The notes beneath the pieces are model-generated. The model was not told where the DNA came from and did not search any database. It was given only the letters and a program-made list of their open reading frames with translations. DNA of 64,000 nt from Elusimicrobiaceae bacterium. GTDB taxonomy: Bacteria; Elusimicrobiota; Elusimicrobia; Elusimicrobiales; Elusimicrobiaceae. The stretch spans positions 62,001 through 126,000 of the forward strand of contig JAFXGO010000008.1 of NCBI GenBank assembly GCA_017520185.1. The letters run 5' to 3'. How positions within the stretch are numbered: the stretch's first letter is position 1; each line of letters begins with the position of its first letter. Position numbers and translations under genes: made by a program. Shown here in pieces: positions 1 through 64,000 of the stretch.

Positions 1-3
1 ATT

Positions 4-1044
4 TTAAGCAATCCTTCTACCATCCATTTCTTGCAAGGCTTTGACACGTTTGGAAATTGGCGGGTGGGTGGCCGTTAAACCGGAAAGAACACTAAAAAGG
101 CCCATTTTCTCAAGCGGATTGGCAATACACATCGCCGCCATACTGGCACGGCGGTCTAAGGCTTCTACCCGCGGGTCCCCACTGATTTTTTGTAAAGCGC
201 GTGCCAATGCGGCAGGGTTGCGCGTCATGTAGGCCGCTGTAGCATCGGCCTGATATTCCCTTGTGCGGGAAATAGCCAAACGAATCAGGGGAGCAATTAA
301 ATATCCGTATATGGCAAAAAATATACCTAATATTAAAAAGAATAAGGCCGTCGATCCTTTGTTTTTGCTGTTGGAACGGAGGGAACTTCTTAAACCCATA
401 CGAAAACAAATCTCCGCCAAAAACGTAAAGAACGATATCCCTGCTACGGTAATGAGCATCAGGCGGATATCGCGGTTTTGGATATGGGACAACTCATGGG
501 CGATTACTCCCTCCAGTTCGGCGCGCTCTAATTTTTGCACAATTCCCTTGGTAAGCGCGATGGAAGCATGATATGGGTCTCTGCCGGTAGCAAAGGCATT
601 GAGAGAGGAGTCATTAATAATGTAGACACGTGGCATCGGCATACCGCTGGCAATACACAGATTTTCTACCAAGCAATATATTTCAGGTTGGTCCTTGCGC
701 GTAATTTCCAGACCGCCGATACTCTTGATAATCATCATATCGCCCATAAAATAGGAAATCACTAACCACAGCACGGCCCCCAGCCAAAGCAAGGGCAATA
801 TATGCTCTGCTGCTTTATTGGTACGCTCTACAAGGATTTGAAAAGTACTGGGGTATTCTTCCACAGATTCATAATAGGCTGCCTCTTGCTCCGAAAGATA
901 ATTCGGGTCAGGCTGCAAACTAAAAATACCGAATAAAAAAAGATAAGATAATAAAGCAAAAGTCAGCGGAAAAAGCAAAACAAGCAGCCATGTGCGCCGC
1001 TTGTTTTGCGCTATAAAATCATAGGTAGTTAAAATTTTATTCAT
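4..1044 (-). CDS. htpX: M48 family membrane zinc metalloprotease, HtpX-like
   Basis: This is a 346-residue membrane protease of the M48 (HtpX/Ste24) family, which degrades misfolded membrane proteins. The zinc site HELSH is at residues 183-187. Hydrophobic segments lie near residues 18-40, 83-105 and 190-250, the last pair following the HExxH helix as in HtpX. The downstream zinc-ligand region reads SRTREYQADATAA. The start ATG overlaps the stop of the upstream lemA gene by one base (TAATG), so the two are translationally coupled. LemA-M48 pairing is a frequent bacterial arrangement. The loop between the first two membrane segments (about residues 40-75) is longer than in E. coli HtpX. The family call is firm; the substrate is unknown. 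Confidence 0.93.
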   Translation of the reverse strand: MNKILTTYDFIAQNKRRTWLLVLLFPLTFALLSYLFLFGIFSLQPDPNYLSEQEAAYYESVEEYPSTFQILVERTNKAAEHILPLLWLGAVLWLVISYFMGDMMIIKSIGGLEITRKDQPEIYCLVENLCIASGMPMPRVYIINDSSLNAFATGRDPYHASIALTKGIVQKLERAELEGVIAHELSHIQNRDIRLMLITVAGISFFTFLAEICFRMGLRSSLRSNSKNKGSTALFFLILGIFFAIYGYLIAPLIRLAISRTREYQADATAAYMTRNPAALARALQKISGDPRVEALDRRASMAAMCIANPLEKMGLFSVLSGLTATHPPISKRVKALQEMDGRRIA

Positions 1045-1607
1045 TAAAATTTAACATCCACAGCCTTACGGGCGGCTTGTTCGTCTTCGGAAAGTTCAAA
1101 AAATTCATATTTTTCGAAGTGAAACCACGTAGCTACCATATTGCTGGGGAACAGTTCCGTCTTGGTATTATAAGCAAGCACATTACCGTTGTAGAAGCGA
1201 CGGGCGGCTTGGATTTTGTCTTCCGTATCGCGCAATTCGCGTTGCAATTCCATGAAGTTTTGGTTGGCTTTTAAATCGGGATAATTTTCCGTCAAAGCAA
1301 AGACTGATTTCAAAGCACCCGTTAACACATTTTCATTTTTGGATACTTCGGCCATGCTGTTATGCGGGGCCATAGCGGCATTACGGGCCTGGATTACTTT
1401 TTCCAAAGTACCGCTTTCATGCGCGGCATATCCTTTCACCGTTTCTACCAAATTGGGAATCAAATCATAACGGCGCTTCATTTGTACTTCAATATCACTC
1501 CATGCCTCTTTTACGCGGTTTCTCAACGTCACAAAACCGTTATATGTCACCACAAAATAAATACCGATCACTACAATAATAATTACAGCTATTCCAATCC
1601 CTGTCAT
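1044..1607 (-). CDS. lemA: LemA family protein
   Basis: This 187-residue protein has an N-terminal membrane segment (about residues 3-23) followed by the helical LemA domain, with the family-typical stretch RNRVKEAWSDIEVQMKRRYD and then LIPNLVETVKGYA. The length is normal for the family. An AAGGAG Shine-Dalgarno sequence precedes the ATG. It is the first gene of a two-gene operon with the HtpX-like protease, sharing one base at the junction. LemA proteins are membrane-anchored helical-bundle proteins of poorly defined function. The constant linkage to M48 proteases suggests an adaptor role, which is inference. Confidence 0.93.
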   Translation of the reverse strand: MTGIGIAVIIIVVIGIYFVVTYNGFVTLRNRVKEAWSDIEVQMKRRYDLIPNLVETVKGYAAHESGTLEKVIQARNAAMAPHNSMAEVSKNENVLTGALKSVFALTENYPDLKANQNFMELQRELRDTEDKIQAARRFYNGNVLAYNTKTELFPSNMVATWFHFEKYEFFELSEDEQAARKAVDVKF

Positions 1608-1628
1608 TTGTTTTTTTCTCCTTACTTA

Positions 1629-2834
1629 CTATTTTAAAATTGGACTATCTTTTTTACAGCATTGAACATCTCTTCCTACTTTCCTTATGGTGTGTTTATA
1701 AAAATTAGCATGACATGTGACTCCAAGAAGATATTTTCCATTATCCTTAATTCTATTACAAAAACCCTCAGCCGCAGTAGATGTCCATACTATCCAAAAA
1801 TTCATAGTACAATTTGACGCACTTGATGGTTTTTTCAGATACTTTTCACAAAATTTTTTAGCGCCAAGACTTTTAAGATCATCAAACATGTCATCTTCAT
1901 TATATGTTAACTCCTTAGTCATGCAAAGTGTATTCGATGGTACGGATTCAGGATCACAATTTGTACTTTCATGTTTATTTCCTTCCCATTCAAAATAGTA
2001 ATCTACACAGCCATTATTTCCATCAACAGATTTGATATAAATATCACCATCACAAGTATCCGCTTTAGGAGAAAACACGTCCTCGGGGGAATTATATGCA
2101 TTGTAAACATCCCAGCACTTCCTTTCTTCTCCTCTAAACCCACAACTAAACTTATGAGCTGTATCCTCATCACAAGTATCCTTCAGTTGATCTGATTTTA
2201 AGTTTTCAACTTGATCACCATATGATTGGACGCATGGTGTAGGTGTAGCTAAAATTCCTTCTCCGCAAACTAAATACACACCATTTTTTCCGTCAATGGT
2301 CAAATTAGCCCAACTAATTTTATTGTCCGTAGCATCGCAGGTTGGAAAAGTTAAATAAGAGGCGCCTTCGGTTCCTCCCTGCAACTGCAAGGAATTAATG
2401 GTGGCAGTATTGGAGGAAATCAAATTAGTGACTGTGTTCCCATTCAAAAAAGTACCGTTTACCGTTAAATTCCCCCACACACTCAAGCGGGCATTTCCTG
2501 TATTAGAGCCATTACCCACATTCAGGGCAGTACCGCTTAAAACGGAATCTGCCGTATTGGGAGAGTACAACTCTAAATTACCTTCTTTTACAAGCACCGT
2601 ACCGGTATTTAAAGCTGCATTTGCCGTAGCGGTGGTGGTAGATTGCACCTTCAAAGACGTAGCATTTAAAGTACAAGAATTGCCTAACCCCACATCACAG
2701 GTATTACTGACCTTTAAGTCAGAATAAGACACATACGGCACCGGAAAGTAAGACACCATTTTAATATTACTTCCGGCCGCCCATACGGATACGGCACTAA
2801 AAAACAAAACTGATAATAAAGATAATTTTTTCAT
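1629..2834 (-). CDS. Exported Cys-rich surface protein, paralogue of the protein at 21494-22657
   Basis: I chose the ATG at 2834 because GGAG lies just upstream and the product then starts with a signal peptide (MKKLSLLSVLFFSAVSVWAA); 401 residues. After the signal is SYFPVPYVSYSDLKVS, then about 150 residues rich in N, T, S, V and L that read like short beta repeats, then a Cys-rich C-terminal half. The second family member in this window shares the plan and short blocks such as DTCDG, GC(V/T)D and DYYF. No catalytic motif is visible. It is probably a secreted or outer-surface protein, perhaps a fibre or adhesin, but I recognise no named family. It ends 22 bases before lemA. Confidence 0.7.
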   Translation of the reverse strand: MKKLSLLSVLFFSAVSVWAAGSNIKMVSYFPVPYVSYSDLKVSNTCDVGLGNSCTLNATSLKVQSTTTATANAALNTGTVLVKEGNLELYSPNTADSVLSGTALNVGNGSNTGNARLSVWGNLTVNGTFLNGNTVTNLISSNTATINSLQLQGGTEGASYLTFPTCDATDNKISWANLTIDGKNGVYLVCGEGILATPTPCVQSYGDQVENLKSDQLKDTCDEDTAHKFSCGFRGEERKCWDVYNAYNSPEDVFSPKADTCDGDIYIKSVDGNNGCVDYYFEWEGNKHESTNCDPESVPSNTLCMTKELTYNEDDMFDDLKSLGAKKFCEKYLKKPSSASNCTMNFWIVWTSTAAEGFCNRIKDNGKYLLGVTCHANFYKHTIRKVGRDVQCCKKDSPILK

Positions 2835-2946
2835 AATCCTCTCCGCCCACATAACTATATACACACACCAAAAATTTATCAAAAATAAGGAAGTATAGTC
2901 AAGTATTTTATGCCTAAAAGCAAAAGCGAAATTTTTCTTTATTTTA

Positions 2947-2952
2947 TATACT
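2947..2952 (+). promoter_or_regulatory. -10 element TATACT placed for a leaderless transcript of the gene at 2959
   Basis: TATACT ends six bases before the ATG at 2959, and no Shine-Dalgarno sequence precedes that ATG. The expected transcription start falls on or beside the start codon. The -35 region is weak. One of a recurring set in this window. Confidence 0.45.
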
Positions 2953-2958
2953 GTCTAT

Positions 2959-3690
2959 ATGTTGATGGGTTTTTTACAAAGTTTTTGGTTTCCGTGTTAT
3001 CACCGTTTTTCGCGCATCAGCGCATGGAAGACGGCTCTGTTTGCTTTGTGGTTGCTATTGGTGGGCATGCTGATTTTTAATGTATATTTTATTGTCCAAA
3101 CCAACAAACAATTACCTGTTTTTTTAAAGTCTTTACCCACTATTTCTTTTGCCGACGGAGAGATGACGGCCCCTTTAACCAAACTGACACTAGCCGTACC
3201 CAAAACACAGTATCAAATTATTTTGGATACAACGGCAACTCAGCCCCCCTCTTTGCAAACTTTTTTTGATGATAAAATCATGCTCTTTGTATCCAAAAGT
3301 CACTTTTACGTCCCTTCCGTAGCGGGCCTGCAGGCTCAATCCATTGCCAAAGAATGGAACGTCAATCTTACGCCCCAATGGTTTAAAGAAAAAGAGCAGG
3401 ACATCAAGTCCGTCTTGCAAACTGTATTTTTTGTGGTTTCTTTTTTTGTTATGCTTTTCTTTTTCTTAGGCTCTTTTTGTATGGCGGCGGCGGTCATTTT
3501 CTTATGGCAGGGATTTACGCAAAAACGCGTACCGCTAAGCGTGCGCCTGCGGTGGGCGGTTTTTCTACAAGGGCCGGCATTGGCTTTGTTTGCACTTAAT
3601 CTATTCATTTCCGTACCGCTGTTTTTGTTTGCCGTTTTTATTTTATTTATGATGTACAGTCAACAAATTTACAATACTTTACCCGAGTAA
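2959..3690 (+). CDS. DUF1189-like integral membrane protein
   Basis: This 243-residue membrane protein has one N-terminal membrane segment (about residues 27-48), an extracytoplasmic domain of about 100 residues (about 50-150), then three hydrophobic segments (about 155-185, 195-215 and 215-235). This layout resembles DUF1189 proteins, whose function is unknown. The start is uncertain by two codons (ATG at 2959 or 2965). There is no ribosome binding site but a -10 hexamer sits six bases upstream, suggesting leaderless expression. It ends 13 bases before queD, so it may be the first gene of the queuosine/folate operon, although nothing in it suggests a role in pterin chemistry. Confidence 0.7.
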   Translation: MLMGFLQSFWFPCYHRFSRISAWKTALFALWLLLVGMLIFNVYFIVQTNKQLPVFLKSLPTISFADGEMTAPLTKLTLAVPKTQYQIILDTTATQPPSLQTFFDDKIMLFVSKSHFYVPSVAGLQAQSIAKEWNVNLTPQWFKEKEQDIKSVLQTVFFVVSFFVMLFFFLGSFCMAAAVIFLWQGFTQKRVPLSVRLRWAVFLQGPALALFALNLFISVPLFLFAVFILFMMYSQQIYNTLPE

Positions 3691-3703
3691 AAGAGGTATA
3701 TCT

Positions 3704-4048
3704 ATGCTACTTAAAATCATTCGCAAATTCAGTTCTGCTCATCGTCTTCCGCATTATGACGGACCTTGTTATCAACTTCATGGGCATACATGGAAGGTGG
3801 TTTTTTTGATAGAAGGAGAAGTGCAACCTAATGGCATGGTGCACGATTTCAAAGTGCTAAAAAAATTGCTGGATGAGCAACTGCCCGACCATCAATACTT
3901 AAACGATTTGGTAGAAAACCCTACCGCCGAAAACTTGGCCCCTTATTTATTTAATAAGGTACGTCAAGTTTTGCAACCTTTAAATTTAACTTTAAAATCT
4001 ATAGAATTGTGGGAAAATGAAAATGCAGCAGCCGTTTTTGAAGGTTAA
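3704..4048 (+). CDS. queD: 6-carboxytetrahydropterin synthase (QueD)
   Basis: QueD converts dihydroneopterin triphosphate to 6-carboxy-5,6,7,8-tetrahydropterin in queuosine synthesis. The 114-residue protein keeps the zinc histidines His13 (SSAH) and His26/His28 (LHGH) and the catalytic Cys22 in CYQLHGH, with the usual D(H)QYLND and PTAEN(L/I)A blocks and the C-terminal Glu in IELWE. The start has a GAGG ribosome site. Its last 32 bases overlap queE. A second PTPS-fold protein lies in the same operon (5969-6319) but lacks this Cys, so the two paralogues can be told apart: this one is the queuosine enzyme. Confidence 0.93.
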   Translation: MLLKIIRKFSSAHRLPHYDGPCYQLHGHTWKVVFLIEGEVQPNGMVHDFKVLKKLLDEQLPDHQYLNDLVENPTAENLAPYLFNKVRQVLQPLNLTLKSIELWENENAAAVFEG

Positions 4049-4616
4049 CGAAATTTTTTATTCTATTCAAGGGGAAGGCCCCCATAGCGGTATGGCGGCG
4101 GTATTTGTACGCTTGGCCGGATGCAGTATGGGGTGTGATTTTTGTGATACCAAATACGCTTTTGCACAGGGAGAGATGCTAAGCATTGCTCAAATTGTGC
4201 AACAGATGAGCCAGCACCCCTGTCGCAATGCCATTATCACCGGCGGAGAACCGACTGAGCAAGATTTTGCCGCTTTGGCAGTTGCATTAAAAAAAGAAGG
4301 TTGGACCGTACACATGGAAAGCAACGGTGCGCAAGTAGCAGACGTCAGCGCCATTGATTTTTTGGTTATCTCACCTAAAAAATACGTTAGTCAAGAAATG
4401 TTAAAAAAAGCCCATGCCATCAAAATAGTGGTAGGCCAACAGAGTGACTTGCAAGATTTAAAAAGTTATTTTCAATATGCAAACGAGCGTACCGCCGTTT
4501 GCCTACAGCCCGAAAGCAATTTACAGGAGAACATTGACCTATGCGTAAAATTAATAAAGCAAAATCCGTTTCTAAGGCTCAGCCTACAAATGCACAAAAT
4601 GGCAAAAATAAAATAG
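4017..4616 (+). CDS. queE: 7-carboxy-7-deazaguanine synthase (QueE), radical SAM
   Basis: QueE is the radical SAM enzyme that rearranges the QueD product into 7-carboxy-7-deazaguanine. The N-terminal region reads FYSIQGEGPHSG followed by the iron-sulfur motif CSMGCDFC (CX3CX2C) and DT, all typical. ITGGEPT is the following substrate/SAM loop. At 199 residues it is slightly short for the family. The start overlaps queD by 32 bases; a second Met two codons later (4023) is an alternative start. The 3' end overlaps folE by 76 bases. Such long overlaps suggest tight coupling of the three genes. Confidence 0.92.
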   Translation: MKMQQPFLKVNEIFYSIQGEGPHSGMAAVFVRLAGCSMGCDFCDTKYAFAQGEMLSIAQIVQQMSQHPCRNAIITGGEPTEQDFAALAVALKKEGWTVHMESNGAQVADVSAIDFLVISPKKYVSQEMLKKAHAIKIVVGQQSDLQDLKSYFQYANERTAVCLQPESNLQENIDLCVKLIKQNPFLRLSLQMHKMAKIK

Positions 4617-5170
4617 CCAAAGTTTCTAAGGAAAAAATTTTACAAAACCTGCGCGAAATTTTGGCCTATATTGGAGATGACCCCAATAGAGAAGGCCTCT
4701 TAGAAACACCGCAACGCATTTTGCGCAGTTGGGACAAACTATACGGCGGATATAAACAAAAACCGCAAGACGTGCTTAAAACCTTTACCGAAGGTTCCTG
4801 CGAAGAAATGGTGGTGCTCAAAGACATTGAGTTTTACTCCACTTGCGAACATCATTTGCAGCCTTTCTTTGGCACGATCAGCATCGGCTACCTGCCCAAA
4901 GACCGCGTACTCGGTATCTCTAAGTTAGCACGCTTGGTGGAGGTGTTTGCTCGTCGGTTGCAAATTCAAGAAAAATTGGTGGCAGAAATTGCCGACAGTT
5001 TAATGCAAACCCTTCAACCGCATGGTGTCATGGTGGTTTGTAAGGCCAAACATATGTGCATCAGTTCTCGCGGTATTGAAAAACACAATGCCGTTATGGT
5101 GACCAGTGCCATTCGCGGTGCGTTTAAAAAGTTAGAAGTTCGCAGCGAATTTTTGGAAATGATTAAATAG
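4541..5170 (+). CDS. folE: GTP cyclohydrolase I (FolE)
   Basis: FolE opens GTP to dihydroneopterin triphosphate, the common precursor of folate and queuosine. The 209-residue protein has the zinc ligands Cys102 (STCEHHLQPF) and Cys173 (HMCISSRG), the core motif ISKLARLVEVFARRLQIQE and the C-terminal TSAIRGAF. An extra basic N-terminal stretch of about 27 residues, lying in the overlap with queE, precedes the conserved domain. An AGGAGA about 11 bases upstream supports the start at 4541, though a later start is possible. Its place between queDE and folP-folK explains the joint operon, since both pathways draw on its product. Confidence 0.93.
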   Translation: MRKINKAKSVSKAQPTNAQNGKNKIAKVSKEKILQNLREILAYIGDDPNREGLLETPQRILRSWDKLYGGYKQKPQDVLKTFTEGSCEEMVVLKDIEFYSTCEHHLQPFFGTISIGYLPKDRVLGISKLARLVEVFARRLQIQEKLVAEIADSLMQTLQPHGVMVVCKAKHMCISSRGIEKHNAVMVTSAIRGAFKKLEVRSEFLEMIK

Positions 5171-5177
5171 GATTTGT

Positions 5178-5972
5178 ATGACTGCCAAAATCATGGGTAT
5201 CGTTAATGCCACTCCGGATTCTTTTTATGACGGAGACCCGCAAAACAATTTAGACAAACTCTTAGCCAAATGCCGCCAACACATTGAAGACGGCGCCTCT
5301 ATTTTGGATATCGGTGGAGAGTCCACCCGCCCTTTTGCCACCCCTGTATCGGCGGAAGAAGAAATTGCCCGCACCTTAGAGTTGGTCAAATCCGCGCGCC
5401 AAATGTGGCCGGATATCTTGCTATCACAAGACACTTACAAAATTCCCGTTGCTTTAGAATCTTTAAAAGCAGGGGCAAATATGATTAATGACATTAGCGG
5501 TACGCCGGATCCGGAGATGTTTAAATTGGTAAAAGACTTCGGCGCTCATATTGTGATTACACACAATCGCGGCAATAGTCAAACAATGCACGAACACACG
5601 CAATATCAAGATTTAATAGCAGAAGTAAAAGATTTTTTGGCAAAAAAGATAGAAGAAGCATTAAAAGTAGGATTGTCTATGGAACAAATCATCATAGATC
5701 CCGGCTTTGGTTTTGCCAAAACCAGAGAGCAAAATTACCATCTTTTAGCCCACTGTGGCGAATTTAAAAAATTAGGGGCAAGAATGTTAATTGGACTTTC
5801 ACATAAAAAATTCTTAAGCCAGCCCTCTGAAAAACCCCCCAAACGCAAAACCCAAACTCTATGCGCTCATTTTGCTGCTTTGCAAGCAGGAGCGAACATT
5901 TTACGCGTACATGAATCTAAAGAAACCCAAAAAGTGATACACTTTTTTAATGAATTGGAGGCTAACTCATGA
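5178..5972 (+). CDS. folP: Dihydropteroate synthase (FolP)
   Basis: FolP joins 6-hydroxymethyl-dihydropterin diphosphate to p-aminobenzoate. The 264-residue TIM barrel starts MGIVNATPDSF (residues 6-16), followed by GASILDIGGESTRP, the MINDISG strand and IDPGFGFAKT, all signature blocks of the family. The usual Met-His at the MH(N) position reads THNRG here. The gene starts seven bases after folE and its stop overlaps the next start (ATGA). Length is normal. Confidence 0.93.
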   Translation: MTAKIMGIVNATPDSFYDGDPQNNLDKLLAKCRQHIEDGASILDIGGESTRPFATPVSAEEEIARTLELVKSARQMWPDILLSQDTYKIPVALESLKAGANMINDISGTPDPEMFKLVKDFGAHIVITHNRGNSQTMHEHTQYQDLIAEVKDFLAKKIEEALKVGLSMEQIIIDPGFGFAKTREQNYHLLAHCGEFKKLGARMLIGLSHKKFLSQPSEKPPKRKTQTLCAHFAALQAGANILRVHESKETQKVIHFFNELEANS

Positions 5973-6319
5973 GCAAAGTATATTTGACCCAAGCAGGCTC
6001 TTTCCATGCCAAACACAGCCATGACGGTACTTTGGCAGAACCTTTACATGATCATCTGTTCCGCTACGAAGCCACCTTTTACGGCGATATTAATGAAGAA
6101 TATTTTTTAATTGATTTTCGTCAAATCAGCCAACTGTTTAAAACAGAATTGGAAAAAGGTTTAGAAGGATCTGATTTAACCACATTTTTACCTTTCCCTA
6201 CTGCCGAAAGTTTAGCCATTTGGATTTACAATCGAGTCAAGGCCAAAATGCCCAAACTCTACAGCATAAAAGTGGCCGAAGACGTAGACCGTTGGGTAGA
6301 GTATAGAGGCGAGGAATAA
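5969..6319 (+). CDS. PTPS-III-type 6-pyruvoyl-tetrahydropterin synthase homologue, predicted FolB substitute
   Basis: This 116-residue PTPS-fold protein keeps three zinc histidines (His16 in FHAKH, His27 and His29 in LHDH) but lacks the catalytic Cys of QueD. Instead Glu24 sits in AEPLHDH, an ExxHxH arrangement. In the PTPS-III family an active-site Glu replaces or accompanies the Cys, and members of that family replace dihydroneopterin aldolase, forming 6-hydroxymethyl-dihydropterin. The gene lies between folP (4-base overlap) and folK (1-base overlap), where folB often sits, and no folB is seen in the window. The PTPS fold is seen directly; the FolB-bypass role is inferred from family knowledge and context. 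Confidence 0.82.
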   Translation: MSKVYLTQAGSFHAKHSHDGTLAEPLHDHLFRYEATFYGDINEEYFLIDFRQISQLFKTELEKGLEGSDLTTFLPFPTAESLAIWIYNRVKAKMPKLYSIKVAEDVDRWVEYRGEE

Positions 6320-6810
6320 TGCCTCAAGCTGTTTTAGCACTTGGCAGCAATCAGGGCAACCCCAAAGAAAATTTGGAGCGTGCCATCACCGCTTTAAGCG
6401 CGTTAGGTACGGTGAAAGAGGTTGCCCCTTTTATTCTTTCAGAACCGGAAGGATACGATGCGCAACCGGATTTTGTAAATACCGTTCTTATTTTATCTAC
6501 TCCTTATCAACCGACGGATTTACTAAGAAAACTAAAAGAACTAGAAACCAAATTAGGCCGCGTTCCCACGTTTAAAAACGGACCGCGCGTAATTGATTTG
6601 GATATTCTTTTTTATGATGATCAAGTAATTTTTGATACTGATATTATGCTCTTTGTGCCTCATCCGCGTTTACCACAAAGAGAGTTTGTTTTAAAACCAC
6701 TTAGTTATATTTTGCCGGATTTTATACATCCTCAACTCCAAAAGAGTGTGACACAGTTGTACCGAGAGTTAATGCGAAAAAAAGCAAAAGTGACCTGTAA
6801 AATTTTGTAA
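6319..6810 (+). CDS. folK: HPPK: 2-amino-4-hydroxy-6-hydroxymethyldihydropteridine diphosphokinase (FolK)
   Basis: FolK transfers pyrophosphate from ATP to 6-hydroxymethyl-dihydropterin, directly upstream of FolP in the pathway. The 163-residue protein starts VLALGSNQGNP (ALGSNxG), contains EVAPFILSEPEGY and PDFVN, the metal-binding PRVIDLDIL and the HPRLPQREFVLKPL block. Its start overlaps the stop of the PTPS-III gene (TAATG). It is the last biosynthetic gene of the operon; a lipoprotein gene follows 33 bases later. Confidence 0.94.
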   Translation: MPQAVLALGSNQGNPKENLERAITALSALGTVKEVAPFILSEPEGYDAQPDFVNTVLILSTPYQPTDLLRKLKELETKLGRVPTFKNGPRVIDLDILFYDDQVIFDTDIMLFVPHPRLPQREFVLKPLSYILPDFIHPQLQKSVTQLYRELMRKKAKVTCKIL

Positions 6811-6843
6811 AATATAGCCTGAGTTTTCTTGCGGAGTTTTGGT

Positions 6844-7272
6844 ATGAAAAAAATGCTGTTTTTGGTTGTAAGCATATTACTTTTAGGGGCCTGTCATTCC
6901 AGAAAAGCTGAACCGGGCCGCGTGGGGAATATGTATTTTTCAACGGTAGCGTTTGAAGTCAATGGAGATGAAATCAAATTATCTTCATACAAATTTATTG
7001 ATGAAGCCGTAAAAGTATACAAAAAAGACCCGTCTGTCAAAATAGAAGTGCGCGGTTATACCGATGCCAGTGGCAGCGAAAAGAAAAACTTAGCATTATC
7101 TAAAAAAAGAGCCAATAAAGTGGCCAATTCTCTGCAAATTCGTGGAGTTCCGGCAGAAAACATTTCTGCCAAAGGCTATGGCTCAGCCAATCCGATTGTT
7201 TCCAACAATACACCGGAAGGCCGTGAGCAAAACCGCCGTGTGGAGATAGAATTTCCCTATCCCCTCAATTAA
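6844..7272 (+). CDS. OmpA-domain lipoprotein (Pal-like)
   Basis: I place the start at 6844 (GGAG upstream), giving 142 residues that begin with a lipoprotein signal ending LLLGAC. A compact OmpA C-terminal domain follows with the peptidoglycan-binding pattern VRGYTDASGSEKKN(L)ALSKKRANKVANSL and ending NRRVEIEF. This is the plan of Pal-type lipoproteins that anchor the outer membrane to peptidoglycan. A paralogue follows directly. A hairpin between the two (7280-7308) may separate their transcription. No tol genes are in the window, so a Pal role is a guess. Confidence 0.85.
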   Translation: MKKMLFLVVSILLLGACHSRKAEPGRVGNMYFSTVAFEVNGDEIKLSSYKFIDEAVKVYKKDPSVKIEVRGYTDASGSEKKNLALSKKRANKVANSLQIRGVPAENISAKGYGSANPIVSNNTPEGREQNRRVEIEFPYPLN

Positions 7273-7279
7273 TTTGTAA

Positions 7280-7308
7280 TAAAATCCGTATCTGCAAGAG
7301 CGGATTTT
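7280..7308 (+). terminator. Hairpin between the two OmpA-domain lipoprotein genes
   Basis: AAATCCG pairs with CGGATTT around a 12-base loop, followed by a T run. It is a modest intrinsic terminator or attenuator between the paralogues. Confidence 0.5.
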
Positions 7309-7326
7309 TTGTTTAAAGGAGAGAAC

Positions 7327-7971
7327 ATGAAAAAAGTAGCTTTACTTTGCGCAGTCGCTATCTGTTTAGCCGCCTGCCATTGTGAAAGAAGAACCACCGG
7401 CACCCCGTGTCGCAAAGCCTCCTGTCAGGCTGCTAACGTTGCCAGTCAGAATGCTCAAAAAGAAGCTGCCTCCAAGCAGACTACTTCTCAAAAAACGGCT
7501 GCTGAAAAAAAGGCCGCTACCGAAAAAAAGACCACTGCTGAAAAAAAGGCTGCTGTTGAAAAAAAGGCGGCTGAGCAAGCCTCTGCCTTAAACTCCGTAG
7601 GTAATGCCACTTACGAAGGGAACATGATTTCTTTGAAATTCAAAGAGCCTATCCACTTCGCTTACAATAGTGATAAAATTGCCGCTTCTTCCAACAAAAA
7701 TTTAGAAGCCACCGCCAATATACTCAAAAAATATCCTAACAACAAAGTGACCGTAAAAGGATATACCGATTCTTTAGGCGATCCGCTGTATAACATTGAC
7801 TTATCTCAGCGCAGAGCCCAAGCGGTAGCTAACGCTTTGGTAGAACGTGGTGTAAAGGCAGAAAATGTATCCGCCATCGGTTTTGGTTCTGCCAATCCCA
7901 TAGCTACTAATAAAACCTCTGTCGGTCGCGCGCAAAACCGCCGTGTGGAACTGCAAATTGAAGTAAAATAG
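7327..7971 (+). CDS. OmpA-domain lipoprotein with Lys/Ala-rich repeat linker
   Basis: The start at 7327 is set by AAAGGAGAGAAC just upstream. The 214-residue product has a lipoprotein signal ending CLAAC, a linker with about five copies of an (A/T)EKKAA-type unit (about residues 50-85, likely helical or coiled coil), then an OmpA peptidoglycan-binding domain (VKGYTDSLGDPLYNIDLSQR, ending QNRRVELQI). The linker probably spans the periplasm between membrane and cell wall. It resembles the preceding gene in the OmpA domain but adds the linker. A strong terminator follows at 7990-8010. Confidence 0.83.
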   Translation: MKKVALLCAVAICLAACHCERRTTGTPCRKASCQAANVASQNAQKEAASKQTTSQKTAAEKKAATEKKTTAEKKAAVEKKAAEQASALNSVGNATYEGNMISLKFKEPIHFAYNSDKIAASSNKNLEATANILKKYPNNKVTVKGYTDSLGDPLYNIDLSQRRAQAVANALVERGVKAENVSAIGFGSANPIATNKTSVGRAQNRRVELQIEVK

Positions 7972-7985
7972 ACTTTTCTCTACAA

Positions 7986-8015
7986 CAAAAACCCCGCCTT
8001 GAGCGGGGTTTTTTA
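7986..8015. terminator. Bidirectional terminator between the OmpA lipoprotein gene and era
   Basis: AACCCCGC (7990-7997) pairs with GCGGGGTT (8003-8010), with A and T runs on the two sides, serving both convergent genes. Confidence 0.85.
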
Positions 8016-8027
8016 TGCAAAAATAAT

Positions 8028-8948
8028 TTATTTATCTCTTTCGATATAGCCAAACTTTTCGAGCAGTTTGGTGTCATTTCGCCAATCGGGGCTGACCACT
8101 ACCTGCAATTCCAAGCGGTACGGACGGCCTAAAAATTCAGCAATTCTTTGTTGTGCCTTTTGGCGCAACTGCGCAATAGAGGCACCGCCTTTGCCGATGA
8201 GAATGGGTTTTTGGCTTTCGCGCTCTACATGAATAATAGCGCGGATAAAATTTTTATCACCCAAGTCCTCGGTAAATTTCTCTATTTCCACTTGAGTGCT
8301 GTAAGGGATTTCCTTTTTGTAAAGTTTAAAAATTTGCTCTCGGATAAATTCCGCCGCGTAAAACCGTTCCCAACGGTCCGTCCATTGCCCCAGCGGAAAA
8401 TAAGCAGGGCTCACAGGCATAGCCTGCGCGACGGCTGCTTTTAACTCTTCCACCCCTTCGGTTTTCGGCGCACACACCGTAAACACTTTAGAAACATTGG
8501 GCAGAGATTTTTTGATTTCCGTTTCCAAATCAGCCAAAGAGGAGGCTTCCCGGACCAAATCCGTTTTGGTCAGCACCAAATAAACAGGACAAAACACTTT
8601 AGAAATTTTTTCAAATAATCCCTGATGGGCGGGCAAATCCGGATGGGAGGCATCTATCAAAAGAAGCACCAAATCCGCATCTTCCCCGACGGCGCGGTCT
8701 ACACACGCGGCCATGGTTTGCTGCAGTTTATAGCGCGGGCGCAAATACCCCGGCGTATCGACAAACACCACTTGAAAATTTTCACCTTCAATAATGGCCA
8801 AGATATTTTGGCGCGTGGTCTGCGGTTTATCCGTCACGGCAGACAAAAGTCCCCCCGCCAACGCATTAAGTAGCGTAGATTTACCCGCATTGGGCAAACC
8901 GGAAAGTACCGCAAAACCGCTGTGAAAATTTTCTGTTTGTGTAGTCAT
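8028..8948 (-). CDS. era: GTPase Era
   Basis: Era is a GTPase needed for 30S ribosome assembly and 16S rRNA maturation. The 306-residue protein has the P-loop GLPNAGKST (residues 17-25), the DTPGY G3 motif, TKTD as G4, and a C-terminal KH domain with PILIGKGGASIAQLR. Length matches the family. No ribosome binding site is seen; a TACAAT hexamer ends six bases before the ATG with an upstream TG (TGC-TACAAT), so a leaderless transcript is likely. It stands alone and ends at a terminator shared with the convergent lipoprotein gene. Confidence 0.95.
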   Translation of the reverse strand: MTTQTENFHSGFAVLSGLPNAGKSTLLNALAGGLLSAVTDKPQTTRQNILAIIEGENFQVVFVDTPGYLRPRYKLQQTMAACVDRAVGEDADLVLLLIDASHPDLPAHQGLFEKISKVFCPVYLVLTKTDLVREASSLADLETEIKKSLPNVSKVFTVCAPKTEGVEELKAAVAQAMPVSPAYFPLGQWTDRWERFYAAEFIREQIFKLYKKEIPYSTQVEIEKFTEDLGDKNFIRAIIHVERESQKPILIGKGGASIAQLRQKAQQRIAEFLGRPYRLELQVVVSPDWRNDTKLLEKFGYIERDK

Positions 8949-8954
8949 AAGTAT

Positions 8955-8960
8955 ATTGTA
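8955..8960 (-). promoter_or_regulatory. -10 element TACAAT for a leaderless era transcript
   Basis: On the minus strand TGC-TACAAT is an extended -10 element whose hexamer ends six bases before the era ATG. No Shine-Dalgarno sequence lies between. Confidence 0.5.
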
Positions 8961-9037
8961 GCATGAATTGTAATATGATTTTTCAGAAATGAAAATATAT
9001 TTTTCAGAAAAAAAGATTCTTTTGCTAAGGTCCTGTC

Positions 9038-9676
9038 TTAATTACTTTTTAATTTTGCGCATAATTCTGCCAGCCCTGCGGCGATATCTTCTTGTTGGAC
9101 GGCTACCCCTTCGGGTACGGAAAGTTTAACAGGAGCAAAATTCCAAATGGCCTTTATGCCACATTCCACCAATGTATCTGTGATACCTTGTACCACCGAA
9201 TCAGGAACGGTAAGAACGGCTATTTTTAATTTTTTTGATTTAATGACACTTTTCAACTGAGCCGTATGGTAAATATGTACGCCATGTATTTCTTGTCCCA
9301 CCATTTCGGGGTTGGTATCAAAAGCAGCTACAATTTCAAGTCCGTGATTTTGAAATCCGGAAAATCCGAGCAATGCCGAGCCTAAATTCCCCGTACCGAC
9401 TAAAAAAGCCTTGTTCAAGTTATCCCAACCTAAAAAATTCTCAATAGCCTCTATGGTTCCGGCCACCTTAAATCCGGCTCTTAATTTCGTCGGTGCGCCC
9501 ACCGCTTGAAGGTCTTTTTTAATCACAATAGGCAATAAGTGTATTTCGGCAGCCAAGTCGGTAGAGGATACCAAAGAACGTCCATAAGCATGCAAGTCAT
9601 AAAATACGCGCAAATACTGCGGCAAACGACGAATAGTTTGTTTACTAATAGAATTTTTGGCTGAAATTTGGCTCAT
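9038..9676 (-). CDS. rex: Redox-sensing transcriptional repressor Rex
   Basis: Rex senses the NADH/NAD+ ratio and represses fermentation genes when NADH is low. I start it at 9676, where AGAGGAAA is a fitting ribosome site, giving 212 residues. It has the N-terminal winged helix (SKQTIRRLPQYLRVFYDL) and the Rossmann nucleotide-binding motif GTGNLGSALL, then AAFDTNPEMVGQEIHG. Its promoter carries a palindrome that is also present in the divergent adhE promoter, suggesting autoregulation and direct control of adhE. Confidence 0.94.
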   Translation of the reverse strand: MSQISAKNSISKQTIRRLPQYLRVFYDLHAYGRSLVSSTDLAAEIHLLPIVIKKDLQAVGAPTKLRAGFKVAGTIEAIENFLGWDNLNKAFLVGTGNLGSALLGFSGFQNHGLEIVAAFDTNPEMVGQEIHGVHIYHTAQLKSVIKSKKLKIAVLTVPDSVVQGITDTLVECGIKAIWNFAPVKLSVPEGVAVQQEDIAAGLAELCAKLKSN

Positions 9677-9704
9677 AAAAAAATTTCCTCTTATGAAAAT
9701 GCTG

Positions 9705-9751
9705 GATATCACAATATCTATATATTATTTTATACAACCCTCTTTTGTCAA
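9705..9751 (-). promoter_or_regulatory. rex promoter with operator-like palindrome (predicted Rex site)
   Basis: On the minus strand TTGACA (9746-9751) and TAATAT (9722-9727) are 18 bases apart. Just downstream lies ATAGATATTGTGATATCCA, containing the inverted repeat GATAT-N4-ATATC (9705-9718) at the expected transcription start. The same 15 fixed positions recur at the adhE promoter. The sequence is seen; Rex binding is inferred. Confidence 0.65.
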
Positions 9752-9779
9752 CCTTCTTTTTTATCATACCGTCGATGAT

Positions 9780-9829
9780 TTGACAGGGGCTTTTCAAATA
9801 ATGTATCATTATAGATATAAAAATATCCA
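9780..9829 (+). promoter_or_regulatory. adhE promoter with operator-like palindrome (predicted Rex site)
   Basis: TTGACA (9780-9785) and TATCAT (9804-9809) are 18 bases apart. The palindrome GATAT-AAAA-ATATC (9814-9827) inside ATAGATATNNNNATATCCA follows directly and would cover the transcription start, a placement expected of a repressor site. The adhE leader would be about 50 bases with an AAGGAGAG ribosome site. Confidence 0.68.
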
Positions 9830-9869
9830 CGCATAAAAATGCGATGGAAATCTAAAAGGAGAGTTCGCT

Positions 9870-12515
9870 ATGGCGGATAAGAAAAAAACCGCGCCGGCTG
9901 CAGTAGCCACCGAAGAAGAATTGTCTATGTTAGACAATGTAGTTAACTCGGTCAAAGCTGCCCAGCGCAAATACGCAACTTACACCCAAGAACAAGTAGA
10001 TAAAATTTTCCGTGCTGCAGCCATCGCTGCCGCACAAAACCGCATTCCCTTAGCCAAGATGGCTGTGGCCGAAAGCGGTATGGGTATTATGGAAGACAAA
10101 GTAATTAAAAACCAATTCGCTTCCGAATATATTTATAACCAATATAAAGACACCAAAACCTGTGGCACCCTCTCTGACGATGATGCTTTCGGTTATCGTC
10201 AAGTGGCTGAACCCATTGGTGTGATTGCCGGTGTTATTCCCACCACCAACCCGACCTCTACGGCTATTTTCAAAAGTTTGCTCGCTTTGAAAACCCGCAA
10301 CGGTATCGTATTTTCTCCTCACCCGCGTGCTAAAAAATGCACCATCGAAGCTGCCAAAATCGTTTTGAAAGCCGCTGTGGAAGCTGGTGCTCCGGAAGGA
10401 ATCATCGGCTGGGTAGAAAACCCGACCATGCCGCTTTCCAACGCCTTGATGCACCACCCCAGCATCAACTTGATTTTGGCTACCGGCGGTCCGGGCATGG
10501 TAAAAGCTGCCTACTCCTCCGGTAAACCGGCCATCGGTGTAGGTGCCGGTAATACTCCGGCCGTAATCGATGCTACCGCCGATATTAAAATGGCTGTCAG
10601 CTCCATCATCATGAGTAAAACCTTTGACAACGGTATGATTTGCGCCAGCGAACAATCCGTCGTGGCTGAAGATGCCGTTTACGAAGAAGTAAAGAAAGAG
10701 TTTATTGCTCGCGGTTGTCACTTTGTCACCGGCAAAGACCGCAAAAAATTGGCCGATACCGTAGTGGTAGACGGTAAATTAAACTCCGGCATTGTGGGAC
10801 AAACCGCCGTTAAAATTGCTGAAATGGCCGGTATCAAAGTACCTCTCGGCACCAAAATCTTGATTGCCGAAGCCAGCGAAGTAAACGACAACGAAGTCTT
10901 TGCCCGCGAAAAATTGTCCCCTGTTTTGGGCTTCTACCGCGCCAAAGATTTCAACCATGCCGTAGAACTCGCCCGCGACTTAATCTTATACGGTGGCGCC
11001 GGTCATACGTCTGTGCTTTATACTCATGAAGCCAATGAAGAACATATTGAAATCTTCAAAGATATGCCCACCGCTCGTACCTTAATCAACATCCCGTCTT
11101 CTCAGGGTGCTATCGGCGACGTGTACAACTTCAAACTCGCCCCTTCGTTGACCTTAGGCTGCGGCTCTTGGGGCGGCAACTCTGTCAGCGAAAACATCGG
11201 AGTAAAACACCTTATGAACGTAAAATCCGTCGCGGAACGCCGCGAAAACATGTACTGGTACAAAGTACCTTCCAAAATCTACTTCAAACGCGGTGCCTTG
11301 TCTCATGCTTTGTCTGAGCTGGCCGGTAAACAACGCGCTTACATCATCACCGATAAGACGATGGAACAATTGGGCCATGTCCGCACAGTGACCGATGTTT
11401 TGGAAAACTTAAACATTAAATATCGTGTTTTCTCCAACGTATTGCCCGATCCGAACATTGCCAACGTGTCTGAAGCCTTGCAAATTGCCAACTCTTGGCA
11501 GCCGGATCTCATCATCGCTTTGGGCGGCGGTTCTGCTATGGACGAAGCCAAAATGGTATGGTTGATGTATGAAAACCCCAGCACCAGCTTTGAAGATATT
11601 GCCATGCGCTTTATGGATATCCGCAAACGTATTTATGCCGCTCCGGACTTGGGTAAAAAAGCAACGATGGTTGCCATTCCCACCACCTCCGGTACCGGTT
11701 CTGAAGTGACCCCGTTCACCATCATCACCGATGAAAAAACAGATACCAAATACGCTATTACGGACTATGCCTTAACGCCGGATATGGCTATCGTTGATCC
11801 GGAATTCGTACTCGGCATGCCCAAGAGCTTGACGGCTTTCTCCGGCTTGGACGTATTAACCCACGCCATCGAAGCCTACACCTCCGTATTCTCTACCAGC
11901 TTTACGGAAGGTCAAGCCTTAGAAGCAATCCGCTTGGTATTTAAATACTTAAAGAGCTCCTATGAAAAAGGTGCCCAAGACATCAATGCCCGCGAAAAAA
12001 TGCACTATGCTGCTACCATCGCCGGTATGGCTTTTGCCAACGCTTTCTTGGGTCTGTCTCACTCTATGGCTCACAAACTCGGTGCCATGTACCACATTCC
12101 GCACGGTTTGGCCAACGCCTTGTTGCTCTCTTACGTCATTGAGTTCAACGCTACGGATAAACCGACCAAACAAGGTCTGTTCCCGCAATACAAATATCCG
12201 TTCGTGAAAGGACGCTATGCCAAGATTGTGGACTTTATTGCTCCCAGCAGCGAATTAGGCGACGACAAAGACGCCAAAGTCCACAAATTAATCAGCATGG
12301 TGGAACAACTCAAAGCCGACTTGAATATCCCGAAATCTATCAAAGAATACGGTATTCCTGAAAAAGAGTTCTTGGCCAATTTGGACAAATTGTCTGAGCT
12401 CGCCTTTGACGACCAATGTACCGGCGGAAACGCCCGCTACCCGCTCGTGAGCGAAATCAAGGAATTATACTTGAAAGCTTACTACGGCGAACCGGTCATC
12501 AAAAAAGCCAAATAA
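9870..12515 (+). CDS. adhE: Bifunctional acetaldehyde-CoA/alcohol dehydrogenase (AdhE)
   Basis: AdhE reduces acetyl-CoA to acetaldehyde and then ethanol, regenerating NAD+. The 881-residue protein has an N-terminal CoA-acylating aldehyde dehydrogenase domain with catalytic Cys258 (GMICASEQS) and a C-terminal iron-dependent alcohol dehydrogenase domain with GGGSAMDEAK near residue 552, GTGSEVTPF and the metal-binding histidine region LSHSMAHKLG...HG. Full length. It has strong codon bias compared with its neighbours, as expected of a highly expressed gene, a good ribosome site (AAAAGGAGAG), a promoter with a predicted Rex operator, and a strong terminator. With ackA and hydG it points to ethanol, acetate and hydrogen fermentation. 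Confidence 0.97.
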   Translation: MADKKKTAPAAVATEEELSMLDNVVNSVKAAQRKYATYTQEQVDKIFRAAAIAAAQNRIPLAKMAVAESGMGIMEDKVIKNQFASEYIYNQYKDTKTCGTLSDDDAFGYRQVAEPIGVIAGVIPTTNPTSTAIFKSLLALKTRNGIVFSPHPRAKKCTIEAAKIVLKAAVEAGAPEGIIGWVENPTMPLSNALMHHPSINLILATGGPGMVKAAYSSGKPAIGVGAGNTPAVIDATADIKMAVSSIIMSKTFDNGMICASEQSVVAEDAVYEEVKKEFIARGCHFVTGKDRKKLADTVVVDGKLNSGIVGQTAVKIAEMAGIKVPLGTKILIAEASEVNDNEVFAREKLSPVLGFYRAKDFNHAVELARDLILYGGAGHTSVLYTHEANEEHIEIFKDMPTARTLINIPSSQGAIGDVYNFKLAPSLTLGCGSWGGNSVSENIGVKHLMNVKSVAERRENMYWYKVPSKIYFKRGALSHALSELAGKQRAYIITDKTMEQLGHVRTVTDVLENLNIKYRVFSNVLPDPNIANVSEALQIANSWQPDLIIALGGGSAMDEAKMVWLMYENPSTSFEDIAMRFMDIRKRIYAAPDLGKKATMVAIPTTSGTGSEVTPFTIITDEKTDTKYAITDYALTPDMAIVDPEFVLGMPKSLTAFSGLDVLTHAIEAYTSVFSTSFTEGQALEAIRLVFKYLKSSYEKGAQDINAREKMHYAATIAGMAFANAFLGLSHSMAHKLGAMYHIPHGLANALLLSYVIEFNATDKPTKQGLFPQYKYPFVKGRYAKIVDFIAPSSELGDDKDAKVHKLISMVEQLKADLNIPKSIKEYGIPEKEFLANLDKLSELAFDDQCTGGNARYPLVSEIKELYLKAYYGEPVIKKAK

Positions 12516-12526
12516 GCGCTTTGACA

Positions 12527-12562
12527 CAAAAACCCCGAGCCACAAGGCTCGGGGTTTTTTAT
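12527..12562. terminator. Terminator after adhE
   Basis: AACCCCGAGCC (12531-12541) pairs with GGCTCGGGGTT (12546-12556) around ACAA, followed by T6. The A run on the left also allows use by the minus-strand pilin remnant. Confidence 0.9.
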
Positions 12563-12574
12563 GAGAGATAAAAG

Positions 12575-12937
12575 CTAATTAAAATTAAAAGTTTTACAAA
12601 CTTCAGCACAACCCGTTTTTTCTCTAAAACACCTCACCTGTTCCGCTTTTGCATGAGGATCAAAATACATCTTTAAATAGCACCCGTCCATAGATGAAAC
12701 ATTTCATTTGCCCCCATATCCGCCAAACACACTGCACGCTGCGATATTTGCACCGGTTATATTGTTTACACACAAACCATTGAAATAAACTTCTTCCCCC
12801 ACACCGGAGTTCGGCCGGACTTCTCCTTTAAGTATTGCCATACTTAATTCTCTTGTATCATCTACCAATGTTGCATGCTCTAAAAAATACACTTCTTCAT
12901 CGTAAAACCGCTTATATTTTTTAGATAAATTTTTCAT
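12575..12937 (-). pseudogene. Probable broken type IV pilin-like gene with in-frame TGA
   Basis: An ATG at 12937 with a strong AAGGAGAG ribosome site opens a 77-codon reading frame that stops at TGA (12704-12706). The same frame continues after the TGA for 42 codons without another stop, reading NVSSMDGCYLKMYFDPHAKA onwards with four more Cys, and ends in TAG at 12575 right before the adhE terminator. The first part (DEEVYFLEHATLVDDTREL) resembles the mid-region of pilins of this group, but the GFTLIELL membrane helix is missing. The simplest reading is a pilin gene that lost its N-terminal helix by deletion and gained a nonsense codon (Trp TGG to TGA). The alternative is a real 77-residue protein. 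TGA is a normal stop in neighbouring genes. Confidence 0.5.
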
Positions 12938-13076
12938 CAAAACTCTCCTTTTTCTTAATTGTCTTTGAAAGGAAAATTTAACAAAAAAGTTAAGGCTTTT
13001 TAAAATTTCTCTAAAAAATCACATACGACAAATTAGTTTTTGTATAATGAAAGTATCTCTTTAATAGGAGTCATTT

Positions 13077-13721
13077 ATGAAAAAATTTTTAGTGTTCGCC
13101 GTTTGTTCTTTTTTGGCAAGTCCTTTGTTAGCCGCCTCTACCTGCGTAAGCCGCGTAGATAAAAACTTAGATAAAAGTACCGCAGAAAAAATTGATTTCT
13201 GCCTGACAGAAGAAGTGGATTTAACCGAAGAAGCCCCCTCCACCGAACTCATTTTTTCCGACACGCAAGACGTGCAATATCCCAAACGCAAAAATAAACG
13301 CTCGGCCAAAACCTCTGCCCCAAAACAAGACAACAAGGTTTATATCCAACCTCCCGTTTCGTTGGAATATTCAGACCGCAACGAATACCCCGCTTTTCGC
13401 AATGACACCTTACCCAGCATTAATGCAGAGGCCGCACATGAAACGGCCTTAGAGGCTTTGCGCGGTCACAAAAAACCTGCCAAAAAGACCGTAAAAAAAT
13501 CAAAACCCCAAAAAGCAGCAAAAGCCGCAGCACCTAACAAACAGCCTCAACCGGTTCAAACTCCTGCTGCAGAGGTGGCGCAAGCGCAGGCTTTACAAAA
13601 CGATCCGTTAACTCAAAATAATACCGACAACGGCATTGTTCCGGCCGGCTTTTTAGACGATGGTGTGTTGGGATCCGACAACTTTGGCTACAATGCCACC
13701 GATCCGGCCTTGCAGCCCTAA
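13077..13721 (+). CDS. Exported hypothetical protein with Lys/Ala-rich segment
   Basis: This 214-residue protein has a signal peptide (MKKFLVFAVCSFLASPLLAA) and no recognisable domain. The rest is low complexity: an acidic stretch (residues 45-60), a basic stretch KRKNKRSAK (about 75-83), then KKPAKKTVKKSKPQKAAKAAA (first part about 130-150) and a Gln/Pro-rich C-terminus. It starts after a good TAATAGGAG ribosome site, with TATAAT about 30 bases upstream. The stop is followed after two bases by the promoter of the next gene. It is probably a periplasmic protein; no function can be given. Confidence 0.65.
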   Translation: MKKFLVFAVCSFLASPLLAASTCVSRVDKNLDKSTAEKIDFCLTEEVDLTEEAPSTELIFSDTQDVQYPKRKNKRSAKTSAPKQDNKVYIQPPVSLEYSDRNEYPAFRNDTLPSINAEAAHETALEALRGHKKPAKKTVKKSKPQKAAKAAAPNKQPQPVQTPAAEVAQAQALQNDPLTQNNTDNGIVPAGFLDDGVLGSDNFGYNATDPALQP

Positions 13722-13723
13722 GG

Positions 13724-13752
13724 TTGACAAGCCTTTCAAAGAGGATTAAAAT
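13724..13752 (+). promoter_or_regulatory. Consensus promoter for a leaderless transcript of the gene at 13759
   Basis: TTGACA (13724-13729), a 17-base spacer and TAAAAT (13747-13752) form a near-ideal promoter. The -10 element ends six bases before the ATG, so the mRNA would start at or next to the start codon. AGAGGAT lies inside the spacer and so would not be in the RNA. Confidence 0.7.
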
Positions 13753-13758
13753 AAACTT

Positions 13759-14061
13759 ATGGAAAAAATACATTCTTTTTTTGTTAAACCGTTTACGGCT
13801 AAGGGTTTTGTATGGGGCCTGATTGATTTAATCGTCAAGGTTATCACCGTCTGCGTGTGGGCCTATTTGATGTGCATTTTAGGTTCTCTCATTTGGCAGT
13901 CTATTCAGCTGGATTATAATCCGTTGAACCAATTATGGTGGTTTTCTTATTCTTTCCTGATGTTCTTTGGTGCTTCGTTGTTAGCGTATATCTTACTTTT
14001 TGTGCGTGATTACAATGAGTACGAATATGCAGAAGAACCGGAAGAAGAATCCGCCGAATAA
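13759..14061 (+). CDS. Small two-helix membrane protein
   Basis: This 100-residue protein has hydrophobic segments at about residues 20-47 and 60-82 and a strongly acidic C-terminal tail (EYEYAEEPEEESAE). The general shape, two helices after a short N-terminal region with the tail in the cytoplasm, resembles DUF4282-like proteins, but I do not claim that family. The gene has a consensus promoter whose -10 hexamer ends six bases before the ATG, the clearest leaderless candidate in the window together with the protease at 29627. A terminator follows. Confidence 0.7.
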   Translation: MEKIHSFFVKPFTAKGFVWGLIDLIVKVITVCVWAYLMCILGSLIWQSIQLDYNPLNQLWWFSYSFLMFFGASLLAYILLFVRDYNEYEYAEEPEEESAE

Positions 14062-14078
14062 AATATTTAAAAGTCTAA

Positions 14079-14110
14079 AAATCCCTCTCCTTTTGGAGAG
14101 GGATTTTTTA
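14079..14110 (+). terminator. Terminator after the small membrane protein gene
   Basis: AATCCCTCTCC pairs with GGAGAGGGATT around TTTT (14080-14105), followed by T5. Confidence 0.85.
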
Positions 14111-14154
14111 TTAAACTGCTCAAACTTGCGTAGGAGAAATTAAGAAACTTCATA

Positions 14155-14186
14155 AAAAAACCCGCTTTTAATAAGCGGGTTTTTAT
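14155..14186 (-). terminator. Terminator after the MORN-repeat gene
   Basis: AACCCGCTT (14159-14167) pairs with AAGCGGGTT (14173-14181). On the minus strand it is followed by a T7 run and lies just past the stop of the gene at 14187. Confidence 0.8.
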
Positions 14187-14858
14187 TTAGTAAACTTTCT
14201 TTAACGTCAACACGCCATCTTCAAAAAACCATTCCTCAATAAGATCTCCGGTTTCACTGAATTTTTTGGTGACGCCGTTAGGTTTGCCATCTTTATGCGG
14301 AGAAATCAATGCAATCGTGCCGTTAGGGTGATAAACGATTTTATCGCCAATGAGTTTATCGGTTTTATAGCTACATTCAGAGCGCAAGTCCCCATCTTGC
14401 GTATAAATACGGCAAGGACCATGCAAATAACCTTTTTTATATTCCGCCACCTCTAACACCTTGCCGGAGGGATAAAATTTAGTCTGGCGGCCTTCTTGGC
14501 AATCTGCTACATAGGTCATTTCTTTATGCAAACGTCCGGTGGGTTGATACACGCGCACCGTTCCCTGCAAAAGCCCGTTATCGTAAAATTTTTCGATACT
14601 TACTTTTCCGTTATCAAAATAAATGCGGCAGCGCCCATTACGCAAACCATTTTTAAATTCACATTCAAAATATAATTTTCCATTTTCAAAAAACTCTTTT
14701 ACCGTACCGTCAGGAAGGGAACCTTCTTGTTTAACGATATCTAAGTTTTTATCCAATGTTTCTCTGTACACTTCTTTTTCATCCACAAAATAAGTGCGCA
14801 AAAATCCCACATGCAACGGGTCATTTAAACTGCTTGTTTTACGTATAATATCGGCCAT
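14187..14858 (-). CDS. MORN-repeat protein (YwqK-like)
   Basis: This 223-residue protein contains about seven MORN_2-type repeats of the form (G)xxxxYxxNGxLxxExxYxxG from about residue 50 to the end, such as EFFENGKLYFECEFKNGLRN. Such proteins are often labelled YwqK-family antitoxins, a name that says little here because no toxin partner is seen. There is no signal peptide, so it is probably cytoplasmic. GGAGGAG precedes the start. It is separated by three bases from the flavoprotein gene upstream, so the two form an operon. Confidence 0.8.
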   Translation of the reverse strand: MADIIRKTSSLNDPLHVGFLRTYFVDEKEVYRETLDKNLDIVKQEGSLPDGTVKEFFENGKLYFECEFKNGLRNGRCRIYFDNGKVSIEKFYDNGLLQGTVRVYQPTGRLHKEMTYVADCQEGRQTKFYPSGKVLEVAEYKKGYLHGPCRIYTQDGDLRSECSYKTDKLIGDKIVYHPNGTIALISPHKDGKPNGVTKKFSETGDLIEEWFFEDGVLTLKKVY

Positions 14859-14861
14859 AAA

Positions 14862-16088
14862 TTACTCCTCCGGCATCGACTTGGCGGCCACAGCTGCGCA
14901 CCCCCAAGCAAAATGTAAATTAAATCCTCCGCTGCGTCCGTCCACATCCAGCAACTCACCTAAAATATAAAGCCCTGAACAACGCAACGACTCTAAAGTA
15001 TTATAGTTTATTTCAGCGCAATTTACACCCCCCGCCGCCACCATCGCTTCCGTCCAACCTCTTAAAGAAAGCACCGTAAAAGGCCACGCGCAAAGGGTTT
15101 TGGAAATGTTTTTTATCACATTTTCCGTCCAATCTTTTACTAAAATATTTTTCTTAATACCACAAAAATCAATGAGCAAATTGGCAATATTCTCGTGCAG
15201 CAAACCGGCAAAAAAATCTTTGGCTTTGCGGTGGGCGAAGCAATGGATCCTTTCTTTTAAAAATTCTTGCATATTTTTAATTTTCGGAAAGAAATTAATC
15301 TCAATAGAAACAGGACCTTTATTTAATTCTTTGCCAATTGCGCCGCTTACGTTCAAAACCGCCGGACCTGACAGGCCATAATTGGTAAACAGAATTTCCC
15401 CTTCACAACGTTTTTCTTTTTCCGTACCGCGCCACAAAACAGTTTCTACCTGAGCTCGAATCCCTTGCAGACGAGCCACCGCCTTTTCCTTCACATTTAA
15501 TGCAGATAAAGAAGGGGTTATGGCCGTCACGTGATGGCCTAAGGATTTGGCCAGTTGATAGCCGCTTTCTGTCCCGCCCACTTGAGGGTAAGCCTTTGAG
15601 CCACAAGCCAATACAGCATATTTGGAAGTAAATTTTTCTCCGCTTTGTAAAAAGACTGAAAAATTATTTTTCTTTTCAATTTTTTTTACTTCACTTCCAA
15701 GACGAATTTCTACTTTATTTTCCAAACACGCCAAACGCAACGATTCCACAACCGCGCTGGATTTACCCGTCAACGGAAAAACGCGGCCCAAACCTTCCTC
15801 TTGCGTAAGCAAACCTAATTTATGAAAAAAAGACAGACAATCTTGAAAAGAAAATTGATTCAGCACACTCTTTGCCAATGAAACATCGCCGCTATAATCT
15901 GCTACAGAAACGTGGGAATTGGTTAAATTACAACGACCGTTGCCGCTGACCAACACCTTCCGCCCCACTTGCTGTTCTTTTTCCAGCAGCAGTACTTTTT
16001 TACCACGCAAACCACACTGCAACGCACACATCAGTCCGCTGGCCCCTGCACCGACGATAATTACATCATAAAAAGAGGATTGATTCAT
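14862..16088 (-). CDS. HI0933/YhiN-family NAD(P)/FAD-dependent oxidoreductase
   Basis: This 408-residue flavoprotein belongs to the HI0933/BaiN-like family of unknown substrate. The N-terminal dinucleotide-binding motif is VIIVGAGASGLMCALQCG, followed by the family signature GRKVLVSGNGRCNLTN. The C-terminal end reads GELLDVDGRSGGFNLHFAWG, also characteristic. It is the promoter-proximal gene of an operon with the MORN-repeat protein. On the minus strand TTGTTG and TATAGT are 17 bases apart, with the -10 ending seven bases before the ATG, so the leader would be essentially absent. Confidence 0.9.
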   Translation of the reverse strand: MNQSSFYDVIIVGAGASGLMCALQCGLRGKKVLLLEKEQQVGRKVLVSGNGRCNLTNSHVSVADYSGDVSLAKSVLNQFSFQDCLSFFHKLGLLTQEEGLGRVFPLTGKSSAVVESLRLACLENKVEIRLGSEVKKIEKKNNFSVFLQSGEKFTSKYAVLACGSKAYPQVGGTESGYQLAKSLGHHVTAITPSLSALNVKEKAVARLQGIRAQVETVLWRGTEKEKRCEGEILFTNYGLSGPAVLNVSGAIGKELNKGPVSIEINFFPKIKNMQEFLKERIHCFAHRKAKDFFAGLLHENIANLLIDFCGIKKNILVKDWTENVIKNISKTLCAWPFTVLSLRGWTEAMVAAGGVNCAEINYNTLESLRCSGLYILGELLDVDGRSGGFNLHFAWGCAAVAAKSMPEE

Positions 16089-16095
16089 TTCTCTT

Positions 16096-16124
16096 ACTAT
16101 AGCAAATTTTTAGACGATCAACAA
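16096..16124 (-). promoter_or_regulatory. Promoter for the HI0933-family gene, leaderless geometry
   Basis: On the minus strand TTGTTG (16119-16124), a 17-base spacer and TATAGT (16096-16101), seven bases before the ATG at 16088. Confidence 0.55.
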
Positions 16125-16127
16125 AAG

Positions 16128-16155
16128 AAAAAGGCCCTTCTTTAAGAAGGGCCTC
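16128..16155 (-). terminator. Terminator downstream of the tRNA gene
   Basis: AGGCCCTTCTT and AAGAAGGGCCT form a near-perfect palindrome (16131-16153). On the minus strand it is followed by TTTTTCTTTT. Confidence 0.8.
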
Positions 16156-16159
16156 TAAA

Positions 16160-16236
16160 TGGTGTCACCGGGTGGGCTCGAACCACCGACCTAGCGCTTA
16201 TGAAACGCTCGCTCTAACCAACTGAGCTACGGTGAC
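16160..16236 (-). tRNA. tRNA with CAU anticodon, probably elongator tRNA-Met
   Basis: The minus strand folds as a complete cloverleaf: acceptor GTCACCG with CGGTGAC, D arm GCTC/GAGC, anticodon loop TTCATAA (anticodon CAT), T arm GGTGG-TTCGAGC-CCACC, discriminator A and an encoded CCA. Pair 1-72 is G-C, so it is not an initiator tRNA. It could be tRNA-Ile2 with a modified C34, which sequence alone does not exclude. Confidence 0.93.
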
Positions 16237-16309
16237 GTAAATTCAACATAAATATTATATCAAAAGAAATACCAGTCTTGCAATAATTTATTTTTATCGT
16301 CGGAAAAAA

Positions 16310-16909
16310 CTAGTCAATCATTGTATAATCATTTAACTTTTGAGGCACTTGTCCACTTTTAGCAGCAGCCAAATCCGCCTCCGCTTTTTCCGTCTCGCCC
16401 ATTTTTGCATAAGCCGCTGCGCGTGCGTTTAACACATCTGCAGCCGGACGCATCTGTAGTACGTACGTATAATCTTGTAGTGCTTGCTCATATTGACCCA
16501 ACATAAAATAAACCCCTGCCCTAGAAAAAAACGTTTCCGGTTTAGTCGGGGCGAGCATCAACCCTACGTTTAATACTTTTAACGCGTCTTCGTAAGCTCC
16601 CTGAGCCGCCAATACAGAACCCAAGGCCGTATAGGCATCGGCCTGATAAGGATTAATTTGCAACACTTTCAGAAAATCGGCTTGCGCCGCCGCATATTCC
16701 CCCAGAAAAAAATAAGCCGCTCCGCGTGATGCGTAAACAGCGGCATTTTGGTCATTTAGTTTCCAAGCGCGGTTATAGGCTTTTAAAGATTGCTGATATT
16801 TACCGTCTTGAAAATATCCGTCTCCGCGCGCCAACCATTCTGCAGAAGTAGGCAAGGTTTGACAGGCACAAAATAATAAAGGAAGCAAAACATAAAAAAT
16901 TTTTTTCAT
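16310..16909 (-). CDS. TPR-repeat lipoprotein
   Basis: This 199-residue protein starts with a lipoprotein signal (MKKIFYVLLPLLFCAC) and then has about four to five tetratricopeptide repeats (about residues 20-185), for example AVYASRGAAYFFLGEYAAAQ and AYTALGSVLAAQGAYEDALK. TPR lipoproteins usually act as scaffolds at the inner face of the outer membrane, such as PilF/PilW in pilus assembly; a pilus link here is only a thought, given the many pilins. AAGGAG precedes the start. Confidence 0.83.
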   Translation of the reverse strand: MKKIFYVLLPLLFCACQTLPTSAEWLARGDGYFQDGKYQQSLKAYNRAWKLNDQNAAVYASRGAAYFFLGEYAAAQADFLKVLQINPYQADAYTALGSVLAAQGAYEDALKVLNVGLMLAPTKPETFFSRAGVYFMLGQYEQALQDYTYVLQMRPAADVLNARAAAYAKMGETEKAEADLAAAKSGQVPQKLNDYTMID

Positions 16910-17008
16910 AAAATCTCCTTAAACTCTAAAAAATTATATCACAAAAGGCCCATTTTTATCTAGGTCCAAAAACTGATATTAAATAGGCCCAAAGACCCTT
17001 TTTCTTAC

Positions 17009-17125
17009 TTGCAAGAACTGTTAAACTAATAATATAGAAAACGATTTATTCCCTAACCGCTGTAGTCTTAAACCCTGCTGCAGCGGTTTCCATTTAAACC
17101 CCCTTTCTCCTCAAGGGGGTTTTTT
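17009..17125 (+). ncRNA. Candidate small RNA or attenuator with its own promoter and terminator
   Basis: TTGCAA (17009-17014) and TATAGA (17033-17038) are 18 bases apart. The RNA expected from about 17045 would contain a hairpin (AACCGCTG 17055-17062 with CAGCGGTT 17081-17088) and end at a strong terminator (AACCCCCTT 17097-17105 with AAGGGGGTT 17113-17121, then T4). No plus-strand gene lies upstream, so this terminator has no other evident transcript to stop. It is either an 80-base small RNA or a leader attenuator for the gene at 17159, which also has its own -10 element. Confidence 0.45.
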
Positions 17126-17158
17126 GCGTCTGTTGCAGATATGATAAAATAAAGAAAG

Positions 17159-17851
17159 ATGAAAAAATTACCTTCTGATTCTGCTTCTTTTCAAAAAACA
17201 TCGGTATTATTCTTTGAAAAAATAGGACCGAGCGGAATTTCCGTAAAAAAATTAGAAGCCTTGTTTAAGTATCTTAATCAAAGGGGTTTTCATTCTCTTT
17301 TACCATCAGAACTAGACACATCTTCTTTAACAAAATCTTTTTTACTCGTTTTTGCCAACGGATATCGAAGTTTTTTTACGCAAGTATATCCCTTGCTAAA
17401 GAAGCATGGTTTAAAAGCGGCAGTAGGCTTGCCGGTGGGGCTTATCGGACAATATGACGCCTGGCAACCGGCCGATGAAGGGGCATGGCAAGATTTATTA
17501 ACCAAAGAAGACCTAATCCAACTAAAAAAAGATAAAAATATCGCTTTTATTTCGCAAGGATTAGACAATGGTTCCTCCTCTAAACTCGATGAAAAAAAGG
17601 CCATTTGGCAATTAGAAGAAAGCAAATTCCGCCTGCACAATTTATATAGCATTTCTACAGAGACTTTACTCTTTACCAAAGATTTTTTACAAAAACCTGC
17701 CGTATTGAGCAAAGCCCAACAAGAGTATAACCTGTTGCTGGTAAAGAGTAAATCCGGCCGAATATCCTCCCCCAGCCATGCTTTTTTGCGTATAATCTCT
17801 GTGAGCAACAAAACGTGGCTTTGGCCTCTTTTTTATAAAATGAAGTCTTAA
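17159..17851 (+). CDS. Degenerate NodB-fold (polysaccharide deacetylase-like) protein
   Basis: This 230-residue protein has no signal peptide. Residues 60-98 align with the start of NodB-type deacetylases: SFLLVFANGYRSF, then VYPLLKKHGLKAAVGLPVGLIG, matching the usual TFDDGY...PLLKKYGLKATFFLP...IG pattern. The metal/catalytic Asp pair of TFDDGY is replaced by Ala66-Asn67, and the HxxxH motif is not evident, so it is probably not an active deacetylase. A TAAAAT hexamer ends eight bases before the ATG. A bidirectional terminator follows. The fold assignment is moderate. Confidence 0.6.
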   Translation: MKKLPSDSASFQKTSVLFFEKIGPSGISVKKLEALFKYLNQRGFHSLLPSELDTSSLTKSFLLVFANGYRSFFTQVYPLLKKHGLKAAVGLPVGLIGQYDAWQPADEGAWQDLLTKEDLIQLKKDKNIAFISQGLDNGSSSKLDEKKAIWQLEESKFRLHNLYSISTETLLFTKDFLQKPAVLSKAQQEYNLLLVKSKSGRISSPSHAFLRIISVSNKTWLWPLFYKMKS

Positions 17852-17882
17852 AAAAGCGCCCCTTTCGGAGCGCTTTTTTAAT
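17847..17882. terminator. Bidirectional terminator between the NodB-like and flavin reductase genes
   Basis: AAAAAAGCGC (17850-17859) pairs with GCGCTTTTTT (17870-17879). It lies between convergent stops. Confidence 0.85.
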
Positions 17883-18384
17883 CTTCTAAATAGCAGGCGG
17901 TAATCTCACCGAAGTAAAAAGTGTGGTAATCATTAGGCACTTTTTCGTACCATTTTTCTCTTACAGCATCTTCTAACAACGGCCGCTGCATCTCTGTTTT
18001 GCACAATACTTTACACTCATATTGAAAACCGCGACAGGCAATCAAAGGCACATCCACCGTTTTGCCAGGAACTAAACTAAATCCGCAAGCCTTAATTTTA
18101 TCCGTTTCCAAGCCGGATTTCGTACCGCAAAAAGCCAGCTCTTTGCTTAAATCCTCTTGAGGCAAAGTGACGGTAAATTGAGCATTTTTATCCAATAGTT
18201 GATGAGTGTAGCGATTGTGGCGCACCATCACGCCAAACACCGGCTTTCCCCACGCAATTCCCAAATACCCCCACCCGATAGTCATGGTATTTGTTTTACC
18301 GTCTGCGTGCGTAGTCAAAAAAGCCCCTTTACGCAGGATTTGCAACACTTCTTTGGCATGTTCATCAAATTGTATTTCTTTCAT
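17878..18384 (-). CDS. Flavin reductase-like (FMN-binding split-barrel) protein
   Basis: This 168-residue protein has the split-barrel pattern of the flavin reductase family: KGAFLTTHADGKTNTMTIGWGYLGIAWGKPVF (start about residue 19), then VRHNRYTH and FTVTLP, where FMN phosphate contacts are expected. Proteins of this type bind FMN and reduce it with NAD(P)H or act as electron-transfer partners. A GGGGGG run lies upstream of the start, with TACAAT before it, so this gene has a normal leader. Substrate and partner unknown. Confidence 0.83.
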   Translation of the reverse strand: MKEIQFDEHAKEVLQILRKGAFLTTHADGKTNTMTIGWGYLGIAWGKPVFGVMVRHNRYTHQLLDKNAQFTVTLPQEDLSKELAFCGTKSGLETDKIKACGFSLVPGKTVDVPLIACRGFQYECKVLCKTEMQRPLLEDAVREKWYEKVPNDYHTFYFGEITACYLED

Positions 18385-18409
18385 AATATCCCCCCTTTGT
18401 TTTATTGTA

Positions 18410-18442
18410 GTAAAAAGCGCACCGAAACGATGCGCTTTTTTG
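18410..18442 (-). terminator. Terminator after trxB
   Basis: AAAAAGCGCA (18412-18421) pairs with TGCGCTTTTT (18431-18440), between the trxB stop and the flavin reductase promoter. Confidence 0.8.
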
Positions 18443-18451
18443 GATTATTTT

Positions 18452-19378
18452 TTAGCGGTGCAGATTGATAAAAGAAGCCGCTGAAATACCGGCTTTTGCT
18501 CCGCTGCCGGCGGCCACAATGGCTTGCCTAAATTCAGGCTCCGTACAGTCGCCTGCGGCAAAAATTCCTTTGATATTGGTTTGTTGATGTGCATCCACTT
18601 TCACCAACCCGTTCTCCGTTAATTCAATGGCCGAACCTTGCAACCATTGGGTTTGTGGCACTGCTCCTACCGCCACAAAAATACCATCACAAGACAGGGT
18701 TGTTTTTTCTTGCGTTTGAACATTACGCAACACCGCAGCCGTCACTTTTTCATCTCCGATGACTTGCTCAATCACGCAGTTTAACTTCATGGAAATATTA
18801 GGCGTGTTTTTTACTTTTTCTACGGTGACGGCATCTGCGCGGAAACCTTCGCGGCGGTGGACCAACGTCACTTTGGGGCAAAATTGAGACAAGAATAACG
18901 CATCTTCAAAAGCGGTGTTTCCTCCACCGACTACCACTACTTCTTTGCCTCTAAAGAAAAATCCGTCACAAGTGGCACAGGCAGAGACCCCATGTCCTTT
19001 TAGTTTTTCTTCTCCCTCAACATTAAGCCAACGGGCACTTGCACCGGCTGCAATAATAACAGACATGGCTTGGTATTGCGTGCCGTTTTCTGCCGTCAAA
19101 ATAAACGGGCTTTCTGTCCCTTCTATTTTTACAATTTTATCAGTCAGAATTTCTACTCCCAAACGTTTGCATTGCTTGTGCATGGCACTCATGAGTTCAA
19201 AACCGCCAACAGGGTTTTCAAATCCGGCATAATTTTCCAAATCGTTAGTTTGCAAAAGTTGACCACCCGGCATGGCTCCGCCTGCAATCATGGTTTTTAC
19301 TCCGCTACGTACCGCATAAATTGCAGCACTGCAACCGGCGGGCCCTGCCCCGATAATCATTAAATCAATTTTTGTCAT
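18452..19378 (-). CDS. trxB: Thioredoxin-disulfide reductase (TrxB)
   Basis: TrxB reduces thioredoxin with NADPH. The 308-residue protein has the FAD-binding GAGPAGCSAAIYA, the redox-active CATCDG, the NADPH-binding GGGNTAFEDALFL followed by HRREGFRA, and the C-terminal GIFAAGDCTEPEFRQ. The start at 19378 (MTKIDL) is preferred over an ATG two codons upstream. The gene overlaps maf by 14 bases and is the last of a four-gene operon (MFS transporter, DUF4321-like, maf, trxB). Confidence 0.95.
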   Translation of the reverse strand: MTKIDLMIIGAGPAGCSAAIYAVRSGVKTMIAGGAMPGGQLLQTNDLENYAGFENPVGGFELMSAMHKQCKRLGVEILTDKIVKIEGTESPFILTAENGTQYQAMSVIIAAGASARWLNVEGEEKLKGHGVSACATCDGFFFRGKEVVVVGGGNTAFEDALFLSQFCPKVTLVHRREGFRADAVTVEKVKNTPNISMKLNCVIEQVIGDEKVTAAVLRNVQTQEKTTLSCDGIFVAVGAVPQTQWLQGSAIELTENGLVKVDAHQQTNIKGIFAAGDCTEPEFRQAIVAAGSGAKAGISAASFINLHR

Positions 19379-19928
19379 TTTCAAACTCCTTTAACATTTC
19401 TTGAAACATTTCTACGGGCATGCCTACCACATTGCTGCGGCTGCCGCGTATTTTTTCTATAAATTGGTCATCATCGTCTTGTACGGCATATGCGCCGGCT
19501 TTATCCATGTGTTTGCCGGCCATTTCAGCCAATTGCCGAGCCGATAGACGACGAGCCTTGCAATAGGTTTTATCCACCCCTTGTACAAAACGACGGCTGC
19601 TCCAATGAATGAAGGTGACACCTGTATAAACGGTTTGCCAGGTTCCGTTTAATTTGTTTAATATCCGCAAGGCATCTTTTTTATCTTTCGGTTTGCCGAT
19701 TACTTCCCCTGCACAATATACCAATGTATCTGCCCCGATGACACAAGCATCAGGATACTGTTGAGCCACTTCTAAAGCCTTTTTGGCAGACAAGTCCGCC
19801 ACCTGCAAATGAGGTCTTTTATAGCGGGTATTTTCGGCAGAATCGGACGGACAGATTTCAAACTCATATCCCAACTCTTTCAAAATTTGTATCCGACGAG
19901 GAGACTTGGAAGCTAAAACAAATTTCAT
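19365..19928 (-). CDS. maf: Maf-like nucleoside triphosphate pyrophosphatase
   Basis: Maf proteins hydrolyse non-canonical or modified nucleoside triphosphates. This 187-residue protein has the signature LASKSPRRIQILKELGYEFE, CVIGADTLV and GKPKDKKDALRIL, and ends with the family GMPVEMF motif. It lies one base after the small DUF4321-like gene and overlaps trxB. Confidence 0.93.
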   Translation of the reverse strand: MKFVLASKSPRRIQILKELGYEFEICPSDSAENTRYKRPHLQVADLSAKKALEVAQQYPDACVIGADTLVYCAGEVIGKPKDKKDALRILNKLNGTWQTVYTGVTFIHWSSRRFVQGVDKTYCKARRLSARQLAEMAGKHMDKAGAYAVQDDDDQFIEKIRGSRSNVVGMPVEMFQEMLKEFENDKN

Positions 19929-19929
19929 A

Positions 19930-20148
19930 TTATTTTTTCACAAATTTTGAAATAATCATATATCCCAGCACCAAACCTAAGGCACCGCAAATATTAATAT
20001 GCACAGAAAGCGGGTGAATGCCTATTGAATAAATTTTTAGCAAAGCACCGGCCATTTCAGACGGTAAAAAAGCAGCCAGCCATTCACAGCCCAAGCCTAT
20101 CAATCCACCAACAATTAAGGTCAATACAGCAAAAATAATTCCTCTCAT
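19930..20148 (-). CDS. Small DUF4321-like membrane protein
   Basis: This 72-residue protein has two hydrophobic segments (about residues 4-26 and 42-68) joined by a short loop, and a basic C-terminus. Length and the pattern GGLIGLGCEWLAAFLP...HINICGALGLVLGYMI resemble DUF4321 proteins, which are also often encoded next to maf. AAGGAGAG precedes the start. Function is unknown. Confidence 0.72.
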   Translation of the reverse strand: MRGIIFAVLTLIVGGLIGLGCEWLAAFLPSEMAGALLKIYSIGIHPLSVHINICGALGLVLGYMIISKFVKK

Positions 20149-20183
20149 TTTTCTCTCCTTTTTTATGGATACTAAATTATATA

Positions 20184-21428
20184 TTAATGCAAAGTGACGG
20201 TATCTTTTTTGACGGGAACGGGCACATTATACTTGCCGTCTTGTTCGTCCGTCAAATCTTTACGCAATCGTAAAAAGCCTATCCCTGCCAATAGGCCCAC
20301 TGCTCCGATAATCAGCCACGGGCCGGCCAAAAACACAGGGGCCACATATTGCCCCAACCAACCGGCGGCAAAAAACCCGACCGAAGACCCCAAGTTATAA
20401 AATACCATAATCATGCCCAAGTAGCGACCGCGCGTGCGAGCATCGGCAATATTAGAGGTAATAGTTTGCTCAGCCGGATTGACAATCAATTCCCCTATCG
20501 AAGCCAAAAAAACACCAAAAGCAATGGGTATAAAACTGCCAAAAAATCCCACTGAGCCATATCCTATTGCATATAGCAGACAACCCAAAAACAATGCGCT
20601 GGATAGACGGATTTTCTCCATCATTTTGCTGGCAGGATATTGAAGCAAAATGGTGGCCATACCGTTAATGGTAAAAAACCAGCCAATATAATATTCCGGC
20701 ATTTTCAAATAAGTATGGCAATGTAGCGAAAGGCCCACCACTAACTGAGAGTTAACCGCCGTAATCAACAAAACATATAAACAAATTTTAGCCAATTTAT
20801 TATCTCTAAGTGAGCTCACCAAAGAAACAAAATTAGGACGGCGGCTTTGTCCGGTAGCGGTGGATTTATCTTGCAATGTTTTATAGACGTACAAAACGGT
20901 AAGCGTATACGCCAATGCCGTAAAATAAAAAGCATAACTATACGAATAACGCACCAAAAATCCGCCTACCGCCGGCCCTAAAGCCCACCCCAAATTCACA
21001 CCGATACGGATAATCCCAAAAGCCTCTACGCGCTGTTTGGGGGTTGTATTATCGCTCACCCATGCATTGGAAACAGGGCGAAAGGCAGCACCCAAAAAGG
21101 CAGTTAAAAAATAGGTCAATAAAATCCAACCCAAGTGTGCATTTTTCTCTATGCATATGGCTAACCCCAGCATTGCCACTACTTCCAATCCCAACCCCCA
21201 AAGCATGATGTTTTTACGTCCAAACGCATCAGAGAGTTCCCCTGCCAAAGCGCTGGAAAAACTGCGACTTAAAGAGGATAAGGCAATAATCAGCCCTGCC
21301 CAAGAAGCACTCATGGCTTTTTGACTGATTAAATACACCGTAAAAAAGGGCAAAGAAAGACCGTAGCCAAAGAGCAAAAGTCCATTGGCTACGGAAAGCA
21401 TAATCATTGCACGACGAGTAGCATTCAT
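20184..21428 (-). CDS. Major facilitator superfamily transporter
   Basis: This 414-residue protein has about twelve membrane segments and the MFS loop motif GELSDAFGRKNIMLWG between segments 2 and 3, with a related motif after segment 8. Its general look is that of a drug- or sugar-efflux type MFS, but the substrate cannot be read. It is the first gene of the operon leading to trxB. The promoter has TACAAT six bases before the ATG and no ribosome site, again a leaderless geometry. Confidence 0.88.
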   Translation of the reverse strand: MNATRRAMIMLSVANGLLLFGYGLSLPFFTVYLISQKAMSASWAGLIIALSSLSRSFSSALAGELSDAFGRKNIMLWGLGLEVVAMLGLAICIEKNAHLGWILLTYFLTAFLGAAFRPVSNAWVSDNTTPKQRVEAFGIIRIGVNLGWALGPAVGGFLVRYSYSYAFYFTALAYTLTVLYVYKTLQDKSTATGQSRRPNFVSLVSSLRDNKLAKICLYVLLITAVNSQLVVGLSLHCHTYLKMPEYYIGWFFTINGMATILLQYPASKMMEKIRLSSALFLGCLLYAIGYGSVGFFGSFIPIAFGVFLASIGELIVNPAEQTITSNIADARTRGRYLGMIMVFYNLGSSVGFFAAGWLGQYVAPVFLAGPWLIIGAVGLLAGIGFLRLRKDLTDEQDGKYNVPVPVKKDTVTLH

Positions 21429-21434
21429 CTATAT

Positions 21435-21440
21435 ATTGTA
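21435..21440 (-). promoter_or_regulatory. -10 element TACAAT for a leaderless MFS operon transcript
   Basis: On the minus strand TACAAT ends six bases before the ATG at 21428; the bases between (ATATAG) hold no ribosome site. The -35 region is not recognisable. Confidence 0.45.
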
Positions 21441-21457
21441 TTAAATATAAAACAAAT

Positions 21458-21490
21458 AAAAAAGCAGAGGTGTTTCCTCTGCTTTTTTAT
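21458..21490 (-). terminator. Terminator after the exported Cys-rich gene
   Basis: AAAAAAGCAGAGG (21458-21470) pairs with CCTCTGCTTTTTT (21476-21488) around TGTTT. Confidence 0.88.
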
Positions 21491-21493
21491 AAA

Positions 21494-22657
21494 TCAACTA
21501 CCGCTGGTAGGCGTTGAAAAGGTGATGGTTCTTTTCTTAAATTTATTATATTTTCCTTTTTGGAAGGTACATGTCAACTTGAGCTCTGCGCAACGCTGAC
21601 ACAAACCGGGCCCGCAGCTGCTTCCGCATCCGGTTCCTCCGTCCTCACAATAATACAAGGAACAAGTGTTAGTTCCTGTGTTGATGCCATTATCCAAATC
21701 ATAAGCGATACTACAAGCGTTATCGGCACTCCCGGGCACCGCACCCAAAGAATCTTTCAACGTTTGTTTACAGGTATCTGACGGTTTTCCGCAAACATAT
21801 TTATAACTGTTAGATGGAATTTCACTTAATGAAGAAGAAGAATCGTTCCATTTTCCTGTTAAACTTCTGCCGTAAGTGGTTTCTGCATCAAAATAATAAT
21901 CCTCACAACTTCCTTGCGACACTAAGGCATCCGTACATCCACCGTTGTAGGGTGTCAGAGAGCCATCACACGTATCTAGTAAAGAGGCATCCGATGCCAC
22001 GTTAAAAGAAGCGGTGGAAACACTCCCCATAGTCATAGTACAGTTCGGATATGCTACAGCAGGTCCCTTACAACCTAATACTTTATATGTTTTGTTTGTC
22101 ACTGAATCTTTACGGGTATACCATTGTAAAGCCTCGCATCGAGCCGTTGCCGGAGCAGGAATATCAACTCCTCCCAACACAAGGCCTTTTTTCAGTGTTT
22201 TTTGCATTCCGATTCCGTTCCAAAAAGACTCCCCCTCCCCCTCTACGCTAACAGTAGAATTAGGCAAGTTTAACTTGTACGCATGTATGGCAGAAAAAGA
22301 AGCCGGATTGATATTAAAATTTCCGTTAAACGAGGCATTGCCCGTCACTTCCAAAGAACCACCGAAAATAGACAAATTGTCGGTAATCAATTCGGTATCA
22401 CCCATTTCCAACATAGGCACTTGAGCGTTGAAAATGGTCAAAGGAGTTGAATCATCTTTAGAAATAGTCACCTTATTCTTAGATGATATGGAGAGAAACT
22501 GCGTATAAACAGTCCCCCCCGTACTTAATGAGTCTGAAACTTTTAAATGCTCATATCGCCCCAAACGAGAAGGATTGAAACTTACACTGTCTATAATCTC
22601 GGCCATTGCCACATTTGACAATAGAGCCAGACACATCATTACAAAAATTTTTTTCAT
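21494..22657 (-). CDS. Exported Cys-rich surface protein, paralogue of the protein at 1629-2834
   Basis: The start at 22657 follows GGGAGGAAACG and opens a signal peptide (MKKIFVMMCLALLSNVAMA); 387 residues. The N-terminal part reads VSFNPSRLGRYEHLKVSD, comparable with SYFPVPYVSYSDLKVS in the paralogue, then a Ser/Asn/Thr-rich beta-repeat-like region, then a Cys-rich C-terminal half (DTCDG, GC(T/V)D, DYYF blocks shared). The very C-terminus contains CGSSCGPGLCQRCAEL. No enzymatic motif. It is likely a secreted or cell-surface structural protein of a lineage-specific family. Confidence 0.68.
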   Translation of the reverse strand: MKKIFVMMCLALLSNVAMAEIIDSVSFNPSRLGRYEHLKVSDSLSTGGTVYTQFLSISSKNKVTISKDDSTPLTIFNAQVPMLEMGDTELITDNLSIFGGSLEVTGNASFNGNFNINPASFSAIHAYKLNLPNSTVSVEGEGESFWNGIGMQKTLKKGLVLGGVDIPAPATARCEALQWYTRKDSVTNKTYKVLGCKGPAVAYPNCTMTMGSVSTASFNVASDASLLDTCDGSLTPYNGGCTDALVSQGSCEDYYFDAETTYGRSLTGKWNDSSSSLSEIPSNSYKYVCGKPSDTCKQTLKDSLGAVPGSADNACSIAYDLDNGINTGTNTCSLYYCEDGGTGCGSSCGPGLCQRCAELKLTCTFQKGKYNKFKKRTITFSTPTSGS

Positions 22658-22768
22658 ATCGTTTCCTCCCAGCACTACCCATACAAGCACTTTATCAAAA
22701 AGAAAAAATAAGAGTCAAGCAAAAGATTTATCTTCTTTAAAAAATAATTATCTAACCCTTTTTTTTTC

Positions 22769-22905
22769 TTGCTAAAACCAATAAACCTGTGTTATCTTAT
22801 TTTAAGAAGAATATCCCTTTGCACGCGGGCCCTCATCCCCGCGGGTAAGACGTCGGCCAAAACCGGCGGATCCGTTTCGGCGGTGGAATATTTCCGCCGC
22901 CGGAG
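22769..22905 (+). promoter_or_regulatory. Promoter and GC-rich three-hairpin element upstream of hydG
   Basis: TTGCTA (22769-22774) and TATCTT (22793-22798) are 18 bases apart. The next 100 bases are far more GC-rich than the surroundings and form three hairpins in a row: CGCGGG/CCCGCG (22824-22829, 22838-22843), CGTCGG/CCGGCG (22851-22856, 22863-22868) and CGGCGGTGGAA/TTCCGCCGCCG (22878-22888, 22892-22902). No T run follows the last one, so it is not an ordinary terminator. A second possible promoter (TGC-TATGAT, 22918-22926) lies after it, six bases before the hydG ATG. It could be a cis-regulatory RNA or a separate small RNA. Confidence 0.5.
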
Positions 22906-22932
22906 CGGTTTAAAAAGTGCTATGATATACAT

Positions 22933-24315
22933 ATGATTATTAATGATGAGAAACTGCAACGAACCTTAGAAAAAGCCAAGTCCCATACGGACGCTGAGGT
23001 GACGGAAATTTTAACCAAAGCCAAACAACTCAAAGGGTTAACCCTTGAAGAAGCGGCGGTCCTTTTAAACATTACCGACGAAAACCTGCTACAAGATTTA
23101 TTTCATACGGCAAAATACGTCAAAGAAGAGATTTACGGCAATCGCATTGTGTTGTTTGCCCCTCTTTATATTTCTAACATTTGTACCAATGAATGTGTAT
23201 ATTGCGCCTTTCGCAAAAGCAACACCTCTTTAAAACGCCACGCCAGCACTGCAGCAGAAATTCACCAAGAAGTGACCGCCCTTTTACAACAGGGGCACAA
23301 ACGCATTTTGATGGTGGCCGGGGAAGCCTATCCCGGCGGCGGTTTGCAATACGTATATGACAGTATTAAAGCCATTTACGATACCCGCTGGAACGGACAA
23401 AATATTCGTCGTGTCAATGTAAATATAGCTCCGCTGGTACAAGAAGAATTTGAAGAACTCAAAAAATGCAATATCGGCACGTATCAACTTTTCCAAGAAA
23501 CCTACCATAAACCAACTTATGAAAAGTTGCATTTGGAAGGAGCCAAAAAAGATTATCAGTTCCGCCTAGATGCGATGGACCGCGCCCTTAAAGCCGGCAT
23601 TAATGATGTAGGCATCGGGCCTTTGCTTGGCTTGTATGACTACAAGTATGAAATCCTGGCCACGTTGGAACATTCTTTTTACTTGGATCGAACATATGGC
23701 GTAGGCCCGCATACTATATCCATTCCGCGCATTGAGCCGGCGGAAGGGTCTGACTTTAGTTTGCATCCGCCTTACCAATTAAGCGATACCGACTTTAAAA
23801 AAGTGGTAGCCGTCTTACGCTTGGCAGTGCCTTATACCGGAATCATTTTAAGCACACGTGAAAGTGCCCAAATGCGTACCGAGTGTATGGAACTAGGCGT
23901 ATCTCAAATTTCTGCCGCCAGCCGTGTAAACCCCGGTGGATATTCTTATGACAAGGACAACGGAAGCCAGTTCACCTTAACCGATGAGCGCACTTTGGCT
24001 GAAGTAATTGATGCCTTGGCAGATGCTAAACATATGCCGTCTTTCTGTACAGGTTGCTACCGCTTAGGACGCGTGGGCAAAGATTTTATGGATTTAGCCA
24101 AACCGGGCTTAATCAAAAAACATTGTCTGCCCAATGCCATGTTCACCTTTGCCGAGTATTTGGAAGATTTTGCTCCGGCAGCATTGAAAGAAAAAGGCTA
24201 TGCTCTTATTGAAAAGACCTCCAAAGAAAATTTTGCCGAAGGGGGTGCTATCCGAAAAATGATTGAGGAAAACTTAACCAAAATCAAAAACGGAAAGCGG
24301 GATTTGTATTTTTAA
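22933..24315 (+). CDS. hydG: [FeFe]-hydrogenase H-cluster radical SAM maturase HydG
   Basis: HydG cleaves tyrosine to supply CO and cyanide ligands to the hydrogenase H-cluster. The 460-residue protein has the radical SAM motif Cys84-X3-Cys88-X2-Cys91 (CTNECVYC) and the C-terminal auxiliary cluster motif Cys372-X2-Cys375-X22-Cys398 that separates HydG from ThiH. Regions GIGPLLGLYDYKYE and SAASRVNPGGY are typical. HydE, HydF and the hydrogenase are not in the window. No ribosome site is seen; TATGAT lies six bases before the ATG. It implies hydrogen production by [FeFe]-hydrogenase, consistent with a fermenter. Confidence 0.95.
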   Translation: MIINDEKLQRTLEKAKSHTDAEVTEILTKAKQLKGLTLEEAAVLLNITDENLLQDLFHTAKYVKEEIYGNRIVLFAPLYISNICTNECVYCAFRKSNTSLKRHASTAAEIHQEVTALLQQGHKRILMVAGEAYPGGGLQYVYDSIKAIYDTRWNGQNIRRVNVNIAPLVQEEFEELKKCNIGTYQLFQETYHKPTYEKLHLEGAKKDYQFRLDAMDRALKAGINDVGIGPLLGLYDYKYEILATLEHSFYLDRTYGVGPHTISIPRIEPAEGSDFSLHPPYQLSDTDFKKVVAVLRLAVPYTGIILSTRESAQMRTECMELGVSQISAASRVNPGGYSYDKDNGSQFTLTDERTLAEVIDALADAKHMPSFCTGCYRLGRVGKDFMDLAKPGLIKKHCLPNAMFTFAEYLEDFAPAALKEKGYALIEKTSKENFAEGGAIRKMIEENLTKIKNGKRDLYF

Positions 24316-24329
24316 CGCAAATCAAAAGA

Positions 24330-24368
24330 TGAAAATACCCGTCTATATGTAGGCGGGTATTTTTTTGT
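24330..24368 (+). terminator. Terminator after hydG
   Basis: AATACCCGTC (24334-24343) pairs with GGCGGGTATT (24352-24361) around an eight-base loop, followed by T6. Confidence 0.85.
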
Positions 24369-24400
24369 GAAACTTCTTTTATTTTTATCTCTGTTTTTTG

Positions 24401-24528
24401 TAAAATATATGTAAGGACGGATTTTTATTTTTGTACTTTATTGACGCAAAAAACCGCGTCAACCCTACAGGGCCCTATGGTATCGGTCTGCCGACAGCCG
24501 GGTGGTACAGAGGTAAAAATCCGTTCTT
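24401..24528 (+). promoter_or_regulatory. Riboswitch-like structured leader upstream of the YfcC-type carrier gene
   Basis: TAAAAT (24401-24406) would start transcription at about 24413, exactly where a 15-pair closing helix begins: AAGGACGGATTTTTA (24413-24427) pairs with TAAAAATCCGTTCTT (24514-24528) with one G-U. It encloses about 86 bases with a GACGC/GCGTC hairpin, a CCCTACAGGG stretch, CGG-TCTG-CCG, and AGCCGGGTGGTACAG. The ribosome site GGGAGG of the carrier gene follows 20 bases later, so control of translation is possible. I could not match it to a known class with confidence. Confidence 0.6.
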
Positions 24529-24567
24529 ATTTTGCAAACAAATCCATTGGGAGGAAGAAAAAAGAAA

Positions 24568-26034
24568 ATGAAGTTGTTGAAGTTTAAATTACCACAATTC
24601 AACACGTTAAGTATTATTTTTGCCATTATCTTATTGGTGACGGCAATGACGTGGATTGTACCCAGCGGTGCATATGACCGCGTACTCAGCGATGGCCGAG
24701 AAGTTGTAGTGGCCGGCACCTATCATGCCGTAGAAGCCAACCCACAAGGTATTTTTGACGTACTAAAAGCCCCTATTACCGGTTTTGAAAATACCGCTTT
24801 GGTTATTGCATTTTTGCTCATTATCGGCGGTGTATTGGCCGTTGTGGAAAAAACCGGCGCCATTACCGCAGGTATCAAAGAAGCCAGCAATTTCTTTGGC
24901 AAAAACCCTCAATTTAAATTCCTTTTTATCCCGATGGGTATTATCATTTTTTCGTTATGTGGTGCCACATTTGGCATGTGTGAAGAAACTTTGATTTTTA
25001 TTCCCATTTTGATTCCTTTAGCTCTTTCTTTGGGTTATGACTCTGCTATCGGCACCGCTATCCCGTTTGTAGGTGCAGGTGTCGGCTTTGCAGCGGCTTT
25101 TACAAACCCTTTTACCGTAGGTATTGCTCAAGGCATCGCCCAAGTACCGCTTTATTCTGGTTTGGGATATCGTTTAATTGTATGGTCCATTTGTACGACA
25201 GTTGTGATTACATTCTTAATGCTCTACGCACGCAAAATCACCAAAGATCCCACGAAAAGTTTGACCTATGAATATGATCAAGCCAAACGTCAAGAATTGG
25301 GCATGAATAAAGAAAGTCACAAAATTACCACCCGTCAAAAACTAGTATTACTTGCTTTTGGGCTGGGGATGGTCGGGCTGGTGTGTGGTGTACTCAAACC
25401 CCAACTCTGTGACTTTATTAAAGGCTTCACCGGCATTGATTTAATGACTCTTTTAAACCTTGAAAACAGCGGTTGGTATATTACCGAAATTGCCGCCTTA
25501 TTCTTGGGAATAGGCTTTGTATCGGCTATTTTAGGCGGATTAAACATGAGCCAATTTACCGACAGTTTCTTTGACGGTGTACGCGGCATGGCCTCTATCG
25601 CCATTACCTTATGTTTTGCTCAAGCCATCGTGCTGATTGCTCAAAACGGTCAGATTTTAGATACTCTTTTAAACTTCATGTCTAAGGGAATTTCCAAACT
25701 GCACCCGATTTGTGCCTCTTGGGCTGCCATGATGTTGCAGACGGTAATTGACTTCTTTATTCCGTCCGGCTCCAGCAAAGCAGTATTGACTATGCCTATT
25801 TTGGCTCCGTTGGCAGATTTGATTGGCATTACCCGCCAAACGATGGTACTTTCATTTCAATTAGGCGGAAGTTGGTTAAATATGATTTTCCCCACTGACC
25901 CCGTCACCATTGCGGCCATCGGTTTTGCCAATATTGCCTTTTCCAAGTGGCTTAGATGGTTGGCTCCGTTGTTAATTTTGATGTATCTGTTGTCTTTTGC
26001 CGCTTTGGTTCCGCCGTATTTCATGAATTGGTAA
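24568..26034 (+). CDS. YfcC-family carrier (basic amino acid/C4-dicarboxylate type), copy 1
   Basis: I start it at 24568, 13 bases after GGGAGG; 488 residues. It is a polytopic membrane protein with about 12 hydrophobic segments, beginning FNTLSIIFAIILLVTAMTWIVPSGAY, a typical YfcC/ArcD-like N-terminus, with the conserved SLCGATFGMCEETLIFIPILI and FTNPFTVGIAQ and, near the end, FFIPSGSSKAVLTMPILAP. Members exchange amino acids or take up short acids; the substrate here is unknown. A riboswitch-like leader precedes it and a similar carrier gene follows. Confidence 0.85.
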   Translation: MKLLKFKLPQFNTLSIIFAIILLVTAMTWIVPSGAYDRVLSDGREVVVAGTYHAVEANPQGIFDVLKAPITGFENTALVIAFLLIIGGVLAVVEKTGAITAGIKEASNFFGKNPQFKFLFIPMGIIIFSLCGATFGMCEETLIFIPILIPLALSLGYDSAIGTAIPFVGAGVGFAAAFTNPFTVGIAQGIAQVPLYSGLGYRLIVWSICTTVVITFLMLYARKITKDPTKSLTYEYDQAKRQELGMNKESHKITTRQKLVLLAFGLGMVGLVCGVLKPQLCDFIKGFTGIDLMTLLNLENSGWYITEIAALFLGIGFVSAILGGLNMSQFTDSFFDGVRGMASIAITLCFAQAIVLIAQNGQILDTLLNFMSKGISKLHPICASWAAMMLQTVIDFFIPSGSSKAVLTMPILAPLADLIGITRQTMVLSFQLGGSWLNMIFPTDPVTIAAIGFANIAFSKWLRWLAPLLILMYLLSFAALVPPYFMNW

Positions 26035-26044
26035 TTCGGCCTTT

Positions 26045-26098
26045 TATAGCCTTCCGCCGCATTTTCTTTTGTTTGAGCCGGCGGAAGGCTTTGGTTTT
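26045..26098 (+). terminator. Long hairpin between the two carrier genes
   Basis: GCCTTCCGCCG (26049-26059) pairs with CGGCGGAAGGC (26079-26089) around a 19-base loop, followed by TTTGGTTTT. It may be a partial terminator or an mRNA stability element that sets the ratio of the two carriers. Confidence 0.55.
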
Positions 26099-26115
26099 AA
26101 AGAGGAAAACAAAAA

Positions 26116-27519
26116 ATGAAAAAATTCTTTTCCAAATTCTGTAATACCTATTTTTTAATCTTTTGCATTATGTTGGCCGTGACGGCTTTGACTTGGGTAA
26201 TTCCGGCCGGCGAATATCAACGCATAGAACAAGACGGACGCACGATTGCCGTTGCCGGCTCCTATCATACGGTTGAGCCAACCCCTCAAGGATTAGGCCA
26301 AGCCTTACAAGCCCCCATTCAAGGGTTTCATCAATGCGCCGAGATTATCGCTTTTATTTTAGTTGTCGGTGCTTTATTTACGGTAATAGAACGTACGGGA
26401 GCCGTCAGCACCGTAGTTAAAAAAGTAAGTTTTTACTTTGCCCAACACCCCAAGCACCGTATCTTTTTTATCCCTACTTGTATGTTTTTATTCTCTCTGT
26501 GTGGGGCCGTATTTGGCATGGAAGAAGAAACACTGATTTTTATTCCCATTTTTATTCCGCTGGCACTTTCTTTGGGATATGATACTTTGGTGGGTATGGC
26601 CATTCCGTTTATCGGGGCATTTACAGGATTCTCTTCTGCTTTTGTCAATCCGTTTACCGTAGGCATTGCACAAACCATTGCCCAATTGCCCATGTACTCC
26701 GGTTGGCAATATCGCGTGTTGGTATGGTTTATTTTTACGAGCGTTGTGGCGGCCTTTTTTACTTGGTATGGAGAAAAGATACGCAAACACCCCAGCAAAA
26801 GTTTAACCTGCAAAAAGGACATCGTTAGACGTGCAGAACTCAATATTGTTAATGATGTGGTGGTGGATGAATCTTTCCGTCTGACAAACGCACACAAATT
26901 GGTACTTCTTTCCTTTGTAAGCGGTATGGGCATTTTGTTCTACGGCATTATTAAATATCAGTGGTACATGACAGAAATTGCCGCCGTATTTTTGGGTGTC
27001 ACGATTGCAGTGGCTTACTTTGGCAAATTGAAGTTGGACCAAACGACCGATGCCATTTTGGCCGGAGCACAAAGCATGATAGGGGTATGTATTTTGATGG
27101 CTTTGGCACGCTCTATCGTCATTGTGGCTACGCAAGGACACATTTTAGATACGGTATTGCACGGCATGACTCAAAGTTTGGGTACTTTACACCCCATTTT
27201 AGCCTCTCAGGCAATGTTCTTTGTGCAAACTATATTGAACTTTTTTATCGCTTCCGGTTCAGGACAAGCAGTGCTGACAATGCCTATTATGATTCCGTTG
27301 GGAGATTTGGTGCATGTTTCCCGTCAAACTGTTATTTTGGCATACCAATTCGGAGAAGGCTGGGGCAATCCTATTATCCCCACAGCTCCTGTCACGATGG
27401 GGGCTTTGGCCTTAGCGGGTATTTCTTACGGATCTTGGGTAAAATGGTTTATGAAGTTAGAGATCATTTTAATTGTATTATCCTTACTACTGCTGATACC
27501 GGCATATTATATTTGGTAA
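26116..27519 (+). CDS. YfcC-family carrier (basic amino acid/C4-dicarboxylate type), copy 2
   Basis: This 467-residue carrier is clearly related to the preceding one: it shares VTALTWVIPAGEY, LFSLCGAVFGMEEETLIFIP, VNPFTVGIAQTIAQ(L)PMYSGW and FFIASGSGQAVLTMPI. It is about 20 residues shorter, mostly because the central cytoplasmic region is shorter. The ribosome site is AAAGAGGAAAAC. The tandem pair probably arose by duplication and may differ in substrate. A strong terminator follows. Confidence 0.85.
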   Translation: MKKFFSKFCNTYFLIFCIMLAVTALTWVIPAGEYQRIEQDGRTIAVAGSYHTVEPTPQGLGQALQAPIQGFHQCAEIIAFILVVGALFTVIERTGAVSTVVKKVSFYFAQHPKHRIFFIPTCMFLFSLCGAVFGMEEETLIFIPIFIPLALSLGYDTLVGMAIPFIGAFTGFSSAFVNPFTVGIAQTIAQLPMYSGWQYRVLVWFIFTSVVAAFFTWYGEKIRKHPSKSLTCKKDIVRRAELNIVNDVVVDESFRLTNAHKLVLLSFVSGMGILFYGIIKYQWYMTEIAAVFLGVTIAVAYFGKLKLDQTTDAILAGAQSMIGVCILMALARSIVIVATQGHILDTVLHGMTQSLGTLHPILASQAMFFVQTILNFFIASGSGQAVLTMPIMIPLGDLVHVSRQTVILAYQFGEGWGNPIIPTAPVTMGALALAGISYGSWVKWFMKLEIILIVLSLLLLIPAYYIW

Positions 27520-27520
27520 A

Positions 27521-27551
27521 ATAAAAAGGCCCCAAACGGGGCCTTTTTTAG
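27521..27551 (+). terminator. Terminator after the carrier pair
   Basis: AAAAAGGCCCC (27523-27533) pairs with GGGGCCTTTTT (27538-27548) around AAAC, followed by further T. Confidence 0.92.
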
Positions 27552-27558
27552 GATAAAT

Positions 27559-28974
27559 ATGCTCAATAAATTAAAAATAATTTCTTATCTTTCCACCACT
27601 GATTGGTGTGTGTTCGGTTTAGTAATGGCGCTTACTTTTGCCGTAGCCGTCTATGGCCATTACCGTCAAAAAAAACCACAAAATACCGCTTTGGATTATT
27701 TATTAATGGGCCGGCAACTTACCTTGCCTTTGTTTGTAGCCACCTTAGTAGCCACTTGGTATGGCGGTATTTTTGGAGTCAATGAAATCACCTTTAACTA
27801 TGGAATTTACAATTTTGTGACACAAGGGTTTTTCTGGTATGTGGCTTATATTATATTTGCTTTCTTTATTGCAGAAAAAGTGGCCAAGTATCAATCTGTC
27901 ACTTTGCCGGATTTGGCAGAAAATATGTTCGGCCCTAAAGCAGGAAAAGTGGCAGCCTTGTTTACTTTTTTCTATATCACGCCGGTAGCCTACGTGTTGA
28001 GTTTGGGAATTTTTTTAAATATGATTTTTGGCATTGGCGTATTAAACGGCATGATTATCGGCACTGTTTTTACGTGTATTTATACCGCTTGGGGAGGATT
28101 TAAAGCGGTTGTTTTTTCAGATTTGGTCCAATTTTTTGTTATGTGCAGTGCCGTATTATTGGTAGTTCTTTTTTCCTTGCAAGATTTTGGAGGAATTTCC
28201 TTTTTGAAAACCCATCTTCCCCCCTCTCACTTTAGTTTGACGGGCGGAAACGGTATCTTAAATACGCTGATTTGGGGATTTATTGCTTTATCTACTTTAA
28301 TAGACCCTAGTTTTTACCAGCGTTGTTTTGCGGCCAAAAGCCCGCAAATCGTAAAAAAAGGGGTATTGATTTCCACTCTCATTTGGTTTTGTTTTGATAT
28401 ATGTACAACTTTAGGCTCTTTATATGCTCGTGCCTTACTGCCGACGGCAGAGCCGGCGGAAGCGTATTTCTTTTATGCGATACAACTATTGCCAACAGGA
28501 TTAAAAGGCTTTTTTGTAGCGGGCATTTTGGCCATCATTCTCTCCACGCTTAATTCTTTTTTATTTATTGCTTCCAATACATTAAGTTATGATTTGCTAA
28601 AACACCGGTTCAAAAATATTATTTTTTCCAACCGTATTGCTCTTTTTGTTGTAGGCGGTTTAGCAATTGCAATGGCCCAACTTCTAGATGGAAGTTTTAA
28701 AGAAATTTGGATTACCTTAGGCTCTTATTTTTCAGCCTGTTTACTGGTGCCTATTTTGGTAGGATATATATATCCAAAGCGCATTAGTGACCGTTTATTT
28801 GTCTGCAGTGCTCTTTCCAGCGCGGCTGTTATGACGGCATGGAAAATACTTCCACTAAGTGGATTTTGGGCACAAATAGATGGGTTCTATATTGGGGTAA
28901 GTACCAGCATTGTAATTTTGCTTTTAAACAAAACAAGGAAAAACAAAAATGTCCAAAGCACTATTGATTTGTAA
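27559..28974 (+). CDS. Sodium/solute symporter (SSS family), possible thiamine or precursor transporter
   Basis: This 471-residue protein has about 13 hydrophobic segments and SSS-family patterns: DYLLMGRQLTLPLFVATLVATWYGG at the N-terminus and ALSTLIDPSFYQRCFAA in the centre. Its 3' end overlaps thiN by 26 bases, so the two are translated together. Because ThiN makes thiamine diphosphate from thiamine, the transporter may import thiamine; SSS proteins linked to thiamine genes have been proposed as such before. That role is inference from context. No TPP riboswitch is visible upstream. The start has AGGA and lies right after the previous terminator. Confidence 0.82.
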   Translation: MLNKLKIISYLSTTDWCVFGLVMALTFAVAVYGHYRQKKPQNTALDYLLMGRQLTLPLFVATLVATWYGGIFGVNEITFNYGIYNFVTQGFFWYVAYIIFAFFIAEKVAKYQSVTLPDLAENMFGPKAGKVAALFTFFYITPVAYVLSLGIFLNMIFGIGVLNGMIIGTVFTCIYTAWGGFKAVVFSDLVQFFVMCSAVLLVVLFSLQDFGGISFLKTHLPPSHFSLTGGNGILNTLIWGFIALSTLIDPSFYQRCFAAKSPQIVKKGVLISTLIWFCFDICTTLGSLYARALLPTAEPAEAYFFYAIQLLPTGLKGFFVAGILAIILSTLNSFLFIASNTLSYDLLKHRFKNIIFSNRIALFVVGGLAIAMAQLLDGSFKEIWITLGSYFSACLLVPILVGYIYPKRISDRLFVCSALSSAAVMTAWKILPLSGFWAQIDGFYIGVSTSIVILLLNKTRKNKNVQSTIDL

Positions 28975-29563
28975 TGGAGAAAAACCGGGCTGTTGGTTGA
29001 AAAAGTTGGCCCAAGAGGCGGACTTTGTATTGGCTGCTGACGGTGGATCTAATTCGGCACTATCGGCAGGCATCACCCCCGATGTAGTGATTGGAGATTT
29101 GGACTCCGCTTCCCCAAAAACAAAAAATGTCTTTCAAGATATTCCATTTATTCATGTCAAACGCCAAGATAATACAGACTTGGAAAAAGCGTTGGATTGG
29201 TTGGTGTTGCAACAATTTGACGAATGTGTCATCGTAGGCGCAACGGGCGGCAGGTTGGATTTTACAGTGGGTAATTTTCTATCGGTTTATCCCTACCTCA
29301 GCAAAATAAAAATTATATTTAGAGGAAAGAATTGGAGCATTTTCCCCTTAACACAGTCTTTTCGTTTTTCTGCCAATAAAGGAGCTCGCATGAGCATTAT
29401 TCCTCTTACAAATTGCCAAAATCTTACCTTAAAAGGTGTAAAATACCGCTTAAACGGGGTAGATTGGCAGTTGGGGCAGACGGGGCTTTCTAACGTAATT
29501 ACCGCTAAAAGAACAGAAGTCTTGTTTGACAAAGGATATCTGTTGCTTTATATAGAAGATTGA
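28949..29563 (+). CDS. thiN: Thiamine diphosphokinase (ThiN)
   Basis: ThiN transfers pyrophosphate from ATP to thiamine. The 204-residue protein has LAADGGSN, the metal-binding IGDLDS, the substrate loop DNTDLEKAL and VGATGGRLD(F), all family signatures, with a beta-sandwich C-terminal domain. The ribosome site AAGGA lies inside the overlapping symporter gene. No thiamine synthesis genes lie nearby, which fits salvage. Confidence 0.92.
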   Translation: MSKALLICNGEKPGCWLKKLAQEADFVLAADGGSNSALSAGITPDVVIGDLDSASPKTKNVFQDIPFIHVKRQDNTDLEKALDWLVLQQFDECVIVGATGGRLDFTVGNFLSVYPYLSKIKIIFRGKNWSIFPLTQSFRFSANKGARMSIIPLTNCQNLTLKGVKYRLNGVDWQLGQTGLSNVITAKRTEVLFDKGYLLLYIED

Positions 29564-29591
29564 TGCTTTGTATTAAGACCGAAAAAACATA

Positions 29592-29620
29592 TTGAAACCC
29601 TATCAAAACTCTACTATACT
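29592..29620 (+). promoter_or_regulatory. Consensus promoter for a leaderless transcript of the protease gene
   Basis: TTGAAA (29592-29597), a 17-base spacer and TATACT (29615-29620), which ends six bases before the ATG at 29627. No Shine-Dalgarno sequence precedes the ATG. Confidence 0.7.
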
Positions 29621-29626
29621 ATAAGT

Positions 29627-31267
29627 ATGAAAACATTCTTTTCCCTTATAAAATCCGGTTGTTTAACCGCCGCCTTGATATGCGGTGTCTTGTGTTGCGC
29701 TTTTGCCCCTGTTCAAGCGGCACAGTGGGGCCTTTTGAAACACTTAGAAGAAACTGTTTCTGATAGAGAATCCCCAGCAGATGAAGGCAAAGACCAATAT
29801 CCGTTCTTTGCCATGTATAGATATTTAACCAATCAGCCTATTTCATACTCCATCCAAGTTGATTATGGAGAAGGAGTACAACCTGACGAAATCACCAAAC
29901 AGATGCACACGAGCATCTTTGCTCAAGCCATAGAACGCAACTTTAATGAATGGCTCAACCAAACCAGTGACTATATTCTTAAACAAGGCAGAGCCAATGA
30001 TTTTAAAGATATATTAAATATTTTTCGACACACTTCTTTAAAACTCAAACAAGTAAAAGAAGGGGAGGATATCCTTTTTCACTTTACCACTCATCAAGGA
30101 GGTGGTGTTTTTTACCCTCATCATGACTCAAAAAGGCTTATCAATATTCTCAATCCTTTTTATTTAGAAGAATCTGAACTTGAGTCCGGTAAAAATTATT
30201 CTTCACAGAATAATCCGGAATATATCAGTCGCCTCAATCCGCTACTACTACATGAAATAGGGCATTATTGGGGATTATCCGATCGCTACACAAACAACAA
30301 TGGAATAAGTTCATCTTCTGTAGAATATTCCACCTCCTCAGATGCCGATTCTGATGCCGTTATGTCAAAAGATGGAGGCAAAGCGGGCAAGGTGACGCTC
30401 ACCTGTGATGATGTAGACGGTTTTATCAATTTGATTGATTTTAATTTGGCTAAAATCAATGGTAATTATTCCAAACGTGCTAATGAGGGCTGGAAGGGAT
30501 TTTGCGAAAATAGATACTATAAACAGGCTCGCCAAGTAAATAGGCCTGATCATTATAGAGGATTATCCGTATACTCTTTTCATGAAGACGGAAGGTTGAA
30601 ATCGGAAAAAAGCGCTGCTGATCCCGGAACTTTTTTTAATCCGTTTGCTATGGAAGGTGTACTTAATTTACCTTTAAACGGAACTCAACAAATAGTACAT
30701 CCTGAGAACAATTATTACGTATTATTTGATTTTAATCAACTGCCAGAAAAACATTCTTTTACAGTAGAGGTTGGGATAGCTGACCGTCGGCTTATTTTTC
30801 TGGAGGTTCAACATCAAGCAAATACGTGGTATATTACGAATCAAGGAGCGAATAGCCATGAGAAGGTATCCTTTTCCGGGTCCGATTGCTATTATCAGGT
30901 AGATCATTACGGATCAACTATAGACAATTATACGACTAAATTTCCGTATCCTTACACTCGGCAAGCGAGCCAGAACTCACATACAGCAATTTTTTACCAA
31001 AGAGGAACTTATTCTCATTTTAACGTAAGAAATAATTTTAACGAGCAACAAAAGGAAGAATATGTTTTTACCTCTGCAGATAACGGAGAATCTTTTTCCG
31101 TCATTAATGACAGAGAAGGAAGAAATTCTTTCTTAAATAACGATGACGTTAAAACTGATGTCGTTAAAATAAGAATTATTCATCACCTGAAGTTTCTCTC
31201 TGAGCGACAAGAAAAAAATGCCAAAGCCTGCTATTTCTTTGAAAAATTAAAAAAGGCCGGATTCTAG
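29627..31267 (+). CDS. Exported metzincin-like zinc metalloprotease
   Basis: This 546-residue protein has a long signal peptide (about residues 1-32, ending PVQAA). Residues 209-219 read HEIGHYWGLSD, the extended zinc motif HExxHxxGxxD of metzincins, and Met246 in DAVMS fits the downstream Met-turn. The region before (about 70-200) would be the catalytic N-subdomain, preceded by a short possible pro-region. The C-terminal 270 residues match nothing I recognise, though they look beta-rich. It is probably secreted and may act on host or mucin proteins, but that is a guess. It is monocistronic with a consensus promoter and a shared terminator. Confidence 0.75.
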   Translation: MKTFFSLIKSGCLTAALICGVLCCAFAPVQAAQWGLLKHLEETVSDRESPADEGKDQYPFFAMYRYLTNQPISYSIQVDYGEGVQPDEITKQMHTSIFAQAIERNFNEWLNQTSDYILKQGRANDFKDILNIFRHTSLKLKQVKEGEDILFHFTTHQGGGVFYPHHDSKRLINILNPFYLEESELESGKNYSSQNNPEYISRLNPLLLHEIGHYWGLSDRYTNNNGISSSSVEYSTSSDADSDAVMSKDGGKAGKVTLTCDDVDGFINLIDFNLAKINGNYSKRANEGWKGFCENRYYKQARQVNRPDHYRGLSVYSFHEDGRLKSEKSAADPGTFFNPFAMEGVLNLPLNGTQQIVHPENNYYVLFDFNQLPEKHSFTVEVGIADRRLIFLEVQHQANTWYITNQGANSHEKVSFSGSDCYYQVDHYGSTIDNYTTKFPYPYTRQASQNSHTAIFYQRGTYSHFNVRNNFNEQQKEEYVFTSADNGESFSVINDREGRNSFLNNDDVKTDVVKIRIIHHLKFLSERQEKNAKACYFFEKLKKAGF

Positions 31268-31293
31268 CAACAATTCTGATTATTCTGTACAAA

Positions 31294-31327
31294 TTCAAAC
31301 CCCCAGCCAAAAGCTGGGGGTTTTTAG
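31294..31327. terminator. Bidirectional terminator between the protease and pilin genes
   Basis: AACCCCCAGC (31298-31307) pairs with GCTGGGGGTT (31313-31322), then T3. Confidence 0.85.
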
Positions 31328-31348
31328 GATAGCAAAAACAAATAATAT

Positions 31349-31840
31349 TTATATGTCCGTTTCCGGAATGATAGGATCTTTCTGTGTATAAATACCCAAA
31401 GATCTGCAGATTTTTATCCCGGCTTCAGTATTGGAGTTGCACGCCAATGTACGTTTTCCGGCTTCAGTGGTGGCATAAGGATTCCAAATTTGATATTCTC
31501 CCCCAATTCTTTCTGCAATAATTCCACCGCATCCGGTTCCCGGAATATAAGCATTAACGGCCGCATTTAAATGATACCTGAAATATTTGCCGGTAATTAA
31601 TGTATCAGATGTCTTTTCTCCCGGAATTGTCACCAGAATTTTTTTAAACGATTCCGGACATTTGTTCCTTTCTGCGGCAAAAGCATATACTGCGTCATTG
31701 GCCGTTTTAAGTATGTTCATGGCCTCCGTAGCGCGCGTTTTTTCAATACTACGCTGATAACCGGGCAAAGCAATCGTAGATAAAATCCCGACAATGACTA
31801 CCACCATCAACAATTCCGTTAAGGTAAATCCTTTCTTCAT
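31349..31840 (-). CDS. Type IV pilin-like protein
   Basis: This 163-residue prepilin starts MKKGFTLTELLMVVVIVGIL: a short basic leader, Gly before the cleavage site, Phe+1, Glu+5 and a hydrophobic helix. The globular part has Cys residues near the C-terminus (CGG and ACNSN...KICRSLG), the typical disulfide loop of pilins. AAGGAG precedes the start. It begins only 10 bases after dapL and shares its terminator, so it is probably the third gene of a dapF-dapL-pilin transcript, an unusual place for a pilin. It may be a major or minor pilin. Confidence 0.88.
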   Translation of the reverse strand: MKKGFTLTELLMVVVIVGILSTIALPGYQRSIEKTRATEAMNILKTANDAVYAFAAERNKCPESFKKILVTIPGEKTSDTLITGKYFRYHLNAAVNAYIPGTGCGGIIAERIGGEYQIWNPYATTEAGKRTLACNSNTEAGIKICRSLGIYTQKDPIIPETDI

Positions 31841-31850
31841 AGCATGCTCC

Positions 31851-33077
31851 TTATTTTAAATCTAAAATTCGCTGGGCCGCTTTTTGCGTAAGCTCCGGCG
31901 TATTAAAAGCCGTCAAACGGAAATAGCCTTCCCCACTATGTCCAAAACCGGATCCGGGCGTACCGACAATCTGCAATTTTTCAAGCATAAAATCAAAAAA
32001 TTGCCAAGAGTTCATTGATTGTGGAGTTTTCAGCCAAATGTAAGGGGCATTTTTTCCGCCAAACACTTCTAAACCGGTCTCTTTCAGTGCGCTATAAATC
32101 ACCCGGGCATTGGACAAATACCCATCAATAATTTCACGGGTTTGGCGCAATCCTTCTGCGGAATATACCGCTTCGGCACCGCGTTGAATGATATACGGCA
32201 CACCGTTGAATTTGGTGCTTTGACGGCGCATCCACAAAGCATTGGCTTTATGGCTTTGCCCCAAATTATCATAAATTTCTAATGCTTTAGGCACTACACA
32301 ATAGGCACAGCGAGTACCGGTAAATCCGGCTGTTTTAGAGAACGAACGAAACTCTACTGCACATTTCTCCGCCCCTTCCACTTCAAAAATGCTATGAGGC
32401 ACATTTTCTTCACGAATAAAGGCTTCGTAGGCGCTATCATATAAAATCACTGCCTTATGCTCTAAAGCCCAATTTACCCACTTTGTCAGTTCCTCGCGGC
32501 TCATGACAGAACCGGTAGGGTTGTTGGGAGAGCACAAATACACCAAATCAGCATGCTCTTTGGGCAACTGAGGTGAAAAATTATTTTCAGCCGTACAGGG
32601 CAAATAAATAATATTTTTAAATTGCCCGTTTTCAAAACTACCGCTGCGGCCTGCCATGACATTGGTATCTAAATACACCGGATACACCGGATCTTGCAAG
32701 GCTACGCGGCTGTCTGCAGAGAATAATTCTTGAAAATTAGCCACATCGCTTTTGGCACCGTCACTAATAAAAATTTCGTCTTCGGCAATATTTACACCAT
32801 GAATCTGATAGTCATGTTGGGCAATGACTTTACGCAAAAAATCATACCCCTCATAGGGGCCGTATCCGCGAAAGGTTTCGGCATTTCCCATCTCATCACA
32901 GGCTTTTTTCATAGCCGCTACAACTGCCGGCACCAACGGTTGGCTCACATCTCCGATTCCTAAACTGATCACCTCTTTTTCAGGATGGTTGGCTATATAA
33001 GCACTGCGACGTTTGGCCACTTCAGCAAATAAATAACTACCCTGTAAATTTAAATAATTTTCATTCATTTTCGTCAT
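31851..33077 (-). CDS. dapL: LL-diaminopimelate aminotransferase (DapL)
   Basis: DapL converts tetrahydrodipicolinate directly to LL-diaminopimelate with glutamate, bypassing the succinylase and acetylase steps. The 408-residue PLP enzyme has SLGIGDVSQPL at the N-terminus, LCSPNNPTGSVMS, the PLP lysine in SFSKTAGFTGTRCAY and the C-terminal SGFGHSGEGYFRLTAF. Its start overlaps the dapF stop (ATGA). Product and neighbour enzyme act in sequence for lysine and peptidoglycan synthesis. Confidence 0.95.
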   Translation of the reverse strand: MTKMNENYLNLQGSYLFAEVAKRRSAYIANHPEKEVISLGIGDVSQPLVPAVVAAMKKACDEMGNAETFRGYGPYEGYDFLRKVIAQHDYQIHGVNIAEDEIFISDGAKSDVANFQELFSADSRVALQDPVYPVYLDTNVMAGRSGSFENGQFKNIIYLPCTAENNFSPQLPKEHADLVYLCSPNNPTGSVMSREELTKWVNWALEHKAVILYDSAYEAFIREENVPHSIFEVEGAEKCAVEFRSFSKTAGFTGTRCAYCVVPKALEIYDNLGQSHKANALWMRRQSTKFNGVPYIIQRGAEAVYSAEGLRQTREIIDGYLSNARVIYSALKETGLEVFGGKNAPYIWLKTPQSMNSWQFFDFMLEKLQIVGTPGSGFGHSGEGYFRLTAFNTPELTQKAAQRILDLK

Positions 33078-33907
33078 AATCTTTCTTTAAATTCTCCTTC
33101 AAAAACTTTTTGCGCAGGCCCCGTCATACGCAAGTGCTTGCGGCCTGTCCAATCAATTTCCAACTCTCCTCCGTCCAAAATTACTCGTACCGTTTCTTCC
33201 GTTTGCCCTGTTAAGACCGCCGCCACTGCCGTAGCACAAGAGCCGGTGCCGCAGGCTTGTGTAATACCGGCACCGCGTTCCCACACACGCATACGCAAAG
33301 TACGATGGTCTATTTTTTGTACAAATTCCACATTGGTTTTCTTAGGAAAGCAGGCATGTTTTTCAATTACAGGCCCTACCTTCGCCACATCTACCAAAGC
33401 CATATCCGGCACAAAAATTACAAAATGAGGATTACCCATAGAAACAGCCGTACCGCACCATTCTTGTCCGGCAGCCGTTAACGGCACGTTTATTGCTTGT
33501 TGGGCGGGGTTTCCACTCATCGGTATTTCCCCCCTGGTCAATCGAGGCATTCCCATGTCCACCGATACAAGGCCCTTTTGCCAATCTTTTACTTCAGTAA
33601 TAATAGGGCCGGCCAGTGTTTCCAGACACAAGGTATCGTTTTTCAAGAGGCCTTGTTCTTTCCAAAACAACGGGGCACAACGTGAGGCATTGCCGCACAT
33701 TTCGGCTTCGCTCCCATCTGCATTAATCACCCTCATCTGAGCATCGGCCGTTGCAGAATCAGACATCAAAATCAAACCGTCTGCGCCAATGCCAAAGCGG
33801 CGATCACATAAAATTTGAGCCGCTTTAAAAACGTCATTTATTTTTTCTTTTTGGGCATTCACAAATACGAAATCATTGCCCAACCCTTGATATTTAATAA
33901 AGTGCAT
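33074..33907 (-). CDS. dapF: Diaminopimelate epimerase (DapF)
   Basis: DapF interconverts LL- and meso-diaminopimelate. The 277-residue protein has both catalytic cysteines: the first in EMCGNASRCA and the second in ACGTGSCATAVAA. It starts KYQGLGNDFVFVNA, as usual. The promoter is in the short region shared with the divergent uppS gene: TAAAAT ends six bases before the ATG, and no ribosome site is seen, so it is likely leaderless. First gene of the dapF-dapL-pilin unit. Confidence 0.95.
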   Translation of the reverse strand: MHFIKYQGLGNDFVFVNAQKEKINDVFKAAQILCDRRFGIGADGLILMSDSATADAQMRVINADGSEAEMCGNASRCAPLFWKEQGLLKNDTLCLETLAGPIITEVKDWQKGLVSVDMGMPRLTRGEIPMSGNPAQQAINVPLTAAGQEWCGTAVSMGNPHFVIFVPDMALVDVAKVGPVIEKHACFPKKTNVEFVQKIDHRTLRMRVWERGAGITQACGTGSCATAVAAVLTGQTEETVRVILDGGELEIDWTGRKHLRMTGPAQKVFEGEFKERL

Positions 33908-33913
33908 ATTTGT

Positions 33914-33919
33914 ATTTTA
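33914..33919 (-). promoter_or_regulatory. -10 element TAAAAT for a leaderless dapF transcript
   Basis: On the minus strand TAAAAT ends six bases before the dapF ATG. TTGGCA lies about 19 bases upstream of it. The divergent uppS has the same geometry. Confidence 0.5.
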
Positions 33920-33968
33920 TAAAAAGCAAACCTGTTTGTGCCAACTTTATCTAAGTCTTTTAATTAGG

Positions 33969-33974
33969 TAAAAT
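33969..33974 (+). promoter_or_regulatory. -10 element TAAAAT for a leaderless uppS transcript
   Basis: TAAAAT ends six bases before the uppS ATG at 33981. The -35 region is weak (TTTATC, 17 bases upstream). Confidence 0.5.
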
Positions 33975-33980
33975 AAAACT

Positions 33981-34679
33981 ATGAGCATAGATACAACAAA
34001 CCCTACTCCCAAACACGTGGCTATTATTATGGACGGAAACGGCCGTTGGGCCGCTATGCGTAATTTACCGCGCTCTGCCGGCCACAAAGAAGGTGCCCAA
34101 TCCGTACGACGTATTATTGAAAGTGCGCCGGAGTTAGGCATTAAATTTATTACACTCTATGCTTTTTCTACAGAGAATTGGTCTCGTCCGAAAGAAGAAA
34201 TTGATGCCTTAATGGATCTTTTGGAAAAAACCTTAGATGAATATCAAAAATCAGCCGAGAAGAAAAATTTACGCATTTGGGTCAGCGGAGAAAGAGAGCC
34301 TTTACCGGTTCGAATTTTGCAAAAAATAGATAAATTGGTTCAAAGCACTGCTCATCATACGGGGTTGACGGTAAATTTGGCGCTTAATTATGGCGCACAA
34401 CAAGAAATCACCCATGCCGTTAACAAACTCTTGGCAGACGGAAAAAAACAAATCTCAATCCAAGATATTTCCGACCACCTTTATCAACCCCAACTTCCTG
34501 CTCCGGAGTTGATTATCCGCACGTCCGGTGAACAACGCTTATCTAATTTTTTATTATGGCAAGCTGCTTATAGTGAATTTTATTTTACTTCCGTTTTGTG
34601 GCCGGATTTTAACAAAGAACAACTGCAAAAAGCATTGCAAGAATATCAACGCCGACAGCGAAGATTCGGTGGCATTTAA
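33981..34679 (+). CDS. uppS: Isoprenyl transferase (undecaprenyl diphosphate synthase)
   Basis: UppS builds the C55 undecaprenyl carrier for cell-wall and LPS synthesis. The 232-residue protein has HVAIIMDGNGRWA (catalytic Asp in MDGNGRWA), AGHKEGAQSVR, TLYAFSTENWSRP and the C-terminal IRTSGEQRLSNFLLWQAAYSE(F). It is transcribed divergently from dapF across 73 bases, and ends at a terminator shared with the NHL-repeat gene. Confidence 0.95.
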   Translation: MSIDTTNPTPKHVAIIMDGNGRWAAMRNLPRSAGHKEGAQSVRRIIESAPELGIKFITLYAFSTENWSRPKEEIDALMDLLEKTLDEYQKSAEKKNLRIWVSGEREPLPVRILQKIDKLVQSTAHHTGLTVNLALNYGAQQEITHAVNKLLADGKKQISIQDISDHLYQPQLPAPELIIRTSGEQRLSNFLLWQAAYSEFYFTSVLWPDFNKEQLQKALQEYQRRQRRFGGI

Positions 34680-34687
34680 TTTACCCG

Positions 34688-34722
34688 TAAAAAAAGAGCC
34701 TGAAATCAGGCTCTTTTTTTAA
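34688..34722. terminator. Bidirectional terminator between uppS and the NHL-repeat gene
   Basis: AAAAAGAGCCTG (34691-34702) pairs with CAGGCTCTTTTT (34707-34718). Confidence 0.88.
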
Positions 34723-34729
34723 CTAACAA

Positions 34730-35971
34730 TTATTTTCCTTGCTGTATTTTTTCTTTTTGCGGTTTAAATAATACATCTATAAAACTACGGCTATCTACTG
34801 TTCCACCTGCTTTTGCATAAGAAGAATAACTGGTAGGCGGACGCACGCGCGAAATGGCTTGTACGCGGCGCACCACATTGTTGCCGGTATCCAAGAAATA
34901 GAGCATATCTAACGGAGAAATGGCCATCGCTCCCGGATAAGCCAAAGATACGTCCCACGCGTTCATATTAGCCCCGTTATACCCTCTTTCCCCGTTTCCC
35001 ACTACGGTTTCTGCCTCACCACGCCGCTCCTGCAGATTAATGTTAATGCGGCGGATTCGTTGGTTATCGGTATCGGCTACATACAATCGGCCTAAACGGT
35101 CTATGGCTAAGCCGGTGGGATCATTAAAGCAGATATCCCCCGTCCGCCCATAATTATTATCTCCGCAGTAGCCGGAACGGCCATTTCCTGCAAAGGTAAA
35201 AATGAGATTTTTGATACGATCTACAAACCTGATTTTATGGTTTTTGGTATCAGCAATATACAAATTGTCATACTTATCAAAAAGAATAGCGCTGGGTTTG
35301 TTGAGCAAAGCATTTCCCGCCAAGCCAAAGTCACCGTCATCACCGGCATATCCTTTACCCACTACCGTCGTTAAAATGCCGGTAGTACGGTCTATTTTAC
35401 GAATGCGATGATTGCCGGTATCGGCGATAAAAATTTCCCCTTTACTGTTAATGGCTATACCGGTAGGTGCGTTCAAAGCGGTGCTTTTGGCTCGGGCGCC
35501 TTCCCCCTCATAGCCTTTGCTCCCGTTTCCGGCAATGGTATGCAAATAGCCTTTGGGCGTTAACATGCGGATACGGTGATTGCCGGTATCTGCAATATAC
35601 AAATTGCCATGCTGATCCAAAGCCAAACCCGTCGGTCCACGCAGACCTGCCATATCAGCATTTCCGCCATCATTAAAAAATCCCCCTTTGCCCGTACCGG
35701 CAACCGTATAAATACGGCCCGTACGCGCTTCTATATAACGAATGCGATGATTTAAAGTATCGGCAATATAAATATTATTCCATCGGTCTATTACCATACC
35801 TAGCGGGCTGGCCAAACGTGCTTCAATAGCATCGCTGCTATCTCCGGAAAACCCGCGCTTTCCCGCAATACCGGCAATATTTTCAATTGCTCCCGGTCCC
35901 GTCAACTTCACTGCCGCCTGCATGGTTGCTGCACAAAGCAGCATAAAAAAAATCAAAGTGATTCTTTTCAT
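34730..35971 (-). CDS. Exported NHL-repeat beta-propeller protein
   Basis: I place the start at 35971, just after AAAAAGGAGGATTTT, giving 413 residues with a signal peptide (MKRITLIFFMLLCAATMQAA). About six NHL repeats follow (about residues 25-370), each with a block such as GNLYIADTGNHRIRML and a glycine-rich GNG(E/R/S)xGYxG(D/E) turn. They should form a six-bladed propeller for protein or carbohydrate binding outside the cytoplasm. No catalytic residues are evident. It is monocistronic. Confidence 0.85.
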   Translation of the reverse strand: MKRITLIFFMLLCAATMQAAVKLTGPGAIENIAGIAGKRGFSGDSSDAIEARLASPLGMVIDRWNNIYIADTLNHRIRYIEARTGRIYTVAGTGKGGFFNDGGNADMAGLRGPTGLALDQHGNLYIADTGNHRIRMLTPKGYLHTIAGNGSKGYEGEGARAKSTALNAPTGIAINSKGEIFIADTGNHRIRKIDRTTGILTTVVGKGYAGDDGDFGLAGNALLNKPSAILFDKYDNLYIADTKNHKIRFVDRIKNLIFTFAGNGRSGYCGDNNYGRTGDICFNDPTGLAIDRLGRLYVADTDNQRIRRININLQERRGEAETVVGNGERGYNGANMNAWDVSLAYPGAMAISPLDMLYFLDTGNNVVRRVQAISRVRPPTSYSSYAKAGGTVDSRSFIDVLFKPQKEKIQQGK

Positions 35972-36112
35972 AAAATCCTCCTTTTTTAATGTTAACAAAA
36001 AGAATTTTCTATGGCAACCTCGCCCATTGGCTTTCAATTTGTTAAAATAAGAGGGAAGTCTTTTATTTTATTCCCTACGTTTTAACGCAGGGCCAAACAA
36101 GAGGTATATGAC

Positions 36113-37465
36113 ATGATTATTCTGTTTCTCAACTGTGGCAGCTCGTCTGTCAAATACAGTGTTTATGATTGGGAGAAAAAACGCAGTTTAGCCGCCGGTG
36201 GCGTAGAACGCGTGGGTATTGCCGGTTCTTTTATCACGCATGAACGTCCGGGTCAAGCCGCCCATGAATTGCAACAAGACTGCAAAGACCACAAAGATGC
36301 TATTAATTTGGTCATCAGCACACTAACACATAAAGAACATGGTGTTATTGAAAATATTAATATGATTTCTGCCGTCGGCCATCGTATTGTACATGGCGGC
36401 AAATTTACCAAATCCGTAGAAGCAACGGACGAAGTGATCGCAGAACTTAAAAATATTTCTGATTTGGCCCCCCTGCATAATCCGGCCCACATTATGGGTA
36501 TTGAAGCGGCTAAATCCATCTTGCCGAATGTCAAACACGTCTGTGTCATGGATACCGCTTTCCACCAAACGATGCCTGCCTTTGCGTATATGTACGCACT
36601 TCCGCGTGAATGGTACACCGATTACAGCATGCGCCGCTTTGGTGCGCACGGAACATCTGTGATGTATTGTTCTCGTCGCGCTGCCGTACTTTTGGGCAAA
36701 AATGTAGAAGACACCAGCACTATTGTTTGTCATATAGGCAATGGAGCCAGCTGTACGGCTATTAAAAACGGACAATGCTATGACACCAGCATGGGCTTAA
36801 CCCCGCTGGAAGGTTTAATCATGGGGACGCGCAGCGGTGATATTGACCCCTCTATTTGTTTCCACATGATGAAAAAACTCAACATGGCTCCGGAAGAAAT
36901 GTACCGCATTTTAAACCGTGAAAGCGGTGTAAAAGCCATTACCGGCGGTCGCTTTGCCGACAGACGCGACATTGAAATTAATGCGCAAAAAGGCGATGAA
37001 TTATGCAAATTAGCTATCGCGATGGAAAGCTACCGTATTAAAAAATACATCGGCTCTTACATGGCCGCTTTAGGCAGAGTAGATGCTATTGTATTTACCG
37101 CAGGTGTAGGTGAAAGAGGCCCCGTCGTGCGCGGTAAGAGTGTGGAAGGATTGGAAAACTACGGTATCATTTTGGATCCACAGAAAAACCGCGAATCCGT
37201 CACCAAAAATGCGGAAACCTGTATTTCTGCCGCAGATTCTAAAGTAAAAATCTTTGTGGTTCCGACCGATGAAGAAATCGTAGGTGTGCAAGACATCGTG
37301 GCCATTCAAGCCGGCACCTATGATGTGTACACCAAGTTCCACTATATCTTCCAAGACCCTGAATATCGCAATGCCTTGCGCGATGAAGCGTTTGTAGAAG
37401 AAGTAAAGAAAAAACCCTTCCTCTTAAACGTAGCGGTCAATCTGCCGGAAGAATTGAAAAAATAG
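36113..37465 (+). CDS. ackA: Acetate kinase (AckA) with C-terminal extension
   Basis: AckA makes ATP and acetate from acetyl phosphate. The 450-residue protein starts FLNCGSSSVKYSVYD and has AVGHRIVHGG, the catalytic-region DTAFHQTMP, HIGNGASCTAI, LTPLEGLIMGTRSGDIDP and FTAGVGERGPVVR. The core ends near EEIVGVQDIVAIQAG, about residue 400; a further stretch of about 50 residues (YDVYTKFHYIFQDPEYRNAL and on) has no counterpart in standard AckA proteins of about 400 residues. AGAGG precedes the start. No pta is adjacent. Strong terminator. Confidence 0.95.
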   Translation: MIILFLNCGSSSVKYSVYDWEKKRSLAAGGVERVGIAGSFITHERPGQAAHELQQDCKDHKDAINLVISTLTHKEHGVIENINMISAVGHRIVHGGKFTKSVEATDEVIAELKNISDLAPLHNPAHIMGIEAAKSILPNVKHVCVMDTAFHQTMPAFAYMYALPREWYTDYSMRRFGAHGTSVMYCSRRAAVLLGKNVEDTSTIVCHIGNGASCTAIKNGQCYDTSMGLTPLEGLIMGTRSGDIDPSICFHMMKKLNMAPEEMYRILNRESGVKAITGGRFADRRDIEINAQKGDELCKLAIAMESYRIKKYIGSYMAALGRVDAIVFTAGVGERGPVVRGKSVEGLENYGIILDPQKNRESVTKNAETCISAADSKVKIFVVPTDEEIVGVQDIVAIQAGTYDVYTKFHYIFQDPEYRNALRDEAFVEEVKKKPFLLNVAVNLPEELKK

Positions 37466-37473
37466 GTTTCCTA

Positions 37474-37508
37474 ACAAAAAACACCCCGCTTAATGCGGGG
37501 TGTTTTTA
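37474..37508. terminator. Bidirectional terminator between ackA and the TPR gene
   Basis: AAAAACACCCCGC pairs with GCGGGGTGTTTTT (37477-37489, 37495-37507) around TTAAT. Confidence 0.92.
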
Positions 37509-38672
37509 TTATCTATACATCACAGCTCTAAATTCTGCCGTCTTATTAATACCTTCAAACATCCACCCTTTCTTCTCTTGGTCATACAAAGCATCAAAAT
37601 CACGAAAACCGCGCTTTAAAGCCTGCTCTAAATAGCGATATACTTGGCGGCGGTCTTTCTTTTGCAACCAATAGGTACCGGCCAAATTAATATAAGGCGT
37701 AGGCAAACTATCGTCCAATTCAATGGCTTTTTGAAAATCTTTTCTAGCCATATTATAATTTTTTTGTTTTAAATACACATAACCCCGATTATTGTAAGCA
37801 ATCGGCCATTTGGGAGAAATTTCTATAGTTTTATTGTAGTCGGCTAAGGCTTTATCCAACTGCCCCATCTCCTCATACACGAGCCCGCGTCTATTATAAA
37901 AAATATCTTCCGGAGCCAACTCTAACAGACGGCTGTAATCTTGCGCTGCCGCTTCCGGCTCTCCCATATCTTTAAAAGCAGAGGCACGATAACGGTATGC
38001 CTGATCCCATTCGGGATGGCGGTTAATGGCTTTACTGTAAAAAGAAACGGCTTCATCCAGTCTGCCCTGATTATAGCGGATTCGGCCCAACCAAAAATAA
38101 ATTTCCGCCCATTCTTCATACTTTTCTAATAGCGCGGTTAACTCCTCCTCCGCTTCATTGTATTTATAAATATGAAAATAAGCCTGCGCTAAAGCAAAAG
38201 ATATTTCCGCAGTGGCTTTTTTGCGTTTTAAATACTTCTTGTAATCTTTGATGGAGGCAGCGTATTTTTGCAAATCAAAATGGACACGTGCCCTGTGCAA
38301 GTAAAAATCAGAATAATCTTTTTTCAGAGAGATGGCTTTTGTCAAATCAGCCAAAGCCAACGTATTTTTTTCCATATCCATATAGGCCAGTGCACGCGCA
38401 TAATAACGAAACGGATCCTTAGGTGTAAGACTAATGGCTTTAGAATAATCGGAAATGGCTTTATTGTATCTTCCCATTTGACGGTAAACGTCCCCTCTGT
38501 GATGCCAGGCTGCGGCATATTTGGGAGATTTTTTAACGGCTTTGGTTAACAGGATCATTTTTTGAGAAAGGTCGGTCTGTTTTTTAGAACGGTTCACCAA
38601 AGAGGCAGCACTCTGTGCCGCAACCGAAACCGATAAACACAACGCACACACAAGTAAAATAATTTTTTTCAT
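37509..38672 (-). CDS. Exported TPR-repeat protein
   Basis: The start at 38672 gives 387 residues with a signal peptide (MKKIILLVCALCLSVSVAAQ). Eight to nine tetratricopeptide repeats fill the rest (about residues 35-370), for example AWHHRGDVYRQMGRYNKAIS and AYNNRGYVYLKQKNYNMARK. There is no ribosome site, but the start lies five bases after the stop of the membrane-protein gene upstream, suggesting coupled translation. It is probably periplasmic and involved in protein-protein contacts; no partner is known. Confidence 0.83.
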   Translation of the reverse strand: MKKIILLVCALCLSVSVAAQSAASLVNRSKKQTDLSQKMILLTKAVKKSPKYAAAWHHRGDVYRQMGRYNKAISDYSKAISLTPKDPFRYYARALAYMDMEKNTLALADLTKAISLKKDYSDFYLHRARVHFDLQKYAASIKDYKKYLKRKKATAEISFALAQAYFHIYKYNEAEEELTALLEKYEEWAEIYFWLGRIRYNQGRLDEAVSFYSKAINRHPEWDQAYRYRASAFKDMGEPEAAAQDYSRLLELAPEDIFYNRRGLVYEEMGQLDKALADYNKTIEISPKWPIAYNNRGYVYLKQKNYNMARKDFQKAIELDDSLPTPYINLAGTYWLQKKDRRQVYRYLEQALKRGFRDFDALYDQEKKGWMFEGINKTAEFRAVMYR

Positions 38673-38677
38673 ATTAA

Positions 38678-39403
38678 TTAAAAAATAATCCATAAATTTA
38701 AAATTAACACCCATACGCCCAAAGCATATAAAATCCACAAAACTAGCACTGCCAACCAACGTAGGTTTAAAAACAAAGCCCCCACCAATGTGGCTCTGCT
38801 GGCAAATACGGTGGAAAATTGAACCGTATTGGTGGTTAAACGTGCCAAACGAGCCAAAAATACAGAGCGTGTCACAAAAGTAAGAGCTGAAATTAACACG
38901 AAAGCCGCCACCTTCGGAGCAGAATTTAAACGAAAATTCTTTAATGGAGCAATCACTTCCAAAACACTATTTTCCAGAATCACTTTTGCCTGTTGTTTGG
39001 GAAGGCCATCTTCCATATCATTTATTTTAGAGCGCACTTGCTCTTTGACAGAGGAGAACAATTCATATAAAAAATCTTCCACATGGGCTGCTGCGCTTTT
39101 TACTCCATATACTAAAGACAACAGCACCGCATAAGCAAAGGCCAGCGCGCCATACAAACTAAATGCTAAAAAGAATAAAAACCAAGAAAGTGGAGCCGGC
39201 AAAAAACCGATAAACTGCTGATACAAGGCATAAATTCCCACCAACGATAAACATAAAGCAAGGGCTAAGTAGGGCAGAAATATCGTCCGCAAAGAGGTTA
39301 ACATTCCCCCCAATAACAACAAAAAAGCCGCCCGCAACTGCTGCGTTGCTGACGATAAAGCCCCTGCACTATTCTCCGCCACTGCGGAAAGTTTAATCCC
39401 CAT
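38678..39403 (-). CDS. Integral membrane protein of unknown function
   Basis: I place the start at 39403 (MGIKLSAVAENSAG), which overlaps the stop region of the tiny Cys-rich gene; an upstream ATG at 39466 would add 21 residues. The 241-residue protein has hydrophobic segments at about residues 25-60, 68-105, 160-180 and 205-240, separated by a soluble stretch (about 105-160) with charged helix character (EDFLYELFSSVKEQVRSKIN). No known family recognised. It sits between the Cys-rich gene and the TPR gene, apparently in one operon. Confidence 0.65.
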   Translation of the reverse strand: MGIKLSAVAENSAGALSSATQQLRAAFLLLLGGMLTSLRTIFLPYLALALCLSLVGIYALYQQFIGFLPAPLSWFLFFLAFSLYGALAFAYAVLLSLVYGVKSAAAHVEDFLYELFSSVKEQVRSKINDMEDGLPKQQAKVILENSVLEVIAPLKNFRLNSAPKVAAFVLISALTFVTRSVFLARLARLTTNTVQFSTVFASRATLVGALFLNLRWLAVLVLWILYALGVWVLILNLWIIF

Positions 39404-39536
39404 GACAACAACCGCAACACCCGCCGCAAGGACCCATGTGTCCTTTTTTGGCAGTAGACGGCACATTGGAAGAAACTTTCACCACTTTGCCGGTTTTCGG
39501 ATCGTACTTATACGTACCGGTATTATTTTCTTTCAT
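39393..39536 (-). CDS. 47-residue protein with C-terminal CGGCCGCCH motif
   Basis: This short gene encodes 47 residues: a basic N-terminal part (MKENNTGTYKYDPKTGKVVK) and a C-terminal cluster of five Cys and one His (CGGCCGCCHGD), which could bind a metal ion. TATAAT (39544-39549) ends seven bases before the ATG and no ribosome site is present, so it is a leaderless candidate. It overlaps the start of the membrane-protein gene by 11 bases, as expected for an operon. The consistent coding look, the -10 element and the overlap support a real gene, but no homologue can be named. Confidence 0.55.
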   Translation of the reverse strand: MKENNTGTYKYDPKTGKVVKVSSNVPSTAKKGHMGPCGGCCGCCHGD

Positions 39537-39543
39537 ATAGTTT

Positions 39544-39549
39544 ATTATA
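39544..39549 (-). promoter_or_regulatory. -10 element TATAAT for the small Cys-rich gene operon
   Basis: On the minus strand a perfect TATAAT ends seven bases before the ATG at 39536. The -35 region is weak. Confidence 0.5.
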
Positions 39550-39583
39550 GTAAAAACCTTGCTCAAAGTTTAAGCAAGATTTC

Positions 39584-39617
39584 AATAAAAAACCCCGAAT
39601 TTCTTCGGGGTTTTTTT
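39584..39617 (-). terminator. Terminator after the long pilin-like gene
   Basis: AAAAAACCCCGAA (39587-39599) pairs with TTCGGGGTTTTTT (39604-39616) around TTTC. Confidence 0.9.
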
Positions 39618-39618
39618 A

Positions 39619-40905
39619 TTAAAAAGAAGTACAACTATCGCCCAACACCGAACCATCACAATCAACTACTCGCGTACAATGCTCAGTCGTCATCTCTTTA
39701 TTAGTATTAACTCGAGTGTAGTATTGGTGCGAAGGACCGCTACATCCTATTGGACGGCCACCACTGCCGCCACCGCCGCTATTATAGGACGGACAGGTGA
39801 GTGGCATCCAACGGCAGGAAGTATTACATATCATACCAGCATCCTTGTTTTCCCAATGATATGTCGGTTCCGTTGAATTATTACCACTTTGGTATTTATT
39901 ACTTAACCCATCAGAATCCCCAAAATTACTTCCCAGGACTTCATCTTCTGTTTCTTGCATTTTCGAATCTGCATCTGTCATTTCTTCATGGTCAAAGACT
40001 TTTACCCTACAAGTCGGGCCCCCTGAAGAACTTGTACTACCGGCTTTACATTGTGCGGTATCAGGCTCTACACAGTCCCCCACAGGAGTAGCCTTCCAAG
40101 AACCAGCCACGCACTCTACTTCATACTCTTGCTTTCCACACCACCCACACGAACCGGTAGTAGAAGGCTTACTACTTTCATCACATTCTTTTGTCTCATC
40201 TGGTTCGCAAGTACCTTCCCATACACCATAAATCCATTGACCCGTTTGGGTATCACAGGTGGCTGTACGCGTTAGCTTTCCTACACCCCACGAACATTCC
40301 TTTTCCGTTTCTAGTTTTGGACCACAGAAGGGCAAACAAGGTCCAGTCCATTCTCCATAAATCCACTGACCCGTTTGGGTATCACAGGTGGCAGTGCGCG
40401 TTTGAGTACCATTACCTTCAGGGCAAGATCTGCTAACTTCCAACAAATTCTCATCACATTCATAAGTGTCAGAAGGTGTTTCTTCTGAGGCACACTCATC
40501 TTTTGAGGAAATAGTTATCGTTTCGCAACGCGGGTAATCTTTGTTTAATTGTTCACAATATTCACCACGACAACACAAAGCCCCTTCTTTATAAGAAAGC
40601 ATTTCTATACTATATTGATGAGAAGCGCTATTGGCTGCTATTCCACTGTCAGACAATTGATAGGTATAATTCTTGCCTTTGGCAGCAGAAGCTAATACAG
40701 ATAGTTCTGCCGGATTGGTATGATATTTTTTTCCTATAGAACAACGTTTTTCCTGTTCCACACGAACTGAAGAAAGCATACTTTCTGCTTCGGTAGTTTT
40801 TCTAGTTTCTAACACGTGTTTCATTTTAGGAGTAGCAACAGCAGCCAGCACTCCTATTGTCAACACAACTATTAAAAGCTCTGTTAAGGTAAAAGCTTTT
40901 TTCAT
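39619..40905 (-). CDS. Long pilin-like protein with Cys-rich repeat domain
   Basis: This 428-residue protein begins as a prepilin (MKKAFTLTELLIVVLTIGVL, with Ala rather than Gly before the cleavage site and Glu+5), has a pilin-like head to about residue 140, then a Cys-rich extension of about 290 residues, far longer than ordinary pilins. Two in-frame repeats 43 codons apart share RTATCDTQTGQWIYG and flanking Cys, resembling thrombospondin type-1-like modules (CxxGxGxxTRTATC...W.GxC). A Gly/Ser-rich stretch (GGGGSGG) lies near the C-terminus. It looks like a pilus-borne adhesin or tip pilin. It is monocistronic with AGGAG upstream. Confidence 0.78.
   Translation of the reverse strand: MKKAFTLTELLIVVLTIGVLAAVATPKMKHVLETRKTTEAESMLSSVRVEQEKRCSIGKKYHTNPAELSVLASAAKGKNYTYQLSDSGIAANSASHQYSIEMLSYKEGALCCRGEYCEQLNKDYPRCETITISSKDECASEETPSDTYECDENLLEVSRSCPEGNGTQTRTATCDTQTGQWIYGEWTGPCLPFCGPKLETEKECSWGVGKLTRTATCDTQTGQWIYGVWEGTCEPDETKECDESSKPSTTGSCGWCGKQEYEVECVAGSWKATPVGDCVEPDTAQCKAGSTSSSGGPTCRVKVFDHEEMTDADSKMQETEDEVLGSNFGDSDGLSNKYQSGNNSTEPTYHWENKDAGMICNTSCRWMPLTCPSYNSGGGGSGGRPIGCSGPSHQYYTRVNTNKEMTTEHCTRVVDCDGSVLGDSCTSF
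40222..40402 (-). repeat. Two near-identical 52-base repeats inside the long pilin-like gene
   Basis: Copies at 40222-40273 and 40351-40402 are 129 bases apart (43 codons, in frame) and differ at only a few positions. Both encode TRTATCDTQTGQWIYG. The high DNA identity suggests recent duplication or gene conversion. Confidence 0.8.
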
Positions 40906-41029
40906 AAAACTCCTCCTTTTTTGGATACAACCTTTCTATCAGAAAAATTGTACCAAAAAAACACAAGAAGATACCTAAAAAATCTCATTTTTAATAAAAT
41001 CCCCTCCTTAAAAAAATTTTAAAACCCAA

Positions 41030-41057
41030 AAAAACCCACCTTTTGAGGTGGGTTTGC
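41030..41057 (-). terminator. Terminator after the ankyrin lipoprotein gene
   Basis: AACCCACCT pairs with AGGTGGGTT (41033-41041, 41046-41054). The minus strand continues with T7. Confidence 0.8.
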
Positions 41058-41074
41058 ATTAAGAAGTTTTGATT

Positions 41075-42340
41075 TTAACTACGTGCAGATCTCAAAATAT
41101 TTTTAATTTCCTCATTATCGGCCATATCCAGCGCCGTTCGGTTCATATCAAAGGTATTGCGCACATGCACGTTGGCTCCGGCTTCGACCAATATTTTCAC
41201 CACTTCCGTATGGCCGGCCTGACTGGCAAACATGAGTGCAGTCCAGCCATGTTTATTTCTGGCAGAAGCCACCGGCGGAAATCTATTTCGGTCTTCTGCA
41301 TTTACATCGGCACCGGCTGCCAATAAGGCTTTCACTGCTTCTACATTTCCGTTTAAACTAGCAGCCATCAGCGCAGTCCAACGGTTTTTCTTTTTCGGCT
41401 CCACATCGGCTCCGCCTGCCAGCAAAGCCTTCACCGCTTCGGCGTGATTATTTTCAGAGGCCAAAATCAAGGCATATCCTCCCAACTCATTATACTCATT
41501 TACATCGGCTCCGGCCGCTAATAACACCTTGATCACTTCTGCGTGTCCGTTCTTAGAGGCATACATAAGCGCATTAAAATCATTTTCTTCTCTAAAATTT
41601 ACCTTTGCACCTGCTTGAATCAAGAGTTTTACTGTTTCCAGATGCCCATTTGCAGCGGCTAATATCAACGCAGTAGTATTTCTTAAGGTTATTACATCTT
41701 TATCGGCCCCTTTCTCCAGTAGAAGTTTCACCACTTCGCTATGCCCATTCTCACTGGCCTTAGTAAGGGCCGTTTCCTGCGTATAAAACATCTTTTGATT
41801 TACATCTGCCCCTCTATCTATTAAAAGTTTCACGAGCGCAAGATTTCCGTTTGAAGCAGCAAACATCAAGGCCGTTTCCCCCCGATTCATTTGCGTATCT
41901 AACTTTACACCATTATCCAGCAACAATTGAGCCACTTCCGTTGATTTAGCAAACATCAACGGGCTTTGGCTATATCTATTAATCTGACTCAAAGAAGCAC
42001 CGGAATCTTTGAGCAAAGTCAACATGGGGATATCATTATTTTTTACAGCAATGATAACAGCCGTTAGCCCCTTTTTATTTTCTTCATTTAAAAAAGCCCC
42101 CGCTTTAATCAGTCGTTTTGTAATATTTAAATTTCCCGTTTTTACCGCCAGCATAAGCAGGGTTGTTTCGTCTTCCCAAGACATAATATTTACTTTTTCG
42201 CCATTTTTCAAATGAGCCTTTACATCTTTTTCATTTTGCTGAACAACCGCTTCCCACAACGTAATATTGGGTACATAATTACTGCATCCAAACAACAAAA
42301 TAGCAGGCACAAACATCAAACATATAATAAATTTTTTCAT
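41075..42340 (-). CDS. Ankyrin-repeat lipoprotein
   Basis: I place the start at 42340 (GGAGAAAACAAGT upstream), giving 421 residues with a lipoprotein signal ending LLFGC. About ten to eleven ankyrin repeats fill the protein, such as TALMFASQAGHTEVVKILVE and TALILAAANGHLETVKLLIQ, with little outside them. Ankyrin repeats bind proteins; location would be the periplasm or outer membrane. Among free-living bacteria such long arrays are less common than in symbionts, in line with a host-associated life. Promoter: TATAAT about 35 bases upstream. Confidence 0.85.
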   Translation of the reverse strand: MKKFIICLMFVPAILLFGCSNYVPNITLWEAVVQQNEKDVKAHLKNGEKVNIMSWEDETTLLMLAVKTGNLNITKRLIKAGAFLNEENKKGLTAVIIAVKNNDIPMLTLLKDSGASLSQINRYSQSPLMFAKSTEVAQLLLDNGVKLDTQMNRGETALMFAASNGNLALVKLLIDRGADVNQKMFYTQETALTKASENGHSEVVKLLLEKGADKDVITLRNTTALILAAANGHLETVKLLIQAGAKVNFREENDFNALMYASKNGHAEVIKVLLAAGADVNEYNELGGYALILASENNHAEAVKALLAGGADVEPKKKNRWTALMAASLNGNVEAVKALLAAGADVNAEDRNRFPPVASARNKHGWTALMFASQAGHTEVVKILVEAGANVHVRNTFDMNRTALDMADNEEIKNILRSARS

Positions 42341-42407
42341 ACTTGTTTTCTCCATATTAAACAAATCATGTCTTATTATAGCATTTAGCATATCTGCCCC
42401 GACAAGC

Positions 42408-42442
42408 ACCAAAAAAACCGCCTTTTTGAGGCGGTTTTTTGA
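42408..42442 (-). terminator. Terminator after lon
   Basis: AAAAAACCGCCT (42412-42423) pairs with AGGCGGTTTTTT (42429-42440). It overlaps the upstream region of the ankyrin gene. Confidence 0.88.
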
Positions 42443-42450
42443 AGTACAAA

Positions 42451-44973
42451 CTATTTTCTTTTACGAAGCACTTTTTTGAGTACTTTTTTGACTGTCGGCT
42501 TTTTAGCGGTCGCTTTTTTAACCGTTTTTTTCTGTATTGTTTTTTTACTCACCACTTTTTGAGCGGAGGCTTTTTTGACAGTTTTTTTAGCCGTAGATTT
42601 TTTAGCCGTTTTAGAGGAAGTTTTAGCGGATTTTGGCGCTTTATATCCTTCTAGGGCTAGAGGCAATACTTCGTCCATGTGTTTAACGGGAATTAATGTC
42701 AGTTCTTTGCGCACTTTTTCCGGAATTTCAGACACATCTTTTTCGTTCGTGTGCGGAAAAAGAATCGTTTTTACCCCTTCGCGATAAGCGGCAAGGAATT
42801 TTTCTTTAATTCCACCTACCGGAAGAACACGTCCTGTAATTGTCACTTCCCCTGTCATGGCCAAGTTTTTCTTGACAGGAATTGCCAACAACAAACTGAC
42901 TAAGGCAGAAGTAATGGTAATACCGGCTGACGGTCCGTCCTTCGGTACGGCTCCTTCAGGGAAGTGGATATGAAAGTCCGTATGGTCAAAATCCACCTTT
43001 TTCCCGATACCACGACTACGAGCATACGTCAATGCAGCGCGAACGGATTCTTTCATCACATTGCCCAACATACCCGTTAAAATCAACCCGCCTTTACCCG
43101 GCAATTGCGTAGCTTCAATAGACAAGGTTTCCCCGCCCACACTGGTCCACGCTAAACCTGTAGCGATACCGATGCCATTTTCTTCGGTGGCAAAGTTAGA
43201 ATATTTGGGCACACCAAGAAACTCATGCAAATTCTTAGCATCAATGCTTATTTTTTTACCGCCGTTTTCTACATATTTTTTGGCGGCTTTTCGGCAGAGT
43301 GTACCGATTTCTCTGTCCAAATTACGAACACCGGCCTCGCGTACATATTCACGCATCATCAAAGCCACTGCTTCTCTGGACACCTGCAAAGTACCTTCTT
43401 TCAACCCATGCAATTTCATCTGTTTGGGAATTAAATAATGATCCACAATTTCATGTTTCTCGTAATCGGTATAACCGGAGAAATCAATAATTTCCAAACG
43501 GTCACGCAAAGTATTGGGGATAGAACTTAAAGAGTTGGCCGTAGTGATAAACATCACCTTAGACACGTCATACGGCACATCTAAAAAGTGATCTACAAAG
43601 TCTTTATTTTGCTCGGGATCTAAAAGTTCCAAAAGAGCCGCTGCCGGATCACCGCGCCAATCTGAACCCATCTTGTCAATTTCATCTAATAAAAACACAG
43701 GGTTAGAACTTTTGGATTTGCTAATCCCTTGAATAATGCGTCCCGGCATAGAACCGATATAGGTTCTGCGGTGGCCGCGTATTTCGCTCTCGTCACGTAC
43801 ACCGCCTAAAGACATACGCACAAACTTACGTCCGATAGCACGCGCGATGGATTTGGCTAAAGAGGTCTTACCCACTCCCGGAGGCCCCACAAAACAGAGC
43901 ACCGGACCGCGCAATCCCTCAGTCAATTTGCTAACGGCAATATATTCTAAAATGCGTTCTTTGGGCTTATCAAGGCCAAAGTGGTCCTCGTCCAACACTT
44001 TTTTGGCTTCTTTGATATCCAATACATCTTTGGTGGTGATATTCCATGGCATATTCACCAACCAATCCAAGAAAGTACGGGCCACCGTAGCCTCCGGAGA
44101 AAAAGGCTGCATTTTTTGTAAGCGGTCCACTTCTTTTTCAGCGGCCTCTTTGGCAGCAGCCGGCAAGCCGTTTTTCTTGATTTTTGCACGAATGCCGTCT
44201 AATTCTTTTTGAAAATCATCTTTTTGGCTCAGTTCTTTTTGAATGGCTTTCATTTGCTCATTGAGATAATATTCTTTTTGGTTTTTCTCAATCTGAGCAC
44301 GTACTTTATTATGAATTTTTTCTTCTAATCCTAAAATTTCCACTTCGCTGGTAATCAATTTTAAGATTTTTTCTAAACGAGTCTTAATATTAGTGGTTTG
44401 CAAAATCTCTTGGCGTTGCTCTGTTTTAACCATCATATTAGAGGCGATGGTATCGGCCAATTTGGAAGGGTCCTCAATATTGCGCAAAAAAGACACGCCT
44501 TCCACGGCCATACGCTGAGATATGCGGGCATAGTTTTCAAACTCGTCCACCACTTTGCGCATAAGGGCCTGTACTACAGGGCTGTGGTCTTCTTGTTCTT
44601 CAATATACTGCACAGAGGCAAACCAGGTATTGGTAAGCGGATTTAAATCCAACTTTTCCACTTTTGCACGTACCAACCCCTGCAAAAACACCTTTACAGA
44701 GCCGTCCGGCATTTTTAATGATTGCGTAATTTCACTCAAAACACCAAATTGGTAAATATCATCTGTCTGCGGTTCGTCCACTTCGGCAGATTTTTGAGAC
44801 AAGGCCAACACATATTTACCCGGTGATTCCAAAGCCAAATCAATGGCTATAATGGATTTTTGGCGATTAACGGATAAAGGTAAAGACATTCCCGGATACA
44901 TCACCACGTCGCGGATAGCTACCGCCGGCACTACCTGCGGCAAGGAAAGCATTTTCTTTTTCGTTTCTTCCAT
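42451..44973 (-). CDS. lon: ATP-dependent protease Lon with lysine-rich C-terminal tail
   Basis: Lon degrades misfolded and regulatory proteins in the cytoplasm. The start at 44973 (METTKK-like MEETKKKML) follows GGGGGG; 840 residues. It has the N-terminal substrate domain ([19 protein letters not shown]), Walker [10 protein letters not shown], Walker [10 protein letters not shown], and the Ser-Lys protease site [11 protein letters not shown]. The usual Lon end ([11 protein letters not shown]) is followed by a 63-residue tail (residues 778-840) with 25 Lys in AKK/VKK/TVKKA patterns, like histone H1 tails. The tail may bind nucleic acid; that is inference. RsfS in this window has a similar tail. 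Confidence 0.96.
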
Positions 44974-45125
44974 ACAAACCCCCCTATTTGGGAAAAGGAT
45001 AAAAATTCTGTACCCCTGTTGCAAACGCATTTTTGGGCTATTTTAAAATAGTATAACAAATTCCTTTAAAACTAGCAAGTAATTTAAAAGACTGCTAGTT
45101 TTAATTTCATTTTGCTTTCCTGATT

Positions 45126-45162
45126 AAAAAATACCCCGCTTTCTTGAGCGGGGTATTTTTTG
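45126..45162 (-). terminator. Terminator after lpxK
   Basis: ATACCCCGCT (45131-45140) pairs with AGCGGGGTAT (45147-45156), flanked by A5 and T6. Confidence 0.88.
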
Positions 45163-45178
45163 CTTAAAACAGGATCGA

Positions 45179-46279
45179 TTAGTGCATCTTAGAAAACTTC
45201 GGATACAACACGTCTGTAAATTTATTAAACTCGGTTTCCCCTCCGCGTATTTTTAAATTGACAGAAAGGACATATACATCAGAAGTTAAAATATCACGCC
45301 AGTTGTCCGGAAACTTTACAAAATCCTTAAATGTCGTAATCAAAGGCAATCCGTTGCGGGTTTGCTCAAAAGTGCGCAAATTATCTTCCGTATAGTGCTC
45401 ATGGTCTGGAAAGCGCCATACTTGCTTTAAATTCAGGCCAAGTCCTTTGAGGGTATTTTCAAAAGTTTCGGGGTGTCCCAGCGCACTAAAACAGGCCACA
45501 TCTGCTTTGATATCCTTCAAATTCACTTTTTGCCCTTTGCACACGTCCATATAATATTCCGGCTCATGCACACTTTCCACAATTTCGGGCAAATCGTTAT
45601 ATTGGCGAATTACATCTTTAACTTCTTCCAATTCGCGCTCTGTCACTTGATCACAATGGGTAAGCACAAACAAAGAACCTCTTTGCAAAGCCGTCAACGG
45701 TTCGCGCAGGTTTCCCAACGGCAACAAGTGCCCTCCGCCAAAAGGGTTTTTGGCATCAATTAAAACAATATTACTGTCTCTTTTTAGGCGATGATGTTGT
45801 AAACCGTCGTCTAATAAAATAATTTGGCTTTTAAAACGACGCAAGGCCTCCGTAGCGGCTTTGGCGCGATCTTGACAGATAACAATGGGCACTTTATATT
45901 GGCTCAGAACGCGGCTCATCATATAAGGCTCATCACCCGCTTGGCGCCAATCAGCATCGGGGTTATCAAACAAAACGACAACTTCGTCTTTCTCTTTTTG
46001 TTGGCGTTTATATCCGCGTGAAACAATCGCCACGCGAATACCCTCTTTAGCCAGAGTTGTAGCGGCCAAAAGCACTGCCGTTGTTTTACCTGTTCCGCCG
46101 GCTGTAATATTACCGATGCAGACCACACGGGAATTAACAGTCTTAATGGTCTGCCAACCGTTTTCATAACTAATGCGGTCCAACCAAACGCCTACACCAT
46201 AGAGTTTGCTGGCAGCCAGCAATACCAAGCGGCCGGCCCAATTTTTCTTCATTTTTTCACGCAAAGTAAGTGCGTCCAT
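45179..46279 (-). CDS. lpxK: Tetraacyldisaccharide 4'-kinase (LpxK)
   Basis: LpxK phosphorylates the lipid A disaccharide at the 4' position. The 366-residue protein has an N-terminal membrane-associated helix, the P-loop-like GNITAGGTGKTTAV, SRGYKR, DEPYMMSRVL, LDDGLQHHRL (with the catalytic Asp-His region) and GNLREPL. AGAGG precedes the start. It is monocistronic and divergent from the LPS operon that starts at 46388. It shows that a true LPS outer membrane is made. Confidence 0.94.
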   Translation of the reverse strand: MDALTLREKMKKNWAGRLVLLAASKLYGVGVWLDRISYENGWQTIKTVNSRVVCIGNITAGGTGKTTAVLLAATTLAKEGIRVAIVSRGYKRQQKEKDEVVVLFDNPDADWRQAGDEPYMMSRVLSQYKVPIVICQDRAKAATEALRRFKSQIILLDDGLQHHRLKRDSNIVLIDAKNPFGGGHLLPLGNLREPLTALQRGSLFVLTHCDQVTERELEEVKDVIRQYNDLPEIVESVHEPEYYMDVCKGQKVNLKDIKADVACFSALGHPETFENTLKGLGLNLKQVWRFPDHEHYTEDNLRTFEQTRNGLPLITTFKDFVKFPDNWRDILTSDVYVLSVNLKIRGGETEFNKFTDVLYPKFSKMH

Positions 46280-46376
46280 ATGTAGCCTCTACAAAATAAA
46301 TTTGATATATTTTAGCATTTTACGGGCCTACTTTTGAGTCCTCTTAAATTCAACGGGGAAAATAACAGAAAATTAG

Positions 46377-46382
46377 TATAAT
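46377..46382 (+). promoter_or_regulatory. -10 element TATAAT for a leaderless LPS operon transcript
   Basis: A perfect TATAAT ends five bases before the ATG at 46388. The intervening AAGGT is too close to act as a ribosome site. The -35 region is weak. Confidence 0.55.
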
Positions 46383-46387
46383 AAGGT

Positions 46388-47323
46388 ATGAGATTTCAAA
46401 AATCCCCCACCTACTTTGCACAATATGTAGGATTACAGACGGTATGTTGTTTGTTGCGCTGCCTGCCTTACCGAGCCGCCATTTCTGTCGGACGGTTTGC
46501 CACAGGTCTAGCCAGCAAAGTGGCCCGCAAACGCTTTAAGCGAAATATCCGCGATATTTCTTTAGCTTTTCCCGACAAATCCCCTCAAGAAGTACGCAAA
46601 ATCGCTTTTAAATCTTGGAAAAATATGGGGCAAATTTTGGCAGAAGTGATAAAATTAACCTCTTATTCTAAAGAAGAATTTAGAAAACACGTGGAAATAC
46701 GCGGTTTGGAAATATTGAAAAAAAACCAAGCAGACAAAATCGGCGGTGTTATTCACATCGGCCATTTAACCAATTGGGAAGCCTTTGGTCTGGCAGTATC
46801 GGTAGAAGGATTGGATAAAGCCGTACTGGCGCAACGAATGGACAATCCGTACGTCGATGAAGAAACCAATCGCTTGCGCAATATTTTCGGCGGTACCACT
46901 TTTTACAGCAATCACGATGCTAACCCTTTCTTGGCTTGTGTTCGTTGGATTAAACGAGGAAAAATGATAGGTATTTTGACCGACCAAAATATTTTGTCTA
47001 CTGATTTTTTTATGAAATTTTTAGGTCGTCCGGCAGCCATGTCTCCCATTACAGCATTGCTTTCCATTCGCCTGCAAGTGCCGGTATTGCCGGTAGTGGT
47101 AAACAGAGAAAACGGAAAAATCATTTGCACCGTGCAAGAACCGCTCTTACCGCCAACGGAATATAGCCCTGAAAATATCCGCCTGTTTATGCGCAAACTG
47201 ACGGACATTTATGAAGATTGGATTCGCCAAAACCCTGAAAATTGGCTTTGGGCGCATAACCGCTGGAAAAGAGAAGCAGAAGCTGCCAAATGGCTATCGG
47301 AGAATCCGCAATGCATTCAATAA
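46388..47323 (+). CDS. LpxL/HtrB-family lipid A acyltransferase
   Basis: This family adds secondary acyl chains to lipid A. The 311-residue protein has an N-terminal hydrophobic/basic anchor, RKRFKRNIRDISLAFPDKS, the catalytic HX4E motif in HIGHLTNWEAFG, and the RMDNP(Y) and ILTDQN regions. Length fits LpxL/LpxM (about 300). It is the first gene of lpxL-gmhB-DUF3108-hldA-kdsB. The next gene overlaps it by 13 bases. A TATAAT hexamer five bases before the ATG suggests leaderless translation. Confidence 0.9.
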   Translation: MRFQKSPTYFAQYVGLQTVCCLLRCLPYRAAISVGRFATGLASKVARKRFKRNIRDISLAFPDKSPQEVRKIAFKSWKNMGQILAEVIKLTSYSKEEFRKHVEIRGLEILKKNQADKIGGVIHIGHLTNWEAFGLAVSVEGLDKAVLAQRMDNPYVDEETNRLRNIFGGTTFYSNHDANPFLACVRWIKRGKMIGILTDQNILSTDFFMKFLGRPAAMSPITALLSIRLQVPVLPVVVNRENGKIICTVQEPLLPPTEYSPENIRLFMRKLTDIYEDWIRQNPENWLWAHNRWKREAEAAKWLSENPQCIQ

Positions 47324-47868
47324 AAGCTATTTTCTTTGATCGTGACGGCACATTAATCCATGAAAAACCGGGCACTTATTTATGCGACCCAAACAAAGTA
47401 CGCCTCTACGCGCCCGTCAAAAAATCTTTGCAACGCTTGGCTAAGGCTGGGTTTCATTTTTTTATCGTCTCCAATCAATCCGGTATCGGACGAGGATATT
47501 TTACCTCTCAAGAAGTCAACAAAGTCCACGTGCGCTTGCAAGAAATGCTTAGTCCTGTGGTGATAGAAGAAATTGTGTTCTGTCCGCACGCGCCTGAAGA
47601 AAAATGCAACTGTCGCAAACCGGCTACTGCTCTAGGTGAAAATTTAATTCAAAAATATAATATCAATCCCAAACGCTCTTTTATGGTGGGAGATAAAAAA
47701 GCAGATGTTCTTTTTGGTCAAACATTAGGCTTTCGCTCCGTACTAATGACTACGGCTAATGGCAAAACCCACTTGAAAAAATATCCTGATTTAAAGCCTG
47801 ATTTTATAGCACAAGACATGGCGGCCGCCGCGCGCTATATATTGCAAGAGGACCAAGCCGATGACTAA
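47311..47868 (+). CDS. gmhB: D-glycero-beta-D-manno-heptose-1,7-bisphosphate 7-phosphatase (GmhB)
   Basis: GmhB removes the 7-phosphate in ADP-heptose synthesis for the LPS core. The start at 47311 follows GGAG inside the acyltransferase gene; 185 residues. It has the HAD motif FFDRDGTLI, IVSNQSGIGRGYF, the zinc-binding loop CPHAPEEKCNCRKP and VGDKKADVLFG. Same pathway as hldA two genes downstream. Overlap of eight bases with the next gene. Confidence 0.93.
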   Translation: MHSIKAIFFDRDGTLIHEKPGTYLCDPNKVRLYAPVKKSLQRLAKAGFHFFIVSNQSGIGRGYFTSQEVNKVHVRLQEMLSPVVIEEIVFCPHAPEEKCNCRKPATALGENLIQKYNINPKRSFMVGDKKADVLFGQTLGFRSVLMTTANGKTHLKKYPDLKPDFIAQDMAAAARYILQEDQADD

Positions 47869-48973
47869 ATGCCAAGCTGTTCTTTTTTCCGTTGTTTTTC
47901 TATTGGCCGCTTGTCACGCGGCTAAATCTTCCCCCTCTGACTTAAACTCTTTACCTTTAGCTACCTCACCAACGCAAGAAACTGCGAATAAGGCAGAAAA
48001 AACGCAACCATCGGACGCAACTATTGCCGATATTGAGCCTAAAGATATTGAGTCTAAAAAAGAAGAAATGCCTCTTTTGGATAAACCCGTTGTTAGCCAA
48101 AAACAACCCTCTGTTGAAAAAGAACCGGCTATTATTCAAGAGCAAACATTTACTTTGCCCAACACTGTTGCTACAGACAGAGCCGTTTTTGAAGATGAAG
48201 AACTTATTGATTTTTCTGACCGCAGTTTACACCCCTACGCAGGCTTAGTGCCGGATGTCAATGCCCCTCAAAAAGCCCCTTGGGCCTATGAACAACTCAA
48301 ATACGGTATTTATTATACTTTTGTCAAAGCAGGTACGGCTTATATCCGAAACAGAGGTTTAGTCAGCCTAAACGGTCGGCCGACCTATCTTATACAAACT
48401 ACCGCATTTTCTGCTCCGGTCATTGATGCCGTATTTAAGGTAAGAGATATTAATCAATCTTGGTTGGATGCACAGGGGCTCTATTCCGTAGGGTACGGCC
48501 AAAGCGTAAGAGAGGGCCGTTATATCCGCGATGAATGGATTACTTTTGATTATGAAAATCATCAGTATATCGGCCAATCCAAGAAGAAAAGCCAACCCAA
48601 ACAGATACAAGGCCCGTTGGACATAAAAGTATTGGATATGCTGACTTCTTTATATTATGTACGCAGTCAAGATTTAAAGGTAGGCAAAGATTTGGTGTTT
48701 GATATCGTTAACCGCAACAAACAATATCCGCTTCTTGTCAAAGTATTAAAAAAAGAAAAAGTAAAAACAAAAGCCGGTACCTTTAATACGATTGTAGTAG
48801 AGCCGCAAATACGCGGAGAAGGAATTTTTGTTTCTAAAGGAAAAAGTTTAAAAGTTTGGCTTACCGATGACAAATACAAAATGCCTGTTAAAATGACGGT
48901 GGAAGTGTTTATCGGCTCAGTGGCGGCCGAACTGTTGGAGTACAAAAGACAATCGCCTGAAAATATTTTATAA
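47861..48973 (+). CDS. DUF3108-domain lipoprotein
   Basis: This 370-residue protein has a lipoprotein signal (ending FLLAAC), a low-complexity linker of about 110 residues rich in Glu, Lys, Pro and Ser, then a DUF3108-type domain from about residue 145 (LKYGIYYTFVKAGTAYIRN, start of the domain) to the end, with the typical KAGTFNTIVVEP and KVWLTDD patterns. DUF3108 proteins are periplasmic/outer-membrane beta-structured proteins of unknown function. Its place inside an LPS operon suggests a role at the outer membrane. The start is preceded by GAGGA. Confidence 0.83.
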   Translation: MTKCQAVLFSVVFLLAACHAAKSSPSDLNSLPLATSPTQETANKAEKTQPSDATIADIEPKDIESKKEEMPLLDKPVVSQKQPSVEKEPAIIQEQTFTLPNTVATDRAVFEDEELIDFSDRSLHPYAGLVPDVNAPQKAPWAYEQLKYGIYYTFVKAGTAYIRNRGLVSLNGRPTYLIQTTAFSAPVIDAVFKVRDINQSWLDAQGLYSVGYGQSVREGRYIRDEWITFDYENHQYIGQSKKKSQPKQIQGPLDIKVLDMLTSLYYVRSQDLKVGKDLVFDIVNRNKQYPLLVKVLKKEKVKTKAGTFNTIVVEPQIRGEGIFVSKGKSLKVWLTDDKYKMPVKMTVEVFIGSVAAELLEYKRQSPENIL

Positions 48974-48995
48974 TCTTAGATTATAAGAGGTATTT

Positions 48996-49985
48996 ATGCA
49001 AAGCATATCCAGCAAAAGACTTAAAGAAATTTTACGTTCGTTTAAAAATAAAGAAATGATTGTGGTAGGCGATATTATGCTAGACCACTTCATCAAAGGC
49101 TCTGTCAGCCGTATTTCACCGGAAGCCCCTGTACCGGTGGTAGCCGTAAATAAAGAATTTTTTGTAGCAGGAGGAGCCGGAAACGTGGCCGTAAACTTGG
49201 CCGCCTTAGGTGCAAGACCGACATTAGTATCTGTCGTCGGTACGGATGCAGGCGGAGCACTGCTCAAAGATTTTCTGCAAAGCAAAAATGTAAATATCTC
49301 TGGTATTTGTGAAGATGAAGGCCGCCCCACCACACAAAAAATCCGCGTTATGGCAGAACAACAACAAATCGTTCGCTATGACAGAGAAAGCAAACACCCT
49401 GTTGCTCACGATGTGGCCGGCGAATGTATGAAAAGTTTTGAACAGGCCTTAAAAACGGCTAAAGGGGTTATTTTATCCGATTATGCCAAAGGCATGCTGA
49501 CCGATAAAAACATTAAAGCACTGATTGAAGCCTGCCGGAAGAAAAAAATCCCCGTCTGTGTAGACCCCAAAATTGATAATTTCAAAAAATATAAAAATAT
49601 TACCTGCATGACCCCCAACACTAAAGAAGCATGGGAAGGGGCGGGCTTATCCCCCAAATCTACAGAAGAAGCGATGGAAAATCTGGGTTGGAAAATTTTA
49701 AAAATGCTCAATGCAGATTCTATTTTAATTACCCGCAGTGCAGACGGTATGAGTTTGTTTGAAAAAGGAAAAAAGAAATCCATTACCGTTAAAGCCACTG
49801 CCAGAGAAGTTTTTGACGTGACGGGTGCGGGAGATACGGTCATTTCCGTATTTACCTTAGCCCTCGCTTGCGGAGCAAAACTGCATGAAGCCGCCGTCTT
49901 GGCCAATTATGCCGCCGGCATCGTGGTGGCCAAATCCGGCACTGCCACCGTCACCCCGCAAGAAATAGAAAAGGAGCTGCCATGA
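48996..49985 (+). CDS. hldA: D-glycero-beta-D-manno-heptose-7-phosphate kinase (HldA/RfaE1)
   Basis: This kinase makes heptose 1,7-bisphosphate, the GmhB substrate. The 329-residue ribokinase-type protein has MIVVGDIMLDHF, GGAGNVAVNLAALGA, PNTKEA and the catalytic DVTGAGDTVIS. It covers only the kinase half of E. coli HldE, so the nucleotidyltransferase (HldC) must be encoded elsewhere. AAGAGG precedes the start; it overlaps kdsB by four bases (ATGA). Confidence 0.94.
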   Translation: MQSISSKRLKEILRSFKNKEMIVVGDIMLDHFIKGSVSRISPEAPVPVVAVNKEFFVAGGAGNVAVNLAALGARPTLVSVVGTDAGGALLKDFLQSKNVNISGICEDEGRPTTQKIRVMAEQQQIVRYDRESKHPVAHDVAGECMKSFEQALKTAKGVILSDYAKGMLTDKNIKALIEACRKKKIPVCVDPKIDNFKKYKNITCMTPNTKEAWEGAGLSPKSTEEAMENLGWKILKMLNADSILITRSADGMSLFEKGKKKSITVKATAREVFDVTGAGDTVISVFTLALACGAKLHEAAVLANYAAGIVVAKSGTATVTPQEIEKELP

Positions 49986-50719
49986 GCGATATTTTAATTG
50001 TTATTCCTGCCCGTTATGGGTCTACGCGTTTGCCTGCCAAAGCATTAAAACTTTTAGGCGGTAAACCGGTGGTACAGCACGTTTACGAAGCCTGCAAAAA
50101 AGCCGATGTAGGTGAGGTATTGATTGCTACGGAAAATCAAATCGTAGTAGATGCTGTAGCCCAATTCGGAGCCAAAGGTGTGCTGACCAGTGATGCTTGC
50201 CAAAGCGGCACCGACCGCGTGTATGAAGCCGCCAAAGGCCGCAGTGAAAAATTTATTATTAACGTACAAGGTGACGAGCCTTTTTTGAACCCGACGACGG
50301 TGCAAAAAATTGCTGAAATGTTGCAAAGTGACCCTTCTTGTGATATTGCCACCGCCGCCGCGCCGACTTTGGACGAAGAAAAAATCAATAATCCCAACTG
50401 TGTTAAAGCGGTCTTAAACAAAGAGGGCAAAGCATTGTATTTTTCTCGCTCTGCTATACCGTATAAACGGGAAATTACCGAAGAAAACAAAAACATTCCC
50501 TACTGGCAACATTGCGGCATTTACGGTTATCGCCGCGAAGCATTGGAACGCTTTGTCACTTTGCCGCCCAGTCCGTTGGAACAATTGGAAAAATTGGAAC
50601 AATTGCGTGCTTTGGAAGACGGCCTGACCATTAAGTGTGTTGCCATCGATGCCGCCGGCCCGGCCATTGATACAGCCCAAGATTTGCAAGAAGCAGAAGA
50701 ATATTTAAAAAAAATCTAA
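49982..50719 (+). CDS. kdsB: 3-deoxy-manno-octulosonate cytidylyltransferase (KdsB)
   Basis: KdsB activates Kdo with CTP for LPS. The 245-residue protein has VIPARYGSTRLPAKAL, NVQGDEPFL, the substrate region ALYFSRSAIPY and HCGIYGYRREAL, all family hallmarks. It ends the LPS operon; a terminator follows, then pyrG, whose product CTP it uses. Confidence 0.95.
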   Translation: MSDILIVIPARYGSTRLPAKALKLLGGKPVVQHVYEACKKADVGEVLIATENQIVVDAVAQFGAKGVLTSDACQSGTDRVYEAAKGRSEKFIINVQGDEPFLNPTTVQKIAEMLQSDPSCDIATAAAPTLDEEKINNPNCVKAVLNKEGKALYFSRSAIPYKREITEENKNIPYWQHCGIYGYRREALERFVTLPPSPLEQLEKLEQLRALEDGLTIKCVAIDAAGPAIDTAQDLQEAEEYLKKI

Positions 50720-50721
50720 AG

Positions 50722-50758
50722 CGAAGAACTCCCGCTATGGCGGGAGTTCCCCTTTTTA
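50722..50758 (+). terminator. Terminator after kdsB
   Basis: GAACTCCCGC (50726-50735) pairs with GCGGGAGTTC (50740-50749) around TATG, then CCCTTTTT. Confidence 0.85.
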
Positions 50759-50790
50759 GTACTCGTTTTTATTTTTAAGGAGAAATTATT

Positions 50791-52383
50791 ATGTCAAAAT
50801 TCATTATTATCACCGGCGGGGTGGTAAGTTCCTTAGGTAAAGGGATTTCCGGCGCCAGCATCGGTAAACTTTTACAATTACATGGTCTTAAGGTCAACAT
50901 GATTAAATGTGACCCTTATATTAACGTTGATCCCGGCACCATGAGCCCTTATCAACATGGGGAAGTGTTTGTGACGGTGGACGGTGCAGAAGCAGATTTG
51001 GATTTGGGTTATTACGAACGCTTTTTAGATGTCAACATGACCAAGGCCAACACCAATACCGCTGGAAGTATTTATCAAACCGTTATTGACAAAGAACGTC
51101 GCGGTGAATATTTAGGCGCTACCGTACAAGTAATTCCTCATATTACCAATGAAATCAAAAAACGCTTTTGCGCTTTTGAAAAAGAATGTGATGTTTCTAT
51201 TATTGAGATCGGCGGAACGGTGGGAGATATCGAGTCCTTGCCATTTCTGGAAGCGGCGCGCCAATTACGTTTGGAAAGAGGAGCCAAAAATGTTATCTGT
51301 ATCCATGTCACATTGCTCCCTTATATCGCCGTAGCCCAAGAACTCAAGACTAAACCCAGCCAACACTCCGTCAATAAATTACGCGAAGTGGGGATTGAGC
51401 CCAGCATGCTCATTTGCCGCACAGAAAAACCCTTATCCGAAGGCATTAAGAATAAACTTTCCTTGTTCTGCAATGTTCCTGCACAGGCGGTAATTGAATG
51501 TGCCGACGCTAAATCCATTTATGAAGTACCTCGCAAATTCTACCATCAAAAAGTAGATGAACAAGTGCTGGATTTCTTGGGGATTACCCCCACCCAGCCA
51601 ATTGATGAAAATTGGTTTAAATTCTTTGAAAAAGCCTTAAATCCTACCCAAAAAGTAAAAATTGCCATCGCCGGCAAATATTCAGAATTGCAAGACGCTT
51701 ACAAATCCGTCAATGAAGCCTTACGCCATGCCGGTATGAACAATGATGCTAAAGTGGAAATTACCTATATCAATACTGAAAAAGATGATGTAGTCTCCAA
51801 ACTCAAAGAAGCCGACGGTATTTTAATTCCCGGAGGATTTGGCACGCGTGGTATTGAAGGAAAAATTGAAACCGTACGTTATGCTCGTGAAAACAAAATA
51901 CCGTTTTTGGGCATTTGCGTAGGCATGCAATGTGCCGTTATTGAAGCGGCCCGCAATTTATGCGGCCTTACTGATGCCAACTCTACCGAATTTGATGACC
52001 AAACCAATGACCCGGTGGTGGACCTGACCCCTCAACAACAAAACGTACAGTACAAAGGCGGCACCATGCGTCTGGGGCACTATACGGCCGATTTAGCCAA
52101 AGGCTCTTTGGCACATAAACTATATGGACAGGACCAAATTTTGGAACGTCATCGGCACCGCTATGAGTTTAACCCCAAATATGTGGCTCAATTGGAACAA
52201 GCAGGGTTGAAAGTATCCGGTTGGCACGAAGGAGTTTTGCCCGAAATCGTGGAACGTGAAGATCACCCGTACTTTATCGCAGGTCAATTTCACCCTGAAT
52301 TCGGCTCTCGTCCGTTGCGCCCGCATCCGTTATTTGACGGACTGATTAAAGCAAGTTTAAAAAACAAAGAAAGTAAAAAATAG
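50791..52383 (+). CDS. pyrG: CTP synthase (PyrG)
   Basis: PyrG converts UTP to CTP with glutamine. The 530-residue protein has the synthetase domain starting FIIITGGVVSSLGKGISGAS, DPYINVDPGTMSPYQHGEVF and the EIGGTVGDIES block, then a class I glutamine amidotransferase domain with the nucleophile Cys in GICVGMQ and the HPEFGSRP His-Glu pair. AAGGAG precedes the start. A terminator lies directly upstream, so it may have its own promoter in the short gap. A bidirectional terminator follows. Confidence 0.97.
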   Translation: MSKFIIITGGVVSSLGKGISGASIGKLLQLHGLKVNMIKCDPYINVDPGTMSPYQHGEVFVTVDGAEADLDLGYYERFLDVNMTKANTNTAGSIYQTVIDKERRGEYLGATVQVIPHITNEIKKRFCAFEKECDVSIIEIGGTVGDIESLPFLEAARQLRLERGAKNVICIHVTLLPYIAVAQELKTKPSQHSVNKLREVGIEPSMLICRTEKPLSEGIKNKLSLFCNVPAQAVIECADAKSIYEVPRKFYHQKVDEQVLDFLGITPTQPIDENWFKFFEKALNPTQKVKIAIAGKYSELQDAYKSVNEALRHAGMNNDAKVEITYINTEKDDVVSKLKEADGILIPGGFGTRGIEGKIETVRYARENKIPFLGICVGMQCAVIEAARNLCGLTDANSTEFDDQTNDPVVDLTPQQQNVQYKGGTMRLGHYTADLAKGSLAHKLYGQDQILERHRHRYEFNPKYVAQLEQAGLKVSGWHEGVLPEIVEREDHPYFIAGQFHPEFGSRPLRPHPLFDGLIKASLKNKESKK

Positions 52384-52387
52384 ACAA

Positions 52388-52418
52388 ATCAAAACCCCCG
52401 CTTTTGGCGGGGGTTTGA
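52388..52418. terminator. Bidirectional terminator between pyrG and a pilin gene
   Basis: AAACCCCCGC (52392-52401) pairs with GCGGGGGTTT (52407-52416) around TTTTG. Confidence 0.85.
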
Positions 52419-52421
52419 AAT

Positions 52422-52871
52422 TTATTCATTCATACCAATCATTTGGCAGTAATCTATTTCCTCACTGCGGTTCTCACAATACATTTTTTTATCTTCTTGC
52501 ATTTCTAAAGAGTAAATCCACTCGCCGTTTTTCACTCTTGCAGCATAGGCATATTCCTCTACCCAATACACCCAATCTTTCGTTGCAAAGCATCTTACAC
52601 CTGCTACGCATTGTTCATTATCCTCAGATAAAAAGGGGGTAGGCGGAGAGAAGGTGGAACTATCATAAAAAAAGTCTGTGGTACAAATAGTTGGAGAAAA
52701 TTCCAACCAACACAAATCCATAGCATCTGCCATAGATTTAAGCATTGTTTCGGCCTGCGGTGTTTTGGCTCTCTCCACAACCCTGTGATATTGCGGCAAG
52801 GCCACTCCTGCCAAAATACCTACTATTAGTACAACAACCAAAACTTCTATTAAAGTAAAACCCCTTTTCAT
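52422..52871 (-). CDS. Type IV pilin-like protein
   Basis: This 149-residue prepilin starts MKRGFTLIEVLVVVLIVGIL, with Gly before the cleavage site, Phe+1 and Glu+5, and continues ALPQYHRVVERAKTPQAETM as the rest of helix 1. The globular domain is Cys-rich (six Cys) and ends MYCENRSEEIDYCQMIG, the disulfide-region pattern of pilins in this group. GGAGAT precedes the ATG. It lies 109 bases downstream of the histidine kinase gene, with no clear terminator between, and could be the last gene of that transcript. Confidence 0.87.
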   Translation of the reverse strand: MKRGFTLIEVLVVVLIVGILAGVALPQYHRVVERAKTPQAETMLKSMADAMDLCWLEFSPTICTTDFFYDSSTFSPPTPFLSEDNEQCVAGVRCFATKDWVYWVEEYAYAARVKNGEWIYSLEMQEDKKMYCENRSEEIDYCQMIGMNE

Positions 52872-52980
52872 CTTTTTATCTCCTATATTCGTTAACTACG
52901 ACGTAGGCGGAGGGAAGAAACTTAAATGTGGCAAATTCCTTACCCGACAACAACAAAACCGAATAGGCCGTTTAAACCTT

Positions 52981-53931
52981 TTATATTTCAAAGGCAGACG
53001 GGTCAACCGGTATCCTGAACCACAACAAAGCCCCTTGCCCGATACCGGGACTTTGCACCCCAATCTCGCCGTTATGCGCATTAATAATCTCTTGCGCAAT
53101 AGATAAACCTAAGCCCCAGCCCTGTTTCTTGGCAGAACGTTCATTATCGGCCTGATGGAATTTTTGAAAAATTTTACTTTGCTCGGCAGCCGCGACACCC
53201 GGCCCTTCATCAGCAATATAACACACCAACCAACCGTCTTGCAAGAAATAGCGCATCTCTATACGCCCCCCCTGCGGAGAAAACTTAATGGCATTTCCCA
53301 GCAAATTATTAAGCACTTGAGAAATGCGAAAGCGGTCTGCATATACCGTCACATCATGAGGATATTCATAACGCACCAAAAAGAGTCCTTTCTTTTGAGC
53401 ATTGACCTGTTGTAAAGCATACACATCATTAATCAATTGGTTGAATGTAAAATGTTTAAAATCCATTTTAAACTTACCAGATTCAATCATGGAAATATCC
53501 ATCAAATCGGCCATTAGTTGGTTCATATTATCGGTGGCTTTTAAAATATTGTTTAAAGCCAGCTGATCTTCATTGCCGCTGCCTTGAGGACCGTCCATCA
53601 TAAGTACAGAGGTAAACCCTTGAATAGAAGTAAGCGGTTGGCGCAAATCATGCGCAACAATAGACATAAATTTAGAGCGGATTTCATTTAAACGGTTTAA
53701 TTCTTGGTTGGAGAGTTGCAATTTTTCTACCATACTTTCCAGCATGTTTACTTTGCCTGAAAGTTGAATCTGCAAAGAGGCCATCTGCTGCTGATAATTA
53801 TGCTCCGCCTTCATCACCACACGCTTCATCTTGTATGTAGCAAAACGACGCGTAATCCAATATGTCAGTATTACAAGCGGAATAGACAAAACCGCATAAT
53901 AAATCAAATGATGCGAAATGAAAGAAATCAT
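52981..53931 (-). CDS. Membrane-anchored sensor histidine kinase
   Basis: This 316-residue kinase has one N-terminal membrane segment (about residues 8-28), a coiled-coil linker (about 40-85), the phospho-acceptor motif SIVAHDLRQPLTS, and an ATPase domain with N box LLGNAIKFSP, G1 DEGPGV and G2 GWGLGLSIAQEI. There is almost no extracytoplasmic domain, so it may sense a cytoplasmic or membrane signal. No response regulator is in the window. It starts four bases after the stop of the sua5-like gene, in an operon with rsmI. Confidence 0.9.
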   Translation of the reverse strand: MISFISHHLIYYAVLSIPLVILTYWITRRFATYKMKRVVMKAEHNYQQQMASLQIQLSGKVNMLESMVEKLQLSNQELNRLNEIRSKFMSIVAHDLRQPLTSIQGFTSVLMMDGPQGSGNEDQLALNNILKATDNMNQLMADLMDISMIESGKFKMDFKHFTFNQLINDVYALQQVNAQKKGLFLVRYEYPHDVTVYADRFRISQVLNNLLGNAIKFSPQGGRIEMRYFLQDGWLVCYIADEGPGVAAAEQSKIFQKFHQADNERSAKKQGWGLGLSIAQEIINAHNGEIGVQSPGIGQGALLWFRIPVDPSAFEI

Positions 53932-53935
53932 AATT

Positions 53936-54562
53936 TTACTGTACCTTTATACCCAATACTTTTTCTATTTCCTGACGGAAAAGGGCTCCCTCTCTCAAAA
54001 TAGTGGGAACGGAAAGCAAGTCTAATACCGTTGATGCCAGCGGAGTACACTCCCCCCCTAACAAAACAATATCTGCATGCTGTTGTAAAAATTCTAATAA
54101 TATTTTTTCTTTCGTAATAACGGGACATCCATGTTTATTGGCACTGGTAGAAGCCAATGGATTTTTCATTAAAGAAAGAATTTTTTGCAATTTTTCATGT
54201 GCCGGCACTCGCAAGCCAAGCCCTTTAAAACCACGCAACAAGGGCTTTGCTTTTTCATTGGCAGGCAATATCATCGTCAATCCGCCCGGCCAAAAGTTTT
54301 TGGCCAATTTTTCGGCCTCCTCAGACCAGCAGATCACCTCTTTTGCTTGGCTCACAGAACCAATTAAAATTTGTAAAGCGGCACCGGACGGACGCTCTTT
54401 CATGGCATAAATACGGCCGATAGATTCTTCACAAAAGGCATTAGTGCCGATACCATATACCGTATCAGTAGGAAATACGGCCACTGCACCGGCATCTATT
54501 TGTGCCGCTACAAAAGCCATTTCCTGTTCTGTCATTTCATTAATATGGTAAATCCGGCTCAT
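53936..54562 (-). CDS. L-threonylcarbamoyladenylate synthase (Sua5/YrdC family)
   Basis: This enzyme makes threonylcarbamoyl-AMP for the universal t6A37 tRNA modification. The 208-residue protein has AVFPTDTVYGIGTNAF, IYAMKERPSGAALQILI, WPGGLTMILPA and GLRVPAH, with STSANKHGCP (SxTSAN motif region). Its size fits TsaC/YrdC-type proteins without the extra Sua5 domain. The first 23 bases overlap rsmI; an internal Met (MTEQEM) is an alternative start. Confidence 0.92.
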   Translation of the reverse strand: MSRIYHINEMTEQEMAFVAAQIDAGAVAVFPTDTVYGIGTNAFCEESIGRIYAMKERPSGAALQILIGSVSQAKEVICWSEEAEKLAKNFWPGGLTMILPANEKAKPLLRGFKGLGLRVPAHEKLQKILSLMKNPLASTSANKHGCPVITKEKILLEFLQQHADIVLLGGECTPLASTVLDLLSVPTILREGALFRQEIEKVLGIKVQ

Positions 54563-55247
54563 CTTCTTGCTCTTGTTGGGTTTCAGGCCGCCCGATCACA
54601 ATCACGAACTCGCCTTGCACTTTTTTGCGGCTTTGCAATTCTTGTACCACCTCAGAGGCACTGCCGCGCAACCATTCTTCATATACTTTAGAAATTTCTC
54701 GTGCTGCCACCACAGGCGTATTTTCACCTAAGGTTTTGGCTATCAGTTCCAACAGTTTTATCACCCTATACGGAGATTCATACACAATGACGGGATGTTG
54801 TTGGCTATAAGCGGAAGTTAAAAGTTTAGCCGCTTTACCCGCTTTTCTGGGTAAAAATCCTAAAAAGGTAAATGCTCCGCCTGTAAATCCGGCACCGGCT
54901 AAGGCACAAGCAGCCGCACTGGGACCCGGCAAAGAGGTAATGGGCAACTTTTCTTTAGCTGCTTCACGCACCAATTTCCAGCCGGGATCTGATATGCAAG
55001 GGGTGCCACAGTCAGACACTAAGGCACAGTTTTTACCGCCTCTTAACAAATCCAAACATCGACGTACGGAAAAATCATCATTTTCGTTATAGCGCACCGT
55101 CGGTTTGGAAATACCAAAATGCGTCAGTAATATATGCGTACGGCGCGTATCTTCGCACAGCACAAAATCCGCACTTTTTAAAGTTTCCAAAGCACGAAGG
55201 GTAATATCCTGCAAATTGCCTAAAGGGGTTGGAACGATAGATAACAT
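54540..55247 (-). CDS. rsmI: 16S rRNA (cytidine(1402)-2'-O)-methyltransferase (RsmI)
   Basis: RsmI methylates the ribose of C1402 in 16S rRNA. The 235-residue protein has VPTPLGNLQDITLRALETL, LCEDTRRTHILL, LVSDCGTPCISDPG, TSLPGPSAAACALAGAGF and GFLPRKAGK, all typical. It is the first gene of rsmI-sua5-histidine kinase. TATACT ends six bases before the ATG and no ribosome site is seen, so it is probably leaderless. Confidence 0.95.
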   Translation of the reverse strand: MLSIVPTPLGNLQDITLRALETLKSADFVLCEDTRRTHILLTHFGISKPTVRYNENDDFSVRRCLDLLRGGKNCALVSDCGTPCISDPGWKLVREAAKEKLPITSLPGPSAAACALAGAGFTGGAFTFLGFLPRKAGKAAKLLTSAYSQQHPVIVYESPYRVIKLLELIAKTLGENTPVVAAREISKVYEEWLRGSASEVVQELQSRKKVQGEFVIVIGRPETQQEQEDEPDLPY

Positions 55248-55253
55248 AGAATT

Positions 55254-55259
55254 AGTATA
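55254..55259 (-). promoter_or_regulatory. -10 element TATACT for a leaderless rsmI transcript
   Basis: On the minus strand TATACT ends six bases before the rsmI ATG; the bases between (AATTCT) hold no ribosome site. Confidence 0.5.
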
Positions 55260-55349
55260 TAAAATTACGCGCGCGTAAGGGTGTATATAGTAAAAAGCCT
55301 CTCAAAAATGCTATGCTTTACTATATTAGAACAAAGCTAGAGGTGCCAT

Positions 55350-55874
55350 ATGCAAAATAAAGAAATTGCCATTTTAGCTGCGCGTTATGCAGATGATAAA
55401 AAGGCCGAAGACATTAAACTGATTGATTTGAAAGGATTATCTTCTTTGTGCGAATATGTATTAATTGCCACCGTCACGTCCAAACCGCACATGGAAGCAG
55501 TGGAAGATGAAATCAGCACCCAGCTTAAACAAATCGGTGTTTATAAATCCAACAGAGACGGTGGTGAGAGCATGACGTGGCGTGTGGCTGATTATGGCTC
55601 TTTTTTAGTGCATATCATGACCCAAGAAGCACGCGATTTTTATGCTTTGGATAAAATTTTTAGTTTTGGTACGGAAGTAGATTACAAAAAACCGAAAACC
55701 GTTAAGAAAGCTGCCAAAAAAACGGTTAAAAAAGCAACCGCTAAAAAAACAACCAAAACAACAGCTAAGAAAACCACTAAAAAAACCACTGCTAAAAAGG
55801 CCGTCAAAACTACCACCCAAAAAACTGTCAAAAAAACGACCACGAAAAAAACTACAAAAAAGGCGGCTAAATAA
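55350..55874 (+). CDS. rsfS: Ribosome silencing factor RsfS with lysine-rich C-terminal tail
   Basis: RsfS binds protein uL14 of the 50S subunit and blocks subunit joining under starvation. Residues 1-112 form the normal RsfS domain: DIKLIDLKGLSSLCEYVLIA, GVYKSNRDGGESMTWRVADYG and DFYALDKIF. Normal RsfS proteins end there. Here a 62-residue tail follows (113-174) made almost only of Lys, Thr and Ala in AKKTTKK-type repeats, 27 of them Lys, as in histone H1 tails. The core function is clear; the tail might bind rRNA or DNA. AGAGGTG precedes the start. argS follows two bases after the stop. Confidence 0.92.
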   Translation: MQNKEIAILAARYADDKKAEDIKLIDLKGLSSLCEYVLIATVTSKPHMEAVEDEISTQLKQIGVYKSNRDGGESMTWRVADYGSFLVHIMTQEARDFYALDKIFSFGTEVDYKKPKTVKKAAKKTVKKATAKKTTKTTAKKTTKKTTAKKAVKTTTQKTVKKTTTKKTTKKAAK

Positions 55875-55876
55875 AT

Positions 55877-57469
55877 ATGTTTGCATACCTGAAAAAAGAA
55901 ATTGAACTTAAGTTATCCAGCACCCCCGCTTTTGAAGGGGTAGAATTACCGAAAGTGGATTTTTCCCCCGCGCCGGAACATACCGGAGCCGATTTATCGT
56001 TAAATTGGGCCATGTCCGCTGCCAAAGTTTTGCGCAAAAACCCGATGGAAATTGCCAAACAAACAGCCGTTTTGCTCAGAGAAGTGAACGGTATTGCCGA
56101 TGCTACAGCCGCCGCACCCGGATTTATTAATTTACAGTTGGAAGACAAATTACTCATCACTTCTGCTTTGGACCGTCGCATTAAAGAAAACACCTCCGTC
56201 GGTACCAATAAACATAAAATTTTAATTGAATTTGTCTCCGCCAACCCGACAGGCCCCTTGCACGTGGCTTCCGGACGCGGTGCCGCCTTAGGGGACAGTT
56301 TAGTCCGCATCCATCGCGCTTTGGGCCATAACTGCGACAGTGAATATTACGTCAATGATGCCGGCAACCAAGCACAACTCTTGGCCGAATCTTTAAAAGC
56401 CCGCATTCAAGGCAAAGAACCGCCGGAGAACGGATATCATGGGGAATATTTGGCAGAAATGGCGAAAGTAGCCCCGAAAGATTTGAAAGAAGAAGATTAC
56501 GGACGTTGGGCAATGGAATATTTAATTAAAACCCAACAGGAAGATATGCAAGCCTTCCGCGTACAGTTTACGCGTTGGTTCCGCGAGTCCGAACTTCATA
56601 AAGAAGGTGCGGTAGAAAATGCTTTAAAAGCCTTAGAAGACAATGGCTACGCGTATAAAAAAGACGATGCCGTTTGGTTCGGCTCATCTAAAGATTCTGT
56701 AGCTAAAGACGATAAAGACCGCGTACTCGTACGCACCGACGGCAGACCCACCTATTTCTTGGCTGATATTGCCTATCATAAAAACAAATTTGATCGCGGT
56801 TATGACAACCTGGTAGATATTTGGGGTGCAGACCATCATGGCTATGTTCCTCGTATGAAAGCGGCGGTACATGCGTTGGGAAAAGAAGAAAAGGCTTTTA
56901 CCCCCATCATTCACCAATTAATCCATTTGCTTGATAACGGAGAGCAGGTCAAAATGTCTAAACGCGCCGGTAAATTTATTACTCTGCGCGAACTGACCAA
57001 CGAAGTAGGGGCTGATGCTTGTCGCTTCTTCTTTGCCAGCCGCACTCCGAATGCTCAAATGACATTTGACATTGAGTTAGCCAAAAAACAATCTAATGAG
57101 AACCCTGTATTTTACGTGCAATATGTACATGCACGCATTCACTCCATTTTTGCCGCTGCGGCAGAAAAGGGTATTGAAACCGGTGATGTGTTGACTCCGT
57201 TGTCCCCTCAGGAGAGAGCCTTACTCTTAAAACTGATTTGGTTCAAACCTGTTCTTCAAAACTGCTTAAACGATTTGAGCCCGCATCATTTAACCACGTA
57301 TTTAATGGAATTGGCAGGCCTGTTCCACTCGTTCTATGACCATTGCCGCGTTTTAGACGAGCAAAACCTGCCTCTTACGCGCTCGCGCCTGCTCATTTGC
57401 CAACGGGTAGCCGAACGCATTAAAAAAGGCTTGGAATTTTTAGGCGTCAGTGCACCTGAAAAAATGTAA
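55877..57469 (+). CDS. argS: Arginyl-tRNA synthetase (ArgS)
   Basis: ArgS is a class I synthetase. The 530-residue protein has the N-terminal Add-1 domain (about residues 1-110), SANPTGPLHVASGRGAALGD, the tRNA-interacting YVNDAGNQ, DIWGADHHGYVPR, and KMSKRAG in place of KMSKS. The HIGH-type motif, usually HVGH in ArgS, reads HVAS here, so its Gly and second His are replaced by Ala and Ser. The C-terminal anticodon-binding domain (DALR type) is present. The start lies two bases after rsfS with no ribosome site of its own, indicating coupled translation. Confidence 0.95.
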   Translation: MFAYLKKEIELKLSSTPAFEGVELPKVDFSPAPEHTGADLSLNWAMSAAKVLRKNPMEIAKQTAVLLREVNGIADATAAAPGFINLQLEDKLLITSALDRRIKENTSVGTNKHKILIEFVSANPTGPLHVASGRGAALGDSLVRIHRALGHNCDSEYYVNDAGNQAQLLAESLKARIQGKEPPENGYHGEYLAEMAKVAPKDLKEEDYGRWAMEYLIKTQQEDMQAFRVQFTRWFRESELHKEGAVENALKALEDNGYAYKKDDAVWFGSSKDSVAKDDKDRVLVRTDGRPTYFLADIAYHKNKFDRGYDNLVDIWGADHHGYVPRMKAAVHALGKEEKAFTPIIHQLIHLLDNGEQVKMSKRAGKFITLRELTNEVGADACRFFFASRTPNAQMTFDIELAKKQSNENPVFYVQYVHARIHSIFAAAAEKGIETGDVLTPLSPQERALLLKLIWFKPVLQNCLNDLSPHHLTTYLMELAGLFHSFYDHCRVLDEQNLPLTRSRLLICQRVAERIKKGLEFLGVSAPEKM

Positions 57470-57502
57470 AAATGATTTGGTGTATTGATTAGTTGTATTT
57501 AT

Positions 57503-57542
57503 AGAAAATCTCTTTGCGGTTGCTTACTCAAAGAGATTTTCT
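57503..57542 (+). terminator. 14-pair hairpin between argS and the macroglobulin gene
   Basis: AGAAAATCTCTTTG (57503-57516) pairs perfectly with CAAAGAGATTTTCT (57529-57542) around a 12-base loop. T bases are inside the stem end rather than after it, so it may be a weak terminator or a processing site. Confidence 0.55.
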
Positions 57543-57561
57543 GTCTAAATAAGGAGAATAT

Positions 57562-60500
57562 ATGAAAAAAACCATTTTATTGCTAGGCTTCTTTTTCCCC
57601 TGTTTTTTACCGGCCCAAGACCTGCAAAAAGCCGAAGAATTTTATCAAAATAATAATTTCGCCCAATCTCTGTCTTTATACCAGCAGGCCATTCCCTCGC
57701 TTTCTTCTACTGCACTTTATCAGGCACAGCTTCGCGTCATTGCCAGCCAATACATGTTGGGGCAATATCTCAATGCGGCGCAAAGTGCATTTTCCTTTCC
57801 TTTGCCGGAAAACAATCTTTGGAAAGCGCGTTTTTTACTTTACCGCATCCAAACGGCCCAACGCGTAAAAAATCAATACCGCGCCATTCTGCCTGACACG
57901 TCAGAAGATAATGCCTCTTTGGCTCAATTAAGCCAAGCGCAATGGAATGAAAAAATAACGAAAACTTTTGAACAGTTGTGGGATTTGAAATCTACCCTGC
58001 TCAATGCCCCCATTGAAAAAGAAACTTTTATCTTAAACATTCAAGATACTGATACCACCGCCATTGCCACTTTGTTTGATTTTGTGGTTCTGACTTGGAG
58101 TGATTTCCTGTTAAACCAACCCACACAGGAACCTTTGCCGGCCGATATTGTTTTGCAAGAATCGGCAGCAGAGCCGACTCTGTTAAAAGAAAATACCACC
58201 AAAGTACTTTCCTTATATCAACAAGCCTCTCTTTTAGCAGGCAAAAATCGCAACAATGCCCGTATCATCTGGCAGGCCAAACGGTTGGTTCTCCCCTTTA
58301 ATTATTCTTATCTTTTTGACTTCAAAGACGAAAAAGCCCAACGTTTACAAACGGCCTCTTTGCTGGAAGACTTGGCCGGACATAAAAAGGAAAAAACCTC
58401 TTGGTGGAATAAATGCAAAGAATTTCTGCAAAGCAAACCCGTCTATGGGCAGGCCTATGCCGCCCATGAAGCGGCCCAATTATATCAGCAGGCTCAATCC
58501 TTTCAACAGGCCCTAGAACTGTGCCGGTGGAGTCAAGAAAATTTGGGAGATAATTATTATTCTTCTTATGCGTGTGCAGAGTTGGTGAATGATATCACCA
58601 AACCCGTTTTAAATTTGGATTTTGTTCCTTTTTCGCAAAATCCGTCTGATATTACGGTTTCTTTTACTGCCAGAAATATAGACGCTGTTTACGCTCGTAT
58701 TTACCGCACCGACGAGGCAGAACTTCAGCAATTAAACGGCAAAAATTCTTATCCTCCTTGGAATTATCTAAAGGATACAAATCAAAAGTTAATTCAATCT
58801 TTTGTCCAAAAAACTCCTTTTAAAACGCATATTGAAAAAATAAGTTATCCTTATCCTTACGCTTTCAAAGAGAGCAAAATGACACTTCCTTCTTTACAAG
58901 AGAGCGGATTCTATGTGGTGTTGGTAAGCCACAACCCGGATTTTAATAGCAAACAAGCACCGATTGAAGCCTTTGTTCTCAATCAAACAGACTTGGCTTT
59001 ATTTGCCAGCGGGGCTATTGATGCTCCCGTCAGCAATGCCTGGAATCTGGCCGATTTCTCTGCCGATACCTTCCGCTTGTACACCTTAAACCTTAAAACG
59101 GGAGAACCTGTTGCTGATGCCAAAATCACCTATTTTTTACAAAATAAAAATAATCTCCATCAGGCAACAAGCAATGAAAATGGTTTGCTGACGGTTAAAC
59201 AAACTATTTCTCCTCAAAAATCCTCTCATTTCCAAATTGCACCCAAAGCCCAAAAAGACGGAAACACCGCCTTTTTATCCGGTTGGTTTAATTTTTATTA
59301 TCGCCCTGCGCAGCCATATAAATTTTATACAGAGACAGATTTGGCCCTTTATCGTCCGGGTCAAAAAGTGCAACTCGCTGTATATGGATTTAAAAATACC
59401 GCACGCGGATTTCAAACATTAGACAAAGATTCCGCCGTTCAAATCATTGTTCGTGACCCTAATTATCAAGAGGTCTATAAAGAACAATTATCCACCAACG
59501 ATTTTGGTACGGCGCAGACTTCTTTTACATTACCGGAAACGGGACTTTTGGGAAATTATCACGTCAATACGTCCTTTAAAATTAAAAACAAGGAATATTC
59601 TTCTATCCACTCTTTTAAAGTAGAAGAATATAAACGCCCGGAGTATGAAGTAAATCTTCATAAGCAGGCAAAAATAGAATTTGGCAAAAAAGCAGAAATC
59701 ACCGGTCATGCTCAATATTATTTTGGCACGCCGTTGCAAGATGCCATTGTTTCTTACAAAGTGACCCAACGCTCCTTTCAGCCGCGCTTTTGTTGGTGGT
59801 GCAGCCCTGCTGTTTCTTCAGAGAAACAAATTGCTCAGGGAGAAACGAAAACCGATGAAAAAGGTGATTTTATATTCTCCTTTTTAGCTCCGCAACAACA
59901 AAAAACGCCCACCTCTTTTTTAGTGGAGTTATCTGTCAGAGACGCTTCGGGCAGAACGATAGACACAACTCATACGTACTATACCAGCGAAAAGCCTTTC
60001 TTTTTTGCCGTCAAGTTTAAAAAAGGTTTCTACGATGCCCAAACCCCCACCGTACTGGCTGATATTGCTTTAACGGATATCAGCGAATCTGCCGTTAAAG
60101 GAAAAGTGCTCGTAGAAATATACGAATTAGAAAACACCTTGCCTGAATTGTCACAAGATAACACTAACTCCAACAATTCTTTACAGGCTTGGTACGGCAA
60201 AAATAAAGAAGTAAGAAAAGTAAAATCTCAAACTATTTCTTTACAGGAAAACTATGCTCCCATACACATTCCGGCCTTACCTGAAGGAATTTACAAACTT
60301 AAATTACAGCACAAACAAGCCGACACTCAAGAACTAATCTTCTTGGTAGCACAACAACACAGTCAGCTTGCATTACCGGAAGTGGCTATCGTACAAGAAG
60401 ACAGTTATTCCCCCAACACGCAAGCCCGTATATTAATCGGCGCACAAAAATTAAAAGGCAAAAAACGGGTGGAAATCACGCAAGGCAATTTCCTTCTTTC

Positions 60501-63420
60501 GCGCCAAATGATAGATTCCGGCGTCAGTGTGTATCATTTGCCCATAGCGGCCGATTGTTTGGCCGGAGATTTACATTTACAATGGTTCGGTGCTAGTGAT
60601 TACAAACTCTATGGCCAAAGAACAGTTATCCCCGTTTATCCGAAGGAAAAAGAACTTTCCTTATCCATAGAAGTACCGGACCGTGTAAAACCGGCTGAAA
60701 AAAATGCTTGGAAAATATCCGTTAAAAATGCCGCCGGCAAACCGGTATCGGCGCAGGTTTCCGCCAAAGTGTACGACAAATCCTTAGATTACTATGCCAA
60801 AAACAGTTCCGTCAATTTGAGCGGTTTGTGGAAAGAAATTTTAAGCGGATCTTTAGCCTTTGCAGAAAGCGCATACTCGGTTTATCCGCGCACATTAGAT
60901 CGTGTAGAAACGCAAGATAGGAAGTATCAGCCTTATCCGCAAATGCCTAGCATTAATTTAAATTCTATGGCTCTGCATTACGGAATTACCAAAATGCGTA
61001 CTCTTAACACGTTAGCCGCCCCAAAAGCTGCTTTTGCACGCGGGGCAGATATGGCCGTAGCAGAAGAAGCTGCCGTACAAGAAACTGCCCTTGCCAAACA
61101 GGCTGATAGCGCCCAAACAAGTGCTGCATCTTCCCCTGAGCAGAGTGCCCCTCGCACAGATTTTTCAGAAACGGCTTACTTTAATGCCATGCTCTCAGCC
61201 CCTCAAGGAACGGCCAAAATGCAGTTTACCATGCCACAAAGTTTGACCGCGTGGAACATCTTGGCTTTGGCCTTTACCAAAAAAGATGACTATGGCACTT
61301 TTACAGCACAAACCATTACGAAAAAAGATGTAATGGTCCGTCTGTCTCTGCCTCGTTTTTGGAGAGAAAAAGATAAGAGCCAACTTGTCGTACAAATTAC
61401 CAACACTACCGCTAAAAAAAGAGAGGGAGTGCTAAGCCTAGACTTGCGCTTAGACGGGCAAGAAGTCTCCTCCTCTTTTGGCATTAAGTCACAAAGCCAA
61501 AAAGTCAGTATCCCTGCCAATGAAACGCTCTCTTTGCATTGGCCTGTCGATATCCCGCAAGGGGTAGGAGTGCTGACGGCCACCGCCTCTTTGCAAGCAG
61601 GTCAAGACAGTGATGCAGAGCAACGTCAAATCCCCATTTTACCGGCGGTAGAACGCTTGGCAGAAAGTACAACGGTCGCTTTAGAAAATGGCACTGCTTC
61701 TTTATCTTTGCAAAACTTGCTGGTGTCTGATGATACGCGCAAAGTGTCCACCGTTAATCTACGCATTGATCCGGGCCTTTTGCTCAGCGTTTTTAATGCT
61801 ATGCCTCAGTTGCTCAAGCCCTATCACCAAGATATCATGAGTTTAACCGATAGGTACGTTCCTTTATCAGTGGTGCATGGGCTTTACCAGAAATACCCCC
61901 TGCTTGAGCAAGCCGTAGCCAAACTGCCCAAGCGAAATACGGCCACTCCGGCCTGGCATGACAATCAAGATCCGGCCCGTTTGATGCTCTTGGAAGAAAG
62001 CCCTTGGCTGCGTCAGGCGCAGGGCGGAGCGGATAAAGCGCAATTTCTGACAGATTTATTCAATGCAAAAATGGTTGAAAAAACACGTCAGGAAACGGAA
62101 AAAGAATTGAGCAAATATCAAACTTCTTCCGGCGGATACAGTTGGTTAGCAGGCGGAAATGCCAGCCAATACCTTACCATGAATGTCCTGTCCGGCTTTG
62201 CGCAAGTTTTGCGTTATGGAGGGAAAATCCCCCAGAAAAGCGCTCAAAAAGCATTGGCCTGGTTGGCCCCGCGCATTGAAGAAGATTTGCAGAAAAATCC
62301 CCCCTCTTTTCATGGGGTGGCCCATGCATTGTATGCGGCCTATGTCTATACCGCATTTCCGCAAGAGTGGAAGGAAGTTTCCTCCGCACCTGTACGCAAA
62401 TGGTTAGATTATGCAGACAAGCATAGCGCTTTTATGACTCCTCTGGGGCAAACGTATGCGGCGGCAGCCTATTTCCGCTTGCAAGAGGATACCAAAGCGC
62501 AAAATTATATGGGTCTGGTGCTTTCCACCATGAAAACCGACCCTGTGACGGGTGCTTATTTTGCGCCGGAAGCGCAAAGTTGGCTATGGTACAACGATAC
62601 CATTGCTACGCAAGCGGTCACCTTGCGCACTTTATTAGAACTCCGTCCCGAAGCCACCGAGCAAGCCAGTGCTATGGTTAAGTGGTTGTTGTTTAACCGC
62701 AAAGCCCAAGCATGGAACTCCACTACACAAACGGCAGAAGCCATCTATGCTTTGCTGGAATATATGACCAGAAACGGCATTTTGGACGACCCTGCCGAAT
62801 ATACCATCACATGGGGTGACGAACACAAAAAAATTGCTTTTGAACCGTTTGATTGGACGGAACAACTGGTTTGGACACAGCAAGCCTCTGACGTAAACCC
62901 TCAGTATTATTCCGCACAAGTGACCAAACGCGCCGGTTTAACGGGCTTTGCCACCTTAGATGCTATATACACAACGCAAAAAGCCTTACCTTCGCCAAAA
63001 GGGGTGCTGAATGTATCGCGCAGATATTTACTCAAATATACGGAAAACGGAATAGAAAAAGTGCGTGAAATTTTGCCCGAAGAAGAAATACCCGTCGGGG
63101 CGGAAATAGAGGTACGTTTGACTTTACAAACCGCCTCTGCCTTTGACTTTGTAGTATTAACAGACCCCAAACCGGCCGGTTTTGAAAATACCGAATTATT
63201 AAGCGGTTGGAGTTGGGACATCTTGCCCACGTACCGCGAGTATAGAGATGCCTCCACCCACTTCTTTTTAGACCGCGTACCGGCGGGTGAATATAGTTTC
63301 TCCTACACATTGCGTCCCACTCTGCAGGGAGAATATCACATCTTGCCCGCACAAGTACAGTCTATGTACGCACCGGAATTTTCCGCCCATACAGACGGTG
63401 ACAAAATCTACATTAAATAA
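57562..63420 (+). CDS. Alpha-2-macroglobulin family protein without thioester motif
   Basis: This 1952-residue exported protein has a signal peptide (MKKTILLLGFFFPCFLPAQ), an N-terminal helical TPR-like region (about 20-330), MG domains (YRPGQKVQLAVYGFK, VEEYKRPEYEVNLHKQAK), an A2M domain with PQSLTAWNILALAFTK, a helical thioester-type domain and a C-terminal receptor-like domain. Where bacterial A2Ms carry PYGCxEQxxSRYLP, residues 1420-1434 read PYHQDIMSLTDRYVP, so Cys and Gln of the thioester are lost. It may trap proteases without covalent linkage or have another envelope role. A2M genes often neighbour pbpC, and a pbpC-like gene lies downstream on the other strand. Confidence 0.9.
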   Translation: MKKTILLLGFFFPCFLPAQDLQKAEEFYQNNNFAQSLSLYQQAIPSLSSTALYQAQLRVIASQYMLGQYLNAAQSAFSFPLPENNLWKARFLLYRIQTAQRVKNQYRAILPDTSEDNASLAQLSQAQWNEKITKTFEQLWDLKSTLLNAPIEKETFILNIQDTDTTAIATLFDFVVLTWSDFLLNQPTQEPLPADIVLQESAAEPTLLKENTTKVLSLYQQASLLAGKNRNNARIIWQAKRLVLPFNYSYLFDFKDEKAQRLQTASLLEDLAGHKKEKTSWWNKCKEFLQSKPVYGQAYAAHEAAQLYQQAQSFQQALELCRWSQENLGDNYYSSYACAELVNDITKPVLNLDFVPFSQNPSDITVSFTARNIDAVYARIYRTDEAELQQLNGKNSYPPWNYLKDTNQKLIQSFVQKTPFKTHIEKISYPYPYAFKESKMTLPSLQESGFYVVLVSHNPDFNSKQAPIEAFVLNQTDLALFASGAIDAPVSNAWNLADFSADTFRLYTLNLKTGEPVADAKITYFLQNKNNLHQATSNENGLLTVKQTISPQKSSHFQIAPKAQKDGNTAFLSGWFNFYYRPAQPYKFYTETDLALYRPGQKVQLAVYGFKNTARGFQTLDKDSAVQIIVRDPNYQEVYKEQLSTNDFGTAQTSFTLPETGLLGNYHVNTSFKIKNKEYSSIHSFKVEEYKRPEYEVNLHKQAKIEFGKKAEITGHAQYYFGTPLQDAIVSYKVTQRSFQPRFCWWCSPAVSSEKQIAQGETKTDEKGDFIFSFLAPQQQKTPTSFLVELSVRDASGRTIDTTHTYYTSEKPFFFAVKFKKGFYDAQTPTVLADIALTDISESAVKGKVLVEIYELENTLPELSQDNTNSNNSLQAWYGKNKEVRKVKSQTISLQENYAPIHIPALPEGIYKLKLQHKQADTQELIFLVAQQHSQLALPEVAIVQEDSYSPNTQARILIGAQKLKGKKRVEITQGNFLLSRQMIDSGVSVYHLPIAADCLAGDLHLQWFGASDYKLYGQRTVIPVYPKEKELSLSIEVPDRVKPAEKNAWKISVKNAAGKPVSAQVSAKVYDKSLDYYAKNSSVNLSGLWKEILSGSLAFAESAYSVYPRTLDRVETQDRKYQPYPQMPSINLNSMALHYGITKMRTLNTLAAPKAAFARGADMAVAEEAAVQETALAKQADSAQTSAASSPEQSAPRTDFSETAYFNAMLSAPQGTAKMQFTMPQSLTAWNILALAFTKKDDYGTFTAQTITKKDVMVRLSLPRFWREKDKSQLVVQITNTTAKKREGVLSLDLRLDGQEVSSSFGIKSQSQKVSIPANETLSLHWPVDIPQGVGVLTATASLQAGQDSDAEQRQIPILPAVERLAESTTVALENGTASLSLQNLLVSDDTRKVSTVNLRIDPGLLLSVFNAMPQLLKPYHQDIMSLTDRYVPLSVVHGLYQKYPLLEQAVAKLPKRNTATPAWHDNQDPARLMLLEESPWLRQAQGGADKAQFLTDLFNAKMVEKTRQETEKELSKYQTSSGGYSWLAGGNASQYLTMNVLSGFAQVLRYGGKIPQKSAQKALAWLAPRIEEDLQKNPPSFHGVAHALYAAYVYTAFPQEWKEVSSAPVRKWLDYADKHSAFMTPLGQTYAAAAYFRLQEDTKAQNYMGLVLSTMKTDPVTGAYFAPEAQSWLWYNDTIATQAVTLRTLLELRPEATEQASAMVKWLLFNRKAQAWNSTTQTAEAIYALLEYMTRNGILDDPAEYTITWGDEHKKIAFEPFDWTEQLVWTQQASDVNPQYYSAQVTKRAGLTGFATLDAIYTTQKALPSPKGVLNVSRRYLLKYTENGIEKVREILPEEEIPVGAEIEVRLTLQTASAFDFVVLTDPKPAGFENTELLSGWSWDILPTYREYRDASTHFFLDRVPAGEYSFSYTLRPTLQGEYHILPAQVQSMYAPEFSAHTDGDKIYIK

Positions 63421-63423
63421 AGA

Positions 63424-63463
63424 TAAAAAAACCCGAGTTCTTTACAGAACTCGGGTTTTTAAA
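63424..63463. terminator. Bidirectional terminator after the macroglobulin gene
   Basis: AACCCGAGTTC pairs with GAACTCGGGTT (63430-63440, 63447-63457), with A6 and T5 flanks. Confidence 0.9.
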
Positions 63464-63473
63464 TACAGATATT

Positions 63474-63741
63474 TTATTCTACATAACAATTATTGGAAGC
63501 AGTAGTTCCCACACCGGAAGTACACCCCGATCCGCCAATCGACATTCCCAATCTTTTACATAGACTAACATCTTCTGATAAACAATGTCTCTTTCCATTT
63601 ACTAAACTCTATACCGGATATGTAAGTCCACCGGAAGCAGTTCGTCGGAAAGCCACTGAACCGGCATCGGAACCCGAGATATCAATTAGATAACAATTCA
63701 ATCAGCGTAAAACCGCCGACATTTTTAAATGTTTTTTTTAT
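63474..63741 (-). pseudogene. Broken type IV pilin gene
   Basis: On the minus strand an AGAGGA site is followed by ATA-AAA-AAA-ACA (63739 downwards) and then GGFTLIELLSN, the prepilin signal, ending in TGA. In the next frame the sequence continues LIDISGSDAGSVAFRR, then TAG, then a pilin-type C-terminus with CLSEDVSLCKRLG and GTTASNNCYVE before TAA at 63474. The start codon (ATA instead of ATG), a missing central part, a frameshift and an internal stop together mark a decayed pilin gene. It lies between the pbpC stop and the terminator. Confidence 0.8.
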
Positions 63742-63817
63742 AAATTTTTATCCTCTTTCATTTTATTTTCACTACCCTTAATTTCTAACAAAAAAGAACC
63801 TTTCAACTCTTTTTCTC

Positions 63818-64000
63818 TTACAATACTTTAAAGTGGGTGTGGGCAATCTCCTCAGCACAAACCACTTGCACCTCAAATTCCCCCTCTTTTAAAGCAAACC
63901 AAACTTCCGTACCATTTTCCGCTAAAGGTTGTCCATTAATTTTCCACTCACAAGAAGCAGCCGTTTTAGAAACCTGCAAAAGTATTTGTTGTGCTTGCGG
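63818..64000 (-). CDS. C-terminal end of a PbpC-like penicillin-binding protein 1C (partial)
   Basis: Sixty codons of a minus-strand gene enter from the window edge and end in TAA at 63818. They read ILLQVSKTAASCEWKINGQ and end EEIAHTHFKVL, a short beta-sandwich pattern (WxxNGxxL...W.L..G.....V....) that resembles the BiPBP C-terminal domain of PbpC. PbpC genes are commonly next to alpha-2-macroglobulin genes, which supports the call. The transglycosylase and transpeptidase domains would lie outside the window, so the identification rests on a short stretch plus context. Confidence 0.6.
   Translation of the reverse strand, partial: PQAQQILLQVSKTAASCEWKINGQPLAENGTEVWFALKEGEFEVQVVCAEEIAHTHFKVL

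Follow-up and report, generated by a model that had tools for sequence, protein, structure and literature searches.

A conserved structured leader RNA, candidate for a riboswitch class outside Rfam, before a carrier–thiamine pyrophosphokinase operon in Elusimicrobiaceae

The window analyzed here is a stretch of 64,000 nucleotides from an Elusimicrobiaceae bacterium (contig JAFXGO010000008.1 of assembly GCA_017520185.1, positions 62,001 to 126,000). On its forward strand it contains an operon that begins with genes for DcuC-family carriers and ends with the gene for thiamine pyrophosphokinase (TPK). A structured leader RNA is present in front of the first gene, at the place (24401–24528) where a first-pass annotation made from the sequence alone had proposed one. 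The features of the leader and the operon, with the evidence for each, are as follows.

24401–24406, + strand: −10-like element TAAAAT of the operon promoter (sequence; conservation in relatives)
24413–24437, + strand: 5′ strand of helix P1, AAGGACGGAUUUUUAUUUUUGUACU, its inner part invariant (fold; alignment A2; pair counts)
24441–24462, + strand: P2 hairpin, variable in length and covarying (fold; alignment; pair counts)
24463–24472, + strand: invariant CCCUACAGGG, drawn as the three-pair hairpin P3 (fold; alignment; no covariation)
24473–24502, + strand: P4 arm, with CCC/GGG, GGU/GCC and an outer stem that includes alignment columns 75–83 (fold; alignment; tree)
24504–24528, + strand: 3′ strand of P1, GGUACAGAGGUAAAAAUCCGUUCUU (fold; alignment; pair counts)
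24525–24536, + strand: U-tract directly past P1, terminator-like (U content in 18 leaders)
24549–24554, + strand: Shine-Dalgarno sequence GGGAGG (sequence)
24568–26034, + strand: YfcC1, DcuC-family carrier, first gene of the operon (PF03606, 329 bits; NF008611, 314.7 bits, below its cut-off of 500)
26116–27519, + strand: YfcC2, second DcuC-family carrier, absent in some relatives (PF03606)
27559–28974, + strand: SSS-family sodium:solute symporter, probable importer of thiamine or a vitamer (PF00474; homologue behind a TPP riboswitch in the related genome G068)
28949–29563, + strand: TPK (TIGR01378, 148.3 bits against a cut-off of 76.4)

The gene just upstream is hydG, which encodes an [FeFe]-hydrogenase maturase (22933–24366, + strand; TIGR03955, 507 bits). 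It ends in a clear terminator of its own at about 24336–24367 (ACCCGTCTATATGTAGGCGGGT, then a T-run), and the leader therefore belongs to the operon that follows. The element TAAAAT ends 6 to 8 bases short of P1 and so puts the transcription start at or beside the base with which this helix begins, in agreement with the start predicted by the first-pass annotation. A TANAAT sequence is kept at the same spot in both leader-bearing and leaderless relatives, the latter having a similar promoter followed by a short 5′ region. A generic promoter scan made no call on the element at 24401–24406, which indicates that the −35 element is poor or absent. The ribosome-binding site had been placed about 20 bases past the helix, where GGGAGG is indeed found, and the ATG of yfcC1 at 24568 is about 40 bases past P1. 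Further downstream, the TPK gene overlaps the symporter gene by 26 bases. The order yfcC1-(yfcC2)-SSS-TPK is kept through the genus, with TPK last in nearly every relative.

The leader RNA (24413–24536, + strand) folds with a minimum free energy of −53.2 kcal/mol, compared with −28.7 ± 3.3 kcal/mol for dinucleotide shuffles (z = −7.45; none of 200 shuffles was as good), and the minimum free energy structure is identical to the centroid structure. The RNA of about 115 nt forms a multi-helix junction closed by P1. The closing helix had been described as 15 pairs around about 86 bases; the helix itself is borne out, while its size is not, as 25 pairs are predicted in the window sequence (24413–24437 with 24504–24528), enclosing 66 bases, and 22 pairs are present in the consensus of 17 sequences. 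The several short helices anticipated inside it appear in the fold as P2, a possible P3 and P4.

Relatives of the first gene were confirmed by tblastn, and leaders were sought by whole-genome DNA and covariance searches. Another 17 Elusimicrobiaceae genomes have the leader in front of the orthologous gene, intact in 16 of them and decayed in one (L022). The 17 intact leaders, with L022 left out, were aligned (alignment A2), and 97.4% of the cells in paired columns form standard pairs, compared with 42–52% when the partner strand is slid. Changes on both sides were found in eight pairs (31 cells), a count that none of 500 shuffles reached. These compensatory changes, which the first-pass annotation had called for in homologous leaders, lie in P1, P2, and P4. 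The P4 pair 75–83 is C-G, G-C or U-A depending on the species and has changed at least four times on the gene tree, and the P1 pair 8–113, either A-U or G-C, has changed at least twice. P2 varies in both sequence and length while its hairpin is kept. P3 and the inner P4 pairs show no covariation, so that the pairing of P3 is unproven.

The linkers and inner strands, unlike P2, are frozen. Hardly any variation is seen in the junction sequence CCCUACAGGGCCCUAUGGUAUC ... AGCCGGGUGGUACAGAGGUAAA, with CCCUACAGGGCCCUAUGGUAUC altered once, in L021; UUUUUAUUUUUGUACUU is likewise frozen apart from a single base at its edge that differs in L068. The segment AGCCGGGTGGTACAG, which had been noticed as conserved-looking in the single sequence, is invariant in all 17 intact leaders. 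An ATG at 24477 opens a reading frame, and a coding core was considered and ruled out: the distances between the invariant blocks differ by one or two bases across species, which breaks the frame, and the conservation of the core is thus not that of a reading frame. As would be sought in a riboswitch, the element is a conserved, structured 5′ leader with compensatory changes.

In 341 genomes of the phylum, a covariance model built from the leader (R1) identified 18 bearers. All of these belong to one genus and have a single locus each, so that the sample is shallow; the minus-strand matches of R1 at the bearer loci are a palindromic shadow. The leader is a single copy in its own 1.42-Mb genome. 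A permissive search with model R2 in 40 genomes gave no convincing extra copy, and its weak matches (E of 0.06 to 5) were taken as chance. One weak R2 match in the window, at 63417–63470, is a simple, strong and bidirectional-looking terminator hairpin (63420–63470; AAAAACCCGAGTTC TTTACA GAACTCGGGTTTTT). The window also holds an inverted repeat at 17666–17755 (TTTACTCTTTACCA ... TGGTAAAGAGTAAA, spanning about 90 bases). Exact core patterns were absent from viral contigs, no copy of the leader was found in plasmids, and Microviridae gave only a 32-base chance match. The closest named records are Elusimicrobiaceae metagenome-assembled genomes from animal guts (Elusimicrobium/Candidatus Avelusimicrobium). 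In a nucleotide tree of the first gene, the leader-bearers form one clade with support of 100/100, which indicates a single gain of the leader (or a single loss outside the clade). Its core has stayed frozen while the gene diverged by about 0.5 substitutions per site, and leaderless congeners have the same operon without it.

P1 runs straight into a U-tract. The 12 bases past P1 have a mean U content of 75% in all 18 leaders, compared with 16% over the rest of the leader up to the start codon, and the core therefore looks embedded in the stem of an intrinsic terminator. A terminator scanner made no call on P1 because it permits only short loops. Forms of the RNA in which P1 is missing or broken are about 10 to 23 kcal/mol worse. 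With P1 so stable, a ligand-gated equilibrium is hard to see, and any switch would need to be kinetic. A search for a conserved antiterminator found none. Three wobble (U-G) pairs in P1 never turn into Watson-Crick pairs, and a candidate alternative helix, ACCCU:AGAGGU, would explain why they are locked; however, 833 of 1,000 shuffles reached as low an energy, and this helix was rejected and is not used as evidence.

The leader is always found before yfcC1-(yfcC2)-SSS-TPK and thus keeps to one metabolic theme, although all leaders share one target operon and the evidence from gene context therefore counts once. Several observations connect this operon with thiamine. First, SSS-TPK or YfcC-(SSS)-TPK adjoin in three other genera (g2, g5, and g6), with the symporters sharing 51–66% identity. 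Second, in one of these relatives, G068 (g2), a canonical TPP riboswitch (76.8 bits) lies directly before SSS-TPK and is followed by a terminator (GGGAAACGC...GCGTTTCCC with a T-run). TPP riboswitches are sporadic in the family (L111:1501–1607, minus strand; L110; L112), occurring before SSS-TPK in G068, a thiG-like gene in G077 and thiM-like/thiE-like genes in G080. In the order as a whole, most stand before apparent thiC genes, so that G068 is the single direct example before homologues of SSS-TPK. The link to TPP thus consists of this one direct case and the linkage to TPK. Third, searches of 66 congeners yielded neither a TPP riboswitch nor a ThiE above the cut-off, and no ThiT was found among 26 relatives searched, 16 of them in the genus of the window. 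The genus therefore appears from its gene content to be unable to make thiamine and would need regulated import, for which the operon is the best candidate. The position of the leader is the one at which one would look for a TPP riboswitch.

The best explanation, to which we would give an even chance, is that the leader is a riboswitch of a class outside Rfam, most likely for TPP or thiamine, which controls an operon for thiamine uptake and phosphorylation and has its core in a terminator stem. Transcription would start at the first P1 base or directly beside it, and the junction of P2, P3, and P4, together with the invariant linkers, would form the sensing core. P1 would close this core and, by running into the U-tract, act as an intrinsic-terminator-like stem. 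When TPP (or thiamine) is plentiful, its binding would stabilize the P1-closed form and transcription would terminate; when the ligand is scarce, RNA polymerase would read through and the importers and TPK would be made. A more far-reaching proposal can be put forward tentatively: the leader may be a second natural class of TPP- or thiamine-sensing RNA that is not related to the TPP riboswitch. Such a class would have had a single origin within Elusimicrobiaceae, would stand where a relative has a TPP riboswitch and would carry a large aptamer in its own terminator stem.

A somewhat unlikely alternative is that the leader acts as a structured protein-binding site, or as an element of mRNA stability or processing, instead of a metabolite sensor. 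In its favor, P1 is very stable and partly locked in sequence. The decayed leader (L022:3353–3468, genome G044) has kept the promoter, P1 and the U-tract while the conserved core has been replaced, and its P1 has AGAGA where the others have AGAGG. For the rejected helix ACCCU:AGAGGU, the loss of the core alongside this change is a suggestive but single case; L022 is either a decayed switch or a sign that the P1 stem has a role by itself. However, near-invariant single-stranded junction nucleotides next to freely varying stems are the pattern of an aptamer, and the presence of the leader only once per genome also argues against this alternative.

It is less probable still that the RNA is a new riboswitch class whose ligand is what the DcuC/YfcC carrier transports, either a basic amino acid or an organic acid; a link of this kind had been suggested by the first-pass annotation. 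The first gene of the operon is DcuC/YfcC-like, and in Clostridioides difficile a lysine riboswitch precedes yfcC (PMC11477304). The conserved partner, however, is TPK, which ends the operon across genera and in G077 directly follows YfcC1 on its contig; furthermore, the homologous SSS-TPK pair in G068 is under a TPP riboswitch, and the lysine-riboswitch model gave no score on the leader. The assignment to amino or organic acids is therefore not supported, and the thiamine-related reading is preferred.

We consider it very improbable that the leader is a degenerate or distant form of a known riboswitch (TPP, HMP-PP/thiS, T-box or c-di-GMP-I), although its thiamine context and its short look-alike boxes would agree with this. 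A search of the whole window with Rfam 15 found a single tRNA only and no family on the leader, as the first-pass annotation had surmised. With permissive filters (E ≤ 10, 24300–24620), only chance matches were obtained, mostly at the hydG terminator (about 24330–24370), none of which convincingly overlaps the leader, and the TPP, T-box, c-di-GMP-I and lysine models gave no score in this interval. Likewise, no match reached the gathering threshold of 54.3 bits of the TPP riboswitch (RF00059) in the window or in genome G000, and the covariance models of the T-box (RF00230) and c-di-GMP-I (RF01051) did not match the leader. The c-di-GMP-I-like box that had been noted, GACGCAAA, lies inside the variable P2 hairpin and is for that reason without meaning. 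The resemblance to a T-box did not hold up either: GGGUGGUAC in the leader is a string that also occurs in the T-box antiterminator, and a T-box leader has a stem I with a specifier and an ACC in a bulge, neither of which is present in the leader of about 115 nt. The usual signatures of TPP riboswitches and T-boxes are absent from it. Least credible of all is a mobile or repeated palindromic element that landed in the 5′ region by chance, for despite the near-palindromic outline and the restriction to one clade, a mobile repeat is ruled out, as far as genome copies show, by one copy per genome in all 18 bearers, always at the same position, with a single gain and a frozen core.

If the leader binds TPP or thiamine, it would show a second way of sensing a ligand that is among the oldest known for riboswitches. 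It would also represent a young class of riboswitch with a single gain inside one genus, where leaderless sister species allow comparison, and it would be the second case, and a larger one, of an aptamer lying within a terminator. Furthermore, carriers of the DcuC/YfcC type and the SSS family would be given a role in taking up vitamin B1, in those uncultured gut Elusimicrobia that apparently cannot make thiamine.

Compared to known systems, the leader shares some features with each and differs in others. The TPP riboswitch (RF00059) occupies the same place before the homologous SSS-TPK pair in G068, but its core and order of helices are unlike those of the leader, on which RF00059 gives no score. 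In C. difficile, a leader RNA also precedes a YfcC-family gene, but it is a different RNA, a lysine riboswitch, and the partner gene encodes an amidohydrolase where TPK is found here (PMC11477304). The HMP-PP riboswitch (thiS motif) is an experimentally proven precedent; its aptamer lies almost wholly in the terminator stem, which a U-run follows, and it switches during transcription (PMC6478431). Like the leader, it is associated with thiamine-related genes and has conserved loop nucleotides, and the core of the leader likewise looks embedded in a terminator stem. However, the thiS motif is a simple hairpin/pseudoknot of about 54 nt (PMC6478431), whereas the leader is a multi-helix junction of about 115 nt with a closing stem of 22 to 25 bp. 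The leader does not have the hairpin-pseudoknot core of thiS and is set apart from it by architecture, with no Rfam family scoring on it. The two also differ in what they control, thiS acting on HET-P synthesis (PMC6478431) and the leader standing before an operon for uptake and TPK.
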